64,000 bases of DNA. Source: Solidesulfovibrio alcoholivorans DSM 5433. GTDB lineage: Bacteria; Desulfobacterota; Desulfovibrionia; Desulfovibrionales; Desulfovibrionaceae. The notes beneath the pieces were generated by a model. That model saw nothing but the letters and a program-made list of their open reading frames with translations. It did no database searches and was not told where the DNA came from. The stretch's first letter is position 1; each line of letters begins with the position of its first letter. Positions 1-64,000 of this stretch are shown here, piece after piece. Location: NCBI RefSeq assembly GCF_000702665.1, contig NZ_JNJA01000015.1, positions 1-64,000 of the forward strand. Direction: 5' to 3'. Position numbers and translations under genes: made by a program.

Positions 1-410
1 TTTACGACGTCCATCACCATCGCTGCAATCCTGATGGCCTCACCGAACTTGATGCCACGGATTTGGCCGCTGGCACTTGGGCAACCGTGGAACGCGAACA
101 GTACTGTCATGTTTCCTCGCCCAAAAATGGTTGGGGCCAGGGAGATCCAAAGCCTCATGCCGATTTCATCGACCCGAAGGACTTTCCGGTGTGCTGGCTG
201 GGGCGTGAGATGACCGTGGACGTTGAAGCCAAGGCCAAGGAGCTGGCGGTGGTCCAGTTAATGGGCGCACAGGGGCGGGGGCTTGGGCCGAGACAAGGGC
301 GGAATGGATCTGAGACATGGGGCGGGCCAATCCCCACAAGGACGACTTTGATCACGCGACCAGCAACCTCCTTCTTTTCAAGATGTTGGGGCCTTATCAA
401 CTTGACATAA
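1..410 (+). CDS. UV damage endonuclease UvsE/UvdE-like, 3' part
   Basis: Frame 3 from the window edge reads YDVHHHRCNPDGL, then SSPKNGWG, HADFIDPKDFPVCW and VDVEAKAKELAVV. These match the C-terminal part of UV damage endonuclease, a metal-dependent TIM-barrel enzyme that nicks DNA 5' to UV photoproducts. The HHH and HADFID stretches carry metal-ligand and lesion-site residues. The family-like sequence stops near base 265, and the following 48 residues up to the stop at 408-410 look unrelated, so the end may be frameshifted or extended. The 5' part lies outside the window. It lies in the foreign AT-rich segment, though it is less AT-rich than the genes that follow. Confidence 0.7.
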   Translation, partial: YDVHHHRCNPDGLTELDATDLAAGTWATVEREQYCHVSSPKNGWGQGDPKPHADFIDPKDFPVCWLGREMTVDVEAKAKELAVVQLMGAQGRGLGPRQGRNGSETWGGPIPTRTTLITRPATSFFSRCWGLINLT

Positions 411-946
411 CCAGCGCGGTAATCGATATCGTTAACATCGTTCAGTGCAAGCATTTCGCACCACTGGCTCTGGTGAAGCGAATAAAGAGAAACACCAACC
501 GATACCGTCCTCGGTTTTTCCGGGTGGAGGGGCGTATATCGGCGACCTTGTCCGGTAGGAGTTCTACCATTATTCTCAACATAAAAAAGTCGAGTTGAGG
601 TTTCCAAGAGAACATCTAGAACGGTTTACCAAGCATAGGATCGCCCTGAAATGTTCTTCAAAACCTGAACTTGGAAAATGACAGCTAAAAAAGGGTCGAT
701 TCTCGAGAGCAGGCGAGTTCCTTTTCATCGTTTGATTAGCCTTTTGCCCCTGAGGGGCTGTTTCAAGAAATGAAGATAGAAAGGATGTTCGTTAGTTATA
801 TAAGTTGGAGAAATACGAAAGTCACTCGCGCCGCGTAAAAAATGGCACCCCCAACGGGGGCATCTTTGAAGCTAACCCGCTGGCAATATTACGCGTCATT
901 ACCATCTCTAAACCCGGAAGGACCGTAAAGGTGAGGTCAAAGCTAC
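411..946. other. Intergenic stretch upstream of the nuclease-helicase gene
   Basis: I see no convincing gene here. Short frames on both strands (317-598 plus, 155-607 minus, 805-993 plus) lack family resemblance and good ribosome sites. A short GC hairpin (CCCCC-AA-CGGGGG) lies around 847-860. A TATATAA stretch near 798-804 could be part of a promoter for the downstream cassette, but I see no matching -35 element. Confidence 0.5.
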
Positions 947-3874
947 ATGTTGGAGCTGCGCAAAGGAAAATCATTCAGGTCATACGAGAATGACTTCTTC
1001 AGGATTCTCGCCGCTGGTCTTACCGCAGAATTTGATAAACGAGGATGGGACGGCCTGCTTATCGGCATGCCTGAGTCTCTGGAGTTGGAGAGCCTTCAAA
1101 TAGACTGCTTGTTGGTGACGAATGACCGGATTGTGCTGATAGACTTTAAAGATTACAGTGGCGATTTAGAGTTGCCTGAGCAGGATATGTTCGATGTCGG
1201 CGCGTGGAAGATAGACGAAATACCAGTTAGGGGTGGTAGCTCTGTAAACCCATATCGCCAGTTGGGGAAGCAGCGAGCAAAATTAAATAAGCAACTAGGG
1301 TGGAAGATGCGTGGTTTCGATCGCAAGTCGGTTTATACCTTAGTTTGTTTTCATGGTCAGATCAATATTATAGGGAGAGTGCCGAGACGAATCATCGGAT
1401 TCGATATCGTGGACTCGACAACCGTATTCAACAAGATTGTTGATATCGTCGATGTCCAATCAGATAATCAGAATTACCTGACACCCGCCAATAGAAGCCT
1501 GTTTACTGACAAGCTATTCTCGGCACCAGAGTATTTTGTTTCAATTACAACGGAAACCGCGTCTAAACCTGAAGAAAAGGATGAGGTCAAGCCGATTGGT
1601 CGTGGTGTCGCTGATGCAGTCATCACTGAGACTGCTTTGCCTAATCTGGAAGCTCTGTATATGATAAGTATTGCCGAATTCCTGTCATCCCAAGACAGAG
1701 TCCTCATTATCTCTGGCAACACAAAGAGCGGTAAAACAAGGTTTATTCCTAAAATCAGAGACATGGCATTTGACAACGCGTATATTGAAGTGCCTGTGTT
1801 TGCTTACTCAAACAGACTAAAGAAGAGGATGCATGATAGTCACCCTGAAATCCAAGAAGTCGAATCTTTGTATGGCGCAATTTACGACTTTTGGAATGAA
1901 GAAGTGGATGAGAACTATAAAAAAACCATCCCAGTAAAAACTATTACTGAAACGGTTGAAGAGGACCTTCAGGGCAAGGTTCTTTATATAATTGATGATA
2001 GTCAGCTGATATCAAATTCGAGCTTGGATTCAGAGATACTTCGGTTCGGAACAGGGTGCTTGCTAGATGATTTTTTTACGTACTTGCAGTTGGACAAGTA
2101 CCCCAATAGAAAAATTATTTTCATCGGTGATACTAGCCGCATCAGCTATGGCTCTAAAGTTGAGAACCCTATGAACCCAGAATACCTTGGTGCGTTTTTG
2201 GAGAGCAAGGGAGTCAAGAGTGACATAAGAAGTCTCGTTTTGCCCCCAAACAACAGCGATTCGGAGATTGTCAAAGTCTGCAATAAACTGGCTAGCAATA
2301 TCGATAACAAAATTTTCAATTCTTTGCTCATAACGAACACGGGCAATGTCTGTATCGTGAGCACAAAGAATCAGACTTCGATTCTGAAGGCAGCATACGA
2401 AAGCCCAATGCACAACAAGATACTGGTCTACACAAATGAACAGGCCAATCAAATCAATTTCTGGATAAAGAAAAAACTTGCTCACAATGGGGCGGAGATA
2501 GGTCCCGGCGATACAATCGTCTTTAATTCGACAACCAGTGCCTATGCTCCAGATCGCATCGTTAATGACGACGTCCCTTTCAGCACTGACGAGCAGCCAT
2601 TCAATTTCGATGAACCAAAGAGAATCGACAACGGGAACTTAGCTACTGTGATTTCGGTCGACTGGGAAACTGCCTTCGATATTTCAAGAGATATCAAAGG
2701 AGAAACAGTAAGGCTCTTATTTATCCCATGTCAGGTGAAATTGCAAGATTCGAGCCTTCTTCAAATTTATGTGTTAGACAATTACTTGAAGGCAAATAAG
2801 GCAGAACTGGAGACTGGCGAGAATATTGCGTATCAAGCTATTCTGTGGAGTTGCTTAAATGAGTATTTCTCTAAAAACAAATTTGAAGACAGTAAAGAGT
2901 ACAAAGAAATGGAGGCTCATGGGGACTCGTACTATGAGGAAACTGAGAAAGGATTGAGGCTTGCACGAGACTTAAGAAAACTGACTCCAGAAGAAAAGGG
3001 GTTTCGCAAACGGATGGAATCCCGCCTGCTGCACGACCAGACTTCAAAGTATTTCAAAGTTTACCATGCGGCACGAGTTAAATACGCTTGGGCGATGACT
3101 GTCAACAAAGCTATGGCGTTCACGTTCGACAGGGTGTTCTTTAACACAAGTCAAGGCGATAGTCACGGTAGAACAAACAAAGACTATTACAAGTGGCTTT
3201 ACACGGGCTTCGCTATCGCAAGCAACAGCGTTGAACTTATTAATTGGAAGACAATCTCTCCATTTATGAAGACGGACTTCAATTCAATGCCGAGCAACAC
3301 AGCGCCAAAGGTAAAGCAATTCATCTTTAGTTTCTCCAACGATAGCAAAACAAAGGGCGCTGAGTTTGAGGATTTTCTCGCAAGCAGTTTATTGCTTTCA
3401 GGGTGGCAAGTTTTAGATGTCTTGCACCGGCCATACTTGGAAATAGTAAAACTCCGAAAGGACGAGGCCGTGCTGGAACTGCTCTTTGACTATAACGGCA
3501 AGGGCGAAATGAAGCCTCCGCGTCTTAAGTCTGGTGACACTCAATACCGTGATGAAGTGCTTCGCCTTTTGATGAATAGCAATGTTTCTAAAACCACGCT
3601 TGCTTCTGGTCCTACTAATCAATGCGGAGACATGACAAGTTTCTTCGAAGAACTGATTGCACTAATTAGCAGTCGAGGTATTGCGTCACGAATAGTGAAG
3701 ACGCAGGAATGGATGGCGATATTTGAGTTTGCAAAAGGAAATACCAACGCGAGTGTACAGTGCTGGTACGATTCTCATGGCATGATCTCGAAATTCAACC
3801 TCATAAATGGGAGTGAGAGCTTATATTCCGAGATTGTTGCGTTTATTAATGATACATACTCTCTTGAAGAATAG
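947..3874 (+). CDS. NERD-type nuclease fused to superfamily 1 helicase
   Basis: A 975-residue protein. Residues about 10-160 resemble a NERD/restriction-endonuclease fold: QIDCLLVTNDRIVLIDFKDY supplies D53 and D66-x-K68, a PD-(D/E)xK arrangement. An SF1-type helicase core follows: Walker A GNTKSGKT at 257-264, Walker B VLYIIDDSQ at 345-353, motif III IFIGDTS near 391-397, and a motif V/VI-like AWAMTVNKAMAFTFDRVFF near 712-730. The last 170 residues (from KGAEFEDFLASSLLLSGW, about 803) may be another nuclease-like or accessory domain. No signal peptide or membrane segment. The stop is 7 bases before the next gene, so the two are co-transcribed. NERD-helicase fusions of this sort occur in anti-phage systems such as Nhi-type proteins; a defence role here is inferred. 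It is too diverged for a gene name. Confidence 0.8.
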   Translation: MLELRKGKSFRSYENDFFRILAAGLTAEFDKRGWDGLLIGMPESLELESLQIDCLLVTNDRIVLIDFKDYSGDLELPEQDMFDVGAWKIDEIPVRGGSSVNPYRQLGKQRAKLNKQLGWKMRGFDRKSVYTLVCFHGQINIIGRVPRRIIGFDIVDSTTVFNKIVDIVDVQSDNQNYLTPANRSLFTDKLFSAPEYFVSITTETASKPEEKDEVKPIGRGVADAVITETALPNLEALYMISIAEFLSSQDRVLIISGNTKSGKTRFIPKIRDMAFDNAYIEVPVFAYSNRLKKRMHDSHPEIQEVESLYGAIYDFWNEEVDENYKKTIPVKTITETVEEDLQGKVLYIIDDSQLISNSSLDSEILRFGTGCLLDDFFTYLQLDKYPNRKIIFIGDTSRISYGSKVENPMNPEYLGAFLESKGVKSDIRSLVLPPNNSDSEIVKVCNKLASNIDNKIFNSLLITNTGNVCIVSTKNQTSILKAAYESPMHNKILVYTNEQANQINFWIKKKLAHNGAEIGPGDTIVFNSTTSAYAPDRIVNDDVPFSTDEQPFNFDEPKRIDNGNLATVISVDWETAFDISRDIKGETVRLLFIPCQVKLQDSSLLQIYVLDNYLKANKAELETGENIAYQAILWSCLNEYFSKNKFEDSKEYKEMEAHGDSYYEETEKGLRLARDLRKLTPEEKGFRKRMESRLLHDQTSKYFKVYHAARVKYAWAMTVNKAMAFTFDRVFFNTSQGDSHGRTNKDYYKWLYTGFAIASNSVELINWKTISPFMKTDFNSMPSNTAPKVKQFIFSFSNDSKTKGAEFEDFLASSLLLSGWQVLDVLHRPYLEIVKLRKDEAVLELLFDYNGKGEMKPPRLKSGDTQYRDEVLRLLMNSNVSKTTLASGPTNQCGDMTSFFEELIALISSRGIASRIVKTQEWMAIFEFAKGNTNASVQCWYDSHGMISKFNLINGSESLYSEIVAFINDTYSLEE

Positions 3875-3881
3875 AGGCTGA

Positions 3882-5906
3882 ATGTATACACAAAAACAAT
3901 TCAATGACGACTTGTACCGACTCACGCAATCACCCTACTATGTCAAGTTTCAGCTACTAAAAAACTATGCTGAAGGGCGTATTAATCAGCAAGACTTCAT
4001 CAATCAACTGGCAGAAAAGAAAGCCGAAGATGAGATAGGCAAAGTATTGAACGCCGTGAATATAGTGCTGCAAAAATTGCAGCAGAATTGCGGCAAGTTT
4101 GATGAAGACCCAATTGATGCTGCTAAAGGATTTAGGAAGGAGGGAAAACTAAAAGAGGCATTTCAACGGATAGTTCCCTATCTTCGGCAAAACCAGGAAA
4201 ATGAAGACGCAAAACTTTCTTTCGGATGGATCATGTATGACTATCTAAAGCAATCAGAGGACAACTTCGATTTATACTGCAGAAGCTTAAGAACACTGAA
4301 TGACCATGCTCGCTTCGACTTCAACGCAAGGAATAGTAAATATGTAAGGACTTTACTTGCCTCGGTCTTGTGGTCGATTAGGCGAGTGGCAAGTAAAGGT
4401 GAGATGCCAGCAAACAAAGTGTTTGTAGAGTTTATGAGATTTGTCGGACACTCTGCATCATTCATAGAACGGCGTGGCTTGAACTGTAGTCTTGGGGCCG
4501 ACGATGTTTCTTCATCACGACCGCTATTAAAAGAACTACAAAGCAAACTTAATGAGAGAAACTACTTTGTCCTGATGGACATGATTGGTTTTGATTGGTT
4601 TGACTTCTCCGATTATGCAAAATCAAGTTTTACCGGGAGCGATGGCAGAACTGTTGAGATGCGACCGCTCGCTGAAACTGCTCTAAATTCTCATGCCAAG
4701 AAGCTAATTAAGTCTGATGAACATCTCGCCACTCGTGAAAGAATCAGTGCCTTCCTTCCAACGTTGACCCGTGCTATCGCTAGTCACCCAGATTACGAAT
4801 GGCTCCCATATTATAAGATTAAACTCTTGATAAAACTCGGTGATTCTAAGCAAGCATTCTCCGAGGTAACAGAATTTGCTCGTAGTAAGAGCAGAGACTT
4901 TTGGGTGTGGGATTTTATCAGTGATTTGACGGATGGAGAGGAAAAATTCAACTGCTTATGTGCTGGTCTATTGTGCAATTCAAAGGCAGAAATGATAGTT
5001 GGACTTCAAGAGAAATCAATACCCCGCTTGGTCGATAAGGGACTGCACTCTGAGGCAAAACATGTGTTGGACAAGTTGGTTGATACGCGCATGCGAAACG
5101 GTTGGAAAATACCAAATCAACTATTAACAGAGAAAGAACGTGATTGGTATAAGAATTGCGAGCCTTCCTCTGATCTTGATGCTTTGCATATCTATGCTAT
5201 TAAGGCGAAGCTGATACTGTATCGTGAACTTCAATTTTCTGATGTTTTCGTAACATATATTAATTCTGAGAAGGGTGCAGTCAGCTTCTTGTACATTGAC
5301 AGCGGTACTACGAGAGAAGGTTTCTTCTACAAGGACTCAGTTGGAAAGCCATATGCCTGGAAGGCCAACACTGCGGTCCGATTGAAAATGATTGAGGATA
5401 AGAAGCGTGGCAACCTATTTAATGTTTTTGATGTCGAAGACGGGGACGAGAGCTTTGCCGCCAATTTTGTGAAGAGATTCTCCGGAACTTTCGAAAAAAT
5501 AAAAGATTTTGGGTTCATTAGGGATGGAAGAGTTGAGATATTTATTAACCATGTTCTTGTGAATGATTACAAACTGCTTCCTTTTTCAACAGTATCAGGA
5601 ACTATTTTCAAGAAGTTCGATAAAAAGAAGGGGCGATGGGGATGGCAAATCATTTCTATTGATAAGGTTGAAGAACCTGTTCTCTCAGACTTTGAGAAAG
5701 ATGTTTCTGGGGTGATTGCAATCACAATGAAAGGCTTCGGTTTCCTTGATGAATGCTATGTCCCCGCAGAGTTAATTCAAAGCAGCAACGCTGGAGATGG
5801 TGACTATATTAAGGCTAAAGCGCAAAAATCCTGGGACAGAAGCAAGGATCACTGGTCTTGGAAGATAGTTGAAATCATTGCTGTCCGGCTAAGCCGCAAA
5901 GTCTAA
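3882..5906 (+). CDS. Helical-repeat protein with C-terminal cold-shock/OB-like domains
   Basis: A 674-residue protein that I cannot place in a named family. Residues 1-450 look all-helical, with TPR-like pairs (for example GFRKEGKLKEAFQRIVPYLRQN and IKLLIKLGDSKQAFSEVTEF). Residues about 453-674 hold two or three small beta-rich units. Two start with similar strands, FSGTFEKIKDFGFI and VSGVIAITMKGFGF, and both end in a tryptophan-rich strand (GRWGWQIISI and DHWSWKIVEI), as cold-shock/OB folds that bind single-stranded nucleic acid do. It starts 7 bases after the nuclease-helicase gene with an AGAGG-like ribosome site, so the two genes form one transcription unit. A role as nucleic-acid sensor or adaptor for the helicase is inference. 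Confidence 0.75.
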   Translation: MYTQKQFNDDLYRLTQSPYYVKFQLLKNYAEGRINQQDFINQLAEKKAEDEIGKVLNAVNIVLQKLQQNCGKFDEDPIDAAKGFRKEGKLKEAFQRIVPYLRQNQENEDAKLSFGWIMYDYLKQSEDNFDLYCRSLRTLNDHARFDFNARNSKYVRTLLASVLWSIRRVASKGEMPANKVFVEFMRFVGHSASFIERRGLNCSLGADDVSSSRPLLKELQSKLNERNYFVLMDMIGFDWFDFSDYAKSSFTGSDGRTVEMRPLAETALNSHAKKLIKSDEHLATRERISAFLPTLTRAIASHPDYEWLPYYKIKLLIKLGDSKQAFSEVTEFARSKSRDFWVWDFISDLTDGEEKFNCLCAGLLCNSKAEMIVGLQEKSIPRLVDKGLHSEAKHVLDKLVDTRMRNGWKIPNQLLTEKERDWYKNCEPSSDLDALHIYAIKAKLILYRELQFSDVFVTYINSEKGAVSFLYIDSGTTREGFFYKDSVGKPYAWKANTAVRLKMIEDKKRGNLFNVFDVEDGDESFAANFVKRFSGTFEKIKDFGFIRDGRVEIFINHVLVNDYKLLPFSTVSGTIFKKFDKKKGRWGWQIISIDKVEEPVLSDFEKDVSGVIAITMKGFGFLDECYVPAELIQSSNAGDGDYIKAKAQKSWDRSKDHWSWKIVEIIAVRLSRKV

Positions 5907-6500
5907 CAGGCTATGGCAAAAAGGATTTTAGTTTTTTGACGCTCGTTGATTCAGTAGCTCATCCTAGGGGCGGGTTCCAAGCAGGTTGATGGGCGCAGCA
6001 GACAGGCGCTAGGTACCTCGGCGGCATCGCCCATTGTCGGGGCGGCGCTATTTAACCGCCTCTGGCGGTACCCGCTCACACCCTCGAGACCGACCATTTA
6101 TGACCTTGAAGGTCACAGGCTACTCACGTTTTAGTTGCCGTTATAAAAGCTGTAGATGATTGTCAGGGTAGGCCGCCGTTCTGTTCATAACTTCGTCCGG
6201 AGGAGGTAAACCTAGTCGGAATCCGTCGTATTTGCCTGGACCTGGCTGGACTTAACATGATGAAAACATAGGTGAAGTACGCATCATGAAAGTCCTTTCA
6301 CAACCTGAAATGCATTAGTTGCCCGCATATTGCTTGAATGCTGCAACTCATCCCGTTGTAGGATTCGCTGTTTTTTGTATATCCCCACGTTCGACAATTC
6401 ATATCAGCCCAAAATTTTTGATTATTTTTTTGTCTCCACATAATTTGCTGTTTTTGTTGACCTGCCAGTGTCAGCGATCTAGTTTTGCATAAAAGCCAAC
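5907..6500. other. Non-coding stretch before the recombinase
   Basis: About 600 bases without a convincing gene. It holds two short perfect palindromes: ACCGCC-tct-GGCGGT at 6055-6069 and TGACCTT-g-AAGGTCA at 6101-6115. A TTGACC at 6457-6462, followed 17 bases later by TAGTTT, is a weak candidate promoter for the recombinase. The last 150 bases are very AT-rich. In elements of this kind, control sites for the recombinase would be expected here. Confidence 0.4.
6101..6115. promoter_or_regulatory. Short perfect palindrome, possible operator
   Basis: TGACCTT-g-AAGGTCA has 7-bp perfect arms and sits in the gap upstream of the recombinase. It has the shape of a dimeric regulator site. No regulator gene is visible nearby, so its use is unknown. 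Confidence 0.25.
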
Positions 6501-6506
6501 AAGGTG
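6501..6506 (+). promoter_or_regulatory. Ribosome binding site that sets the recombinase start
   Basis: AAGGTG lies 6 bases before the ATG at 6513. The in-frame GTG at 6504 is part of this site itself, so the start at 6513 is preferred. Confidence 0.65.
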
Positions 6507-6512
6507 ATTGCT

Positions 6513-8243
6513 ATGACGCCCCTGAGCCATTCGCAAGCAGGAATATATGTTCGTGTATCGACTGCAAATCAAATTGATAGAGATTCATTAGCTACCCAAG
6601 AAGAACGACTTCGTGCCTACTGCGTTGCCAACCAAATTCATGTCTATAAACTTTACAAAGATGCAGGCTTTAGTGCCAAGGATACAAATCGACCGGCATT
6701 GAAGGAATTGCTTCATGATGTTGAGGCTGGTTTGGTGTCATCTGTTTTTGTTACAAAGCTTGACAGAATAACTAGATCTACAAAGGATTTATTGTACCTT
6801 ACGGAATTTTTTGAGAGCACAAACATTAGATTTGCCAGTATTTCGGAAAATATAGATACAACTTCTGCCCACGGCAGATTGTTACGACAATTGATCGGCG
6901 TTTTGTCTCAATTTGAGCGAGAATTAGTCGCTGAACGTGTGTCTGTTGATATGTCTCATCGTGCTAAGCAAGGAAAATGGAATGGAGGAGTTGTGCCTTT
7001 TGGCTATACCACTCAAGAGCTATGTCATAAAAGATTAGTAAACACTGGACTTAATGACATTGAAGCGGCTTCACAAAGTACTTCTTTGTATCCAGAACAA
7101 AAAAAACTATATATTGAGCCTAAAGAGGCCACTATAGTTGATTGTATATTCAACACTTTCCTTAACCACAATAGCGTTCGTAAAACGGCACATGCACTTA
7201 ACGAACAAGGATATCGAACGCGGAACGGGGGGCATTGGGGAACCGTTTCGATTCATCGGATACTCACTAGCCCAACGTACATTGGAAAGACTTGGTACGG
7301 GAAAAGAAAGAGTGACCCTGTAACTGGAAAACTTATTTCTCAGGATAAGCAAGATTGGATTGTATGCGAAGGGCAACATCCATCTATCGTGAAAGATGAA
7401 ATATATGAAAGAGTTCAGCTTATGCTAAAATCAATTTCAACAAAACCAACAAATAGCAAAAGAAATTATCTTCTCTCTGGCATATTAAAATGTGGATTAT
7501 GCGGTGGCGCTATGGCAGGCAATACAACTTTTAAAAAAAATTCTGATAAGACTTATGGGTACTACAAATGTGTAAATCGTATGCAAAAAGGTGTTGAAGC
7601 TTGTAGCGGGTTAAACATACCTTCTATCGAAATAGAGAAGTATGTAGTTGATAGTGTGCTGTCTCTTTCGGAGAATAAAGAATTCTTGTTAGATAAACAA
7701 AAAATTTTAGATTTATTTTTACAAAACAGCCAAGAGGAAAATCGTGCCCAAGATCTATTTCAACTAGAGGAAAACATACAAAATCTGCAAACACGACTTG
7801 ATAACTTATTAAACGCACTTGAGTGTGGAAGAATTGATGGCAAAGATTTCGATAGAAGATATAGTGCTCTTAAAAATGAAATTGAAGAGGTAACGAGTGC
7901 GAGAGATCGGCTTTTTGATTTAATAAATGAAACGGACTCAACTAAATCTTTCTTACAAACATCTTTTGAAAATCTTTGTTCGTTCTCTACGAATTGGGAA
8001 TTTTTAGACGATACAGGGAAGGCGTTACGACTCAAATCCATCGTTAAGGAAGTTCGCGTTTCAACTCAACTAGTTGAAATAGATATATTTATTGATGTTG
8101 GAGAAATGTTCCACACGGACAGGGATTCATCGCCGCGACCAGCATCACGTCCGCGGGATAGGAAAGCGACACCGCCGCCCGGGCGATGGTCACCCTGCCG
8201 TCCTCGAGGGGCTGGCGCAGCACCTCCAGGACGGACTTCTTGA
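6513..8243 (+). CDS. Large serine recombinase (integrase) of the element
   Basis: 576 residues. The N-terminal resolvase domain begins AGIYVRVST, with the catalytic serine in VRVST, and continues with TKLDRITRS and [18 protein letters not shown] recombinase domain follows at about 160-300 ([16 protein letters not shown], then [17 protein letters not shown]). Next come a zinc ribbon ([11 protein letters not shown], then YYKCVNR and ACSG) and a coiled coil ([19 protein letters not shown]) typical of large serine integrases. It catalyses site-specific integration and excision through a serine-DNA link. It lies at the very end of the element and reads outward. The last 40 or so residues (roughly from [14 protein letters not shown]) are encoded by host comM DNA read backwards, so the native protein from the circular form must end differently. 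Confidence 0.93.
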
Positions 8244-9177
8244 ATTCCGGCAGCTCGTCCAGGAAAAGCACCCCCCGGTGGGCCATGGACACCTCGCCCG
8301 GGCGCGGATAGGAGCCGCCGCCGATGAGTCCGGCGTCGGAAATGGTGTGGTGCGGGCTGCGGAAGGGGCGCTGCGTGAGCAGGCCCGCGCCGTCCAGGCG
8401 GCCGGACACCGAATAGACGGTCGTGACCTCGAGGGCCTCCTCGAAGGACAGCGGCGGCAGCACCGTGGGGATGCGCTTGGCGAGCATGGTCTTGCCGGAA
8501 CCCGGCGGGCCGATGAAAAGCAGGTTGTGCGAGCCGGCCGCCGCGATCTCCACCGCGCGCTTGGCATGGGCCTGTCCCTTGACCTCGGCGAAGTCCTCGG
8601 CAAAGGCGGTCGCGTCGCCGGCGGCGGCGAACGGCGGGGCAGGGCACGGCGCAAGGCCTTCCTCGCCGGAAAAAAAGCGCAGCACCTGGCCCAGGTCGTC
8701 GGCGGCGTAGACCGCGAGCCCGGCCACGGCCGCGGCCTCGTCGGCGTTGGCGCGGGGGACGACAAGCCCTTTCGCCCCTTCGCGCCGGGCCCGCGCCGCC
8801 AGGGGCAGCACGCCCGGCACGGGCTTGAGCTCGCCGGAAAGGGAGAGTTCACCGCAGAGAAAGAATCCGTCCGCGGCCCCGGGGGGCACCGCCTCCACGG
8901 CCGCGAGCAGCGCGAGCGCCAGGGGCAGGTCGTAGCCCGAGCCCTCCTTGCGCATGTCGGCCGGCGCGAGGTTGACGGTGATGCGCGCCGGCGGCAGGCG
9001 CAGACCGGCGTTTCTCAGCGCCGCGAACACCCGCTCCTTGCTCTCGCGCACCGCGCCCTCGGCAAGGCCGACCATGGTGAACGACGGCATGCCCTGGCGG
9101 GACAGGTCGACTTCCAGGGTGACGGGATGGGCCTCGATGCCGAGCAGCGCGCCGGTGGTTATTCTGGAAAGACTCAT
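8089..9177 (-). pseudogene. ComM/YifB-family Mg-chelatase-like AAA+ ATPase, 3' part lost
   Basis: About 355 codons of a protein that is normally near 505 residues. The N-terminal region ([24 protein letters not shown], residues 1-170) is the lon-protease-like fold of this family. The AAA+ core has Walker A GPPGSGKT, Walker [12 protein letters not shown] and sensor 1 [12 protein letters not shown]. The frame then enters element DNA and stops after six foreign residues, removing the C-terminal helical domain. In other bacteria ComM is a hexameric branch-migration helicase that helps integrate transforming DNA. It is almost certainly inactive here unless the element excises. Confidence 0.88.
8105..8135. 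other. Element/chromosome junction (att site) inside comM
   Basis: Read on the minus strand, ComM follows its family through [12 protein letters not shown] and then turns into TFLQHQ-stop. The family continues for about 150 more residues after MNPCPCG. Codons change from GC-ending to A/T-ending (AAT, TGT, TGT, GGA) just within this motif, so the crossover may lie anywhere from 8105 to 8135. The partner junction is outside the window. Confidence 0.7.
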
Positions 9178-9349
9178 GATCTTTCAAGGATCGATATCCC
9201 GGGGATGAAGCGGGCGCAAGGTTTTTGCCCGCCGCGGGCTTTCCATCCGCCCCCGCCGATGGTAGCGTCCGATTGTCGGAGACGTCCGGGATGCGGGATT
9301 TGCGGACGACCCGGCCTAGCGGCCCACCCTCCACCGGGAACCGGAAGGC

Positions 9350-11290
9350 ATGCTCCTGCCCCGTTTTTCTCTGACGCGTTCCGTCGGCGGCGCTGTCGTC
9401 GTGACGCTCGTGTGCGTCAACACGCTGCTGTTGACCGCCTTCGGCGCGCTCGACTACGTCGGCGAGAAACGGCGGCTCGAAACCGAACTGCGGGTCGGGG
9501 CGAGCCTCGCCGCCTCCCAGCTCGCCGAAAATCTCGCCCAGCCGCTGTGGTTCCTGGAAAAGGACTATATCACCCAACTGCTCGACGGAATCATGCAAAA
9601 CGAGCGCGTGGCCGCGGCCGTTGTCACGGAGCGCGATTCCGGCAAGCCCTTCGTGGGGCTGGTCCGGGACCGCGGCTGGCGGCCCGCGCCCCTTTCGAGC
9701 CAGCCGGCCCTTGACGGCGTCCTGTCCGAGACGCGGGAGATACGCTTTGAGGGCAGGCCCGTGGGCACGGTGGAGATCCAGCTGACCAGGCGTTACATGG
9801 ACCGCGAGCTCGAGGCCTCCCTGACCGGTCTCGTCCTGCGCGTGCTGTGCCTCAACGCCGCACTCGGGCTGGTCGCGGCGCTGGTCGTGCGCTGGCGCAT
9901 CATCCTGCCCCTGGCCCGGCTCGAACGCTACGCCGCGCGGGTCCGCCTGGGCGACGCCGCGCTGGGCCAGGAAGGCGTCGACATGCCCGGGGGGCTGCGC
10001 GGGGAACTGGCGAGCCTCGGCCGGACCATGCGCGAAGCCGTGCTGCGCCTCACCGCCACGGAGCGCAAATACCGCGACATCTTCGAGCACGCCACCGAAG
10101 GCATCTTCCAGACCACCCTCGACGGTCGCATGCTCTCGGCCAATGTCGCCCTGGCCCGCATGCTCGGCTACGATTCGGTCCCGGAGCTCATGGAGAGCGC
10201 CGTGGACGTGTCCATGAACCTCTACCACGACAAGGACGAACGCGGCCGCATCATGGAGCGCCTGCGCGACGTCGGCAGCGTCCCCGGCCTGCAGGTGCGC
10301 TTCAAGCGCCGCGACGGCCAGACCATGTGGGTGCTGCTCAACATCCGCCTGGTGCGCGACGCCGAGGGCAACGCGCTCTACACCGAGGGCACCCTGTCCG
10401 ACGTCACGGCGCGGGTGCGGGCCGAGCACCGCCTGGAGGTCCTCAACCGCCACCTGCGCGACGCCGTGCGGGAGCGCACGCGCCGGCTGGCCGAAAAGGC
10501 CGAGGAGCTGGAGGCGGCCAATGCCCGGCTTCAGGAACTCGACCGGCTCAAGTCGGGTTTCCTGGCCACCGTGTCCCACGATCTGCGCACGCCGCTGACC
10601 TCGATCATGGGCTTCGCCAAGCTCATCAACCGGGATTTCGGCAAGTTTTTCGCCCCGTTCTCCGCAGGTCACGAACGCCTGACCGCCCAGGCCGCGCGCA
10701 TCACCTCAAACCTCGCCATCATCGAGCACGAGGGCGAACGGCTCACGCGCCTGGTCAACGACTTCCTCGACCTGTCCAAGATCGAGTCCGGCCGGGCGCA
10801 ATGGCGCGACGCCGTGGTGGACGCCTCCGAGGTCATCGCCGGGGCCGTGGACGCCGTCAACGCCGATTTCGCGGCCAAGCCCGACGTGCGTTTTTCCATG
10901 GAACTGGAGGAACACCTGCCGCCGCTTTTTATCGATCCCGACCGGCTGACCCAGGTGCTGGTCAACCTGCTCGGCAACGCGGCCAAGTTCACCGACGAGG
11001 GACATGTGCGTTTGCGGGCGTTCGTCGCCGGCGACGTGCTGCGGGTGGAGGTCGCGGACAGCGGTCAGGGCGTGCCGCACGAATCCCTGGAAAAGATCTT
11101 CGACAAGTTCCACCAGGCCCAGCTCGGCGACACCGTGAGCGAAGGCCAGCGCCGTAAGGGCACGGGGCTGGGGCTCGCCATCTGCCGCCAGATCGTCGGG
11201 CACTACGGCGGCCGCATCTGGGCCGAATCCGAACTGGGCCGGGGCAGCGACTTCATCATGGAACTGCCCTATCCGCGCACGCCCGCGTAG
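9350..11290 (+). CDS. Membrane sensor histidine kinase with PAS domain
   Basis: 646 residues. The first transmembrane segment is at about 12-34, followed by a periplasmic sensing region (35-162) and a second membrane segment at about 163-183, then a HAMP-like linker. A PAS domain lies at about 240-350 (YRDIFEHATEGIFQTTLDGRML) and a coiled coil at 360-405. The dimerisation box ATVSHDLRTPLTSIMGF contains the phospho-accepting histidine near residue 410. The ATPase has N box LLGNAAKF, G1 VADSGQGVP and G2 GTGLGLAIC. A GGAAGG ribosome site lies just before the ATG. No response regulator is adjacent, so its partner is elsewhere. The stimulus is unknown. Confidence 0.93.
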   Translation: MLLPRFSLTRSVGGAVVVTLVCVNTLLLTAFGALDYVGEKRRLETELRVGASLAASQLAENLAQPLWFLEKDYITQLLDGIMQNERVAAAVVTERDSGKPFVGLVRDRGWRPAPLSSQPALDGVLSETREIRFEGRPVGTVEIQLTRRYMDRELEASLTGLVLRVLCLNAALGLVAALVVRWRIILPLARLERYAARVRLGDAALGQEGVDMPGGLRGELASLGRTMREAVLRLTATERKYRDIFEHATEGIFQTTLDGRMLSANVALARMLGYDSVPELMESAVDVSMNLYHDKDERGRIMERLRDVGSVPGLQVRFKRRDGQTMWVLLNIRLVRDAEGNALYTEGTLSDVTARVRAEHRLEVLNRHLRDAVRERTRRLAEKAEELEAANARLQELDRLKSGFLATVSHDLRTPLTSIMGFAKLINRDFGKFFAPFSAGHERLTAQAARITSNLAIIEHEGERLTRLVNDFLDLSKIESGRAQWRDAVVDASEVIAGAVDAVNADFAAKPDVRFSMELEEHLPPLFIDPDRLTQVLVNLLGNAAKFTDEGHVRLRAFVAGDVLRVEVADSGQGVPHESLEKIFDKFHQAQLGDTVSEGQRRKGTGLGLAICRQIVGHYGGRIWAESELGRGSDFIMELPYPRTPA

Positions 11291-11327
11291 GGCCGCGGGG
11301 GCGCCCGCGCCCGGGCTGCCGGCCGGC

Positions 11328-12275
11328 CTATCCCGGCACGTCCGGGGTTCTGCCGCCCGGGGCAAGGGCGTCCGGCGGCGGGGGCAGGGCGGCCAGCACC
11401 CGGCGCACGGCGTCGCAAAAGGCGTCGCCGGCCGGGTTTTCCGGCGCGCCTTCGCGGCGAAGGAGCAGCACCGGCGCGGCAAGCGCCTCCCCCTCCCAGC
11501 GCAGCACCGCCAGGGTTCCGGCCGCGTGCTCCTCGCGCACGGCCAGCCACGGCGCAAGGGCCAAACCGCGCCCGGCGGCCACGCAGCGCTTGACCACGGC
11601 CAGGCTCGTGCATTCCGTCACCGCGCCAAGGCGCGTGCCCGCGCCCTCCAGGGCGGCGTCCACGCGGCGGCGCGCGCTCCAGATGTGGCGCGTGACGAAG
11701 AGTTCTCGACCGGCGAGCGCTCGTGGTCCGATCGCGCCGTTCGCCGCCTCGGGCGCGTCCGGCGCGGCGATGACGCAAAGCGGTTCGCGGTGGATTTCCT
11801 CCATCGCCACGCCCTCGGCCGCGAACGGTTCGCCAAGCAGCAAGCCCAGGTCCAGCGAGCCCTGGCGCAGTTCCCGGGCCAGCCCCAGCCGGGAATGCGT
11901 GGCCAAAAGCAGGCGGGTGTGGGGGTAGCGGCGGCGAAACGTCTCAAGGACCGCCGGGGCGATGCCGAGCGCCAGGGTCTCGGGCAGGCGGACGGCGAGT
12001 TCCGGGCAGGCCTCGCCGTCGCGGCCCATGTCGCGCCGGACTTCGGCCTCCAGGTCGAGCAGCCGCCGGGCCAGGCCCGTGAGCCTGCGGCCGTGTTCGG
12101 TCAGGGCCGTAGCGCCGGGCCGCCGCGCGAAAAGCCGGACGCCGAGCGCCTCTTCCAGGGCCTTGACCTGCGCCGTGACCGTGGAGGGCGCGAGATGGAG
12201 CGCCTTGGCCGCCTGGCGGAAGGACAGGCTGTCGGCCACGACGAGAAAGGTGCGCAGTTGCCAGGGATCGAGCAT
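11328..12275 (-). CDS. LysR-family transcriptional regulator
   Basis: 315 residues. The N-terminal winged helix-turn-helix is clear (LRTFLVVADSLSFRQAAKALHLAPSTVTAQVKALEEALGVRLFARR), followed by the periplasmic-binding-like effector domain from about residue 90. It is transcribed divergently from the TauE/SafE-like permease gene, 125 bases away. The family usually regulates the divergent neighbour, so control of the permease and the aldehyde dehydrogenase beyond it is plausible. A T-N11-A type site was not picked out with confidence. The C-terminal tail is proline-rich. The effector is unknown. Confidence 0.93.
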   Translation of the reverse strand: MLDPWQLRTFLVVADSLSFRQAAKALHLAPSTVTAQVKALEEALGVRLFARRPGATALTEHGRRLTGLARRLLDLEAEVRRDMGRDGEACPELAVRLPETLALGIAPAVLETFRRRYPHTRLLLATHSRLGLARELRQGSLDLGLLLGEPFAAEGVAMEEIHREPLCVIAAPDAPEAANGAIGPRALAGRELFVTRHIWSARRRVDAALEGAGTRLGAVTECTSLAVVKRCVAAGRGLALAPWLAVREEHAAGTLAVLRWEGEALAAPVLLLRREGAPENPAGDAFCDAVRRVLAALPPPPDALAPGGRTPDVPG

Positions 12276-12400
12276 GTTCGATTTTCCCGAACGCCTTGTG
12301 CGGATGTCTTCGTTTGCCCGAAGACCTACGCGGGATTACAAGGCGTCGCAATGTTTGCGCGCATCGAACGCCGCCAGCGGCGCGGCAAGAGGATTCCGCC

Positions 12401-13147
12401 ATGGCCCTTGGCCACATCGTGTTGCTGAGCCTGGCCGCCTTTTGCGGGGGCTTCACCCAGGGGCTGACCGGGTTCGGCTCCACCCTGGTCGCCCTGCCCA
12501 TCCTGGCCATGGCCCTGGACCTCAAGCTGGCCACGCCCATCTGCTGCCTGCTGGCCGTGACCATCAACATCGTGCTCACGGGCCGGCTGCACGGCCACAT
12601 CCGCTGGCCGGCCCTGCGTCTGCTCATCCTCGCCGCGCTGCCGGGCATGGCCCTGGGGGCCCGGGCGTTGCTCGTGGTGCCCGGGGACTGGCTCAAGCTG
12701 GCGCTCGCCGTGGCCGTGCTCGTGTTCGTGGCCGGCGCGTGGCGGCGCGGCGGCGGAGGGCGGCGGCCGGGGCGGCTGCTCGGGTTCGCGGCCGGGTTCG
12801 TCGCCGGGTGCATGGGCGCGGCCATCGGCGTCAACGGGCCGCCCATCGTGGCCTGGGTCTCGCGCCAGGGCTACGACCGCAACGCCGCAAGGGCGACGCT
12901 TACGACCTTTTTCCTTTTGGCCGGCATCGGCGTGGTGGCCTCCCAGACTGTCGCCGGGCTGGTCACGGCCGACGTGCTGGGCGCCTATGCCGCTGCCGTG
13001 CCGGCCTTGCTCCTGGGGCTCGGCGCGGGCATGGCAGGCTGCGGGCGCATCGGGGAGAAGGGATTCGCCAGGGCGGTGCTTGTCGTGCTGGCCCTTTCCG
13101 GGGCGAGTCTGCTGGTCCAGGGCGTGACGGGGCTGGCCGCATCGTGA
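12401..13147 (+). CDS. TauE/SafE-family membrane permease
   Basis: 248 residues from the ATG at 12401, which has an AGAGGA ribosome site 8 bases upstream. An upstream in-frame ATG at 12296 would add 35 hydrophilic residues before the first membrane segment and is not preferred. There are about seven to eight hydrophobic segments. The family hallmarks GGFTQGLTGFGSTLVALPIL in the first half and AGFVAGCMGAAIGVNGPPIV in the second reflect the internal repeat of this family. Members export or import sulfite, sulfoacetate, taurine-related compounds or other organic anions. The divergent LysR gene suggests inducible expression. The substrate cannot be read from sequence. Confidence 0.88.
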   Translation: MALGHIVLLSLAAFCGGFTQGLTGFGSTLVALPILAMALDLKLATPICCLLAVTINIVLTGRLHGHIRWPALRLLILAALPGMALGARALLVVPGDWLKLALAVAVLVFVAGAWRRGGGGRRPGRLLGFAAGFVAGCMGAAIGVNGPPIVAWVSRQGYDRNAARATLTTFFLLAGIGVVASQTVAGLVTADVLGAYAAAVPALLLGLGAGMAGCGRIGEKGFARAVLVVLALSGASLLVQGVTGLAAS

Positions 13148-13251
13148 CCGGGCTTGGCTTGGCCGGACAAAAGGGGTAGTGGTCACTGCTCCGGTGCGCC
13201 GGCCGGCCTGATCCCCAGGCCTGCCTGTCGCGTGCCGCCCCATACATCTCC

Positions 13252-14619
13252 ATGTTCGTCAGCATCAATCCGGCAACCGGCCAGACCCTGGCCCGCTATC
13301 CCTGTCACGACGCCCTGGCCGCGCGGCTGGTCGTCGAGGAATGCGCCGCCGCGCAGCGGCAATGGCGCGACGTGCCCCTTGCCGAGCGCCTGGCCGTGCT
13401 GTCGCGCCTGGCCGACCTGCTCGAAGAGCGGGTGGAACATCTCGCCGGGCTGGCCACGCGCGAGATGGGCAAGCTCCTGCCCGAATCCCGGGCCGAGGTG
13501 CGGCGCTGCGCCCGGGCCTGCCGGTTCTACGCCAGGATGACGCCGCGCTGGCTCGCGCCGGAGACGCTTGCCGCCGAAACCGGCCGGCGCATGGTCGTCT
13601 TCGAGCCGTTGGGCGTGGTCCTCGCCGTCATGCCCTGGAATTTTCCGTACTGGCAGACGCTGCGCGCCGCCATTCCCCTCCTGGCCGCGGGTAACGGCGT
13701 GCTCGTCAAGCACGCCGCCAACGTGACCGGCGCGACGCTCGCCCTCGAGGCACTGTTCGAGGAAGCCGGGCTGCCGGGCGGGATCTTTTCCCTGCTGCGC
13801 GTCGAGGAAGCGCTCGTGGCCGCGGTCATCGCCCATCCGGCCGTGCGCGGGGTGACGCTCACGGGCTCGGCCAGGGCCGGCGCGGCCGTGGGGGCGCTGG
13901 CCGGAGGGGCCGTCAAAAAGGCGGTCATGGAGCTTGGCGGCTCCGACCCCTTCATCGTCCTGGCCGACGCGGCCCTCGACGACTGCTGTGTCGCCGCGGA
14001 AACCGCGCGCATGCGCGTGTGCGGCCAGGCCTGCATCGCGGCCAAGCGCTGCATCGTCGAAGCGCCCCTTGTGGAGGCCTTTACCGCGCGCCTGGCGGAA
14101 CGCCTGGCCGCGCACGTGCCGGGCGACCCGTGCGATCCGGCCGTCACCGTGGGGCCGCTGGCGCGCGAGGATCTGCTCGAAAATTTGGACCGCCAGGTGC
14201 GCGAATCCGTGGCCCTGGGCGCGCGCGTGGTGTGCGGCGGCAACCGGCTGCCGGGGGCGGGATTTTTCTACGCGCCGACGCTCCTTGCCGACGTGCGGCC
14301 GGGCATGCCGGCCTTCGACGAGGAACTGTTCGGCCCGGTTGCCGCCGTGGTCGCGGCAGCCGACGCAGGCGACGCCGTGACCCTGGCCAACGCTTCGGCC
14401 TATGGCCTTGGGGCCAGCGTGTGGACGGCGGACACGGCGCGCGGCCTGGAACTGGCCCGGCGCATCGAGGCCGGCATGGTCGCGGTCAACGCCGTGCCGC
14501 GCTCGGATTTCCGCCTGCCCTTCGGCGGCGTCAAACGCTCGGGCTACGGCCGGGAGCTGTCCCGCTGGGGCCTGCTGGAATTTTGCAACATCAAGTCCAT
14601 CATCGTGGAGGACGCATGA
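13252..14619 (+). CDS. Aldehyde dehydrogenase, succinate-semialdehyde-type
   Basis: 455 residues. NAD(P)-dependent aldehyde oxidation is indicated by VMPWNFPYWQ, the general base glutamate in MELGGSDPF (about residue 227) and the catalytic cysteine in CGQACIAAKR (about residue 261). The terminal motif FGGVKRSGYGRE is standard. Length and sequence fit the shorter Sad/YneI-like succinate-semialdehyde dehydrogenases, but other semialdehydes are possible. It lies 104 bases after the permease gene and reads the same way, so both may be under the LysR regulator. Its stop overlaps the start of the next small gene (ATGA). Confidence 0.9.
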   Translation: MFVSINPATGQTLARYPCHDALAARLVVEECAAAQRQWRDVPLAERLAVLSRLADLLEERVEHLAGLATREMGKLLPESRAEVRRCARACRFYARMTPRWLAPETLAAETGRRMVVFEPLGVVLAVMPWNFPYWQTLRAAIPLLAAGNGVLVKHAANVTGATLALEALFEEAGLPGGIFSLLRVEEALVAAVIAHPAVRGVTLTGSARAGAAVGALAGGAVKKAVMELGGSDPFIVLADAALDDCCVAAETARMRVCGQACIAAKRCIVEAPLVEAFTARLAERLAAHVPGDPCDPAVTVGPLAREDLLENLDRQVRESVALGARVVCGGNRLPGAGFFYAPTLLADVRPGMPAFDEELFGPVAAVVAAADAGDAVTLANASAYGLGASVWTADTARGLELARRIEAGMVAVNAVPRSDFRLPFGGVKRSGYGRELSRWGLLEFCNIKSIIVEDA

Positions 14620-14861
14620 GCGGCGGCAAGGAAACGGACATCGCGACCGAGGCCGAGGCCCTGGAACAGGAAATGGCTGCGGTCGAAGAGAGGAAGATCG
14701 CCGTGGAAAAGCGCGTGCGCGAACTCATGGCCTCCGAGGACCCCCGTGCCGGGGTTGCCTACGCCCAGGAGATTTTCGCGGCGAAGCAGGAAAAGCTGAC
14801 GCTCGCGACCCAGCACGAGATCCTGCGCCGCCGCCGCAACCGCCTGCTCATGGAGCAGTAG
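14616..14861 (+). CDS. Small charged coiled-coil protein of unknown function
   Basis: 81 residues, starting in an ATGA overlap with the aldehyde dehydrogenase stop, which implies translational coupling. It is rich in Glu, Ala, Lys and Arg, and residues 8-70 look like a continuous helix or coiled coil (EAEALEQEMAAVEERKIAVEKRVRELM). No signal peptide, cysteine pair or known motif. I do not recognise a family. The tight coupling and typical GC-rich codon use support a real gene, perhaps an accessory to the dehydrogenase. Confidence 0.65.
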   Translation: MSGGKETDIATEAEALEQEMAAVEERKIAVEKRVRELMASEDPRAGVAYAQEIFAAKQEKLTLATQHEILRRRRNRLLMEQ

Positions 14862-15166
14862 CCGTCCCTGCCGGCCGGCCCGTACAGGCCGCGCTTTTTC
14901 GCGTCCGGCGTCCCCATTCCCTCTCCTGGCCGGCGTGCCCGGCCGCCGCGTCCCTGCCGGACATGGCCCGTGGCCAGGCGCAGCCCGTTGCGCAGGAGGA
15001 TGCAGGCGTTGTCCGCCGCATCCTGGCGCACGTTCCGTTCGGCTTCCCCGAAAATGGGCGCGAGGCGGCGCTCCGGTTCCCGGGCGACGTGCCCGGCGCC
15101 GCCGGGCCAGGCCGGGACGGCGAAACGGAAAGCGGGCATGGCGGCGACCGCAACGTGAAATTCCAT
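14759..15166 (-). CDS. Possible 135-residue protein, doubtful
   Basis: An ATG at 15166 has a very good ribosome site (AAGGAG, 6 bases away), and the frame stays open to 14759, ending MSRRLRRRRRISC and onward. It overlaps the 3' end of the small coiled-coil gene on the opposite strand by about 100 bases. The N-terminus MEFHVAVAAMPAFRFAVPAW is mildly hydrophobic. I recognise no family and the second half is arginine-rich, as in antisense frames of GC-rich DNA. The ribosome site is the only real support. Confidence 0.3.
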   Translation of the reverse strand: MEFHVAVAAMPAFRFAVPAWPGGAGHVAREPERRLAPIFGEAERNVRQDAADNACILLRNGLRLATGHVRQGRGGRARRPGEGMGTPDAKKRGLYGPAGRDGYCSMSRRLRRRRRISCWVASVSFSCFAAKISWA

Positions 15167-15554
15167 GGGACGCTCCTTGTCCGGAACACGCCTGTCCTTC
15201 TCTTTGTTGCCGCCTGCGGCAGGTCGGCTGCGCCGTAAACGCCCATCAGGCCGGTCGCGACAGGACAAGGATTTGTACCGCGCCTTTCGCCGCACCGACC
15301 CGTGTGCGCCATCCGCCCGAAAGGGTGCGTGTTCCTGTTGCGGGCAACTCCTCCCAACATGCTGCGATAGTTGGATTTCCAAGGCGTCGTCACGGGACCG
15401 TACAAAAACCTGTACGTTCCTTCGCGGCATTGGCGGGAAGTGTAAAAGCATTTGTACCGAAAAGCGGCCCGGCGAAGGTCTTTCGGCAGGTGCTGGCGGC
15501 GAGTTGGTTTCACAACATGCTTGTATATAAGTATAAAATGAGTTTGCGCGAAGG
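15167..15554. other. Non-coding region upstream of the sigma-54 promoter
   Basis: No convincing gene on either strand. The half nearest 15555 is less GC-rich and holds repeated TGTAC words (near 15408 and 15453). It would be the natural place for enhancer sites of a sigma-54 activator, but I cannot identify a defined activator motif. Confidence 0.4.
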
Positions 15555-15571
15555 TTGGCACGCTCGTTGCT
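15555..15571 (+). promoter_or_regulatory. Sigma-54 (RpoN) promoter
   Basis: TTGGCACGCTCGTTGCT matches the -24/-12 consensus (TGGCAC, 5 bases, TTGCW) at every conserved position, with GG/GC spacing intact. The expected transcription start is near 15582. It needs an AAA+ enhancer-binding activator, none of which is encoded in the window. No protein gene starts downstream within a reasonable distance. Confidence 0.8.
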
Positions 15572-15581
15572 ATACCCAGTT

Positions 15582-15650
15582 CATCCTTCCTCCGAAAAGG
15601 ACATTTCCGAAAGCGGCCCCGGGATGGCGACCTGGGGCCGCTTTCTCGTT
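15582..15650 (+). ncRNA. Candidate sigma-54-driven small RNA
   Basis: The predicted transcript starts about 12 bases after the -12 element and runs into a strong hairpin at 15610-15644 followed by a short T-rich run, giving an RNA of about 65-70 nt. Its first dozen bases contain CCTTCCTCC, the complement of a strong Shine-Dalgarno sequence and so a plausible seed for pairing to mRNA start regions. No ORF with a ribosome site starts in this span. The existence of the RNA is inferred from promoter plus terminator. It could alternatively be the leader of a longer transcript. Confidence 0.55.
15610..15644 (+). terminator. Hairpin ending the candidate small RNA
   Basis: AAAGCGGCCCC pairs with GGGGCCGCTTT over 11 perfect base pairs, extendable by three more through the loop edge, and CTCGTTT follows. 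The short T run makes it a moderate rho-independent terminator on the plus strand. Confidence 0.6.
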
Positions 15651-15684
15651 TGGCGACAGGGGACCGACAAGCGCGCGCAAGGAC

Positions 15685-15718
15685 AAAGGCCGCCCGGCGA
15701 TCACGCCGGGCGGCCTTT
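15685..15718. terminator. Second strong hairpin, probably bidirectional terminator
   Basis: A perfect 15-bp stem starting AAAGGCCGCCCGGCG with a 4-base loop, with A's before and T's after. It would stop read-through from the small RNA on the plus strand and could serve transcription from the minus-strand gene ending at 15896. Confidence 0.7.
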
Positions 15719-15800
15719 CACTTGTTTCGCCGCCTGCATCCACAGGCGGCCGGTTGGAAGCAGGGGCACAGGCCCCGCGTGTACACACCGCGGTGGCCTT

Positions 15801-15853
15801 CCCCCTCGAGGAAGTCCGGGAGGGGAGCCTTCCCTCCTGGCCGCCGGAGGCAT
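15801..15853 (-). repeat. Dispersed hairpin repeat, family 1, copy 1
   Basis: Minus-oriented copy of the ATGCCTCCGGCGGCC element followed by an imperfect hairpin (CCAGGAGGG with CCCTCCCGG, one A-C mismatch), preceded on its own strand by a GA-rich tract. It starts about 40 bases past the stop of the minus-strand gene at 15896. Confidence 0.8.
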
Positions 15854-15895
15854 TCTTCCTCTTTCTTCTCTTTCTTCTTCGCTCTTCCCCGCTCC

Positions 15896-16210
15896 CTAAT
15901 TTTTGGGAAGCTTGGTACGGCAGGCCCGTTCCACACCCCAGGCCTGCTCGTCGCGCTCGGCGGCGACGAGGTTGCTGATCATGCAGTCCAGGGCGGCCTG
16001 GGAATAGGCGCGGCACTCCTCGGCCTTGGCGTCCTGGAAGCGGCATTTGCAGGCGCGGCGCATGAGCATGCCGCCGTCGCGCGAGACGGCGCGTTTGGCG
16101 TTGACCATGACGCATTCCGCATAGGTTTTCGGGCCGAAGTCCTGGGCCGCGGCCGGGGCCGCCAGGCCGAGGGCCAACAGCAGCGCCGGCGCGATGCGCG
16201 TGAGGTTCAT
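15896..16210 (-). CDS. Small secreted cysteine-containing protein
   Basis: 104 residues starting at ATG 16210, which has a GGAGGAGG ribosome site a few bases upstream. A longer frame to 16279 lacks one. MNLTRIAPALLLALGLAAPAAAQ is a clear signal peptide, so the mature protein begins near DFGPKTYAECV and is periplasmic or secreted. It has five cysteines in the mature part (AECV, RACKCRF, EECRAY, LDCMI, RACRTK gives six with CKC counted twice), suggesting disulfides or a metal site. I do not recognise the family. It stands alone between repeats and a TPR gene on the same strand. Confidence 0.7.
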   Translation of the reverse strand: MNLTRIAPALLLALGLAAPAAAQDFGPKTYAECVMVNAKRAVSRDGGMLMRRACKCRFQDAKAEECRAYSQAALDCMISNLVAAERDEQAWGVERACRTKLPKN

Positions 16211-16305
16211 GCCTCCTCCTGTGTCTGGCGTTGTCGGAACATCTGCCCCCAGGTTGGTCGAATCGGCCGTTGGCGTCAACCGGCGGCCGGTTCTGGGGGG
16301 GCCGC

Positions 16306-17484
16306 TTACGGGGCGCCTGCCGGTCCGGGCGATGCCGGGGGCGCGGCAGGCTCGGGTGAGGTCGCCTCCCGCGCCGGTAGGGTTGCGGGTGCGCGCGTAA
16401 CGCGTCTCTTGACGGGCTTGCTTTCGGCCGGCGACGCCGTATCGGCCGTGGGATTGCCGGGGAGCTCCAGGGCATCGGCCGTGGCCTTGGCGGAGGGCGT
16501 CGCCGGCGCGGGGGCGGGTTTCGCCGGGGCGGCCGCCGGTTGCCGGGCGGCCGGTTTCGCCGGGTCCTCGCGGGGCCTTGCGCGTTTGCCCCCGGGGGCG
16601 TCGCCGCGCGGGGACGTCGGCGCGGCCTGGGGCGCGGCCATGGGGATGGGCACGCCCAGGGCCTTGGCCGCGGCCGCGTTGCCCGGGTCGATGGACAGCG
16701 CGCGCTCGTAGGCCCGCTTCGCCTCCTCGGGGCGGTCGGACAGGGAGGCGGCCAGAGCCTCGTCCTGGGACAGGCGGGACAGGAAAAACCGGGCGCGCGC
16801 GTCGCTTGCGTCCACGGTCAGGGCCTGTTCCCAGGCGCTTTTGGCCAGTCCCGTCTTGCCCAGGCGCTTGTAGACGAGGCCGAGCAGGTCCAGGGCGGCG
16901 GCGTTTCGCGGTTCGAGCTCCAGGGTGGCCTCGAGTTCCAGGCGGGCGTTGGCCGGGGCGTCGAGCATCCAGAAGGCGAGCCCCGACAGGAGCCGGGCCA
17001 GGGCGTCGCCGCTGTCGGCCTGCTGCGCCTTGGCGAGCAGCACCAGGCCGTCACGCGTCCTGCCGGCGGCCACGGCCGCGAGCCCCTGGCCGACGAGGCT
17101 GCGCACATTGCCCGGATCGACCTGTCCCATGGCCGTAAACCGTGCGCCGGCTGCCTCGGGATGGCCTTCGAGCAGTTCCAGGCAGCCGAGTGTCCACAGC
17201 GCGAACAGGTCGTCGCCGCGCGCGGCGAGCGACGCTTCCAGGAGTTTGCGCGCCTGGGCGACGCGGCCTGCGCCGAGTTTGGCCAGGGCCAGCCGGCCCG
17301 AGGCGTAGGGGTTTTGCGGGTCCTTGGCCAGGGCGGCGGCAAAGGCGTCGCCGGCCTGGTCGAAACGGCCGCGGGAAAGGGATTCCGTGCCGTAGAAAAG
17401 CAGGTCGTCGAGGCTCATGGCCTGCGCCCCGATCGGGACGGCGGCCAGGCACAGGACGAGCAGCATGCGGATGAGGGGATGCAT
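16306..17484 (-). CDS. Secreted TPR-repeat protein
   Basis: 392 residues from ATG 17484. MHPLIRMLLVLCLAAVPIGAQA is a signal peptide, so the protein acts in the periplasm or envelope. Residues about 25-290 contain six or more TPR units (for example RGRFDQAGDAFAAALAKDPQNPYA and AKRAYERALSIDPGNAAAAKAL). The last 100 residues are a low-complexity Pro/Ala/Lys tail. A second in-frame ATG at 17466 would also leave a usable signal. TPRs usually scaffold protein complexes. The partner is unknown. It is divergent from the EF-hand lipoprotein gene. Confidence 0.82.
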   Translation of the reverse strand: MHPLIRMLLVLCLAAVPIGAQAMSLDDLLFYGTESLSRGRFDQAGDAFAAALAKDPQNPYASGRLALAKLGAGRVAQARKLLEASLAARGDDLFALWTLGCLELLEGHPEAAGARFTAMGQVDPGNVRSLVGQGLAAVAAGRTRDGLVLLAKAQQADSGDALARLLSGLAFWMLDAPANARLELEATLELEPRNAAALDLLGLVYKRLGKTGLAKSAWEQALTVDASDARARFFLSRLSQDEALAASLSDRPEEAKRAYERALSIDPGNAAAAKALGVPIPMAAPQAAPTSPRGDAPGGKRARPREDPAKPAARQPAAAPAKPAPAPATPSAKATADALELPGNPTADTASPAESKPVKRRVTRAPATLPAREATSPEPAAPPASPGPAGAP

Positions 17485-17610
17485 GGGCTGGGGCTTGGCA
17501 AAGGGGCGGGGGCCTGTCAAGGCCGGGTATGGCCTGCCGGGGGGCTTTGGTGTATCAAAACCCTTTGCGCCCGCAGCCTGCGGCGGGACGCCCGGGAAAG
17601 GAGGGACACC

Positions 17611-18111
17611 ATGAACACGCTTCGCGCCATGGGCTGCGCACTGGCGCTTGCCGCCGGCCTTTGCGCCGGCTGCGCCGGGGAAAACCGCGCTCCGTCCAAA
17701 CCCGTGCAAACGTCCTATCCGTCGCCGGATTACCTGCCCCAGGAGAACGCGCCGCAGGCCCCGGCTCCGGCCGCGTCCGCGCCCCAGGGCCGGCCGCTCT
17801 ACGGTCCCGTGGGCCAGTCCGCCCCGGCAACGACGGCTCCGGCCGCCGCCGCCCCGGCTCCGGTTGCGGCCCCGGCCGCGCCGGCAGGAGCGTCCGGCGT
17901 GGAGCGACGCCCGGTCGGCGCGCCCAACATGAACCGGCTGTTCGACGCCATGGACGCCGACCACAACGGCCGCGTGACCCTCGAGGAGTGGCGCAACTTC
18001 CACGAGCGGGAATTCCGCCGCCTGGACAAGAACGACGATGGCGTGCTCACGCGCGAGGAAATGGCCGCGCCGCCGCCCCAGCGCCCGGGCGGACCGCGCC
18101 CCGCGCCCTGA
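17611..18111 (+). CDS. Probable lipoprotein with two EF-hand calcium-binding loops
   Basis: 166 residues from ATG 17611, preceded by AAAGGAGGG. The N-terminus MNTLRAMGCALALAAGLCAGC looks like a lipoprotein or secretory signal ending at a cysteine. Residues 30-105 are a Pro/Ala-rich linker. The C-terminal part has two canonical EF-hand loops, DADHNGRVTLEEW and DKNDDGVLTREEM, each with Asp/Asn ligands at positions 1, 3 and 5, Gly at 6 and Glu at 12. It is therefore probably a calcium-binding surface or periplasmic protein. A divergent TPR gene lies upstream and argJ downstream. Confidence 0.8.
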   Translation: MNTLRAMGCALALAAGLCAGCAGENRAPSKPVQTSYPSPDYLPQENAPQAPAPAASAPQGRPLYGPVGQSAPATTAPAAAAPAPVAAPAAPAGASGVERRPVGAPNMNRLFDAMDADHNGRVTLEEWRNFHEREFRRLDKNDDGVLTREEMAAPPPQRPGGPRPAP

Positions 18112-18175
18112 CGCCCGGCCGTTCCCCTTTCCCGCGCACCATTGCATCTTCGAGACCAAGGACCAAGGAGAGCCC

Positions 18176-19375
18176 ATGACCTCGCCCGTGATCCCGCTGC
18201 CCAAGGGATTTGCCTTCGCCACCGCCGCCGCCGGGTTCAAACGGCCCGACCGCGACGATCTGGCGCTCATCGTCAGCGAACCGCCGGCCGCCGCGGCGGG
18301 CGTTTTCACCAGGAACCTGTTCCAGGCCGCGCCCGTGCTCGTGGCCAAAAAGCAGCTTCAAACCTCGGGCGGCCATGCCCGGGCCATCCTCGTCAACTCC
18401 GGCCAGGCCAACGCCTGCACCGGCGAGGACGGCCTCGCCGACTGCCGCGCCACGCTGGCGCTGGTCGCCGGCGCGACCGACCTTTCGCCCGAGGAGATCC
18501 TGCCGGCGTCCACGGGCGTCATCGGCGCGCGCCTCAAGCTCGACAAATGGAAGGCCGCGGTGCCGTCCCTGGCCGCAAGCCTCGGCCAGACCTCGCCCGT
18601 GGCCGCGGCCAAGGCCATCCTGACCACGGACACCTTTCCCAAGCTCGCCTGGGGCACGCTCGCCACGGACGCCGGCGAGGTGCGGGTGCTCGGCATGTGC
18701 AAGGGCGCGGGCATGATCGCGCCCAACATGGCCACCATGATCGGCGTGCTTCTGTGCGACGCCAAGGTCGGGTCGCTGTGGTGGCAGGAAGCCGTGGCCG
18801 CCGCCGCGGACCGCAGCTTCAACAGCATCACCGTGGACGGCGACACCTCCACCAACGACTGCGTCCTGGCGCTGGCCAACGGCGCTTCCGAAGTGGTCAT
18901 CGACTCGGCCGAGGGCAGGCAGGCGCTGCTCGCCGTCATGGTCGAGGTCTGCCAGGCGCTGGCGTTCATGCTCATCCAGGACGCCGAGGGCGGCACGAAG
19001 ATCCTGCGCATCAAGGTGCAGGGCGCGGCCAGCCACGCCGAGGCCGAGCTCGCCGCCCGGGCCGTCGGCAACTCGCCCCTGGTCAAGACGGCCTTTTTCG
19101 GCCAGGACGCCAACTGGGGCCGCATCGTGGCCGCGCTCGGGCGCTCGGGCGCGACCTTCAATCCCGACGAAGTGAGCGTGCGCATCGGCGGCATTACGGT
19201 TTTCGAGCGCGGCATGCCCGTGGCCGACGACCTGGACGCGCTGCTCGCGCCGCACATGCGCCGGGGCGAGATCAGCCTGGACGTGGAGCTTGGCGGCGGC
19301 CCGGGCCGCTACCTGCTTCTGGCCTCGGACCTGACCTACGACTACATCAAGATCAACGCCGACTACCGCACCTAA
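18176..19375 (+). CDS. argJ: Bifunctional ornithine acetyltransferase/N-acetylglutamate synthase
   Basis: 399 residues from ATG 18176 with AAGGAG upstream. ArgJ moves the acetyl group from N-acetylornithine to glutamate in the cyclic arginine pathway, and in many bacteria also makes N-acetylglutamate from acetyl-CoA. The self-cleavage site is visible as NMATMIGVLL, where the threonine (about residue 187) becomes the catalytic nucleophile of the beta chain. Other family motifs are VNSGQANACTG, ITVDGDTSTND and FFGQDANWGR. Length is typical. Expected to be a cytoplasmic alpha2beta2 enzyme. It leads a plus-strand run with the HD hydrolase and phosphoesterase genes. Confidence 0.97.
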   Translation: MTSPVIPLPKGFAFATAAAGFKRPDRDDLALIVSEPPAAAAGVFTRNLFQAAPVLVAKKQLQTSGGHARAILVNSGQANACTGEDGLADCRATLALVAGATDLSPEEILPASTGVIGARLKLDKWKAAVPSLAASLGQTSPVAAAKAILTTDTFPKLAWGTLATDAGEVRVLGMCKGAGMIAPNMATMIGVLLCDAKVGSLWWQEAVAAAADRSFNSITVDGDTSTNDCVLALANGASEVVIDSAEGRQALLAVMVEVCQALAFMLIQDAEGGTKILRIKVQGAASHAEAELAARAVGNSPLVKTAFFGQDANWGRIVAALGRSGATFNPDEVSVRIGGITVFERGMPVADDLDALLAPHMRRGEISLDVELGGGPGRYLLLASDLTYDYIKINADYRT

Positions 19376-19450
19376 TAGGGCGTTTGGACGCGCCGGGCGC
19401 ACCGTGAAGGCGTGCCCGGCGCCACGCCGCCCTGGCGGCGAGAGGCTTGC

Positions 19451-20104
19451 ATGACTTGCGAAAATCCCGGGCTCGTGGACACGAGCGACCGCGACCGCCT
19501 GACGCGGCTTGCGGATTTCCTGTTCGAAGCCGGCATGCTGCGCAAGACCCCGCGCACCGGCTACCAGTTTCTGGGCTCGGGCGCGGAAAACGTGGCCGAG
19601 CACAGCTTCCGCACCGCCGTGATCGGTTTCGTCCTGGCCAGCCGGGCCGGGGCCGACCCGCAAAAGACCATGGCCATGTGCCTCTTTCACGACCTGCACG
19701 AGGCGCGCACCGGCGACTTCAACTACGTCAACAAGCTCTACAACACCTGCGACGCCCGCCGCGCCCTGGCCGACGCCCTGGCCGGCACCGGGCTTTCCGG
19801 CGCGGTGCTGCCCCTTTGCGACGAGCTGGAGGAGGCCGCCTCGCCCGAGGCCCTGCTCGCCCAGGACGCGGACCAGATCGATCTCATCGCCAATTTGAAA
19901 GAGGAACTCGACCGCGGCAACCGCTACGCCGCGGCCTGGATCGACGCGGCCATGGCCAGGCTTCGCACCGAAACCGGGCGCGAGCTCGCCAGGGCCGTGG
20001 TCGCCACCGACCACGCCGAGTGGTGGTTCACCGCCCCGGACCGGGAGTGGTGGAACCGCAAGAACGGCCACGATCCGGCAAGCGGTTCCAACCGGGGGAA
20101 ATAG
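19451..20104 (+). CDS. HD-domain hydrolase, YfbR/HDDC2-like
   Basis: 217 residues from ATG 19451, with GAGAGG 6 bases upstream. The HD metal motif is spread as NVAEHSFRTA, MCLFHDLHEARTGD and QDADQIDLIANL, giving the H...HD...D ligands. The order and size resemble the 5'-deoxynucleotidase YfbR/HDDC2 group, which dephosphorylates (deoxy)nucleoside monophosphates. The substrate here is inferred only. It follows argJ by 75 bases, across a strong GC hairpin (19391-19421), and precedes the phosphoesterase by 5 bases, so it pairs with that gene rather than argJ. Confidence 0.85.
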   Translation: MTCENPGLVDTSDRDRLTRLADFLFEAGMLRKTPRTGYQFLGSGAENVAEHSFRTAVIGFVLASRAGADPQKTMAMCLFHDLHEARTGDFNYVNKLYNTCDARRALADALAGTGLSGAVLPLCDELEEAASPEALLAQDADQIDLIANLKEELDRGNRYAAAWIDAAMARLRTETGRELARAVVATDHAEWWFTAPDREWWNRKNGHDPASGSNRGK

Positions 20105-20109
20105 CCGCC

Positions 20110-20586
20110 ATGCGCGTCGCCGTCATCTCCGACACCCACCTGCGCGCGCCCACGCCCTGGTTCGAGGACGTCTACGCGCGCCACCTCGCCCCGGCCGACC
20201 GCCTCTACCACTGCGGCGACCACGCCGGCTACGGGCTGTGGGCATACCTGCTCCAGCACCCCGGTTTCGAGGCCGTGGCCGGCAATTCCGACAGCTACGA
20301 CCTGGCGGCCGAACTGCCGCCGTTGCTCGAACGCGAGCTGTGCGGGCTGCGCCTGGCCGTCACCCACGGCTGGGGCATGCGCCAGGGCCTGGCCGAACGC
20401 ATCGCCAAGGCTTTCGGCAGCCGCTACGACCTGGTCTTTTTCGGCCATTCCCACGCCGCGGAGGATGTGACTCTCGGTGCGACGCGCTTGGTCAACCCCG
20501 GCTCGCTCTCGCCCGGCGGCTCCTTCGCCCTGCTCGAATGCGAGGAAGGGCAAGGCGTGCGCTCGGTCCGCTTCGTCTCGGTCTGA
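20110..20586 (+). CDS. MJ0936/YfcE-type metallophosphoesterase
   Basis: 158 residues. The calcineurin-like di-metal motifs are present in order: VISDTHL, HCGDHAGY, VAGNSDSYD (the GNCD/GNSD motif), VTHGW and FFGHSHAAED. This small family cleaves phosphodiesters such as cyclic nucleotides or generic aryl substrates. The physiological substrate is usually unknown. It is coupled to the HD hydrolase gene only 5 bases upstream, suggesting joint action in nucleotide or phosphate-ester turnover. It is cytoplasmic, with no signal peptide. Confidence 0.9.
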   Translation: MRVAVISDTHLRAPTPWFEDVYARHLAPADRLYHCGDHAGYGLWAYLLQHPGFEAVAGNSDSYDLAAELPPLLERELCGLRLAVTHGWGMRQGLAERIAKAFGSRYDLVFFGHSHAAEDVTLGATRLVNPGSLSPGGSFALLECEEGQGVRSVRFVSV

Positions 20587-20785
20587 TTTTTCTCCCCCCT
20601 TGGGCCGCACGGTTGGCGTTCACGCATTCCGGTTGTGTGCGTGACGCCTTGCGCATCTCTTCATTTTTGTGAATTGTCGCCGGATCGGTGCATTTTCCCG
20701 GTACGGTGCGCAAGGCCCGCCATGAAGATGCCCCGCCAGCGGGCAAGGCTCAATCGCCCGTTGCGGCAAGCGCAGGGAGGAAACC

Positions 20786-22906
20786 GTGAAATCCATTAAA
20801 ATCAAAATCATGCTGGGACTTTTTCTGGCGGTCACCGTGCCCATGGCCCTGGTGTTCGGCTTGCTTTTCCGGGCGTTTTACACCCAGACCGTGGGGCAGC
20901 GCATCGACGCCATCACGCGCGAAATCAACCAGCTCGACAATGCCATGACCATCTTCATGGACCAGGGCAAGGAGAACGTGGTGCTGCTCGCGGACGCGCC
21001 CCTGCTGCGCCGGGTGGACGCCACGCTCAGCTCCTACGTCGGCACCAGGGAGAAGACCAAGGCCATCCCCCGCGACGACGACGCCACGGGCAAGGCGATC
21101 ATGGCCGCGTACCAGGAAATGCAGAAGACCCACCCGGCGTATGTGGAAGTCTACTTCGGCTCCGAGGGCGGCGGCTTCGTCTCCAGTCTGCCGGACCCCA
21201 TTCCCGCCGGCTACGACCCGCGCAAGCGCCCCTGGTATCTGGACGCCCTGGCCGCGCCGGACCGCCCCGTCATCTCCAAGGCCTACATGTCCACGACCGG
21301 CGAGGCCGTGGTCGGCATCGCCAAGGTGGCCTCCGAGGGCGGGAAGCGCATCGGCACGGTCGGCGTGGACATTTCACTCAAGGTCCTCACGGACATCGTC
21401 AAGGAGATCAAGATCGGCCGCTCCGGGTATGTGGTGTTTGTCCAAAACGACGGCGTGGTCATCTCCAACCCCCGCGACGCGAAACAAAACTTCAAGAAAA
21501 TCGGAGAGCTCGGCATCCCGGGCCTCACGCAGGCCTTTGACCTCGGCTCGGGGCATGCGGTGGTGGAACTCGGCGGCGAGCGCTTCCTCGCCCTGGGCCA
21601 CGACGCGCCCAAGCTCGGCTGGAAATTTCTCACCTTCGTCAGCGAAGACGAGGTGGTGGGGCCGGTGCGCGCGCTCATGTGGCAGGCCGGGGCCGCCATT
21701 ATCGGCATCCTGCTGCTGATCGGCGTTTTCATCTCCGTCTTCCTGCAAAAGGAGATCTTCCGGCCCATGACCCGCATCATCGGCCAGCTGCGGGCCATCG
21801 GCGAAGGCCGCTACGACGCGCGGCTGCGCGTGCGCCGCAGCGACGAAGTGGGCCAGGTCTACGAGGCCCTCAACCAGACCGCAGAAACCCTGGCCGCCAA
21901 TGTCGGCGAGATCGAGCAGCGCCGCGCCGAGGCCGAGCGCACGGCCCGCGAGGCCGAGGAGGCGCGCCGCCAGGCCGAGGAAGCCCGCGCCAAGGCCGAA
22001 TCGGCCAAGGCCTCGGGCATGCTCCATGCGGCGGAACGGCTCAAGGGCGTGGTCGGCATCGTGTCCACGGCGTCGGGCGAACTGTCGGCCCAGATCGAAG
22101 AGGCGAGCCGGGGGGCCGGCCACCAGTCCGGCCGCATCAACGAGACGGCCACGGCCGTGGAGGAGATGTCCGCCTCGGTCCTGGAGATCGCGCGAAACGC
22201 CGGCGCGACCGCCTCCCTGGCCGACAGGACGCGCGAAGCCGCCGCCGGGGGCAGGACGCAGATGGAAAAGGTGCAAACCGACGCGCGCGGCATCCACGAC
22301 GGCTTCCAGGAGGTTTACGCCTCGGTGTCGGCGCTCTCGGCCAAGGCCGACGGCATCGGTTCCATCGCCCGGACCATTGAGGACATCGCCGACCAGACCA
22401 ATCTGCTGGCCCTCAATGCCGCCATCGAGGCGGCCCGCGCCGGCGAGGCCGGCCGCGGCTTCGCCGTGGTCGCGGACGAGGTCAGAAAGCTCGCCGAAAA
22501 GACCATGAGCGCCACCAAGGAGGTCGGCGAGGCCGTTTCCGGCATCCAGCAGGGCGTGGGCGGCACGCTCGGCGGCATGGACCGCACCAGGCAGGTCGTG
22601 GCCCAGTCCATGACACAAACCGAAGCGGCGGCCGCGGGGCTCGACGCCATCCTGGCGCTTGTCGGCGAATCCACGGACCAGGTGCGCTCCATCGCCACGG
22701 CGGCCGAACAGCAGTCCGCCGCAACCGAGGAGATCAACCGCCATATCGACGAGATCAACGGCATCTCCAGCGAAACGGCCGAGGCCATGCGCCACGCCGC
22801 CGGGGCCGTGGCCGAGCTCGCGCGCCAGACCGAGGCCCTGCGCGAACTCATCGCCTCCCTGGAGGAGGAAAGCGGCGGCGGCGGCGCGCGGGCCCTCGGC
22901 ATGTAG
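20786..22906 (+). CDS. Methyl-accepting chemotaxis protein with double Cache sensor
   Basis: 706 residues, starting at GTG 20786 with GGGAGG upstream. The first membrane segment is at about 8-30. The periplasmic dCache domain (35-285) includes [10 protein letters not shown] and [12 protein letters not shown], typical of ligand pockets for small organic molecules. The second membrane segment is at about 295-317, then HAMP and a long coiled coil. The signalling hairpin [20 protein letters not shown], around residue 535, binds CheA/CheW. No C-terminal CheR-binding pentapeptide. It stands alone and ends at a bidirectional terminator. Confidence 0.96.
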
Positions 22907-22964
22907 ATTCGAAAACCGATGCACGAGCCCGCGCTCTTCGCCCTGGCCGGGATCCTGACCCTGG

Positions 22965-23017
22965 GCACGCGAAACGGCCCCGTTCCCGAATCCCGGGCGC
23001 GGGGCCGTTTCGCGTGC
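22965..23017. terminator. Bidirectional terminator between converging genes
   Basis: A perfect 18-bp stem beginning GCACGCGAAACGGCCCCG, with a 17-base loop, lies exactly between the converging chemoreceptor gene and the tandem-Cache gene. A and T runs on either side of the GC core allow use from both strands. Confidence 0.8.
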
Positions 23018-23031
23018 GAGGGCGAGGCCGC

Positions 23032-25083
23032 CTAGATGCGCACCTTGATGACCGCAAGCAGGTCGTTGACGTAGCCGCCGTCGCGTTTGTACTCGCGATA
23101 CCCGGCGCTGTGGGAGCAGCCCACGGCGTAGAGCTTGTCGCCGTCGGCAACGAGGTGGGACGTGGACTGGCCGCAGTGCAGCTGGCAGAAGACGCCGGCC
23201 AGGTCCACCATGTCGCCGGGCGCGTGCTCGGGGTTGGTCGAGGCGACGATGCGGCCGCCGGCTTCCACGAACATGCCTTCCGAGCCGTCCAGGATGCGCC
23301 CTGCCCCGTCGCGGGGCAGGGCGTCGTGCAGCATGGACAGGAACTGGGGCTCGGAGTCGAACACGATGCCGATGCCGCCGAGCACCGTGTCGGGCCGGTT
23401 GAGCGAGGTGATGGCCGCGTTGTAGATGTAGGTGTGGCGCTCGCGCCCCTGGTCCGCGTAGAGGTCCGTGGCCTCGAAGTCCGAGACGCGGTAGAGTTGG
23501 GAATCGGTGAGCGTCAGGGTTTCGGCGACGCAACGCATGTGGAGCGCGCGGCCTTCCTGCCGGTGCTCGTCGGGGTTGGAGCAGGCCAGGATGCGGCCTT
23601 CGCGGTCGTAGACGAAGAGGTTGGTGTACACCGTGTAGAGGCTGTTGATGTAGGCCAGGATCTCGCGCATGCGGGCGCGGTCGGATTCGGCCAGGGGCGG
23701 GGTTTCAAGCATGCGCCGGAAATCCGAGGTCAGCGCCCACCAGCGGCAGTCGTTGGCCCGCTCGTAGAGGTTGCGGTCCATGATGTCGATGGCCAGGGCG
23801 GCCAGGAACCGGACGTCGTGCAGGCGCGAGGACGTGACGAGCTTCAAAAGGCCCCCGGTCGAGGTCTGGAACACCTGCTGCACCTGGTCGCCGATCTTCT
23901 TGACCTCGTTTAAGACATGGGGCAGGGCCTGCGCCTCGACCCGTTCCGAGGCATCGGCCTGGACGGATTTCTTGGCGGCCATGATCTCGCCGTTTTGCAC
24001 CACGAGCTGCAAATCCGACAGCACGTTCTCCGAGGCCTCCTCGACCTGGATGAGGCGCGCGGAAAAGATGGCGTTGCGCCGGATGGCGGCCTCGTCCAGG
24101 CCATGGCCGTTGGTGCCGTTTTGAAACGCCGTGGCCACGCGCTTGAGCACCTGGCCGTACCAGGGCAGGCCGAAAAAGCCCTGGTAGCCCTTGGTGGGCA
24201 GGGTCTTGGACAGGTAGGCCTCGCCGCCAAGCTGGGCCATGGCGAAATCGTCGCGCAGGGCCATGTTGTAGGTGCGCCCGCGCGGCGCGCGCGCCGGGTC
24301 GCTCGTGGCGATGGCCCGGCCGGTCTCATCGAGGATGAGGATGACGATGTCCTCGGACGAGCGCTTGAGGTTTTCGAAGATGCTCGCCATCTCGCCGTCG
24401 AAATCGAAGACCAGGCAGAGTACGCCGAGCGCCGCGCCGCTGGCGGGGTGCCTGATGGCCTGGGAGTAGACCAGGGCCTCGCCGCGCCTCGGGAGCAGGT
24501 CGGTCTCCCGGTAGGTCTCGACGTAGGACGGCGCGGCGAGCGTTTCGGCCAGCAGGGGATCGGCGCTGCGCACGACGGGATTGTCCTGGTCCAGGTGGGC
24601 GCGCACGACTCCGGCCGTGTCGCAGACGATGATCTCGCTGTAGACGGTGTACTTTTCCCGGTACTCGCGCAGCCGCTCCACGATGCGCGCCACGGCGCCC
24701 TGGTCGTCCTCGCCGCCCGCGAGGAACCGGACGAGGTCGTCGTCGGTGGCCAGGAAGCCGACGTCGGCCGTGCGCTCGAAAAGATTGCGCTTGAGGATGT
24801 CGATGGCGACCTGCGCCACGGCCGTGATTTCCAGGACCACCTTCTGGGTGTTTTCCAACACCAGCGTGTCCACGAGGTTTTTTTGCAGGGATGTGAAATT
24901 GTCCTGGGTGCTGATGATGAAATCGATCAGCGTCTGGGCGATGCGGCTGCAATTGATCTTGCCGGTCAGGGTCGCCCGGGTCCACTGGCGGTCCAGGCGG
25001 CTGAGCACGCCCTGGCAGTTCTCGACGCCGGTCATGGCGTGCAGCAGGGATTGTTCGTGTTTCTTGAGCAGTTCTTTGTTCAT
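23032..25083 (-). CDS. Soluble tandem Cache-like sensory protein without output domain
   Basis: 683 residues with a good GGAGG ribosome site 8 bases before the ATG. No signal peptide or membrane segment is seen. The protein is an internal duplication: AIDILKRNLFERTADVGFLA (about 92-111) matches AIDIMDRNLYERANDCRWWA (about 430-450), YREKYTVYSEIIVCDTAGVV matches INSLYTVYTNLFVYDREGRI, and each is followed by a Cache/PAS-like alpha-beta region. A helical linker at about 330-400 separates the halves. No kinase, GGDEF or chemoreceptor signalling domain is attached. Its place beside a chemoreceptor gene and the sensor-like repeats suggest a chemotaxis or stress-sensing accessory. The function is unknown. 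Confidence 0.8.
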   Translation of the reverse strand: MNKELLKKHEQSLLHAMTGVENCQGVLSRLDRQWTRATLTGKINCSRIAQTLIDFIISTQDNFTSLQKNLVDTLVLENTQKVVLEITAVAQVAIDILKRNLFERTADVGFLATDDDLVRFLAGGEDDQGAVARIVERLREYREKYTVYSEIIVCDTAGVVRAHLDQDNPVVRSADPLLAETLAAPSYVETYRETDLLPRRGEALVYSQAIRHPASGAALGVLCLVFDFDGEMASIFENLKRSSEDIVILILDETGRAIATSDPARAPRGRTYNMALRDDFAMAQLGGEAYLSKTLPTKGYQGFFGLPWYGQVLKRVATAFQNGTNGHGLDEAAIRRNAIFSARLIQVEEASENVLSDLQLVVQNGEIMAAKKSVQADASERVEAQALPHVLNEVKKIGDQVQQVFQTSTGGLLKLVTSSRLHDVRFLAALAIDIMDRNLYERANDCRWWALTSDFRRMLETPPLAESDRARMREILAYINSLYTVYTNLFVYDREGRILACSNPDEHRQEGRALHMRCVAETLTLTDSQLYRVSDFEATDLYADQGRERHTYIYNAAITSLNRPDTVLGGIGIVFDSEPQFLSMLHDALPRDGAGRILDGSEGMFVEAGGRIVASTNPEHAPGDMVDLAGVFCQLHCGQSTSHLVADGDKLYAVGCSHSAGYREYKRDGGYVNDLLAVIKVRI

Positions 25084-25600
25084 TGGGGCAGCCTCCGATA
25101 GGCACGTCTCCTTGTGGCGCCCGTCTGCGCCGACGCAGGGGCGGCATGCCGCGTCGCGGCAACGGGCCGGGTCTGGTCCTATGCTCCCCGGAAGCAGCGG
25201 CGGCGACGTGTAAACCGCTGGAACGGGGCGGACTGTTGCGGCGTTTTACATTTCGGGCATTCCTCCTTTGGGATGAGTGACCGATAGCGTTGCGCGCAAG
25301 GTGCGGCATCGCGATCGTTGTGCGTTTCCGTGACGATTTCTTTCGGTTCCGTTCGCCAGTTCTGCGTGGAAAGGAGAGTTGCTGCAGTCTGTTAGGATGT
25401 TGCCTCGTGTGCGCGCCGTGGTGTTGGGCATACGGCCGTCACGCAGGGAGCCCTGTGCGGCTGCCGCTCAGGGCGGCAGAGCCCCGTTGCGTCCCATTGC
25501 AGCATTGTAAGACATTTTTGTCAATGATTTAAGACGAGAATCACTCTTCTTCAAGAGATCGCGATGGCGCTTCGCATCCGCGCCTGTCGGCGGCCGGCAT
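25084..25600. other. Intergenic stretch without a recognised gene
   Basis: About 520 bases upstream of the minus-strand tandem-Cache gene and downstream of ppiD. It is less GC-rich than its surroundings, especially around 25500-25550, so promoter elements for the sensory gene may lie here, but I could not define one. No ORF with a ribosome site or family resemblance is present. Confidence 0.5.
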
Positions 25601-25628
25601 AAAAAAGGGCGCGGCCGAAGCCGCGCCC
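25601..25628 (-). terminator. Rho-independent terminator of ppiD
   Basis: On the minus strand GGGCGCGGC-ttcg-GCCGCGCCC forms a 9-bp stem with a stabilising UUCG loop and is followed by six T's. It sits 22 bases after the ppiD stop. Confidence 0.92.
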
Positions 25629-25649
25629 TGCATGGCTGGGAAAGGCAGG

Positions 25650-27596
25650 CTATTTCTCGGCGCTTGCCGGGCCGCCGGGCACGTTGCGCGGCCCGAGGAT
25701 CTGGTCGTTGACGATCTCAATCTTGGCCGCGTCCTGCACGGTTTTGAGGTAGGCGTTGAAGAGCTCCGTGCGCTTGGTCTGGGTCAGGGTCTGGAGCCAG
25801 CGTTCCTTTTCCTTGTCCCACAGGGCGGCATCGGCCGGCACGCGCTTGTTGAGGCCCGCCAGCACGTAGCCGTCGGTCACGGCGTAGGCCGTGTGGAACC
25901 AGCCCGACTCCTTGGCCTCGAAGGCAGTCTGCGCGAGCACGGGCGCCATGCCGAGGCCGGGGATGAAGCCCTGGCGGGTGAACGGCTGGGACACGGCGAT
26001 CTTGTCCTTGTACTCGGCCAGCACCTTCTGCCGGCCTTCGGGCGTCTCCATGGCCTTGGCCAGTTCTTCGGCCTTGGCCCGGGCCCGCTTCTGGCCCTCG
26101 TCGGCGGTCAGGCGGTCTTTTATGACGTCCGTGACCGCGTCCAGGGGTTCGAAGCCCGCGGGCTTCACGTCGGCCACGCGGGCCATGATGAAGCCGTCCT
26201 GGGTGGACAGCGGCGTGTCGGCCGCCTCGCCCTTCTTCATCTTGAACAGCGTGCCCACGGCCTGTTCGGAAAGGCCCAGGGCCGGGGGCGGGGTCTGCTG
26301 GTCGAAGAAGTCCGAGGTGGCGAGCTTGAGCTTCTCCTCGCCGGCGGCCTTGCCCAGGTCCTCGCCCGAGGCGACCTTTTCCTGGATGGAATCCAGAGCC
26401 TTGGTCAGCCTGTCGGAAGCCTTGCGCTCGGCCAGTTCGGCGCGGATGTCGTCCTTGACCTCGGCCAGGGCCTTTTCCCCGGCGGCCTGATGGTCCCCGG
26501 CCTGGATCAGGTGCAGGCCCAGGCTCGTGCGCACGGGCTCGCTGATTTCGTTCTTTTTGAGGGCGAAGGCCTTTTCCTCGAACGCCCCGAACTCCTTGGG
26601 CAGGCTTCCCTTGGGCAGCCAAGCCCAGTCCTCGCCGATGAGCCCTTCGGGATTGTTGGGGTTTTTCGGCAAAAGCGTGGCGAAGTCCGCGCCGGCCTTG
26701 AGCTTGGCGGCCAGGTCCTTGAGTTTGGCCTCGGCCGCGGCCACGGCTTCCTTGGACGCGTCCGGGGGCAGCATGATGAGGAAGTGGCGCACTTGCACCT
26801 GTTCCGGCTTGGCGTACTTCTTGCGGTTGGCCTCGTAGGCGGCCGCGATGTCGGCGTCCGTGACCTCGTCGGGCTTGGCCAGGGCCTTGGGCGTGAACTC
26901 CACGAAGTCGATCTTGACCTGGGCGGGCGTGGCGAACTGGTCCTTGCGCGCCTCGTAGTAGGCCTTGATCTGGTCGGCCGTGGGCGCGAAGCCCTTGGTG
27001 AAGTCCTCGGCCTTGAAGGGGATGTAGTCGATGACGGCCTGCTCGCGCATGAAGTCGAAAATGGAACGCGCCTCGGCGTCGGTCACCGTGGCCGGCATGC
27101 CCACGTAGGCGGCGAGCTTTTCCAGGAGCAGGTTCTGGCGGAAGTCGTCCTCGAACTCGCCCGGGGTCACGCCGTTGGCCTTGAGCAGGTTCTCGTAACG
27201 TTTGGCGTCGAACTGCTTGGATTCGTTCTGGAAGGCAGGAATCTTGGCGATCTCGGCGCGCAGCTCGTCGGCGCTGACCGCGATGCCGAGCTTTTTCGCC
27301 TGCCCTTCCAGCAGCCGGGTGGTCACGAGGTTGCTGAACACCTGCCAGCGAAAGCCCCCGTCCTGGAGCTGCTTGTCCGTGACATCGGGGTTTTTGCTTT
27401 TCACCAGGCGCAGGTTCTCCTGGTAGGCCTTTTCATAATCCTTGATCAGCAGGGGCTCGCCGTCGACGGTGGCCAGCACCGTCGCCTTGTCGCCCCGGAA
27501 ACTGCCCACGCCCCAGAAGACGAAGACGATGATGATCAGTCCGAAGACGATCTTGATGCCCCAGGATTGGGCGTGTTTGCGCATCGGATCAAGCAT
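25650..27596 (-). CDS. ppiD: PpiD/SurA-type periplasmic peptidyl-prolyl isomerase, membrane-anchored
   Basis: 648 residues. A short cytoplasmic N-terminus is followed by one membrane anchor (IKIVFGLIIIVFVFWGVGSF, about 14-33), then a large periplasmic chaperone region (SurA-N-like, about 40-230). A parvulin domain follows at about 265-370 (VQVRHFLIMLP, GLIGEDWAWLPKGSLPKEF, GLHLIQAGD). A second parvulin-like region is suggested near 400-520. PpiD works near the Sec translocon on newly exported proteins. Length and layout match the family. It ends at a clear terminator and lies 28 bases downstream of the aconitase stop, so the two may be co-transcribed. Confidence 0.92.
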   Translation of the reverse strand: MLDPMRKHAQSWGIKIVFGLIIIVFVFWGVGSFRGDKATVLATVDGEPLLIKDYEKAYQENLRLVKSKNPDVTDKQLQDGGFRWQVFSNLVTTRLLEGQAKKLGIAVSADELRAEIAKIPAFQNESKQFDAKRYENLLKANGVTPGEFEDDFRQNLLLEKLAAYVGMPATVTDAEARSIFDFMREQAVIDYIPFKAEDFTKGFAPTADQIKAYYEARKDQFATPAQVKIDFVEFTPKALAKPDEVTDADIAAAYEANRKKYAKPEQVQVRHFLIMLPPDASKEAVAAAEAKLKDLAAKLKAGADFATLLPKNPNNPEGLIGEDWAWLPKGSLPKEFGAFEEKAFALKKNEISEPVRTSLGLHLIQAGDHQAAGEKALAEVKDDIRAELAERKASDRLTKALDSIQEKVASGEDLGKAAGEEKLKLATSDFFDQQTPPPALGLSEQAVGTLFKMKKGEAADTPLSTQDGFIMARVADVKPAGFEPLDAVTDVIKDRLTADEGQKRARAKAEELAKAMETPEGRQKVLAEYKDKIAVSQPFTRQGFIPGLGMAPVLAQTAFEAKESGWFHTAYAVTDGYVLAGLNKRVPADAALWDKEKERWLQTLTQTKRTELFNAYLKTVQDAAKIEIVNDQILGPRNVPGGPASAEK

Positions 27597-27624
27597 GGTT
27601 TCTCCTCGGTGGGGAGCGGGGGCG

Positions 27625-29547
27625 TTAGCCGCGCGCGCTCCGGACCCGGTTAAGCAGGCCGCCGGCCCGGATGATCTCCAGTTCCTGGGCGGTCAGGTCG
27701 TTTTTCACGGCGACTTCGCCCACGCCTTCCACGGTCATCGTGGTCGTGCCGCCGGGCGTGATGGGCCCCGTGGCCAGGGTGATCGCCGCGCCCTGGGGGA
27801 TGCGGCCGTAATCGGCGGGGTCGGCCAGAAGCAGCGGCAGGATGCCGAAATTGACCAGATTGGCCCGGTGGATGCGGGCCAGGGATTTGGCCACCACCGC
27901 GGCGACGCCGAGGTAGCGCGGCCCGAGCGCCGCGTGTTCGCGGCTCGAGCCCTGGCCGTAGTTCTCGCCGCCGAGGATGATGCCCTTGCCGAGCTTCTTG
28001 ATGCGCGGCACGAACTCGGCGTCCACCCGGCTGAAGATGTATTCGCTGATGGCCGGGATGTTGGAGCGCAGCGCCGTGATCTGCGCGCCGGCCGGCAGGA
28101 TGTGGTCCGTGGTGATGTCGTCGCCGACCTTGAGCGCCACCTTGGCTGCGACGACCTCGGGCAACGGCGTGAAAGGCGGCAGCGGGGCGATGTTCGGGCC
28201 GCGGCGGATCTCCACGTCGCCGCCGTCGGCCGGCGGATACAGGAACAGGCTGCGGATGTCCGGGGCGTCGGCCGGCAGTTCGGCCTTGGCCGGGGCCTCG
28301 CCCCAGGTGGCCGGGTCGGAGAACTCGCCGCGAAGCGCGGTCACGGCCGCCACCTGCGGGCTGACCAGGTACACTTTCGCATCCTGGGTGCCCGAGCGGC
28401 CCTCGAAATTGCGGTTGAAGGTGCGCGCGCTGACGCCCCCGGAGACCGGCGAGCCGCCCATGCCGATGCACGGCCCGCAGGCGCACTCCAGGATGCGCGC
28501 GCCGGCGTCGAGCAGGGCGTCGATGCGGCCCTTGGCCGCGAGCATCTTGAGCACCTGCTTGGAGCCCGGGGCGATCAGCAGGTCGGTCGTGGGATCGACG
28601 CGCTTGCCCTCCAGGATGTCGGCCACGGCCATGAGGTCGGCGTAGGAGGAGTTGGTGCACGAGCCGATGCAGGACTGGTCGACCTTCATGCCGGCAAGCG
28701 CGGCGATGGTCGTCGCCCGGTCGGGCATGTGCGGCGCGGCGGCCATGGGCACGAGCGCCGACAGGTCGATCTCCACCACCTCGTCGTAGGTCGCGTCCGG
28801 GTCGGCGGCAAGCGGCGTGAAGTCGCCGGGGCGGCCCATGGCGGTCAGGAACGCCCTGGTCGCGTCGTCGCTCGGGAAAATGGAGGTCGTTGCCCCGAGT
28901 TCCGCGCCCATGTTGGTGATGACCGCGCGCTCGGGCACCGACAGCGTGGCCACGCCCGGGCCGGCGTACTCGATGACCTTGCCGACGCCGCCCTTGACCG
29001 TGAGCATGCCAAGCAGCTTCAGGATCACGTCCTTGGCCGTGGCCCAACCCGTAAGCGCCCCCGTCAGGTTGACCTTGACCACCTTGGGCATGGCGATGAC
29101 GTAGGCTTCGCCGGCCATGGCCAAAGCCACCGACAGGCCGCCCGCGCCCATGGCCATGGCGCCCACGCCGCCGGCCGTCGGCGTGTGGGAGTCGGAACCC
29201 ACCAGCGTCTTGCCGGGCTTGGCGAAGTTCTCCAGGTGCAACTGGTGGCAGATGCCCGTGCCGGGGGGCGAGAAGATGATGCCGTACTTGGCGGCCACGG
29301 TGCGCAGGTAGGCGTGGTCATCGGGATTGCGGAAGCCCATCTGCAGGGTGTTATGGTCCACATAGCTCACGGAAAGCTCGGTGCGCACGCGGGGCAGGCC
29401 GATGGCTTCGAACTGGAGGTAGGCCATGGTGCCCGTGGCGTCCTGCGTGAGCGTCTGGTCGATGCGCAGGGCGATTTCGGATCCCGGCGTCATTTCGCCG
29501 GAAACAAGATGGTCCTTGATGATCTTTTGCGTCAGATTCAACGGCAT
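27625..29547 (-). CDS. Aconitate hydratase, monomeric Aquifex-type
   Basis: 640 residues from ATG 29547. It interconverts citrate and isocitrate through cis-aconitate using a [4Fe-4S] cluster. Cluster ligands are in DQSCIGSCTNSS and ECACGPCIGMGG. Substrate residues lie in VGSDSHTPTAGG, GENYGQGSSREHAALGPRY and the swivelling-domain region DDITTDHILPAG. The length (640, against about 890 for AcnA of enterobacteria) fits the shorter group found in sulfate reducers and Aquifex. It is followed by ppiD on the same strand and is divergent from a nitroreductase gene. Confidence 0.95.
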   Translation of the reverse strand: MPLNLTQKIIKDHLVSGEMTPGSEIALRIDQTLTQDATGTMAYLQFEAIGLPRVRTELSVSYVDHNTLQMGFRNPDDHAYLRTVAAKYGIIFSPPGTGICHQLHLENFAKPGKTLVGSDSHTPTAGGVGAMAMGAGGLSVALAMAGEAYVIAMPKVVKVNLTGALTGWATAKDVILKLLGMLTVKGGVGKVIEYAGPGVATLSVPERAVITNMGAELGATTSIFPSDDATRAFLTAMGRPGDFTPLAADPDATYDEVVEIDLSALVPMAAAPHMPDRATTIAALAGMKVDQSCIGSCTNSSYADLMAVADILEGKRVDPTTDLLIAPGSKQVLKMLAAKGRIDALLDAGARILECACGPCIGMGGSPVSGGVSARTFNRNFEGRSGTQDAKVYLVSPQVAAVTALRGEFSDPATWGEAPAKAELPADAPDIRSLFLYPPADGGDVEIRRGPNIAPLPPFTPLPEVVAAKVALKVGDDITTDHILPAGAQITALRSNIPAISEYIFSRVDAEFVPRIKKLGKGIILGGENYGQGSSREHAALGPRYLGVAAVVAKSLARIHRANLVNFGILPLLLADPADYGRIPQGAAITLATGPITPGGTTTMTVEGVGEVAVKNDLTAQELEIIRAGGLLNRVRSARG

Positions 29548-29724
29548 GGGAGGTCCTTTTGGCTGTCGGGAAAGGGAGAAATGTCCGGCCTGCATGCCTT
29601 CCCCGGACGGCGAAGTCAAGGGGCGGCCCCGGTGCGCCGGGCCGGGAGCGGCTTGTTCCCGAAGCGTGTTGACGCGACCGGGAAACAGGCGCACAGGGGT
29701 AAGGTCAGAAAAAAGGAGCGCCTT

Positions 29725-30360
29725 ATGGATTTCAAGGATGTCATGACGGCGCGCCGGGCCGTCAACTTCTTCGACCCCGAGCGCGACGTGCCCCAGGCCG
29801 ACCTGGACGCGATGCTCGACACCGCCGTGCGCGCGCCCTCGGGCTTCAACCTCCAGCCCTGGAAAGTGGCGGTACTGCGCGACCCGGTCCGGAAAGCCAA
29901 ACTGCGCGCCCTGGCCTGGGACCAGCCCAAAGTCACCGAAGCGCCCGTCGTGCTCATGTTCCTGGCCGATACCCAGGCCTGGAAGATGTACGAGCCCTCC
30001 TTCGAGCGCCAGTTCTCCTTCCTCATGCAATCCGGCCGCTACAAGCCGGAACAGCGCGACGCCTTCGCCGCGTCCGTGCACAGCCTCTACGGCGAAACCC
30101 CGGAGAAATCCCTGGCCTTCGGCGTCAAGAACACCGCCTTTCTCGCCATGACCTTCATGTACGTCGCCGCCGACGCAGGCTATGTCACCCACCCCATGGA
30201 CGGGTTCGACCACGACGGCGTGCGTGCCGCCTTCGGCATCCCCGACCGTTTCTGGATTCCCCTGCTCATGGCCGTGGGGCACCTCAAGCCAGGCGTTGCG
30301 ATCGCGCCGCCCAAATGGCGCTTCAGCCCGGACGATATCCTCTATACCCTGCCCGAATAG
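29725..30360 (+). CDS. Nitroreductase-family flavoprotein
   Basis: 211 residues from ATG 29725 with AAAAGGAG upstream. The FMN-binding fold is recognised by the N-terminal MTARRAVNFFDPERDV, the APSGFNLQPWKVAVLRD motif and the C-terminal AVGHLKPGVAIAPPKWR. The enzymes reduce nitro-compounds, quinones or similar acceptors with NAD(P)H. The physiological substrate is not evident. It precedes the YceI-like gene by only 17 bases, so they form a two-gene unit. Confidence 0.9.
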   Translation: MDFKDVMTARRAVNFFDPERDVPQADLDAMLDTAVRAPSGFNLQPWKVAVLRDPVRKAKLRALAWDQPKVTEAPVVLMFLADTQAWKMYEPSFERQFSFLMQSGRYKPEQRDAFAASVHSLYGETPEKSLAFGVKNTAFLAMTFMYVAADAGYVTHPMDGFDHDGVRAAFGIPDRFWIPLLMAVGHLKPGVAIAPPKWRFSPDDILYTLPE

Positions 30361-30377
30361 GGCGTCGGAGTTCCGCC

Positions 30378-31046
30378 ATGCGCAAGACCCTTCTCGCCAT
30401 CGTGTGCCTCGCCACATTCGGCCTCGTCCCGGCGGCCGGCTTCGCCCAGCCCGCCAATTCCCTGCTGCTGTCCCCGTCCGCCGAGCCGGCCGCGCCCGTG
30501 CTCGACGGCAAAACCCTCGATCCGCCCCATACTTCCACGACGTTCTGGATACGCCACATCGTCGCGCCCGTGGCCGGCCGCTTCGACGCGGCCGCCGGCA
30601 CCATCGATATCCCCGCCAAGGATCCGGCCAAAGGCCACGTCGCCTTCACCGTGCAAACCAAAAGCGTGGACACCGGCGTCGCCGCCCGGGACAAGCACCT
30701 CAATACGCCGGAATTCCTGGACAGCGCCAACTACCCCGAAATGAAGTTCGCAAGCGAACGCATCGTCGCGGCCGGCAAGGGCATTTATACCGTCACCGGC
30801 AAACTCACCATCAAGGACGTGACCAAAACCGTCTCCATCCCCATCAAATATCTCGGCACCAAGCCCAACCCCATGATGCCCTGCGTGGACGCCTCTGGCT
30901 ACGAGGCCCATCTGTCGCTCAACCGGCTGGAATACCACGTCGGCACGGGCAAATACTTCAAAATGGGCGCTGTCGGCGACATGGTCGATATCAGCCTCGC
31001 CGGCGAAACCCTGGCCAAACGGCCAGGGTGCGTGAAAGGAGAGTAG
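30378..31046 (+). CDS. YceI-family secreted lipid/isoprenoid-binding protein
   Basis: 222 residues from ATG 30378. The signal peptide MRKTLLAIVCLATFGLVPAAGFAQ sends it to the periplasm. The body has the YceI lipocalin-like barrel pattern: TSTTFWIRHIVAPVAGRFDAA, the conserved DTGVAARDKHLNTPEFLDSANYPEMKF, and YTVTGKLTIKDVTKTV. Members bind polyisoprenoids or amide lipids. It is coupled to the nitroreductase gene 17 bases upstream. The repeat mosaic begins about 40 bases after its stop. Confidence 0.92.
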   Translation: MRKTLLAIVCLATFGLVPAAGFAQPANSLLLSPSAEPAAPVLDGKTLDPPHTSTTFWIRHIVAPVAGRFDAAAGTIDIPAKDPAKGHVAFTVQTKSVDTGVAARDKHLNTPEFLDSANYPEMKFASERIVAAGKGIYTVTGKLTIKDVTKTVSIPIKYLGTKPNPMMPCVDASGYEAHLSLNRLEYHVGTGKYFKMGAVGDMVDISLAGETLAKRPGCVKGE

Positions 31047-31084
31047 GAGGAGACGGGGAGAGGGGAAGAAGAGGAAGAGAGAAG

Positions 31085-31136
31085 ATGCCTCCGGCGGCCA
31101 GGAGGGGATCATCCCCTCCTGGACCTCCCCGACGGG
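31085..31136 (+). repeat. Dispersed hairpin repeat, family 1, copy 2
   Basis: ATGCCTCCGGCGGCC followed by CCAGGAGGGG-atcat-CCCCTCCTGG (10-bp perfect stem at 31098-31122) and ACCTCCCCGA. A GA-rich tract precedes it. It lies just past the YceI gene stop. Confidence 0.9.
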
Positions 31137-31186
31137 GGAGTGGCAAGCGGGAGGGAGGACGGTCGGCATGCGGTGCGACGGGGTTT

Positions 31187-31258
31187 GTGGTCGCGGAAAT
31201 GGGCCGGCCCCGCAGGCCGCAAAGCCGGCCAGCACGGCCGGCCCATTTCCGCGACCAC
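31187..31258. repeat. Large perfect inverted repeat, 23-bp arms
   Basis: Arms at 31187-31209 and 31236-31258 are perfect reverse complements, beginning GTGGTCGCGGAAATGGG, with a 26-base loop that itself can fold. It would form a long cruciform or RNA hairpin. No coding region. Confidence 0.9.
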
Positions 31259-31263
31259 GGGCG

Positions 31264-31338
31264 CCAGCGGCGAAGCGCCGCATCTGAAGATTAGGTCAGT
31301 AGAATTCCTCCAAACTCGCCCTGAAAGGGCGACGGCCT
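31264..31338 (+). repeat. Dispersed repeat, family 2, copy A
   Basis: About 75 bases with a GCGGCG-aa-GCGCCGC hairpin at its start, an AATTCCT word in the middle and a CGCCC-tgaa-GGGCG hairpin at its end. The same order of blocks, with the first block identical over 22 bases, occurs in inverse orientation at 60187-60263. Confidence 0.75.
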
Positions 31339-31406
31339 GGGGCCGGAATTCCCCCTGCCGCGCCTGCCGCGAAAGCGGCGGCAGCGGCAGGGGAAATTCC
31401 GGCCCC
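31339..31406. repeat. Second large inverted repeat, 23-bp arms with one mismatch
   Basis: Arms at 31339-31361 and 31384-31406 (starting GGGGCCGGAATT) are complementary except for one position. The 22-base spacer contains a further small GC hairpin. It directly abuts the family 2 repeat. Confidence 0.85.
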
Positions 31407-31598
31407 ATCTTCGTACCGTCAACGCCAGCCCTTCCGGTGACCGCAGTCCCTTCCGCGGCACGACGCCGGCCGGGGGGACCGGGGGGAGTGACTCCCCCCG
31501 GCGGGGTCTGGGCAGCGCCCTGGCAGGGGCCGGCGGCGCGCCCCGGTTGTTCGCTTTCGAGCATGGCGTTATAGGGGAGAAAAAGCCATTGACCGGGG
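31407..31598. repeat. Rest of the repeat mosaic, with a short palindrome
   Basis: No gene is visible. It contains CCGGGGGGAGT-g-ACTCCCCCCGG (31479-31501), an 11-bp perfect stem, with further runs of G and C around it. Together with the preceding inverted repeats it fills the gap between the YceI gene and the next plus-strand gene. Confidence 0.7.
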
Positions 31599-32129
31599 GT
31601 GACGGTGAGACGGATCGGCGTTATGGCGCTTGTATTTTCCCTGGGGTGCGGGGCTGCGGCGCAGGCAGCGCCGATGCGTGTGACGGCTCGGGAGCAGCCT
31701 CATGCGCAGCCCCATGTGCAGCCACGGGAGCAGGGGCAGGACCAGGGTCGGGAGGTGATGCTCCAGACCATCGGCATGCTGGCCGGCCAGGGGCTGGTGC
31801 TGGGGCACGAGGCGCTGGCCGGGGTGTATGTCCGCTACGACAAACGGCTGCTTTCCCAGGAGGATGCCGCGCGCGCGGCGGCGGATCAGTTGCGTTACGC
31901 CGACTGGGTGCTGGGTGTCTTCAAGGGCCGGCTCATGCGTGAGCTCAAGGAGCAGGAGCGCAAGGATCTGACGCTGTTGATCGGGTTTTACGAGGTGGAG
32001 CGGCAGGCGGCCCAGGCGCTCGTGACATACGTCAAGGAAGGCGGCGCGAAGAACCGTGAGGCGTTCGAGGCGTTGCAGGAGCGGGTGGCGGCCGTGATTC
32101 GCCAGATCAGCCTTGGCGGCGCGTCGTGA
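31599..32129 (+). CDS. Secreted helical protein of unknown function
   Basis: 176 residues if started at GTG 31599. GTG 31605 and ATG 31623 are alternatives and none has a strong ribosome site. MTVRRIGVMALVFSLGCGAAAQA is a signal peptide. A Gln/His-rich stretch (PHAQPHVQPREQGQDQ) follows, and then residues 55-176 are predicted helical, with no cysteines in the mature part. I do not recognise a family. It lies between the repeat mosaic and another small secreted protein on the same strand. Confidence 0.65.
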   Translation: MTVRRIGVMALVFSLGCGAAAQAAPMRVTAREQPHAQPHVQPREQGQDQGREVMLQTIGMLAGQGLVLGHEALAGVYVRYDKRLLSQEDAARAAADQLRYADWVLGVFKGRLMRELKEQERKDLTLLIGFYEVERQAAQALVTYVKEGGAKNREAFEALQERVAAVIRQISLGGAS

Positions 32130-32241
32130 CCGGGCCGGGGCATTGCCGCCGCGTCACTTGCCTTTGCACGGCGAGTGTGCCAGAGAGGACATTGTGGGGG
32201 TTCACCGTGTGTTGCGCGTATATCCCCAACGAGGAGAGGCT

Positions 32242-32535
32242 ATGAAGAAACTGCTTTGCCTGTTGCTGCTGGCCGGCTTCCTGGCTGCCACAATGGTGGT
32301 CGTGCGGGATGCCGAGGCCCGGCCGCCCTGTCCCCCCGGGTATTTCTGGGACGGCCCGCGCGGCTGCATGCCCATGCCGTACTATCCGCCGCCTCCGGCC
32401 TACTATCCGCCGCCGCCGGCGTATGTGCCGCCGGCCTGTCCGCCAGGGACATTTTGGCGGGCCGGGGCCTGCCGGCCGGTTCCTCCGGCTCCGGGCGTGC
32501 GGGTGTATCTGCCGCCCATTTACATAGGGCCTTAG
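32242..32535 (+). CDS. Small secreted Pro/Tyr-rich protein
   Basis: 97 residues from ATG 32242, with GAGGAGAGG just upstream. The signal peptide MKKLLCLLLLAGFLAATMVVVRDAEA is followed by a mature chain built from two matching cysteine units, PPCPPGYFWDGPRGCMP and PACPPGTFWRAGACRP, joined by YYPPPPAYYPPPPAY repeats. Each unit has two cysteines likely to form a disulfide. It looks like an envelope or surface protein. No known family is recognised. Confidence 0.7.
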   Translation: MKKLLCLLLLAGFLAATMVVVRDAEARPPCPPGYFWDGPRGCMPMPYYPPPPAYYPPPPAYVPPACPPGTFWRAGACRPVPPAPGVRVYLPPIYIGP

Positions 32536-32581
32536 CCAAGGTGCTTCTTCGCGGCCGCCTGGAGTTATCCGGGCGGCCGCG

Positions 32582-34840
32582 TTATTCCGGGGCCACGGCG
32601 CACAAGAGCCCCCGCAGTTGGTAGGAGCCGAAGGCGGGGTCGTAGGGGGGCGCGTCGCTTGTGAGCACGTTGGCGTTGGAAGCGAGCGCATCGAACCCGT
32701 CTTCTTCCCGTTCGGGGAACCACCAGCCGTGGTCCACGCTGACCACGCCTTCCATGATGTCCTCCGTCACCTTGGCCCGCATGCGGATTTCGCCGCGCGG
32801 GCTTTTCACGCGCATCCACGCGCCGTCCGTGATGCCGTAGCGCGCCGCGGTTCGCGGCCCGAGTTCGGCCAGGGGATCGGGCCGGCGGGCGCGCAGGCGT
32901 GCGATCTGCCGGCCGTCGCTGTGGAAAAATTCCGGCCGCCTGGCCCCGGTGGTGAGCACGAGCGGGTACTCACGCGCCGTTTGCGGCGCGGAGACCGGGC
33001 TTTCCGGCGGTTCGGCGAAGGAGGGCAGGGGATCGTAGCCCAGGCGCGCGAGCGCCTTGCAGGAAAGCTCCACCTTGCGGCTCGGCGTGCGGAAGCCTTT
33101 TTCCCGGTAGCGGTGGTAGGCGGGCGGGGCCATGACCATGAAGCGCTCGGCCAGCTCTTCGAAGGTGAGCCCGATGGGGGCCAGGCGCTGGTTCAGGATG
33201 TCCGTGAGGTTTTCGTCCGCGCCGGGCAGGTCGAGGCGTTGCGCCAGGTCGCTGAGGATCAGCTCGTTTTGGCGGCATTCGCCCACGGTTGCGAGCTTGC
33301 GGTGGGCGAAGACGGCCCGGGGCGCGACAAAGGGCAGTTCGATGATCTGGTCGATCTCGGGCCAGTAGGCCGACGGCAGCACGTAGTCGGCCATGGCGGC
33401 GGTCGGCGTCATGAAATGGTCGGCGACGACGAGCAGGTCGAGCGCCTTGAGCGCCTCGAGCACGCCCCGGGTGTTGGCGACCGTGGCCAGGGGGTTGTTG
33501 CCGAAAACGAGCAGCGCGCGCACGCGGTAGGGTTCGCCCGTGCGCATGGCCGCAAAAAGCCCCGGGATGTGCGCAGCGGGCATGAAGGCGCGAAAGCCGC
33601 CGAGGAGTTTGAAGCGGTTCGCGCCGATGCGCTTGGCGAGCGCCTCCGGGGGCAGGGCCTGTCGCAGCACGGGATAGGCCCCGACGAGGTCGCTGCCGAA
33701 GACGTCGCCGCCGGGCACGTCGAGGTTGCCGGTCAGGCCCCGCAGCAGGGCCACGGCGCGCACGGTTTGCAGGCTGTTGGGGTTTTGTTCCAGGGACACG
33801 CCCCAGTCGAGGATGGACGGGCGGTCCGTGGCGTAGCGGTGCGCCGCCTCCAGCATGGCCCCGGCCGGCACGCCGGTGACCGCCTCGGCCCAGGCGGGCG
33901 TGGCCGAGGCCACGCGCGTACGCAGGTCGGCAAACCCCGCGCCGTAGGCTTCCACGAACTCCTTGTCGTACCAGCCTTCCTCGATCACGGCACGCAGCAT
34001 GGCCAGGGCGAGCGCCGCGTCCGTGCCCGGGCGGATGGGTAGCCACAGGCCGCAGCGCCTCGCCGTTTCGCTGCGCCGGGGGTCCACGGCGATGCCGAAC
34101 GCCCCCCGCGCCAATGCGTCGCGCACGGGGAAGGCCAGCTTGCCGTCCGGGCCGGAAACCAGGGGGTTGTGGCCCCAGAAGAGGATGGTGCGCGGCGGCG
34201 TGTCGCCGTAGTAGTCGCCCGTGACGAAGCCGCCGTAGGTGAGGTTGGAGACGGTGATGCGCGGGATGTAGCAGTTGGCCAGTCCCGGCTCGTACCAGTT
34301 GGGCGTGCCGAAGGTGTTGGCGAAGCGGATGACGTGGAAGTAGTGGTGCCGCCCCGTGCCCTGCCCGAGCGCCACGGATTCGGGGCCGGACTCGCGCCGG
34401 AAGCGGTCCAGGCGCGCGGCGATGTCGGCAAGGGCCTCGTCCCAGGAGACGGGGGCGAATTTCCCCTCGCCGCGCGCGCCCGTGCGCTTGAGCGGCCGGG
34501 TGAGCCTGTCGGGGTGGTGCATGGCCTGGGGCGTGGAAAGGCCCTTGACGCACATGCGGCCGCGATTAAACGGCGAGCCCGGCCAGGGCCGCACGCGCAC
34601 GACCCTGCCGTCCGCGACCGTCACCCGGGCGGCGCAACCGCCGTGGCACACGCGGCAGATGCTGCGAAATTCCCCGTCGCAAGGGGGCGTAGGACTGGGC
34701 AGGGGAAGCCTCCGGCGGCCAAAGGGTTTTCGCCCTTTGGAATCCCCATAAAAGGTCAAACCTGGCAAGGATTCCTTGCGTCTTGTTCCGGGCGATCCGG
34801 CCGTCGCACGCGGGGCGTATGTCCCACAGGGACACGACAT
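32582..34840 (-). CDS. Molybdopterin-dependent oxidoreductase catalytic subunit
   Basis: 752 residues if started at ATG 34840. The [4Fe-4S] motif SICRVCHGGCAARV with RMCVKG, then bis-MGD-binding regions (LFWGHNPLVS, LVFGNNPLATVANTRG, VVADHFMTPTA) and the C-terminal cofactor domain (VLTTGARRPEFFHSDGRQIA) mark the DMSO reductase superfamily. The cysteine in LANCYIPR sits where the Mo ligand is expected. No Tat signal, so probably cytoplasmic. The ATG overlaps the upstream stop (TAATG), but it leaves 60 odd residues before the cluster that include a copy of the dispersed repeat. No ATG, GTG or TTG lies between that repeat and the cluster, so the true start is uncertain. The substrate is unknown and no partner subunits are adjacent. 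Confidence 0.85.
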   Translation of the reverse strand: MSCPCGTYAPRATAGSPGTRRKESLPGLTFYGDSKGRKPFGRRRLPLPSPTPPCDGEFRSICRVCHGGCAARVTVADGRVVRVRPWPGSPFNRGRMCVKGLSTPQAMHHPDRLTRPLKRTGARGEGKFAPVSWDEALADIAARLDRFRRESGPESVALGQGTGRHHYFHVIRFANTFGTPNWYEPGLANCYIPRITVSNLTYGGFVTGDYYGDTPPRTILFWGHNPLVSGPDGKLAFPVRDALARGAFGIAVDPRRSETARRCGLWLPIRPGTDAALALAMLRAVIEEGWYDKEFVEAYGAGFADLRTRVASATPAWAEAVTGVPAGAMLEAAHRYATDRPSILDWGVSLEQNPNSLQTVRAVALLRGLTGNLDVPGGDVFGSDLVGAYPVLRQALPPEALAKRIGANRFKLLGGFRAFMPAAHIPGLFAAMRTGEPYRVRALLVFGNNPLATVANTRGVLEALKALDLLVVADHFMTPTAAMADYVLPSAYWPEIDQIIELPFVAPRAVFAHRKLATVGECRQNELILSDLAQRLDLPGADENLTDILNQRLAPIGLTFEELAERFMVMAPPAYHRYREKGFRTPSRKVELSCKALARLGYDPLPSFAEPPESPVSAPQTAREYPLVLTTGARRPEFFHSDGRQIARLRARRPDPLAELGPRTAARYGITDGAWMRVKSPRGEIRMRAKVTEDIMEGVVSVDHGWWFPEREEDGFDALASNANVLTSDAPPYDPAFGSYQLRGLLCAVAPE
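34708..34747 (+). repeat. Dispersed hairpin repeat, family 1, copy 3 (variant stem)
   Basis: GCCTCCGGCGGCC is followed by CCAAAGGG-ttttcg-CCCTTTGG, an 8-bp perfect stem whose sequence differs from other copies on both sides in a compensating way. It lies inside the 5' portion of the molybdopterin oxidoreductase frame. Confidence 0.8.
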
Positions 34841-35268
34841 TAACGGATCGCGGCGAAAAAGCACAGCACGGCGAGAAAGCCCAGGCAGGCGAGCAGGCCG
34901 TGGAGCAGGTTCCACTTTTCCAGAAGCGCCCGTGTGGCCGCGTCGGCCGTATCGGGATTCGCGGCCATGAGCGTTCTGTCCATGGGCCTGATCCATTTAT
35001 ACGTCACGACCCAGATGGCGATGGAAAAAAGCGCGCCCGTGAGATTGAGCGCGCCGCCGGACCAGAAAAGCGCCAGCACGCCAAAAAAGAAGCCGGCCCC
35101 GGCCAGGGGGGCCAGCACCCGGATCGCCCTGGGGCAACTGCGCTGCCACTGCGCCAGCATGTCGCCGTCCAGCATGTCGCGCCGGGCGGGATGCTCGACG
35201 AAATACAGGTAGAAGGCCGCGCCGGTGAAGGCGGCCATGACGGCCAGAGCCAGGGCGGTGAATTCCAT
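34840..35268 (-). CDS. DUF1772-like four-helix membrane protein
   Basis: 142 residues from ATG 35268. Four hydrophobic segments lie at about 3-22, 50-70, 75-95 and 120-140. FYLYFVEHPARRDMLDG after the first helix, WIRPMDRTLMAAN and LLEKWNLLHGLLAC resemble the DUF1772 (anthrone-oxygenase-like) family of small membrane proteins, whose function in bacteria is poorly known. Its stop overlaps the ATG of the downstream oxidoreductase gene (TAATG) and its start follows the aminotransferase stop by 14 bases, so it belongs to the same long minus-strand operon. Confidence 0.7.
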   Translation of the reverse strand: MEFTALALAVMAAFTGAAFYLYFVEHPARRDMLDGDMLAQWQRSCPRAIRVLAPLAGAGFFFGVLALFWSGGALNLTGALFSIAIWVVTYKWIRPMDRTLMAANPDTADAATRALLEKWNLLHGLLACLGFLAVLCFFAAIR

Positions 35269-35282
35269 GCGGGCTCCTTGGG

Positions 35283-36404
35283 CTACGCGTCGCCGAGGGC
35301 GGCCAGGGTTTCGCGCAGGGCGGCGATGGCCGTGTCCTGCTCGGCGTCGGCAAGCGACGGGTACATGGGCAGGGAGAAGATTTCCTTGGCCGCCTGCTCG
35401 GTGTGCGGCAGGTCGCCCTCCTTGTAGCCGAGGTGGGCGTAGCCCGTCATGGTGTGGATGGGCCAGGGATAGCTGATGTTGACGTTGACGCCCCGTTCCT
35501 TGAGCCCGGCCATGACGGCGTCGCGCCGGGGGTGGCGCACGACGTAGAGGTAGTAGGCGTGCGTGTTGCCGGCGGCGGTTCGGGGCAGGGTGAGCGCCGT
35601 GTCCGCCAGGGCGGCGTCGTAGCGCGCGGCGAGCGCCTGCCGGCGGGCGATGTAGTCCGGCAGGTGCTTGAGCTTGCCGCGCAGGATCGCGGCGTGGATT
35701 TCGTCCAGGCGCGAATTGTAGCCCTGCTCCAGGGCGTAGTAGGTCTTTTCCATGCCGTAGAAGCGCAGTTTTTTCAGCTTCGCCGCCACGTCCTCGCGGC
35801 CGGTCAGCACCATGCCGCCGTCGCCGTAGGTGCCGAGGATCTTCGTGGGGTAGAAGGAAAAGGCCGCGGCGTCGGACAGGGAGCCCGCGACCTTGCCGCG
35901 TTGCGTCGCGCCGTGGGACTGGGCGCAGTCCTCGATCACGGCGAGCCCGTGGCGGTCGGCCACGGCCCGCACGGCCTCCATGTCCACGCACTGGCCGAAC
36001 AGGTGCACCGCGACCACGGCCCGGGTGCGCGGCGTGACCGCCGCCTCGAGCCTGTCCGTGTCCATGAGGTAGGTGGCCGGGTCGATGTCCACGAAGCGCG
36101 GCGCGCCGCCGGCGCTGGCGATGGCCGAGACCGTGGGCACGGCGGTGTTGGAGACGGTGACGACCTCGTCGCCGGGAGCCAGGCCGCAGGCGAGCAGCGC
36201 GAGCATCACGGCGTTCGTGCCGTTGTCGCAGCCCACACCGTACTTCGCGCCGCAATAGGCGGCGAATTCCTCTTCGAACGCGGCGACATGGGGCCCGAGG
36301 ATGAGCTTGCCCGAGCCCAGCACGTCGCTGACGGCGGCCAGGATCTCCTCGCGTTCGGCCTCGTATTCCCGCAAATATCCCCATACATTGACCGGCATTG
36401 TCAT
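35283..36404 (-). CDS. DegT/DnrJ/EryC1-family sugar aminotransferase
   Basis: 373 residues. A PLP-dependent transaminase acting on nucleotide-linked keto-sugars. The PLP lysine is in FSFYPTKILGTYGDGGM. Other family motifs are GCDNGTNAVMLALLA, VIEDCAQSHGA and GYNSRLDEIHAAIL. It is related to the FdtB/QdtB-type enzymes that add an amino group at C3 or C4 of dTDP-keto-deoxyhexoses. It follows the Gfo/Idh gene after a hairpin repeat. With the 2,3-dehydratase and ketoisomerase-like cupin upstream it likely completes a deoxy-amino sugar. The exact position aminated cannot be told. Confidence 0.93.
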   Translation of the reverse strand: MTMPVNVWGYLREYEAEREEILAAVSDVLGSGKLILGPHVAAFEEEFAAYCGAKYGVGCDNGTNAVMLALLACGLAPGDEVVTVSNTAVPTVSAIASAGGAPRFVDIDPATYLMDTDRLEAAVTPRTRAVVAVHLFGQCVDMEAVRAVADRHGLAVIEDCAQSHGATQRGKVAGSLSDAAAFSFYPTKILGTYGDGGMVLTGREDVAAKLKKLRFYGMEKTYYALEQGYNSRLDEIHAAILRGKLKHLPDYIARRQALAARYDAALADTALTLPRTAAGNTHAYYLYVVRHPRRDAVMAGLKERGVNVNISYPWPIHTMTGYAHLGYKEGDLPHTEQAAKEIFSLPMYPSLADAEQDTAIAALRETLAALGDA

Positions 36405-36442
36405 TTCCCTTTTATTTTCAGGCGTAAGCGGCGTGATTTCGC

Positions 36443-37477
36443 TCAGGGCTTCGCCCCCATCGGGGAGGTCCAGGAGGGGATCATCCCCTCCTGGCCGCCG
36501 GAGGCACTCTTCCTCAACCCCTCCAAAACCAGCGCATCCTCCGCCAACGCCCGGGCCAGCGCGTCCCGGCCTTCCCCCGTGCGCGTGGCGGCAAAGGCGC
36601 GGGCGAAAAACGCGGCAAAGGCGTCGGCCGGGGGGATTTTTTCGCTGCGCGCGCCGGAGGGGGCGTTGAGCGACAGCGCAAGCGCCGCGTCCGGCGGCGG
36701 GGTGAAGGCCCGGTCCATGGAGGCGGCAAGCCCTGGCCCGAGCACTTCCAGGCGGTTGGCGTAGCCGGTGTCGAAGCCGAAGGTGCCGGCGACGCTCTTG
36801 CCGCCGGGGTAGGTGAGCAGGCAGGCGAAGGCCGTCTCCACCGCCGGGCCGCGCGCGAGCACGCGGCAGGTCACGGCCTCGGGGGCCTGGCCGAAGAGCA
36901 CCCGGCCGGGGCTGACGGCATAGGGCCCGAGGTCGTAGAGCGCGCCGCCGCCCAGTTCGGGACGGTGGCGGAAATTGCCGGGCGGCAGCGGCGGAAAGGA
37001 AAAGACGGCGGCAATGCGCGTGGGCTCGCTGCCGGCGTTGGCGAAGGCCCGGCGCAGGGCGGCCAGGCGCGGATGGTCGGCCCAGACCGTGGCCTCGGCC
37101 AGGACGAGGTTTTTTTGCGCGGCCAACTCCACGGCGCGCAAGGCCGTGGCCGCGTCCGGAAAGGCCGGCTTGTCCACGATCACGTGGCGGCCGCTACCGA
37201 GCGCCGCCAGGGCCAGGGCGGCGTGGCGGCTGTTTTCCGTGGTGATGTAGACGGCGTCGGCGTCGCTGCGCTTTAGGGCCTCCAGGGCGTCCCCGACGTA
37301 GGTCACGGGCAGGGGCGCGTCGCCGGACATGTTGGCGGACGCGTCACCGGATGCGTCCGCGGGCGCGCGTCGGCCGCTTTTGGTGGCCACGGTCGCGGCC
37401 GTGACGCCAAGGCCGGGCAGGCCCGGCAGCACGCGCCGGAAAAAAATGTCCGAGCCGCCGCAGACAAGCAGTTTCAT
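36443..37477 (-). CDS. Gfo/Idh/MocA-family NAD(P)-dependent sugar reductase
   Basis: 344 residues from ATG 37477. The Rossmann start MKLLVCGGSDIFFRRVLPGL, AVYITTENSRHAALALAALG and HVIVDKPAFPDAATAL (the catalytic EKP/DKP lysine) identify the family. In deoxysugar pathways such enzymes reduce the 3-keto group left by NDP-hexose 2,3-dehydratase, and the 2,3-dehydratase gene overlaps it by 4 bases here. The last 20 residues (SASGGQEGMIPSWTSPMGAKP) are encoded by the dispersed hairpin repeat, so the native end was probably earlier and the repeat has extended the frame. Confidence 0.88.
   Translation of the reverse strand: MKLLVCGGSDIFFRRVLPGLPGLGVTAATVATKSGRRAPADASGDASANMSGDAPLPVTYVGDALEALKRSDADAVYITTENSRHAALALAALGSGRHVIVDKPAFPDAATALRAVELAAQKNLVLAEATVWADHPRLAALRRAFANAGSEPTRIAAVFSFPPLPPGNFRHRPELGGGALYDLGPYAVSPGRVLFGQAPEAVTCRVLARGPAVETAFACLLTYPGGKSVAGTFGFDTGYANRLEVLGPGLAASMDRAFTPPPDAALALSLNAPSGARSEKIPPADAFAAFFARAFAATRTGEGRDALARALAEDALVLEGLRKSASGGQEGMIPSWTSPMGAKP
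36461..36507 (-). repeat. Dispersed hairpin repeat, family 1, copy 4
   Basis: Minus-oriented copy with GTGCCTCCGGCGGCC, stem CCAGGAGGGG-atgat-CCCCTCCTGG (36470-36494) and ACCTCCCCGA. It is entirely within the last codons of the Gfo/Idh gene, which reads through it to a stop at 36443. Confidence 0.88.
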
Positions 37478-38895
37478 GGCGCGCCCTTTTCGGCTCCCAG
37501 GCAGGCCAGGAGGTTTCGGGCCTCGATGTTGACGTGGCCGTGGCGGGCCATGCGCCACAGCTGGCCGGGCGTCATCCAGAGGAAGTCGTCGGAGACGGGG
37601 AGTTCCTGTCCCGGCGGCAGTTCGACGATCATGTAGCGGTTGCAGAAATGGTGGAAGCGGCCGCCTTCCTCTGACTGGACCGCGTCGTAGCGCACCGTGC
37701 CCGTGGCGGGCTCGAGGAAGGCTTCGAGAAAGGGCGGGGCGCAGCGGCGCGTGGCCCGGGCGGCCACCTCGGAGCAGGCCACCGTGGGGCCGAGCTGCAC
37801 GCCGTCGCGGTTGCCGGGCTCGAGGCTGCCCCGGACCAGGAAATGGAGCACGCCGCCCTGGCGCTGGCACAAAAAGCCGACCAGCCCTTCGCCTTCGTGG
37901 TGCAACAGCGGCTGGGACCAGCGCGTGGCCTCGCGGGTGCGGGCGGCCACGTCCACGCCGATGACGGAAAAATACAGGCCCGTGTCGTGGAAGATGGCCT
38001 CGTCGGTCACGTTCCAGCCGCGCAGGGCGTCGAGCGGCAGGGGGGTGACCCGCATGTCCTGGCGGGCCTTGGCTTCGGTCAGCCAGGTCATGATGGCGTC
38101 CATGGAATGGCGTTCGTGCGCCGCGCGGCAAAAGGACAGGCAGGCGTCGCGGAGAAAGCCGGTCACGCCTTCGAGGACGCCCGCGTCGGGCGCTTCGTTG
38201 GGGTCGGACATGGGGATGAGCGAGATCACGGTGCGCGCGTCCATGTTGACGATGTTGTCGCGTGCGAGCAGTGCCTTGATCTGCCCGAGGGTCAGCCAGC
38301 AGAAGTCCTCGTGGACCGGCACCTCGTGGTCGACCGCGACCACCATGTTGCGGTTGCGCTTGCGCAGAAAGCGCGCGCCCTGCTCGGGCTGGAGCTGGTC
38401 CAGGAGCACGCGGGCCCGGCCCGGCTCGGTGAAGTATTCGAGGTAGCGCGGGGCCTGCCCGCCGTGGACGCGCGAATAGTTGCTGCGCGTGGCCTGGACC
38501 GTGGGCGAGAGCTGGAGCACGTTGACGTTGCCGGGCTCCATCTTGGCCTGCATGAGGAAATGGAGCACGCCGTCGATTTCCCGGGTGAGCAGGCCCAGGA
38601 TGCCGACTTCGGGCTGGTTGATGATGGGCTGGTCCCAGGAGGCGACGGGGCCGCAGGCGGTCTCCACCCGGATGCCCTCGATGGTGAAGAATTTTCCGGA
38701 GCGGTGCCCCAGGCGCAGGGGCTCTTCCAGATAGGCCCACTGGTCGAGGGCGGTCAGCGGCACGCGCCGGACCGTGAACCGGTCGCGGCGGTCCTTGGCC
38801 GCAAACCAGGCCAGCACGGCGTCCATGTCGGCGAAGACGCCGGAAAGCGCCCGGCAGGAGCGCGAAAAGGCCAGGCGGTCCCGGGACGAGCTCAT
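37474..38895 (-). CDS. NDP-hexose 2,3-dehydratase
   Basis: 473 residues in two similar halves of about 230 residues, as in EvaA/TylX3/SpnO. Each half carries a LEPGN/MEPGN motif (AKMEPGNVNVLQLSPTVQAT and GSLEPGNRDGVQLGPTVACS) and a following tail (ARFLRKRNRNMVV and GRFHHFCNRYMIV). It removes water from NDP-4-keto-6-deoxyglucose across C2-C3, starting 2-deoxysugar formation. Such enzymes are best known from actinomycete antibiotic glycosides. It overlaps the genes on both sides by 4 bases, so it is translationally coupled to the cupin and the reductase. Confidence 0.93.
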   Translation of the reverse strand: MSSSRDRLAFSRSCRALSGVFADMDAVLAWFAAKDRRDRFTVRRVPLTALDQWAYLEEPLRLGHRSGKFFTIEGIRVETACGPVASWDQPIINQPEVGILGLLTREIDGVLHFLMQAKMEPGNVNVLQLSPTVQATRSNYSRVHGGQAPRYLEYFTEPGRARVLLDQLQPEQGARFLRKRNRNMVVAVDHEVPVHEDFCWLTLGQIKALLARDNIVNMDARTVISLIPMSDPNEAPDAGVLEGVTGFLRDACLSFCRAAHERHSMDAIMTWLTEAKARQDMRVTPLPLDALRGWNVTDEAIFHDTGLYFSVIGVDVAARTREATRWSQPLLHHEGEGLVGFLCQRQGGVLHFLVRGSLEPGNRDGVQLGPTVACSEVAARATRRCAPPFLEAFLEPATGTVRYDAVQSEEGGRFHHFCNRYMIVELPPGQELPVSDDFLWMTPGQLWRMARHGHVNIEARNLLACLGAEKGAP

Positions 38896-39305
38896 GATGC
38901 CGCGGCCGCCTCCAGGTAGGCGGGCAGGGAGCGGATGACGCCGTCGGGGACGTAATGGGTGCTCGCCAGCACCAGGCAGACGGCGTCGGCGCTGATGTCC
39001 CGGATGTCGATATAGACCATGGGCGGCAGATAAAGGCCCTGCGTCGGGTCGTCAAGGCGGTACTCGGCGTGGCTTATGCCGTCGGTGAGCTGCAGGCGCA
39101 ACGAACCGGCCACGGCCAGTACGCACTGCTCCGTGTCGGGATGGGCGTGGCCGCCGCGGTCGGCGGTCATGCCGTGCATGTAGAAGATGCGGGCCACGGC
39201 GAAGGGGATGTGGATGCCCGCTTCGATTGCGGACAGCGCGCCCCGGTCGTCGCGCACGGTGGGGACGCGTATGGGGCGCACGGCGTCGAGCCTTGGGATC
39301 AGCAT
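38892..39305 (-). CDS. FdtA/QdtA-like NDP-keto-sugar ketoisomerase (cupin)
   Basis: 137 residues from ATG 39305. The fold is a WxcM-like cupin: DDRGALSAIEAGIHIPFAVARIFYMHGM, then RGGHAHPDTEQCVLAVAGSLRL with the catalytic histidine pair in GGHAH, and YLPPMVYIDIRD. Related enzymes move the keto group of dTDP-4-keto-6-deoxyglucose from C4 to C3 before amination. In a pathway that also has a 2,3-dehydratase this role is inferred. Its start overlaps the end of the glycosyltransferase gene by 7 bases and its stop overlaps the dehydratase start by 4. Confidence 0.88.
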   Translation of the reverse strand: MLIPRLDAVRPIRVPTVRDDRGALSAIEAGIHIPFAVARIFYMHGMTADRGGHAHPDTEQCVLAVAGSLRLQLTDGISHAEYRLDDPTQGLYLPPMVYIDIRDISADAVCLVLASTHYVPDGVIRSLPAYLEAAAAS

Positions 39306-40273
39306 GGGCGCGGCTCCCGGTCCGGGCGGCCGTCGCCGCCGTGGACCTCGCGCACCACGTACTGCGGCGCGCGGTTGCATTCGAGCAGGGTGCGGCCGAC
39401 GTATTCGCCGACGAGCCCGAGCATGACGAGCTGGATGCCGGAAAAGATGATGATGCTGATGTAAAGCGTGGTCCAGCCCGTGGGCAGGTCCACGCCGAAG
39501 AGCTTCTCGAGCAGGCTCCACACGGCCATGAGCAGGCCGAAGCCCGCGATGCCAAGCCCGAGCACGGCGGAAAACCGCAACGGCGCGATGGAGAAGTTGA
39601 CGAACATGGTCAGCCAGAGGCGGATGAGCTTGAACAGCGTGTAGCCGGACTGGCCCGCCTCGCGGTCGCGGTGCTCCACGAGCACCTGGCCGATGTTGTC
39701 CGTGGCGCGCAGGATCAGTCCGTCCACGTAGGGGGCCGGACCGGCGTAACGGATGATCTGGTCCACCAGGAAGCGGCTTAGGCACTTGAAGCTCGAAAGA
39801 TACAGGTGCGGCGGCTTGCCGAGCAGGCAGGTGGCGACCCGGTCGTTGAAAAGGCTTCCCCAGTTGCGCAGCCGGCCGTGGCGCTTTTCGCGGAAGGCGG
39901 CGTAGACCACGTCGTGGCCGCCCGAAATTGCGGCGTCGAGGAGCCTTGTCACCTCTTCCGGGGGATTCTGGAAATCGTCGTCCATGACCACCACGAAGTC
40001 GCCCCGGGCGTGATTGAGACCGGCCATGACGGCGTTGTGCTCGCCGAAGTTGCGCGCCAGGCGCAGGTAGGTCACGCGCCCCGCGAAACGCCGGCACAGG
40101 TCCAGGCACGCGGCGTGGCTGCCGTCGCGGCTGCCGTCGTTGACGAGCACGATATCGGTCGCGGTCGCCGGCGGCGCGGCCAGCAGCGTCTCCACCAGCC
40201 GGCCGATGGAGGCTTCGGCGTTGTAGACGGGGATGACCACGGAAAGGGAGGGCGACGCGGAAAACTGCTGCAT
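39299..40273 (-). CDS. GT2-family membrane glycosyltransferase (ArnC/DPM-like)
   Basis: 324 residues. The GT-A domain (1-230) has SVVIPVYNAEASIGRLVETLL, the metal-binding VVMDDDFQNPPEEV and the acceptor-side EHRDREAGQSGYTLFKLIRL. Two C-terminal membrane segments (about 232-255 and 268-292) are as in ArnC, GtrB and DPM synthases that load sugars onto polyprenyl phosphate. It probably passes the deoxysugar made by the neighbouring genes, or another sugar, to a lipid carrier at the inner membrane. It lies 6 bases after the methyltransferase gene. Confidence 0.93.
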   Translation of the reverse strand: MQQFSASPSLSVVIPVYNAEASIGRLVETLLAAPPATATDIVLVNDGSRDGSHAACLDLCRRFAGRVTYLRLARNFGEHNAVMAGLNHARGDFVVVMDDDFQNPPEEVTRLLDAAISGGHDVVYAAFREKRHGRLRNWGSLFNDRVATCLLGKPPHLYLSSFKCLSRFLVDQIIRYAGPAPYVDGLILRATDNIGQVLVEHRDREAGQSGYTLFKLIRLWLTMFVNFSIAPLRFSAVLGLGIAGFGLLMAVWSLLEKLFGVDLPTGWTTLYISIIIFSGIQLVMLGLVGEYVGRTLLECNRAPQYVVREVHGGDGRPDREPRPC

Positions 40274-40279
40274 CGGGTG

Positions 40280-41071
40280 TCACGTCCGGGGTTGGCGGTT
40301 GGGCCGCGGCGGGGTGCGGCGGGGCGTCCGGGCCACGGCGAAGATGGAAAGGCCCACGGGCAGGGGCATGCCGAGGGTCACGGTCAGGATGTTTTCGAGC
40401 GTGCGCACCCCGGTCAGGGCGGCGTTGACCGCTGCCGGCGGCAGGGCGAGGTCCGAGCGCGGCGTGCGGCCGGGGCGCGGCCGCCTGCGCCACAGGCGCA
40501 CCAGGGCGGCGGCGGGAAAGAGCACGGTGTTGGCGTAGGTCAGTCGCTCGGGCGCGAAGCCCGCGCCGTCGAGCAGGCGGGCGATCTGGCCGCGCGTGTA
40601 GCGCCGCACCACGCCCACGGCCCGGTCGTGTTCGCTGTAGAGCGCCTGGTAGGCCACGATATTGAGGATGAGCCGGCCGCCGGGTGCGAGCACCCTGCGG
40701 CAGTCCGCCAGGGCTGCCGGCAGGGCGGACGGCGGCAGGTTGGCCAGGACGTCCAGGGACAGCACCGCGTCGAAGGCGGCGTCGGCGAAGGGCAAGGCCA
40801 CCGCCGAGGCCCGGGTCAGGGCGAAGGGGCCGCGCGTGCGGGCCAGGGACAGGGCCGTGGCCGAGAGGTCGAGGCCCGTGACCGCATCGCCGCGCGCCGA
40901 CAGCAGGGACACGACCTTGCCCGTGCCGCAACCGGCGTCGAGGATGCGCAGGGGACGCCCGACATCCTCGCGGCAAAGGGCCACGGCGCGGCGCACCTGG
41001 TCGTGCAGGCCGCGGTACCACCAGTGGGTTTCCTCGGCCGCGCGCATGGTGGCATATTCGTTTTCGAGCAT
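40280..41071 (-). CDS. SAM-dependent class I methyltransferase
   Basis: 263 residues. SAM-binding motif I LRILDAGCGTGKVVSLLSARG with the acidic residue in VTGLDLSATALS, and motif II/III around FDAVLSLDVLANL and RVLAPGGRLILNIVAY. The N-terminus ENEYATMRAAEETHWWYRGLHDQV is typical of the group found beside polyprenyl-glycosyltransferases in saccharide clusters. A final hydrophobic stretch (ALTGVRTLENILTVTLGMPLPVGLSIFAVA) may touch the membrane. It is first in the minus-strand deoxysugar operon. The methyl acceptor is unknown. Confidence 0.9.
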   Translation of the reverse strand: MLENEYATMRAAEETHWWYRGLHDQVRRAVALCREDVGRPLRILDAGCGTGKVVSLLSARGDAVTGLDLSATALSLARTRGPFALTRASAVALPFADAAFDAVLSLDVLANLPPSALPAALADCRRVLAPGGRLILNIVAYQALYSEHDRAVGVVRRYTRGQIARLLDGAGFAPERLTYANTVLFPAAALVRLWRRRPRPGRTPRSDLALPPAAVNAALTGVRTLENILTVTLGMPLPVGLSIFAVARTPRRTPPRPNRQPRT

Positions 41072-41216
41072 GGGATTCAGGTACGGCGGCGCGGACGGCA
41101 GACGACGCGCGCCGCAGGTTCGCGGTTACGAAATTCGATCGTTGAGGCTACTCTAGCGGTTTCGTCGAAAAAAATCTATTGCACTTTCGCGCGGCTTCGA
41201 TCCGCGCGAGGCTGTC

Positions 41217-41960
41217 ATGACTGCAATGCGGCGCACACGCCCCTCTTTCTCCGTCGTGATTCCCGTCCTGGGAGAAGCGGCGGGCATCGACGCCGTGGTC
41301 GATCACGTGCGCGTGGTCGGCTACGGCCAGGACGTCGAGGTCGTTGTCGTGGACGGGGACCCGGCCGGATCGACGCTTGCCGCATTGACGCGCAGCGGCG
41401 TTACGGCCCTGACGGCGCAGCCGGGCCGGGCGCGGCAGCAAAACGCCGGGGCCGCGGCGGCCGGCGGCGAGTTCCTCCTTTTCCTGCACGCCGACGTGCG
41501 CCTTCCCGCCGGGGCCTTCCAGGCGGCCGCGGCGGCCCTCGCCGCCGGCGCGGCCCTGGGCGCGTTTTCGCTGACCCTGCGCACGCGCCATCCCTGGCTG
41601 CGCCTGGCCGCCGCCGGGGCCACACTGCGCTCCAGGCTCTTTTCCCTGCCCTACGGCGACCAGGCCTTCTTCATGCGCCGCGAGGTCTTGTGCGCCCTGG
41701 GCGGCTTCCCCGACCTGCCCATTATGGAGGACGTGGCCCTGGTGCGGGCCGTGCGTCGGGCCGGCGGCATGGTGCGCATCCTGCCCGGCCGCGTCGTGGC
41801 CTCGGCCAGGCGCTACGAGGCGCAGGGGCCCGTGCGCACGACGCTGCGCAATCTCGCCCTGCTGACCCTTTTTTCCTGCGGCGTGCCGGCGGCGCGTCTG
41901 GCCCGGTTCTATCCGCCCCTGCCCGGGCCGGAATGCGGCGCGGGGGAGGGGGGCGCGTGA
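41217..41960 (+). CDS. GT2-like transferase, rSAM/selenodomain-associated type 2
   Basis: 247 residues. A GT2 fold with PSFSVVIPVLGEAAGIDAVVDHVR, the donor-site VVVVDGDPAG, LLFLHADVRLPAGA and GDQAFFMRREVLCALGGFPDLPIMEDVALVRAVRR. This matches the small family named for its association with selenodomain and radical-SAM genes. Its stop overlaps the GTG of the next gene (GTGA), the usual partner of this family. The biochemical role is not established. It is divergent from the deoxysugar operon. Confidence 0.88.
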   Translation: MTAMRRTRPSFSVVIPVLGEAAGIDAVVDHVRVVGYGQDVEVVVVDGDPAGSTLAALTRSGVTALTAQPGRARQQNAGAAAAGGEFLLFLHADVRLPAGAFQAAAAALAAGAALGAFSLTLRTRHPWLRLAAAGATLRSRLFSLPYGDQAFFMRREVLCALGGFPDLPIMEDVALVRAVRRAGGMVRILPGRVVASARRYEAQGPVRTTLRNLALLTLFSCGVPAARLARFYPPLPGPECGAGEGGA

Positions 41961-42667
41961 GCGCGGACGTGCGCCTGCTCGTCCTGCTCAAGGTGCCCCT
42001 TGCGGGGCTGGTCAAGACGCGGCTGGCCGCGAGCGTCGGCGCGCAGGCCGCCCTTGCCGCCTATGCGGCCATGGCCCGAAACGTCCTTGCCGCCGCGGCC
42101 GCTTCGGGGCTTCCGACCACGATTTATTACGCCCCGGCGGGGGAGCGGGCGCGCATGGAAGCCTTTTGCGGGCCCGGGGCGCAATTGTTTCCCCAGGCCG
42201 GGGGCGATCTTGGCGCGCGCATGGAGGACGCCTTTTCCCGCGCCTTCGCGGCCGGGGCCGGGAAGACGCTGCTCGTGGGCGGCGATGTGCCGCTTCTGGA
42301 CGGGCCGCTGCTGCGGCAGGGCGCGGCGGCGCTTTCCGGCGCACAGACCGTGCTCGGGCCGGCGCTCGACGGCGGGTATTACGCCATCGGCTTCACGCGG
42401 CCGGGCTTTGCGCCGCAGGTCTTCGCGGACATGCCCTGGAGCACGTCCGCGGTGTGCGCCCGCACCCGCGAGCGACTGGCCCTTGCCGGGCGCACTGTTG
42501 CGCTGTTGCCGGAACTCCCCGACTGCGACACGGCGGACGACCTGGGCCGGCTGGCCCGGCCGCCCTGGCGGGAGCGGCTTGCCGGCACGCCTTTTGGCGC
42601 ATTCCTGGCGGGAGCTTCCGGCGATCCGTTTGACCGCGACCCCGACAATCGTTTATTCGTACCGTGA
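41957..42667 (+). CDS. GT-A-like transferase, DUF2064/rSAM-selenodomain-associated type 1
   Basis: 236 residues from GTG 41957, overlapping the upstream stop. It resembles nucleotidyl/glycosyl transferases with VRLLVLLKVPLAGLVKTRLAASVG at the nucleotide-binding start, LLVGGDVPLLDGPLL as the metal-binding acidic motif and LGPALDGGYYAIGFTRP. It regularly occurs next to the type 2 transferase found upstream, and the pair probably acts in one unknown modification pathway. The C-terminal DPDNRLFVP tail is ordinary. Confidence 0.88.
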   Translation: MSADVRLLVLLKVPLAGLVKTRLAASVGAQAALAAYAAMARNVLAAAAASGLPTTIYYAPAGERARMEAFCGPGAQLFPQAGGDLGARMEDAFSRAFAAGAGKTLLVGGDVPLLDGPLLRQGAAALSGAQTVLGPALDGGYYAIGFTRPGFAPQVFADMPWSTSAVCARTRERLALAGRTVALLPELPDCDTADDLGRLARPPWRERLAGTPFGAFLAGASGDPFDRDPDNRLFVP

Positions 42668-42748
42668 ACGCATGAGGGGGCGCGACCGGAGCGCCCGGAG
42701 CGGGCGTCGCCCGGCGTGCGTCGGGGAGGCGGAAGGCCTTTGGGGGAG

Positions 42749-43495
42749 ATGCGCGGCGAGTTGCAAACCAGGACGCTCGTGTCCTGTTTTTTGCGTTGCT
42801 ACCTGGTCGGGGCGGCCTACAACACCCGCGGTCTCCAGCACGTGGGCTTGGCCTTCGCCATGGAGCCGGGGCTGGTGGCGCTCTATCCCGACCCGGCCGA
42901 GCGCGACCGGGTGTTCGCGCGCTACCTGGACCTCTACAACACGCATTTTTTCTGGACGCCGCTGCTCGTCGGCCTGTTCCTCTCCCTGGAGGCCAAGATC
43001 GCCCGGGGGCTGATTCCGGCGGAAATGCTTGACAACGTCAAGACCACGACGGCATTCACCCTGTCCGCCATTGGCGATACGTTTTTTTCCGCGAGCATCA
43101 TGGGCCTGTGGGGGCTTTGCGCCGCCTGCCTGCTGGCCCTCGGGCAGTACTCCGCCCTGGGCTGCCTGGCCGGGGGCCTTTTCCTGGCCGTGCAGGCGTT
43201 CAAGGCGGCGACGTTCCGGGCCGGCTACCGCGAGGGCTTCCACGTGCTGCGCCGGCTCAAGCACTGGGATCTGGTCAACCTCGGCCGCAAGGTCAAGGTG
43301 GCCAACGCGGTGCTCTTGACTCTTTTCTGGGTCGCGGCCAACCCCCGGGGGCACGGCCCGTCCCTGGCCGATGCGGTGCTGGTGGCGGTGCTGGCCGCCT
43401 GGGCCGCGACGCGGCCGTCGGTGTCCCGGGAGATCGCGCTGCTCGCCCTGGCCGCGGGCTGGGTCGTGGTGCGCTCCCTGTGGCCGGTCCTGTAG
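42749..43495 (+). CDS. PTS system mannose/fructose/sorbose-family IID component
   Basis: 248 residues from ATG 42749. The alternative GTG at 42716 adds 11 Gly/Arg-rich residues. The family signature AAYNTRGLQHVGLAFAMEPGL with FARYLDLYNTHFFWTPLLVGLFLSLEAKIARG is clear, and hydrophobic segments occupy the C-terminal half. IID works with IIC to move the sugar across the membrane while IIA/IIB phosphorylate it. None of IIA, IIB or IIC is in the window, though HPr and enzyme I follow. The missing parts must be elsewhere, or the system may be regulatory only. Confidence 0.92.
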   Translation: MRGELQTRTLVSCFLRCYLVGAAYNTRGLQHVGLAFAMEPGLVALYPDPAERDRVFARYLDLYNTHFFWTPLLVGLFLSLEAKIARGLIPAEMLDNVKTTTAFTLSAIGDTFFSASIMGLWGLCAACLLALGQYSALGCLAGGLFLAVQAFKAATFRAGYREGFHVLRRLKHWDLVNLGRKVKVANAVLLTLFWVAANPRGHGPSLADAVLVAVLAAWAATRPSVSREIALLALAAGWVVVRSLWPVL

Positions 43496-43549
43496 GGCCG
43501 GCGAAACGCCCGGGAAACCCCGGGCCAACTTCCGCCGACGCGGTGGACA

Positions 43550-43873
43550 ATGAGCAACGACACGTACGATGCGGCCGAATCGGCCCAGGATGACGTCGCG
43601 GCAACCGGCGACGGCTACGCGCTCCGGGTGCGGGTGCTCAACGAGCAGGGCCTGCACGCCCGTCCCGCCGCCCGTCTGGCCCAGGAAGCGCAGAAGTTCT
43701 CCTGCGACATCTCCCTGGCCCTGGGCGAGGAGCGCGTGGACGCCAAGAGCATCCTCGACATCCTGACCCTGGCCGCGGGCCATGGCAGCGAACTGGAACT
43801 GCGCGCCGCCGGCCCCGACGCCCGGGACGCCCTGGCGCACCTGGGTTCCCTGATCCGCAACCGGTTCCGCTGA
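43550..43873 (+). CDS. Phosphocarrier protein HPr with N-terminal extension
   Basis: 107 residues. The phosphorylated histidine is in NEQGLHARPAARLAQEA (about residue 39), and the regulatory serine is in VDAKSILDILTLAAGHG (about residue 66), as expected where HPr kinase/phosphorylase exists. Canonical HPr is about 88 residues with histidine 15. Here about 24 acidic, flexible residues (MSNDTYDAAESAQDDVAATGDG) precede the domain. It is 54 bases after IID and about 110 before enzyme I, forming a small PTS operon. Confidence 0.93.
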   Translation: MSNDTYDAAESAQDDVAATGDGYALRVRVLNEQGLHARPAARLAQEAQKFSCDISLALGEERVDAKSILDILTLAAGHGSELELRAAGPDARDALAHLGSLIRNRFR

Positions 43874-43982
43874 GGCGGCCGGCAACTGTATTAAGGACGC
43901 AACACGCGGCGGCGGCCGCCGCAACCGGCGTTTCGGCCGTGCTGCGCCGCAAGGCCGGCGGGCCGCGAGGATCGATCCCGAT

Positions 43983-45764
43983 ATGGACACCCTGAAAGGC
44001 ATCCCGGTCTCGTCCGGCATCTCCATCGGGCGGGCGTTTTTCCTCAACCGTTCCGGGGCCGGCCCCCTGCCGCGCCAGACGCTGGCCGAGTCCCTGACCG
44101 GCGCGGAAGTCGCGCGCCTGGACAGCGCCTTCGAGCAGTTCCGGCGGGAAATCGAGCAGGCCAGGGACCGCATCCCGGCGGAACTCAAGGAACACGCCTT
44201 GATCCTCGATTCCCACCTGATGATCCTCAAGGACCCCAAGCTCGCCGGCGCGGCGAAGAAATACATCGAATCCCTGCGCATCAACGCCGAATGGGCCCTG
44301 GATAAGGCCGTGGGCGACCTGGAAAAGGCCTTCGCCGCCCTGGACGACCCCTATTTTCGCGACCGCATCCAGGACGTGCGCACCGTGGCCGGCCGCGTCC
44401 AGGCCCGCCTCGCCGGCCAGTCCGGCGAGTTGCGCGCCATCGAGAACCGCGTGGTGCTCATGGCCCACGACATCTCCCCGGCCGACACCGCAACGCTGCA
44501 AACCGACAAGATCATGGCCCTGGTCACGGTCCAGGGCGGCAAGACCTCGCACACCGGCATCCTGGCGCGCACCCTCGGCATCCCCGCCGTCATCGGCGTC
44601 ACCGACCTCGAATCCCGTGTGCGCGACGGCGACCTCGTGGTCGTGGACGGGCTGCGCGGCGTGGTGGTGCTGTCCCCCGGCGACGAGGAACTCGAACGCC
44701 TCTCGGACCTCAAGTACCAGTTCGAGGCCTACCAGGCCGGCATCATGCGCGGCTGCCACCTGCCCGGCGAGACCATCGACGGCTACCGGGTCAAGGTCAA
44801 AGCCAACATCGAGATGCTCGAGGAAGTGCCCACCGTGGTCAACAACGGCGGCGAGGGCATCGGCCTCTACCGCACCGAGTATTCCTACATGAACCGGGCC
44901 AAGCTCCCCACGGAGGACGAGCTGTACGAGGAGTACCTCGATCTGGCCTCCATCATGTCGCCGCGGCGCGTGACCCTGCGCACCCTGGACGCCGGCGCGG
45001 ACAAGTTCGTCTCCACCCTCGGCGCCTTCGACGAGCGCAACCCGGCGCTCGGGCTTCGCGCCATCCGCCTGTGCATGCGCCACCGCGACATCTTCAAGAC
45101 ACAGCTGCGCGCCATGCTGCGGGCGTCCGTGGCCGGCAACATCGCGGTGATGTTTCCCATGATCTCGGGCCTGCGCGAGATCCGCCAGGCCAAGGCCCTG
45201 CTCGCCGAGGCCCGGGCCGAACTGCGCCAGGAAGGAGCGCGCTTCGAGGCGGACATGCCCGTGGGCATCATGATGGAGCTGCCCTCGGCCGTGATGATCG
45301 CCGAGGTGCTGGCGCGGGAAGTGGATTTCTTCAGCATCGGCACCAACGACCTCATCCAGTATTCGCTCGGCATCGACCGCACCAACCGCTACGTCTCCCA
45401 CATGTACCAGCCCCTGCACCCGGCCGTGGTCCGCAGCATCAAGCACGTGGTCGACGCCGCGCACCAGGCCGGCATCGAGGTGAGCCTGTGCGGCGAGATG
45501 GCTTCCGACCCCTTCTGCGTGCCCATCCTCATGGGCATGCAGATCGACTGCATCAGCCTGACCCCCCAGGCCATTCCGGGAATCAAGCGCATCATCCGCC
45601 AGGCGACCATGGACGATTGCAAAAAACTGCTTAAATTGGTCCTCGAAAGCCCGTCGGTCAGCCGTACCAACGCCCTGGTCCAGGAGACCATCTTCCGGCA
45701 GTTCCCCGACGAACTGATGTTTTACTCGTCCCTGCTCGACCGCGAGGAGATGCCGGCCCATTGA
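43983..45764 (+). CDS. ptsI: Phosphoenolpyruvate-protein phosphotransferase (enzyme I)
   Basis: 593 residues. Enzyme I takes phosphate from PEP to its histidine and passes it to HPr. The phospho-histidine is in [15 protein letters not shown] (about residue 190). PEP-binding features include [49 protein letters not shown] and the cysteine in [11 protein letters not shown]. Length is slightly above the typical 575. It follows HPr, so the general PTS proteins are made together. Cytoplasmic dimer by family knowledge. Confidence 0.97.
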
Positions 45765-45843
45765 CCGGCCGGGGCGCGGCCCTTACGAAGGGGCCGACGC
45801 GGAAACGCCCGGCGCGTCGCCGCAAGGGCGGCCAAAGGAAACC

Positions 45844-46308
45844 ATGACAGCCAAGGAATCGGGCGAGAAGCTCGTCGCCCAGAACAAGAAAGCCCGGCAC
45901 CTTTACGAATTTCTCGAGAAATACGAAGCCGGCATGGTGCTCGTCGGGTCCGAGGTCAAGTCGCTTCGGGCCGGGCGCATCAGTTTCAAGGACGGCTACG
46001 TCAGGATCACGGGCGACGAAGCCTTTTTGACCGGCGTGCACATCGCGCCGTATGAAAACGCCGGTGACGGCGGGCACGAGCCCGAACGGCCGCGCAAGCT
46101 CCTGCTCCACGCCGCCGAGATCCGGGCGCTTCGGGCCAAGGTGGAGCAAAAGGGCCTCACGGTCGTGCCCGTGCGGGTGTATTTCAAGAACGGCCGGGCC
46201 AAGGTGGAGATCGCCCTGGCGCGGGGCAAGAAGGTCTTCGATCGGCGCGACGACCTGAAAAACCGGGATCTCGCCCGTGACGCGGCCCGGGAACTGGCCG
46301 GCCAATGA
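45844..46308 (+). CDS. smpB: SsrA-binding protein SmpB
   Basis: 154 residues. SmpB binds tmRNA and brings it to stalled ribosomes for trans-translation. The OB-fold barrel is recognised by [56 protein letters not shown] and [24 protein letters not shown]. The flexible basic tail [22 protein letters not shown] is the part that enters the decoding centre. Length is standard. It starts about 80 bases after ptsI. The tmRNA gene is not in the window. Confidence 0.97.
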
Positions 46309-46333
46309 CGGATGCCCGGCGAGGAGTCGTTTG

Positions 46334-46852
46334 ATGGCAGCAAAGCGAGTGCTTCCGGCGCTGCTGGTCCTGGTCGCGGTCCTGGCTCTGGCCGGGGCGG
46401 CCCTGGCCGGCCCCACCGAGGCCGACGAGCGCGTGGATGCCTTTCTCGACGAAACGGCGCGGCTCTTCGGCGCCAGCGAAGCCGATGTGGTGAAGCTCCT
46501 CGGCGAGCCGCGCGAACGCCAGGCCGTGCCCTTCTCCAGCCCCCACGACGACGCGCCTTACGAAATCGTCACGCTCCTTTACGACGGCGTCACCGTCTCG
46601 CTTTATAGCATGGACGGCGGCGCGCGGCAGTTTTTTCACCAGATCCGCGTCACCTCCGGCCCCGTCTGCTTCGCCCGCAAGGTCTGCCTGGGCCTGGCGC
46701 GCGAGCGCCTGGCCGCCGTCCTCGGCCAGCCCGAGGAGGTCGAGGACGAAATCTGGCGCTATTCCGACATGAGCGGCTACAACGAACTCGCCTTCACCTT
46801 CGACGCCAAGGGACAGGTCGATTCCATGACCTGGACCGCCGAAGCGGACTGA
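46334..46852 (+). CDS. Exported protein of unknown function
   Basis: 172 residues from ATG 46334 with GGAG upstream. MAAKRVLPALLVLVAVLALAGAALAG is a signal peptide. The mature protein includes EADVVKLLGEPRERQAVPFSS, YEIVTLLYDGVTVSLYSMDG and ERLAAVLGQPEEVEDEIWRYSD, a repeated LGxP pattern reminiscent of SmpA/BamE-like or small periplasmic folds, but I cannot assign it. Two cysteines occur in SGPVCFARKVCLGL. It lies between smpB and the FAD oxidoreductase gene and is separated from the latter by 6 bases. Confidence 0.75.
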   Translation: MAAKRVLPALLVLVAVLALAGAALAGPTEADERVDAFLDETARLFGASEADVVKLLGEPRERQAVPFSSPHDDAPYEIVTLLYDGVTVSLYSMDGGARQFFHQIRVTSGPVCFARKVCLGLARERLAAVLGQPEEVEDEIWRYSDMSGYNELAFTFDAKGQVDSMTWTAEAD

Positions 46853-46858
46853 TCCTCC

Positions 46859-48247
46859 ATGCAAGTCAAAAACCCGTTGACCCCGTCCGCGCGCCGTTTC
46901 CTGGAGGGCCTTTTCCCGGGCGACGCCGCCGTGTTTACCTCCGAGGAGGCCTTCGTCTTCGGCACGGACGCCTCGCGCCGCTTCGCCGCGCCCTGGGCCG
47001 TGGTGCGGCCCGAGAACACGCAGCAGGTGCGCGAGTTGCTCGCCTTCGCCCAGGCGCAGACCATCCCGATCCTGCCGCGCGGGCGCGCCACCAACACCGT
47101 GGGCGACTGCGTGCCCGTGGCCGGCGGCATCGTCGTTTCCACGGCGCGCATGGCGCGCATCCTCGAAATCGACGGCGACGACTTCGTGGCCGTGGTCGAA
47201 CCCGGGGTGGTCACCGGCGAGCTCCAGGCCGCGCTCGCCCCAAAGGGCCTCTTTTTCGCCCCGGACCCCGCCAGCGTGAAGTTTTCGACCGTGGGCGGCA
47301 ACGCCTCCACCTGCGCCGGCGGCATGCGCGCCGTCAAATACGGCGTCACCCGCGACCACATCCTCGGCATCGAGGCCGTGCTGCCCGGCGGCACGGTCAT
47401 CCAGGCCGGCGGACGCACCCACAAAAACGTGGTCGGGCTCGACCTCACGCGCCTGCTCGTCGGCTCCGAAGGGACGCTTGGCCTTTTCACCAAGCTGATC
47501 CTCAAGCTGTTGCCCAAGCCCGCCGCCACCGCCACCCTGGCCCTGGCCTATCCGAGCGTGGACGCGGCCCTGGCCGCCGCCGGGGACGTCTTCAAGGCCG
47601 GGCTCTTGCCCGTGGCCATGGAACTGCTCGCCAGGGAGGCCATGGACGCCGTGGCCGCCATCAGCGCCGTGCCCTGGCCCCGGGACGCCGGCGCGGCGCT
47701 TTTCCTGCGCGTGGATGGCTCGCCCGAGGCCGTGGCCGCGGATGTGCGCCTGCTCGCCGCCGCGACGGAGGCGGCCGGCCCGGTCTGGAGCGAGCGGGCG
47801 ACCGAGCCCGAGGCCGAGGAGGCCTTGTGGGAGCTGCGCCGGCTGCTCAACCCGGCATCGTTCAAAGCCGCGCCGGACAAGATCAGCGACGACGTCACCG
47901 TGCCGCGCGGCGCGTTGCGCGAGGCCGCGGCCGGCGTCGCGGCCATCGGAGCGCAGGAGCGCGTGCGCATCCTGCTTTTCGGCCACATCGGCGACGGCAA
48001 CCTCCACGTCAACATCATGCATGATGCCGCAAGCGGCGACGAGCGCCGCCGCGCCGAACGCGCCCGGGAGCGCATCCTGGACCTGTGCCTGAAGCTTCGC
48101 GGCACGCTTTCCGGCGAACATGGCGTGGGCCTGTCCAAACTGCCCTTCCTCGACCGCCAGCTTTCCCCCGAGGAGCGCGACCTCCTGCGCCGCCTCAAGG
48201 CCGTGTTCGACCCGGCCGGCATCATGAACCCGCAAAAGGCGTATTGA
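46859..48247 (+). CDS. FAD-linked oxidoreductase, GlcD/D-lactate dehydrogenase type
   Basis: 462 residues. The FAD-binding type 4 domain shows VVRPENTQQVRELLAFAQAQ, ILPRGRATNTVGDCVP, VAVVEPGVVTGELQAAL and STVGGNASTCAGGMRAVKYG. The C-terminal cap ends with LFGHIGDGNLHVNIMHD and LSGEHGVGLSKL, as in glycolate oxidase subunit D and D-lactate dehydrogenases. It oxidises a 2-hydroxyacid. The partner Fe-S gene begins 3 bases after its stop, a layout typical of sulfate-reducer lactate dehydrogenases. Substrate (D-lactate or glycolate) is inferred. Confidence 0.92.
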   Translation: MQVKNPLTPSARRFLEGLFPGDAAVFTSEEAFVFGTDASRRFAAPWAVVRPENTQQVRELLAFAQAQTIPILPRGRATNTVGDCVPVAGGIVVSTARMARILEIDGDDFVAVVEPGVVTGELQAALAPKGLFFAPDPASVKFSTVGGNASTCAGGMRAVKYGVTRDHILGIEAVLPGGTVIQAGGRTHKNVVGLDLTRLLVGSEGTLGLFTKLILKLLPKPAATATLALAYPSVDAALAAAGDVFKAGLLPVAMELLAREAMDAVAAISAVPWPRDAGAALFLRVDGSPEAVAADVRLLAAATEAAGPVWSERATEPEAEEALWELRRLLNPASFKAAPDKISDDVTVPRGALREAAAGVAAIGAQERVRILLFGHIGDGNLHVNIMHDAASGDERRRAERARERILDLCLKLRGTLSGEHGVGLSKLPFLDRQLSPEERDLLRRLKAVFDPAGIMNPQKAY

Positions 48248-48249
48248 CC

Positions 48250-49437
48250 GTGCCCACGGAACTTTCCCCCGTCCATTGCCTCCACGGCCAGGGCCGTCGC
48301 CCGGAATGCATCCTGTGCGGCCGCTGCCTGTCCGTGTGCCCGCTTTTTGCCGCCACCGGCCGCGAGGAGCTTTCCCCGCGCGCGAAATTCTTTCTGGCCC
48401 GGGCCGTGGCCGAGGGCAGGGCGGACCTTTCGCGCAAGGCCGCGGACCTCCTGGCCACGGTGTGCCTTTCCTGCGGCAAGTGCGAAAACGCCTGCCCGCT
48501 GGGGCTTTGCGGCCCTGATCTCGTGGCCGAGCTGCGCGCCTCCCACCCGGGTTTCGCCGGCTTTCTCTGGAAGCTGTGGGTCGAGCGGGCGGGGCTCATG
48601 TGGCCACTCGCCCGGTCGTTGACGAAACTGCTTCCCGGCAACATTCCGGTCGAGGCCATAAGCCGCGCCAAGGCCGCCATCGAGGCCATGGGCTCAGGCC
48701 ACGCGCCCGAGCCGTGGCTTTTCCCGGAGACCTGGGACCGGCGGCACGAAGGCAAAAAGGCCGTTCTTTTCGCCGGCTGCGTGGCCGAACACGCCAATCC
48801 GCGCTGGAAGGAGGCGGCCAGGCGCGTGCTTGCCGGCCTCGGCGTCGAGGTCCTGCCCGATCCGGGCTTCACCTGCTGCGGCTGCACGCTGGGGCACGCC
48901 GGCGCGCCCGCGGCCCAGGCCGCCATGCAGCAGCACAACATCGAGGCCTGGCGCTCGGCCGGGCGGCCGCTCATGGTCGTCTTCTGCGCCACCTGCCGCT
49001 GCGGCCTGCGCGCCTACGCCCGCAAGGACCTGGGCCTTTCCATGGACGAACTGCCCCTTTGGCGCGAACACCTCGTCTCCCTGGCCGAGCTCATGGGCGA
49101 AACGACCTTCCGCTCGGGCGCCGCCGCGCCGCCGTCCGTGCGCTACCACCGCCCCTGCCACGGCGCGGGCGGCAACCAGGACCTCGACTTTCTGCGCCGG
49201 GCCATGGGGCCGCGCCTGCTTTTCAATGAAAACGAAACCCCTTGCTGCGGTTTCGGCGGACTGACCAAGCTCACCTCGCCGGAATTGTCCGAGGCCGTGG
49301 CCGGGCATGCCCTGGCCATCTACGCCCCGCGCCCGGGCGACCAGATCGTCACGGGCTGCTCGGGCTGCGTCACCCAGTTGCGCGCCGCCGCCCCGGACGA
49401 CATCCGGGTCGGGCACTGGCTGGAACTTTTAGGCTGA
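48250..49437 (+). CDS. Fe-S subunit of lactate/glycolate oxidoreductase (GlpC/GlcF-like)
   Basis: 395 residues from GTG 48250. Two [4Fe-4S] clusters are marked by CILCGRCLSVCPLF and CLSCGKCENACPLG. Two cysteine-rich CCG-domain motifs follow, TCCGCTLGHAGAP and PCCGFGGLTKL, each with a preceding CATCRCG or HGAGG region that ligates further clusters. It passes electrons from the flavin subunit encoded 3 bases upstream to the quinone pool or other acceptors. Start choice at GTG is set by the tight junction with that gene. Confidence 0.92.
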   Translation: MPTELSPVHCLHGQGRRPECILCGRCLSVCPLFAATGREELSPRAKFFLARAVAEGRADLSRKAADLLATVCLSCGKCENACPLGLCGPDLVAELRASHPGFAGFLWKLWVERAGLMWPLARSLTKLLPGNIPVEAISRAKAAIEAMGSGHAPEPWLFPETWDRRHEGKKAVLFAGCVAEHANPRWKEAARRVLAGLGVEVLPDPGFTCCGCTLGHAGAPAAQAAMQQHNIEAWRSAGRPLMVVFCATCRCGLRAYARKDLGLSMDELPLWREHLVSLAELMGETTFRSGAAAPPSVRYHRPCHGAGGNQDLDFLRRAMGPRLLFNENETPCCGFGGLTKLTSPELSEAVAGHALAIYAPRPGDQIVTGCSGCVTQLRAAAPDDIRVGHWLELLG

Positions 49438-49529
49438 CGCCCCGCCGCACCCCGGGAGGGCGGACCGTTCCGGGAAACCCGGGACCCGACCGTCTCGCGC
49501 CGCCCTCCACCACATAAAGGAGTCCATTC

Positions 49530-52043
<2,514 letters not shown>

Positions 52044-52074
52044 GGTAAGGATGTTGCAAAGCAAGGTCGGAGGG

Positions 52075-52129
52075 ATGCCTCCGGCGGCCGGGAGGGGATG
52101 ATCCCCTCCCGGACCCTCCTCGACGAGGG
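52075..52129 (+). repeat. Dispersed hairpin repeat, family 1, copy 5
   Basis: ATGCCTCCGGCGGCC then CCGGGAGGGG-atgat-CCCCTCCCGG (52088-52112). The A-to-G change in the left arm is matched by T-to-C in the right arm compared with other copies. It lies just past secA. Confidence 0.9.
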
Positions 52130-52442
52130 AAGAATTTCCTGCGTCATAGGCATGGTTGCAATGATGTGCGGCACCTATGGCATGGCGACGCGTCTTCGAG
52201 GAGAGATCCCTTTGCGCAAGGATTGCCGGCACAGGATTACGGGGATGGTCCGCTTGTGGCGCAAGTCGGCATGCCCGGGCAGTCCCAGGAAAGTCGGCCG
52301 CGCCTCTTGCCCGGGGGGCCGGTTTTTTTTACAGGGAGCCGTGCGCGTCGGCGGCGCGTTTTCCTGACATCGCCCGGAACGGGGGCTTGCGCCTCCTTCC
52401 GGTTATCCGGGGCGGCCTGCGCGTGCGCCCGCATGGTGGGTC
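52130..52442. other. Gap between secA and motA
   Basis: No gene recognised. A GGCCGG followed by eight T's around 52316-52330 might end secA transcription, but the stem (CGGCC with GGCCG) has a large loop. I found no convincing flagellar sigma-28 promoter ahead of motA. Confidence 0.4.
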
Positions 52443-53297
52443 ATGTTCGTCATCATCGGCATCGTGGTGGTCCTTGGCTGCGTCATCGGCGGCTTTCTGC
52501 TGGAAGGCGGCCACATGGGCGTGCTCATCCAGCCCATCGAGCTGCTCATCATCGGCGGCGCGGCCCTGGGCTCGTTTATCATCTCCGCGCCCAAGTCCGT
52601 GGTCATCGGCACCTTCAAGCACATCATGCACGTGTTCACGGGCAAAGAGGCCTCGGCTTCCGACTACCAGGACCTGCTGACGCTGCTTTTCGAGCTGCTC
52701 AACATCGCCCGCCGCGACGGCATCGTGGCGCTTGAGCCCCATGTGGCCAAGCCCGAGCAGTCCTCGACCATCAATCGCTACCCCAACATCGCCAAGAACA
52801 AGCAGCTCGCCTATTTCATCTGCGACAACATCAAGTGCCTGCTCTCGGAAGGCATCGACGCCCACCGCTACGACGACCTCATGCGCACGGACATCGCCAC
52901 CATGCACCACCACGCCATGATCGCGCCCACGGCCGTGACCAAGGTGGCGGATTCGCTGCCGGGGCTCGGCATCGTGGCCGCGGTGCTCGGCATCGTCCTC
53001 ACCATGGGCAAGATCAACGAGCCGCCCGAGGTGCTCGGCCACAGCATCGGCGCGGCCCTGGTCGGCACGTTCCTCGGCATCCTCATGTGCTACGGCTTCG
53101 TCGGCCCCATGGCCACCAATCTGGAGTACCAGGCCAAGGCCCAGCAGCACATGCTGCACGTGGCCAAGGAGGTGCTCGGCGCGTTCAATTCCGGGTTCTC
53201 CCCGATGCTGTCCGTGGAAATGGGCCGCCGGGCCATTCCCGACGACGTGCGGCCGACCATGGAGGACATGGAAGGGGCGCTGCGTGGCAAAAAATAG
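52443..53297 (+). CDS. motA: Flagellar stator protein MotA
   Basis: 284 residues. Four membrane helices: two near the N-terminus (MFVIIGIVVVLGCVIGGFLLEG and IELLIIGGAALGSFII) and two in the second half (LGIVAAVLGIVLTM and GAALVGTFLGILMCYGF). The large cytoplasmic loop between them contacts the rotor through charged residues. ADSLPGLGIVAAVLGIVLTMG is the strong family motif, with the ion-path proline in DSLPGLG. The next gene, motB, overlaps its end by 14 bases. The pair forms the proton or sodium channel that powers the flagellar motor. Confidence 0.96.
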   Translation: MFVIIGIVVVLGCVIGGFLLEGGHMGVLIQPIELLIIGGAALGSFIISAPKSVVIGTFKHIMHVFTGKEASASDYQDLLTLLFELLNIARRDGIVALEPHVAKPEQSSTINRYPNIAKNKQLAYFICDNIKCLLSEGIDAHRYDDLMRTDIATMHHHAMIAPTAVTKVADSLPGLGIVAAVLGIVLTMGKINEPPEVLGHSIGAALVGTFLGILMCYGFVGPMATNLEYQAKAQQHMLHVAKEVLGAFNSGFSPMLSVEMGRRAIPDDVRPTMEDMEGALRGKK

Positions 53298-54078
53298 CGA
53301 CCACGGCAAGACCGTCGTCATCTACCGCGAGTCCGACGAGGGGCACGGCGGGCACCATGGCGGTTCGTGGAAGGTGGCCTACGCCGACTTCGTCACGGCG
53401 CTCATGGCCTTTTTCCTGCTTCTGTGGCTGGTCGTGTCGCTCAAGCCGCAAAAGAAGCAGGAACTCTCCCTGGTCTTCCAGGACAAGAACGTGCCAAGCA
53501 AGGAGAAGGTGCAAAACCTCGAAAAGGTGCCCACCTTCATCAGCCCGGATGCGATCAAGGGCAGCCCGGAATTCAAGCTGTCCCAGGAAAACAAGCTCAA
53601 GTACGAGATCGCGCTTCTGGTCAAGGAGCTCATCACCTCGGACCTGTCGGTCAAGAGCAATTCGGGCGTGAGCAACGACTCCTCGGGCGTGATGATGCAG
53701 ATCAACAACTCGGTGATGTTCAAGCCGGGCTCGGCGGAACTGACGCCCTCGGCGCTCAAGATGCTCGACGGTGTGGCCAAGATCCTGCGCGATTTCAAGA
53801 TCAACCTGACCGTGCGCGGCCATGCCGACGACGAGGAGAAGGGCGGGCCGTACCCGTCGAAGTGGGAGCTTTCCGCGGCCCGCGCCGCCGCGGCCACGCG
53901 CTACCTCGCCGAGAAGGCGGACATCCCGACCACGCGCCTGCGCGCCGTGGGCCTGGCCGACAGCCAGCCGCTCGTGCCCCCGACCTCGGCCGAGAACAAG
54001 GCGCGCAACCGCCGCATCGAATTCTTCTACACGAGCCCCGACATGCGCCCCTCCGAGCGCTCCCAGGACGGGCCGTAG
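53284..54078 (+). CDS. motB: Flagellar stator protein MotB (OmpA-like peptidoglycan anchor)
   Basis: 264 residues from GTG 53284, overlapping motA by 14 bases. One membrane helix follows the short N-terminus: SWKVAYADFVTALMAFFLLLWLV, with the ion-binding aspartate in YADF. The periplasmic part contains an OmpA-like domain (about 140-255) with SAELTPSALKMLDGVAKIL, LTVRGHADDEE, LSAARAAAATRYLAEKA and ENKARNRRIEFFY, which fixes the stator to peptidoglycan. The HGGHHGG stretch before the helix is unusual but sits in the flexible cytoplasmic end. Confidence 0.96.
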   Translation: MAKNSDHGKTVVIYRESDEGHGGHHGGSWKVAYADFVTALMAFFLLLWLVVSLKPQKKQELSLVFQDKNVPSKEKVQNLEKVPTFISPDAIKGSPEFKLSQENKLKYEIALLVKELITSDLSVKSNSGVSNDSSGVMMQINNSVMFKPGSAELTPSALKMLDGVAKILRDFKINLTVRGHADDEEKGGPYPSKWELSAARAAAATRYLAEKADIPTTRLRAVGLADSQPLVPPTSAENKARNRRIEFFYTSPDMRPSERSQDGP

Positions 54079-54126
54079 CGGGGAAGGGGCCTTTCGGCCG
54101 CTCCCCCGCAGTCTCGCGCCGCGCGC

Positions 54127-55428
54127 CTACGCCTGCTTAAGCGCCTGCCGCAAATCCGCGAGGATGTCTTCCACGTCCTCGATACCGACCGAAATGCGCA
54201 CCATGTCCGGCGGCACGCCGGCCTGCGCCAGCTCCTCGGGGGTCAGCTGCGAATGCGTCGTGGACGCCGGGTGGATCACCAGCGTCTTGGCGTCCAGGAT
54301 GTTGGCCAGGTGCGAACACAGCTTGACCGACTTGATGAACGCCTTTCCCGCCTCGATGCCGCCCGTGAGCCCGAAGCCGAACACTGCGCCGGGGCCGATG
54401 GGGAAGAACTTTTTCGCCCGGGCATGGTCCTTGTGGCTCGGCAGGCCCGCGTAGTTGACCCAGGCCACCTTGGGGTGCGTTTCCAGGAATTCCGCCACTT
54501 TCTGCGCGTTTTCGCAGTGCGCCTTGGCCCGAAGCGGCAGCGTCTCCATGCCCTGGATGACGAGGAAGCTGTTGATGGGCGCGGGCGTGGCCCCGATGTC
54601 GCGCATGAGCCCGGTGCGGATCTTCGTGCAAAACGCCGAGCAGGGCGTGCCCTCGAGCGTGCACAGCATCTCCCAGAAATTCGCGCCGTGGTAGGTCGGG
54701 TCCGGGGCCGTGATTTCCGGGTATCTGCCGCCGGCCGACCAGTCGAAGCCCCCGGCCTCGACGATGGCCCCGCCGATGCAGGTGCCGTGGCCGCCGATGA
54801 TCTTCGTCAGCGAATACACGGCGATGTCCGCGCCCACGGCAAAGGGGTTGAGGATCGGCGGCGCGGCCACGGTGTTGTCGAGAACGAAGGGCACGCCCGC
54901 GTCGTGGGCCACCTTGGCGATGGCCGGCAGGTCGTCCACGTTGCAGCGCGGATTGCCGATGGATTCGGAGTAGACGAGGCGCGTGTCCTTGTCGATGGCC
55001 CGGGCGAAGTTGGCCGGGTCGGACGAGTCCACGAAGCGCACCTCGATGCCGAAGCGCTTGAGCGTGTGCTCGAAAAGCGTGTGGGTGCCGCCGTAGAGGT
55101 TGCTGCCCGAGACGATGTTCTGCCCGGCCTTGGTGATGGCGGCCACGGCGTAGAAGATGGCGGCCATGCCCGAGGCCGTGGCCACGCAGGCCGAGGCCCC
55201 GTGCAGGGCGGCCAGGCGCTTTTCCAGGACGTCGGTGGTCGGGTTGCCGAGACGCGTATAGATGTAGCCGGCTTCCTTGAGGGCGAAGAGATTGGCCGCG
55301 TGCTCGGGGTCGCGGAACAGAAAGCTCGTGGTCTGGTGGATGGGCACGGCCCGGGACAGGGTGTCGGCGTCCGGCGCATGGCCGGCGTGCAGGGCGAGCG
55401 TTTGCGCATGCCACGGGGAAGTGGGCAT
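54127..55428 (-). CDS. O-acetylhomoserine sulfhydrylase (PLP, Cys/Met metabolism family)
   Basis: 433 residues from ATG 55428 with GAGGAA upstream. The PLP lysine is in AVYSLTKIIGGHGTCIGGAI. Other motifs are SGMAAIFYAVAAITKAGQ, GNPTTDVLEKRLAALHG, DNTVAAPPILNPFAVGAD and the C-terminal HPASTTHSQLTPEELAQAG. The length of about 430, rather than 380-400, and the insert pattern favour O-acetylhomoserine (thiol)-lyase over cystathionine synthase. It makes homocysteine from O-acetylhomoserine and sulfide, a sensible route in a sulfide-producing bacterium. Convergent with motB, divergent from the amidotransferase-like gene. Confidence 0.93.
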   Translation of the reverse strand: MPTSPWHAQTLALHAGHAPDADTLSRAVPIHQTTSFLFRDPEHAANLFALKEAGYIYTRLGNPTTDVLEKRLAALHGASACVATASGMAAIFYAVAAITKAGQNIVSGSNLYGGTHTLFEHTLKRFGIEVRFVDSSDPANFARAIDKDTRLVYSESIGNPRCNVDDLPAIAKVAHDAGVPFVLDNTVAAPPILNPFAVGADIAVYSLTKIIGGHGTCIGGAIVEAGGFDWSAGGRYPEITAPDPTYHGANFWEMLCTLEGTPCSAFCTKIRTGLMRDIGATPAPINSFLVIQGMETLPLRAKAHCENAQKVAEFLETHPKVAWVNYAGLPSHKDHARAKKFFPIGPGAVFGFGLTGGIEAGKAFIKSVKLCSHLANILDAKTLVIHPASTTHSQLTPEELAQAGVPPDMVRISVGIEDVEDILADLRQALKQA

Positions 55429-55620
55429 GGTATTTCCTCCTCTTTCAGGTGGAATTCCCGGCGCGAGCGCAGGGAACATGCTGTCCCTATATGCCAATCC
55501 CGTGCGCCGCGAAAGGGCGTCGGCAGGGGTTTCGGCCTTGACATACGCTGGCGCGGAACCGACAACCTTGGCGACGCCCGTATCGGGTCATCTTTCACCG
55601 CAAGCACCGGAGGATTCCCC

Positions 55621-56313
55621 ATGCGCCTGCACGCTTTCTACCACGTCCCCTTCGAGGACGTGGGCTCCATAAAAACCTGGGCCGCGGCCAAGGGCCACGA
55701 GCTCACAAGCACGAGCTTTTTCGCCGACGAGACGCCGCCGCAGGTCGCGGATTACGACATGCTCGTGGTCATGGGCGGCCCCATGGGTGTCTACGACGAA
55801 AAGGACCACCCGTGGCTGGCCGGGGAGAAGAAAGCCATCGGGGCGGCCGTGGCCGCGGAAAAGCCCGTGCTCGGCATCTGCCTCGGCGCGCAGCTCGTGT
55901 CCGTGGTCCTCGGCGGTTCGGTCACCAAAAATCCGGTGCCGGAAATCGGCTGGTTCAAGGTGGAGATGACGCCGCAGGGCCTGGACGAATCGGTCTTCGC
56001 CGGCTTTCCCCAGTCCTACTACGCCTTCCACTGGCACGGCGACACCTTCTCCATCCCGCCGGACGCGGTCCACGCCGCCAGTTCCGCCGCCTGCGCCAAC
56101 CAGGCCTTCGTCTACAACCACCGCGTCGTGGGCCTGCAGTTCCACCTGGAAACCCAGCCCTTCGGCATGCAGAACCTCATCAAGCACTGCGCCGCGGACG
56201 TGGCCCTGCCCGGCCCCACCGTGCAGCACCCCAAGCAGATGCACGCCGGCCGCGAAGCCTTCAAGGACATCCAGGCGCTCATGCACCGCCTGTGCGACGC
56301 GCTGACGGCGTAG
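55621..56313 (+). CDS. Class I glutamine amidotransferase-like protein
   Basis: 230 residues. Triad residues are visible: the cysteine in PVLGICLGAQLVS, and the histidine in VVGLQFHLETQP with glutamate two residues later. The oxyanion glycine stretch is VVMGGPMGVYDE. It resembles the stand-alone GMP synthase glutaminase-like family (GuaA-N paralogues), not the full GMP synthase. The natural amine acceptor or substrate is unknown. Many act as gamma-glutamyl hydrolases. Its start is about 190 bases from the divergent sulfhydrylase gene, and a hairpin repeat follows the stop. Confidence 0.9.
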   Translation: MRLHAFYHVPFEDVGSIKTWAAAKGHELTSTSFFADETPPQVADYDMLVVMGGPMGVYDEKDHPWLAGEKKAIGAAVAAEKPVLGICLGAQLVSVVLGGSVTKNPVPEIGWFKVEMTPQGLDESVFAGFPQSYYAFHWHGDTFSIPPDAVHAASSAACANQAFVYNHRVVGLQFHLETQPFGMQNLIKHCAADVALPGPTVQHPKQMHAGREAFKDIQALMHRLCDALTA

Positions 56314-56332
56314 CTTAGGGGAAGAGAAGCGA

Positions 56333-56392
56333 ATGCCTCCGGCGGCCAGGAGGGGCAAGGGCCCCTCCTGGACCTCCCCGATAGGAAGACGT
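56333..56392 (+). repeat. Dispersed hairpin repeat, family 1, copy 6
   Basis: ATGCCTCCGGCGGCC, then CCAGGAGGGGC-aagg-GCCCCTCCTGG (11-bp stem at 56346-56371) and ACCTCCCCGA. A GA-rich run precedes. It lies between the amidotransferase-like gene and the flavin-binding protein gene. Confidence 0.9.
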
Positions 56393-56418
56393 ACGAACGG
56401 GAAGGAGTGGGAAAGGGG

Positions 56419-56892
56419 ATGCGCAAGAAAGAGCGGGAAATCAAGGACAAGTCCATACTGGAAGAACTGCTCATGCGGTCGCGCATATGCCGGCTGGGGC
56501 TTTTCGACGGGCAGTGGCCCTACGTGGTGCCGGTCAACATGGGCTACGCCGCCGGCCGCATCTATTTCCATTCCTCGCGCAAGGGCATGAAGATGGAGAT
56601 CCTGCGCGACCATCCGCGCGTATGCTTCGAGCTCGACAGCGACGTGGAGATCGTCACAGGCGAGCGCCCCTGCGACTACACCACCTACTACAAGTCGGTC
56701 ATCGGCTTCGGCACGGCCGTGCTCGTCGAGGACGAGGCCGAGAAGATCGAAGGGCTGCGCATCATCATGCGTCGCCACGGCGGCCCGGTGGAGGGATTCC
56801 GGCCCGAAGTCGTGCCGGTGACGGCCGTTGTGCGCATCGACATCGAACGCATGACCGGCAAGTCCAATCCGCCGTACGGCGAATGGAACTAG
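56419..56892 (+). CDS. Pyridoxamine 5'-phosphate oxidase-family flavin-binding protein
   Basis: 157 residues if started at ATG 56419. GTG 56407 is possible and sits inside an AAGGAG-like ribosome site that would serve the ATG. The split-barrel fold is suggested by LLMRSRICRLGLFDGQWPYVVPVNMGY, IYFHSSRKGMKMEILRDHPRVCFELD and YKSVIGFGTAVLVEDEAEKIEGL. These small proteins bind FMN, F420 or haem. The closest style is the Nim/5-nitroimidazole-resistance group, but the function cannot be fixed from sequence. It stands 68 bases before the SGNH hydrolase gene and may be co-transcribed with it. Confidence 0.85.
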   Translation: MRKKEREIKDKSILEELLMRSRICRLGLFDGQWPYVVPVNMGYAAGRIYFHSSRKGMKMEILRDHPRVCFELDSDVEIVTGERPCDYTTYYKSVIGFGTAVLVEDEAEKIEGLRIIMRRHGGPVEGFRPEVVPVTAVVRIDIERMTGKSNPPYGEWN

Positions 56893-56960
56893 CCGGTTCG
56901 GGTCTGCGAGGCTGTTCTGAAAACGTCTTGTCCCCGGAAGCGCAAAGCGAGGAGGGCGTC

Positions 56961-57554
56961 ATGCGTGTGGTCTTTGTCGGCGATTCGTTGACCGTAGGCG
57001 TGGGCGATCCCGCGTATCTCGGCTGGGTGGGGCGACTGTGCGCCGCCGCGCCGCTGGCCGGCCTGGAACTGACGGCCTACAACCTGGGCGTGCGCTCGGA
57101 GACGAGTCGCCACATCAAGGCGCGCCTTGCCCGCGAGCTGCCGCCGCGCCTGCTGCCGCGCGAGGAGGCCCGGGCGGTGCTTTCGTTCGGGGTCAACGAC
57201 GCCAAGGTGGAAAACGGCCGGCGCAAGGTGGAACTTTCCGAATCCGTGGACAACCTCTTCGCCATCGTGACGCAGGTGTCCAAGCTGTGCCCGCTGCTCA
57301 TGGTCGGCCCGCCGCCCGTGCTCGACGACGCGCACCGCGCGCGCGTGGAAGAGCTTTCCGACGTGTTCGCGCGCACCTGCGACGACATGGGCGTGCCGTA
57401 CCTGGAACTGTGCCGGACGCTTTCCCGCGAGGCGACCTACCTCGACAGCCTCGTCGCGGCTGGCGACGGCTACCACCCCGAAGCCGCCGGCTACGCGGCC
57501 ATGGCCAAATGTATCGGCGAATGGGAGGCCTGGCTCGCCTGGTTTCGCTGCTAG
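56961..57554 (+). CDS. SGNH/GDSL-family hydrolase
   Basis: 197 residues from ATG 56961 with GGAGG upstream. The SGNH blocks are present: serine in VVFVGDSLTVGVGDP, glycine in YNLGVRSETS, asparagine in LSFGVNDAK, and the Asp/His pair in GDGYHPEAAGY. Family enzymes are esterases, lipases or carbohydrate deacetylases. Without a signal peptide it is cytoplasmic. The substrate is unknown. It converges with the uracil methyltransferase gene, 54 bases away. Confidence 0.9.
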   Translation: MRVVFVGDSLTVGVGDPAYLGWVGRLCAAAPLAGLELTAYNLGVRSETSRHIKARLARELPPRLLPREEARAVLSFGVNDAKVENGRRKVELSESVDNLFAIVTQVSKLCPLLMVGPPPVLDDAHRARVEELSDVFARTCDDMGVPYLELCRTLSREATYLDSLVAAGDGYHPEAAGYAAMAKCIGEWEAWLAWFRC

Positions 57555-57608
57555 CGCCGTTCCCCTTGAAAACGCGGAAGGCTTCTCAGGGGGAACAGGC
57601 GACGCACG

Positions 57609-58958
57609 CTAGCGCAAAACGAGTTCCGCCACGGCCTCGATGTGCGCCGTGTGCGGGAAGAGATCCACGGGCGTGACCTGCGTCACGACGTAGAGTTCGC
57701 CCAGGGCCTTGAGGTCGCGGGCGAGCGTGGCCGGATTGCACGAGACGTAGACGACCTTGCGCGGCGCGGCGGAGAGAAGCGCCGCGATCATCTCGGGCGC
57801 GACGCCGTTTCGCGGCGGGTCGAGCACGGCCACGGCAGGGGCGATGCCGGAGAGTTCCTCCAGCCCCATGGCCGCGTCCACGGCCTTGAACACGGCGTTG
57901 CCGACGCCGGAAAGCTCGGCGGAACGCGCCGCGTCGGCCACGGCCCGCTTGTCCGCCTCGAAACCGTAGACCGTTTCGAACTGCGGGGCGAGAGAAAGCG
58001 CGATGCCGCCGCAGCCGCAGTAGAGGTCCACGGCCGCGCCCACCGGGTCCGAGCCCGCGGCCTTGGCCGCGACGCCGTAGAGCAGGGCGGCGGCCTGCGT
58101 GTTGGTCTGGGCGAAGGCGTCCGCCGAAACGGACAGTCGCGCCGTGCCGAACCGCTCTTCCAGATGGTCCTGCCCGAGCGCCATCACCTGCCGTTCGCCC
58201 AGGGCCACGGCCGTCGGCGCGCGGCGCACGGAATGCACGAATCCCGTCACTTCCGGAAAACGCGCCAGGATCGCCTCGCCGAGCGCGTGCGCGGCGTCGC
58301 CGGCCCCGCGCGCCGGCCCGGTGATGCAGTGCACGAGCCGCCCGCCCGTGTCCTCGCTGTGGCGCAGCACCAGATGCCGCCACACGCCCTTGCCCGTGCG
58401 CGTGTCGTAGGCGGCAAGGCCCGTCTGGGCGCAGGTGTCGCGGACAAATCCCAGCACCTCGCCGGCCCAGGCATCCATGAGCCGGCACTCCCCGATGTCG
58501 AGGACCCGGCCCGGGCGATGCCGCTCGTGCAGGCCCAGGTGCAGCCGGCCGGCAAAGGCGAATTCCATCTTGTTGCGGTAGGCGTAGACGCGCGGCGAGG
58601 CCACGGTCTGCGCCACCGCCACGTCCGCCAGGCCGCCCAGGCGCGCGAGCGTCTCCACGACCTGCTCGCGCTTCCAGAAAAGCTGGGCCTCGTAATGCAG
58701 GTCCTGCCAGGCGCAGCCGCCGCATACGCCGAAATGCGGGCATTCGGGCGTGGCGGCCTGGGGCGAGGGCACAAGCGTCTCCAGGACGACCGCCTCGGCA
58801 AAACCTTTTTTCATCCGCGTCACCCGGGCCTTGACCGTGGCCCCGGGCAACCCGCCGTCCACGAACACCACAAGCCCTTCCACACGGGCCACGCCCTTTC
58901 CGCCGAACGCCAGCCGGTCCACGGCAAGCGTCAGTTCCATGTCTTCACGTATGTCCAT
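57609..58958 (-). CDS. 23S rRNA/tRNA (uracil-5-)-methyltransferase, RlmD/TrmA family
   Basis: 449 residues from ATG 58958. An N-terminal TRAM domain (LTLAVDRLAFGGKGVARVEGLVVFVDGGLPGATVKARV) binds RNA. The [4Fe-4S] cysteines are in CPHFGVCGGCAW and, further on, GECRL. The methyltransferase domain has VDLYCGCGGIALSLAP, VLDPPRNGVAPEMIAAL, and the nucleophilic cysteine in VVYVSCNPATLARDL. It forms 5-methyluridine using SAM. The Fe-S cysteines and TRAM domain favour RlmD/RumA-type enzymes, though the exact target uridine is not decidable here. Confidence 0.94.
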   Translation of the reverse strand: MDIREDMELTLAVDRLAFGGKGVARVEGLVVFVDGGLPGATVKARVTRMKKGFAEAVVLETLVPSPQAATPECPHFGVCGGCAWQDLHYEAQLFWKREQVVETLARLGGLADVAVAQTVASPRVYAYRNKMEFAFAGRLHLGLHERHRPGRVLDIGECRLMDAWAGEVLGFVRDTCAQTGLAAYDTRTGKGVWRHLVLRHSEDTGGRLVHCITGPARGAGDAAHALGEAILARFPEVTGFVHSVRRAPTAVALGERQVMALGQDHLEERFGTARLSVSADAFAQTNTQAAALLYGVAAKAAGSDPVGAAVDLYCGCGGIALSLAPQFETVYGFEADKRAVADAARSAELSGVGNAVFKAVDAAMGLEELSGIAPAVAVLDPPRNGVAPEMIAALLSAAPRKVVYVSCNPATLARDLKALGELYVVTQVTPVDLFPHTAHIEAVAELVLR

Positions 58959-59070
58959 TGCGGCCTTATGCGCGACGCGCGGCCAGGGCGCAAGGGCCCC
59001 GCAGCGACGCGCGGAAACAAGTGTGCAGGCGTCGGGACCATGCCCGCAGCGCCCGAAAGGGTATCGAGGC

Positions 59071-59967
59071 TCAGGCGGCCTGGCGCGCCTTGGGCCAAAG
59101 CTGGGAGGCCAGCATGCCGGCGAACATGAGCGCGCAACCGAAAAGGCCGCGTGCCCCCAGGCTCTCGCCCAGGACCACCGCGCCGCCAAGCGCGGCGAAC
59201 ACCGTCTCGAAACTGAGCAGAATGGCGGCGTGGGTCGGCTTGGCGTCGCGCTGCGCCACCACCTGCAACGTGTAGGCAAGCCCCACCGAAAGCAGGCCGC
59301 CGTAGAGAATCGGCCAGGCCGCGCCGCGTATGCCAACCCAGGAAAGCTCCTCGAACGCCACGGCGCAGGCAAGGCTCAGCACCGAACAAACCACATACTG
59401 GGCCATGGCCAGCGGCAACGCCCGCGTGCGCGGCGATAGCCAGCCGATGACCAGCACGTGCCCGGCCCAGAAAAACGCGCCCACAAGCTCCAGCCCGTCG
59501 CCCGGCGCCAGCGTGAACGTCTCGGTCACGGACAGGAAATACAGCCCCACCGCGGCCGCCACCGCGCCGACCACGTCGCCGCGCGCCGGCCGCTGGCCCA
59601 GGAAAAAGCCGAGCATCGGTACCAGGACCACGTACAGGCCCGTGATGAAGCCCGCCTTGCCCGCCGTGGTGTACTTGAGCCCCACCTGCTGCAATGTCGC
59701 GCCCGCAAAAAGCACCGTCCCGGCGAGCAGCCCCCCCAGCCAGGGGAAGCCGGGATTGCCGCCGGCCAGAAACGGCGCGGGCGGCGGATAGCGCATCGAG
59801 CGCATGGCCAGCGGCGCCAGTGCCAGCGCGCCCAGTGCGAAACGGATGCCGTTGAACCCCATCGGCCCCATATGGTCCATGCCGATGCGCTGGGCCACGA
59901 ACGCCAGGCCCCAGATGAGGGCCGTCACCAGGCACAGGACGTCAGCCCGAAACGATGCGTCGCGCAT
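59071..59967 (-). CDS. EamA-family (DMT) membrane transporter
   Basis: 298 residues with ten predicted membrane helices in two EamA repeats. The first starts ALIWGLAFVAQRIGMDHMGPMGFNGIRFALG, and the second FWAGHVLVIGWLSPRTRALPLAMAQYVVCSVLSLAC. TTAGKAGFITGLYVVLVPMLG and ILLSFETVFAALGGAVVLGE are typical half-repeat ends. Such proteins export amino acids or other metabolites. The substrate is unknown. It is followed by the methyltransferase gene on the same strand, 112 bases away. Confidence 0.92.
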   Translation of the reverse strand: MRDASFRADVLCLVTALIWGLAFVAQRIGMDHMGPMGFNGIRFALGALALAPLAMRSMRYPPPAPFLAGGNPGFPWLGGLLAGTVLFAGATLQQVGLKYTTAGKAGFITGLYVVLVPMLGFFLGQRPARGDVVGAVAAAVGLYFLSVTETFTLAPGDGLELVGAFFWAGHVLVIGWLSPRTRALPLAMAQYVVCSVLSLACAVAFEELSWVGIRGAAWPILYGGLLSVGLAYTLQVVAQRDAKPTHAAILLSFETVFAALGGAVVLGESLGARGLFGCALMFAGMLASQLWPKARQAA

Positions 59968-60083
59968 GGTCAGTACTCCTTTGGTGGCGGTGGTGCATGT
60001 GGTGTGGGTGTTGGTGGAGAGGCTGAAGGTGAAGGTACAGGTAAAGGTAAAAAGGTAAGGAGCGTGAGATCCGGGTGGTGAAG

Positions 60084-60135
60084 ATGCCTCCGGCGGCCAG
60101 GAGGGGGTGACCCCCTCCTGGACCTCCTCGATGGG
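60084..60135 (+). repeat. Dispersed hairpin repeat, family 1, copy 7
   Basis: ATGCCTCCGGCGGCC, then CCAGGAGGGGG-tga-CCCCCTCCTGG (11-bp stem, 60097-60121) and ACCTCCTCGA. It is in the gap between the start of the transporter gene and the end of jag. Confidence 0.9.
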
Positions 60136-60186
60136 TGTAGCCGGAGGCGGGTGGAAACGCGGCCGTGGGCGGGAGTCCGTCGGCGA

Positions 60187-60263
60187 GGCCCGTCGCCCCT
60201 TCGGGGCGCAGTCAAAGGAATTTTATGGACCCAACTTCCCAAGATGCGGCGCTTCGCCGCTGG
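60187..60263 (-). repeat. Dispersed repeat, family 2, copy B
   Basis: In minus orientation it repeats the blocks of copy A (31264-31338): an identical 22-base GCGGCG-aa-GCGCCGC block, AAATTCCT, and CGCCCC-gaa-GGGGCGA. It lies between family 1 copies 7 and 8, just as copy A follows copy 2. Confidence 0.75.
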
Positions 60264-60321
60264 TGACCACATGGTCCGACGTCACGCCGCCCGACGTTCC
60301 CGACCACGCCTCCACCCGCCC

Positions 60322-60373
60322 TTGTCGGGGTGGTCCAGGAGGGCCCTCGGCCCCTCCTGGACGCCGGAGGCAT
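60322..60373 (-). repeat. Dispersed hairpin repeat, family 1, copy 8
   Basis: Minus-oriented ATGCCTCCGGCGTCC, with one change in the core, followed by a 10-bp stem (TCCAGGAGGG type) and ACCACCCCGA. It lies about 26 bases after the jag stop, again with a GA-rich tract between gene end and repeat. Confidence 0.85.
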
Positions 60374-60398
60374 TCTGCTTCTTCTCTCTCTTGCTTCC

Positions 60399-61481
60399 TT
60401 ACCTGCCCTCTTGCCGACCGTTCTGCGCTTCGCTGCCATTCCCGCCGTTTCCGCCATTCCCGCGGGCCCCGCGGGGGACGATGAGGACGCGTTTGAGCGG
60501 CCCTTCGCCTTTGGAGCGGGTGGAGATGGCTTCGTCCTCTTGGAGCGCCAGGTGGACGACCCGGCGGTGGTAGGAGGAGAGCGGCTTGGTGGACTGGGGC
60601 CGGCCGAGGGTTTTGGCCTTGTCGGCCAGGAAGATGGCCATTTTGCGCAGGTTGTCGTCCTGGCGTTCGCGATAGGCGCCGGTATTGATCTGCACTTTGA
60701 CCGGGCTGCCGTGGCGGCGGATGACGATGCGGTTGACGAGGTATTGGATGGAGGAGAGGGTTTGGCCTTCGCGGCCGATGAGCAGGCCGGAGTTTTCCTC
60801 GTCGAGGATGAGCACGGACACGCGTTCGCTGTGGCCGGAGATTTCGAATTCGGGGATTTCGCCGAGGATGCCTTCGAGCATTTTGCCGACGACTTCGCGC
60901 ACGATGGCTTCGAGTTCCGGGGTCAGCGGCTCGGGAGGCGTTTCCGGAGCGGCGGGCTTACGGTCTTCGCGCGGGGCGCGGCCGGAGCGGCGGGGGGCTT
61001 CCTGTTCCTCGGCGGCCTCGGCGAAGTCGCGGTCTTCCTCGTCGTCGGCATAGGCGTCGTAGGCCTCTTCGGTCAGGGCGTCGTCGTCGTTCACCTCGGG
61101 GGCGACGGGGTCCGGGATTTCGGGGGCGGATTGCGGGGCCGGCTCGGGCGCGGCGGCCACGGGCTCGGGGGTTATTTCCGCGGGTTTTTCGGCTTTGGCC
61201 GGGGCGGGCTGGCGCGCGGGTTTGGGTTGGCGCGGGGGCCTGTCGGCTTTTTTGGTTTCTTCGCGATTGCCGGCGTCGGTCATATCCTGGAGGAGGTTGA
61301 CTTCCTCGCGCAGGCGGGCGCGCACTTGCGCTTTTTTCTTGCCAACGAGGCCGAAGATGCCGGAGGAGCCGCCGGAGAGAATCTCCACTTCCAGTTTTTC
61401 GCGGGCCGCGGCGAAATGCCGACAGGCCTCCTCCATGGCCTCGTCGACGGTCTTGCCGCTAAAGGTTCTGAATTCGCTCAT
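60399..61481 (-). CDS. jag: Jag/KhpB RNA-binding protein (Jag_N, KH, R3H)
   Basis: 360 residues. An N-terminal Jag domain (FRTFSGKTVDEAMEEACRHFAA...EILSGGSSGIFGLVGKKKAQVRA), a long acidic Pro/Ala linker (about 70-215), a KH domain (ISGHSERVSVLILDEENSGLLIGREGQTLSSIQYLVNRI) and an R3H domain (ERQDDNLRKMAIFLADKAKT...LSSYHRRVVHLAL). It binds RNA and in other bacteria influences cell division and envelope genes. The linker is longer than in Firmicutes homologues. A Gly/Asn tail (GARGNGGNGGNG) ends the protein. Its place after yidC is the standard arrangement. Confidence 0.95.
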   Translation of the reverse strand: MSEFRTFSGKTVDEAMEEACRHFAAAREKLEVEILSGGSSGIFGLVGKKKAQVRARLREEVNLLQDMTDAGNREETKKADRPPRQPKPARQPAPAKAEKPAEITPEPVAAAPEPAPQSAPEIPDPVAPEVNDDDALTEEAYDAYADDEEDRDFAEAAEEQEAPRRSGRAPREDRKPAAPETPPEPLTPELEAIVREVVGKMLEGILGEIPEFEISGHSERVSVLILDEENSGLLIGREGQTLSSIQYLVNRIVIRRHGSPVKVQINTGAYRERQDDNLRKMAIFLADKAKTLGRPQSTKPLSSYHRRVVHLALQEDEAISTRSKGEGPLKRVLIVPRGARGNGGNGGNGSEAQNGRQEGR

Positions 61482-61547
61482 ATTCGCTCCTTGATTGCAC
61501 TTGCGCCGCTTCCACGCGCGGCCCTGGGATGCTTCTGACGAGGGGCG

Positions 61548-63143
61548 TCAGGACTTCTTGTTGAGCATCCAATACTGCTGGGCGATGGAAATGACGTTGT
61601 TGACCAGCCAGTAGACGACCAGTCCCGAAGGGAAGTTCAGGAACATGAAGGTGAAGATCACGGGCATGAGCAACATGATCTTGGCCTGGGTGGGGTCGCC
61701 CGGGGCCGGGGTCATTTTCTGCTGCAGGAACATGGTCGCGCCCATGATCAGCGGGGTGATGTAGAACGGGTCCTTGGCCGAGAGGTCCGCGAGCCAGATC
61801 ATGTCGGTAAAGGGCAGATACCGGATGAAGCAGGCATGTCGCAGTTCGATGGAGTGCAGCAGGGCCTGGTAGAGGCCGAAGAAGACCGGGATCTGCACGA
61901 CCATGGGCAGGCAGCCCCCGGCCGGGTTGACCTTGTAGGTCTTGTAGAGCTGCATCATCTCTTCGTTCATCTTCTGGCGGTCGTCCTTGTACTTCTCGCG
62001 CAGCTGGCTGAGCAGCGGCTGGAGCTTTTTCATTTGCTCCATGGACTTGTAGCTCTTGTGCGAGAGCGGCCAGAAAATCGCCTTGATGAGCACGGTCAAC
62101 AGGATGATGGCCACGCCGTAGTTGCCGACGTAGTCGTAGAAGAAGTGCAGGAGTTTGAGCAGCGGCTTGGCGATGAAATCGAACCAGCCGTAGTCGATGG
62201 CCGCGGACAGGTGGTTCGGCGCGGCGGCCAGGTATTTGGGGTCCTTGGGGCCGAGGTAGTAGCTGATGTCGAGGTCCGAGCGGCCGCCGGCGGGGATGTC
62301 GATGCCTTCCTTGTCCACGGCGACGCGAAAGATGCCGTCCTCGATTTTGGCCTTGCCGTGCAGATTGTCGGTCTGGGGGATGACGCCGACCAGGAAGTAG
62401 TTGCTCATGATCGAGCCCCACTGCACGGGTTTTTCGTCGGCGATGCCCTCGGCCAGCTTCTTCTCGCTGGAAAAGAGTTCCAGACCCGAAGTGTCGTAGA
62501 AGGCGGCCTGGGTGGGGTTGTAGCTGTCGCCCTCGGCGGAGAGGCGGTCCACGGCCACGGTCATGGACAGGCGGCTGGAGAGCGGCGCGCCGCCGGCGTT
62601 TTGCAGGGAGAGCTTTTCGTCGATGAGGTAGCCCGCGCCGGAGAAGGTCATGACGCGCTTGAGCGTCACGTCGCCCATGCGGCCGACGAAGGTGAGGCTG
62701 CCGGTATCGGCCGGTCCCAGGCGCAGGTCACCGCCCTCGATGGCCCAATCGACGTTCTGCCAGGTGGGCGAGCCGTTGAGGATGAGCCCCAGCGGCGCCT
62801 TGGACTGGGATTTGGCGTTGACGAGATCGACCAGGGGGGAATCGTTGGTAATGGTCTGGCGGTAATTCTTCAGGGAAAACTGGGACAGGACGCCGCCGGC
62901 GGCATTGAATTCCGCGGTGTAAAGCGGGGTTTCCACCATGACCTTCTTGCCCGGGGTGGGGGCGAAGGCGGCGATGGGGTCGGCTTTGGGGGCCGGGGTC
63001 GCTTTGGGGGCGGGGGCCTGGGCCTGGGATTGGGCGGCGGTATCGGGCTTAGGAGCCGGGGGTTTGGCCGGGAACAGGAAGTTCCAGCCCACTAACACGG
63101 CAAGGGAGAGCACCACGGCCAGAATTACGCGTTTGTTTTCCAT
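61548..63143 (-). CDS. yidC: Membrane protein insertase YidC
   Basis: 531 residues. The first membrane helix ([20 protein letters not shown]) is followed by a Pro/Ala-rich linker and the large periplasmic beta-sandwich (about 65-320) of Gram-negative YidC. The conserved insertase core has five helices: [25 protein letters not shown], the [31 protein letters not shown] hairpin loop, [23 protein letters not shown], and the last two helices near [20 protein letters not shown] and [31 protein letters not shown]. The arginine-containing groove residue lies in the first core helix region. It lies in the rpmH-rnpA-yidD-yidC-jag operon. Confidence 0.97.
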
Positions 63144-63435
63144 TGTCCTTCAAATCCCGTCGATAAGAGTGGAGGCGCGGGCCAGGGGTTGCGTGCGCGA
63201 TAGATTTTGGACGCGGCCAGGGCGCGTCGGGCACCGGGTCATAGCCGCCCCTGGCGAAGGGGTGGCAGCGGGCGAGTCGCCACAGGGCGAGCAGGCCGCC
63301 CTTGAACGCGCCGAACCGCCCCACCGCTTCCAGGGCGTATTCGGAGCACGTGGGGACAAAGCGGCAGCATGGCGGCTTGAGGGGGGAGAGGGCAAGCCTG
63401 TAGAAGGTTATGCCCCAGAGGAGGACGCTTCGCAT
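63049..63435 (-). CDS. yidD: YidD-family membrane protein insertion factor
   Basis: 128 residues from ATG 63435. The family core is [68 protein letters not shown], with the conserved [13 protein letters not shown] cysteines. Most YidD proteins end shortly after GGYDPVP at about 70-85 residues. Here about 55 unrelated residues follow, and the frame overlaps the start of yidC by 95 bases. The N-terminus overlaps the rnpA end by 28 bases. YidD is thought to help YidC insert membrane proteins. Confidence 0.9.
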
Positions 63436-63956
63436 GCGGTCACGCTTTCCGGCCGGGCCGGGCGGTCGAGGTCACGGGCCATGCGCGCAAAAAGCGGCCA
63501 GATGTCGCGACAGGCCGTATCCAGCGTCAACTGCGCGGGATCGAGGCTTTTCTTGGCGATGACCACGATATCCAGAGCGGCGACGGCATCCGGCGCACCC
63601 AGACGGAAACATTCGCGCAGCACCCGCTTGACGCGGTTTCTGACGACGGCGTTGCCGACTTTTTTGCTGATGGCCAATCCGAGCCGCCAGGGAGCGGTTT
63701 TGTCCTGGCGCGGCAGGACGAACAGGAGGAACGTCTTGCCGTGATAGCGGCGGCCCGCCTCGTAGCAGGCCGCGAACTCCCTTCGCGTCCGGAGCCTGTG
63801 CGCCGGATGGAAGCCTAGACGGCCAGACGTTTGCGACCCTTGGCGCGGCGGCGGCGCAGGATGGCCTGGCCGTTCTTGGTCCGGGAGCGGACGAGGAAGC
63901 CGTGGGTGCGTTTTCTGCGGATCTTGCTGGGCTGGTATGTCTTCTTGCTCATGCAT
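63408..63956 (-). CDS. rnpA: Ribonuclease P protein component, with N-terminal extension over rpmH
   Basis: 182 residues if started at ATG 63956. The conserved protein begins only around [23 protein letters not shown] (about residue 53), followed by [28 protein letters not shown] with the RNR motif. Between that core and ATG 63956 the frame has no ATG, GTG or TTG. The gene must therefore start at 63956 (or TTG 63965), four bases before the rpmH ATG, or use a rare codon. The resulting proline-rich extension is encoded by the rpmH sequence in another frame. Thermus rnpA is known to have this same nested layout. RnpA assists the RNase P RNA in tRNA 5' processing. Confidence 0.85.
63815..63952 (-). 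CDS. rpmH: 50S ribosomal protein L34
   Basis: 45 residues from ATG 63952. The sequence [19 protein letters not shown] and [24 protein letters not shown] is standard L34, a small basic protein that binds 23S rRNA. GGAG at 63960-63963 lies 7 bases before the start. The whole gene lies inside the rnpA frame. In most bacteria it is next to dnaA and the origin. Its upstream side here leaves the window after 48 bases. Confidence 0.96.
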
Positions 63957-63959
63957 AAT

Positions 63960-63963
63960 CTCC
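63960..63963 (-). promoter_or_regulatory. Shared ribosome binding site for rpmH and rnpA
   Basis: GGAG is 7 bases before the rpmH ATG (63952) and 3 bases before the in-frame rnpA ATG (63956). One site may serve both starts, with the better spacing favouring L34. Confidence 0.65.
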
Positions 63964-64000
63964 AAAGATGTGATGAACTTTTTCCAATACCCACCAAACG

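Follow-up and report, generated by a model that had tools for sequence, protein, structure and literature searches.

A TOTE-type gene pair with a NERD nuclease domain and an apparently motor-degenerate SF1-like core on a mobile element of Solidesulfovibrio alcoholivorans

Judged by its domains, the gene pair at positions 947-5906 of the window (the whole stretch of 64,000 nucleotides analysed here) is a TOTE-type conflict system of the kind that PADLOC lists as PDC-M16, and it belongs to a branch with a NERD nuclease as the effector. The system itself is already known as a candidate; what appears to be novel is that the SF1-like core of this branch has lost most residues of a helicase motor. 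The original prediction had proposed a candidate new defence system. Defence is plausible and the genomic context supports it, but PADLOC already lists this kind of system among its candidates. We infer a defence role for the pair.

Gene 1 (947-3874, 975 amino acids) and gene 2 (3882-5906, 674 amino acids) are open reading frames on the plus strand with a spacing of 7 bases, exactly as had been described. Both are AT-rich, as also claimed, with a GC content of 0.42-0.44 vs about 0.68-0.74 for the flanking chromosome. Gene 1 starts with a NERD region (approximately residues 8-136, 968-1354, plus strand), of which residues 48-136 match the Pfam model at 9.9e-10, above the cut-off. E14, D53, D66-x-K68, and Q105 are conserved in this region. 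The catalytic residues named in the prediction, D53 and D66-x-K68, are kept in 6/6 close NERD genes together with K263 of the P-loop, and E14 is invariant in the same six. The SF1-like core follows at residues 238-770 (1658-3256, plus strand). Its Pfam matches are weak (AAA_30, 0.0038; UvrD_C_2, 0.0093; both below cut-off), and only SF1-type models are matched. At the C-terminus, a tandem TBP-TOTE region (approximately residues 795-975, 3329-3871, plus strand) had been overlooked before. It matches PF22721 in two stretches at 8.2e-13, with 48.2 bits vs a cut-off of 27, and 898-965 is the top-scoring stretch.

Gene 2 has the TPR-like helices and the tandem OB-like domains that had been read from the letters. 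DUF7017 (PF22860, 1.1e-38) lies at residues 306-434 (4797-5183). It is followed by an S1CSD-TOTE-1-like domain (residues 447-513, 5220-5420), which is weak here (E 0.016) and clearer in homologues, and by two copies of S1CSD-TOTE-2 (PF22707, 1.2e-26) at 5472-5660 and 5697-5876, all on the plus strand. The second copy is absent from the Paenibacillus-order homologues. AlphaFold2 models built on two-sequence alignments had a mean pLDDT of 35 for gene 1 and 54 for gene 2, too low for fold comparison; the latter model predicts helical repeats N-terminally, with a pLDDT of about 70-87 in that part. NCBIfam gave no match for either gene, a PDB sequence search with each protein singly gave chance-level matches only, and Rfam gave nothing within the window.

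In PADLOC, gene 1 matches PDC-M16A (best model PDLC04474, 4.5e-76) over residues 13-958 of 975, NERD included, and gene 2 matches PDC-M16B (5.4e-92). The two genes are adjacent, as PDC-M16 membership requires. "PDC" stands for "phage defence candidate" in PADLOC usage (PMC11514479). TOTE is composed of TPR, OB, TBP, and Effector and is credited to Aravind, Iyer and Burroughs 2022 in a citing paper (PMC12458937). The pair has a TPR-type protein, TOTE-type S1/CSD OB domains, and the TBP-TOTE domain, and the predicted effector is the NERD domain, whose catalytic residues appear intact. PF22721 and PF22707 matched 0/14 control genomes. The profile search that had been suggested for both proteins thus returned PDC-M16A/B, PF22721, PF22707, and PF22860, and the statement that no named system has this partner does not hold, given near-full-length PADLOC matches and TOTE-named Pfam domains. 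Our literature search found no paper naming PDC-M16 or "TOTE conflict system" and no phage or plasmid assay of either; of the papers it found, PMC12458937 alone discusses TOTE.

The core was compared between six close NERD genes (the window's gene, L005, and L057-L060) and nine TOTE helicases without NERD. The six come from different phyla and represent about four lineages, because L005/L057 and L059/L060 are near-duplicates. In SF1 helicases, the glutamate of motif II, the glutamine of motif III, and the arginines of motifs IV and VI couple ATP hydrolysis to movement. Motif I is as in active SF1 enzymes, as gene 1 has the Walker A sequence GNTKSGKT with K263, and all six close NERD genes retain Walker A. 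The other motifs are changed. In motif Ia, PT is lost in 6/6 close NERD genes. Motif II reads DDSQ in 6/6, whereas it is DEAS in 9/9 non-NERD helicases. In motif III, K/R replaces Q and SY replaces PP in 6/6, with Q present in 9/9. The arginine of motif IV is missing in all six and present in all nine. Motif V is NKAMA in the six vs HK(A/C)QG in the nine, and in motif VI, A or S stands for the R that 9/9 non-NERD helicases have. Hence, none of the six has DE in motif II, Q in III, R in IV, QG in V, or R in VI. The original call of an SF1 helicase therefore has to be corrected: the SF1-like core and its P-loop are there, but most catalytic motifs are gone in this branch.

These motif assignments are anchored because a profile of mixed TOTE sequences matches and aligns its motifs with SF1B helicases of solved structure, e.g., Dda and RecD2. 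With a NERD-only profile, the best helicase match was at E 0.14. A more distant NERD gene (L081 in genome G1098, which belongs to the window's bacterial order) carries a different set, with GKRT in motif I, VE in II, HRGQG in V, and C in VI; Q and R are apparently retained in motifs III and IV. Since DE is changed to VE in motif II and Arg to Cys in motif VI, loss of motor residues recurs in the NERD branch. In the core tree, these genes cluster as a single NERD group (support 0.997). The core dN/dS is 0.12-0.18 (three pairs), which indicates purifying selection, and therefore the core is not in pseudogene decay. A truncated NERD-TOTE gene with a helicase remnant lacking Walker A was seen on a Leptolyngbya plasmid (L082, 6118-7128); it looks like a decayed copy. 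We found no description of a motor-degenerate NERD branch in the literature, where the TOTE review was represented by a paper citing it (PMC12458937).

On balance, we lean towards the following reading of the pair, which comes from sequence comparison: a nuclease under an NTP-binding, motor-defective core that the TBP and OB domains would direct to nucleic acid of the invader, within the NERD branch of TOTE. Both proteins would form one complex, with gene 2 as a scaffold carrying nucleic-acid-binding OB domains. The OB (S1/CSD) and TBP-like domains may bind single-stranded or RNA-DNA hybrid structures arising from phage or plasmid DNA. In RNase H3, a TBP-related domain recognises the RNA/DNA hybrid (PMC4132731), and for TBP-like fusions in RNase LS proteins, hybrid binding has been proposed (PMC3710099). 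By analogy with these two cases, a hybrid or distorted duplex as the target is a reasonable guess. A core that has kept its P-loop but not the coupling residues would more probably serve as an NTP-bound switch or clamp than translocate as a motor; the bound nucleic acid would then be cut by the NERD domain. Because its PD-(D/E)xK-type residues are kept, cutting is the likely output. We propose tentatively that a distinct NERD-TOTE branch, present in different phyla, traded the motor for a fused nuclease, and that selection kept the core as an NTP-binding switch or clamp through which NERD is allowed to cut nucleic acid bound by the TBP and OB domains.

The pair is rare and sporadic, and its order is conserved. 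In 16/16 loci with a TOTE helicase that were read, the TPR-OB gene comes immediately after the gene-1-type helicase (the Hymenobacter partner is an apparent TPR-OB counterpart), so the conserved pairing that had been named as a check was indeed found. In 395 genomes of the phylum, gene 1 had no further convincing match (one extra hit at E 8e-4 has internal stops), and S1CSD-TOTE-2 had no further match at all. DUF7017 was dropped as a phylum-wide marker as it matches generic TPR proteins in 111/395 genomes; S1CSD-TOTE-2 is specific. Paenibacillus and its order hold the closest relatives: a pattern search gave L005, whose gene 2 is 47% identical, and 5/298 genomes of the order have a relative. 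More distant pairs are on plasmids of Chryseobacterium, Sulfurospirillum, Acinetobacter, Pseudomonas, Shewanella, E. coli, Rhodothermus, and Hymenobacter, and gene 1 relatives occur on Klebsiella plasmids. In E. coli, a pair with DUF4145 was covered to at least 80% in 42/5426 complete genomes, with both chromosomal and plasmid matches. Scans of viral contigs with gene 1, gene 2, and the L081 protein gave no relative. The Runella plasmid pSP2_2 (L011, 5893-8915) has a TOTE TPR-OB gene and a neighbour of 473 amino acids, with no TOTE helicase beside it; this TPR-OB gene adjoins cas1, cas2, and a primase-polymerase gene.

Several pairs lie near defence genes. One NERD pair is found with brxL (BREX) and dynamin-like Leo genes (L059), and its near-duplicate (L060) with pglX and pglZ (PADLOC) and a brxL-like reading frame whose start matches that of L059. 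A CBASS-type oligonucleotide cyclase is upstream of the distant NERD gene. On the Shewanella plasmid pSX1_LC6 (L013, 4863-14798), the pair is located between the genes for the S and R subunits of a type I restriction system, and the Rhodothermus pair has cas1/cas2 and a CARF gene nearby. The expectation that pairs sit near defence genes was thus borne out for BREX, a CBASS-type cyclase, restriction, and cas1/cas2, but 3/7 NERD loci, all from the Paenibacillus order (L005, L057, and L058), are lone insertions with ordinary chromosomal genes around them. The association with defence genes is descriptive.

The pair in the window is carried by a mobile element, as had been predicted from the recombinase beside it. 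This gene (6504-8243, plus strand) encodes a large serine recombinase (Resolvase, 9.7e-39; Recombinase, 1.3e-23; zinc ribbon); it is a mobility gene and is not counted as part of the system. The right junction between element and comM lies at a core of the CCYTGTCC type (8111-8124). The N-terminal part of comM (8111-9177 with the junction core, 8125-9177 beyond it, minus strand) is split from its C-terminal part, which is on contig C6 of the same genome and adjoins element DNA there, while the intact comM of relatives runs uninterrupted through the insertion site. From the comM halves on C15 and C6, it follows that the element extends from about 232.6 kb of C6 to the end of C6 and into C15, perhaps with further contigs in between. 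The left end is outside the window, which begins at base 1 of contig C15. The end of C6 is just past a transposase which, from its sequence, we take to resemble that of IS256. As the recombinase frame crosses the junction with comM, its last residues are encoded by the chromosome and would not be the same once the element is excised. A fragment at the contig start (window 1-410) weakly resembles UvdE (0.00098, below cut-off); it was not confirmed as UvdE, and the genome has no UvdE match elsewhere.

comM appears split into short open frames in 4/12 genomes of the genus with a match (G000, which is the genome of the window, G695, G697, and G699). In G697 the left junction is nearly identical, in G699 the genes of the left end are similar and BREX genes are aboard, and G695 has a prophage at comM. 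The gene thus seems to be a hotspot of integration where cargo can be exchanged. On the C6 part of the window's element, there are Zorya A, B, C, and D genes; this type I Zorya (zorA, zorB, zorC, zorD) is at L006 7745-10867 and L007 6-4590. The same element encodes a fusion of a ParB-N domain and an N6/N4 DNA methylase (L006, 5903-7492), with no evident restriction partner. The pair would be one part of the element's cargo, which includes other defence systems.

Three other explanations were weighed. The pair could be an ordinary TOTE system with a divergent SF1 core that is still an active motor, in which unusual residues replace the canonical ones. Walker A is conserved, as is the first Asp of motif II; purifying selection acts on the core, and the Lys of motif V and YT of motif VI are retained; with DD in motif II, some hydrolysis may still be possible, so that the motor defect remains a reading. 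Yet the arginines of motifs IV and VI, the Gln of III, QG of V, and the Glu of II are all changed in 6/6 close genes, and the distant L081 is without the Asp of motif II and the Arg of motif VI. We therefore consider an active motor unlikely.

We prefer our reading also over two alternatives for the role of the pair. An abortive or toxin-like system, with NERD turned against the nucleic acid of the host once infection is sensed and with gene 2 as its regulator, seems quite unlikely. Five other TOTE helicases have DUF4145 at the equivalent N-terminal position, and DUF4145 is in the HEPN superfamily, whose members are often toxin RNases (PMC3710099), but no dedicated antitoxin was seen, although the evidence fits host and invader targets alike. 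That the two genes are DNA repair or replication accessories, aiding the element or the host with no defence against invaders, is also quite unlikely in our view. The location on an element that encodes its own recombinase and the three Paenibacillus-order loci among ordinary genes would fit this, but the sporadic presence, the neighbouring BREX, CBASS-type cyclase, restriction, cas1/cas2, and Zorya genes, the occurrence in Paenibacillus without the window's element, and the TOTE-specific domains all argue against it.

Among known systems, Nhi had been named as a likeness. It combines a nuclease and a helicase in a single protein in general terms, but the window has a second gene, and PADLOC gave the gene 1 protein no match to an Nhi family at E values up to 1, so that it is not Nhi-like. 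TALON shares the NERD nuclease, TPR-CSD, and TBP components, but has a helicase of the YprA family at its centre to which NERD, TPR-CSD, and TBP are added parts (PMC12458937). No reading frame for a YprA-family helicase is present between the pair and the recombinase; on the left side, the contig start truncates the neighbouring gene. The window pair differs from TALON in its SF1-like core and in having NERD, core, and TBP in one protein. Both proteins match PDC-M16 and no feature excludes membership; the PDC-M16A model scores far higher on the distant NERD gene than on the window's branch. With TOTE conflict systems, as described in the citing paper (PMC12458937), the pair shares the TPR and S1/CSD protein, the TBP-like domain, an effector nuclease, and the pairing of the genes; different are the N-terminal NERD effector and the degenerate SF1 core. 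The DUF4145-type TOTE pairs on plasmids of E. coli, Klebsiella, Acinetobacter, and Sulfurospirillum have the same gene order, TBP-TOTE tail, and S1/CSD partner, but DUF4145 is located where the window has NERD, and their SF1 core is canonical. The branch adds an example in which selection has retained a helicase fold although its motor function is apparently lost. DUF4145 or no N-terminal domain with a canonical motor vs NERD with a degenerate motor is a clean natural contrast, which points to the damaging part and is testable by a few point changes.
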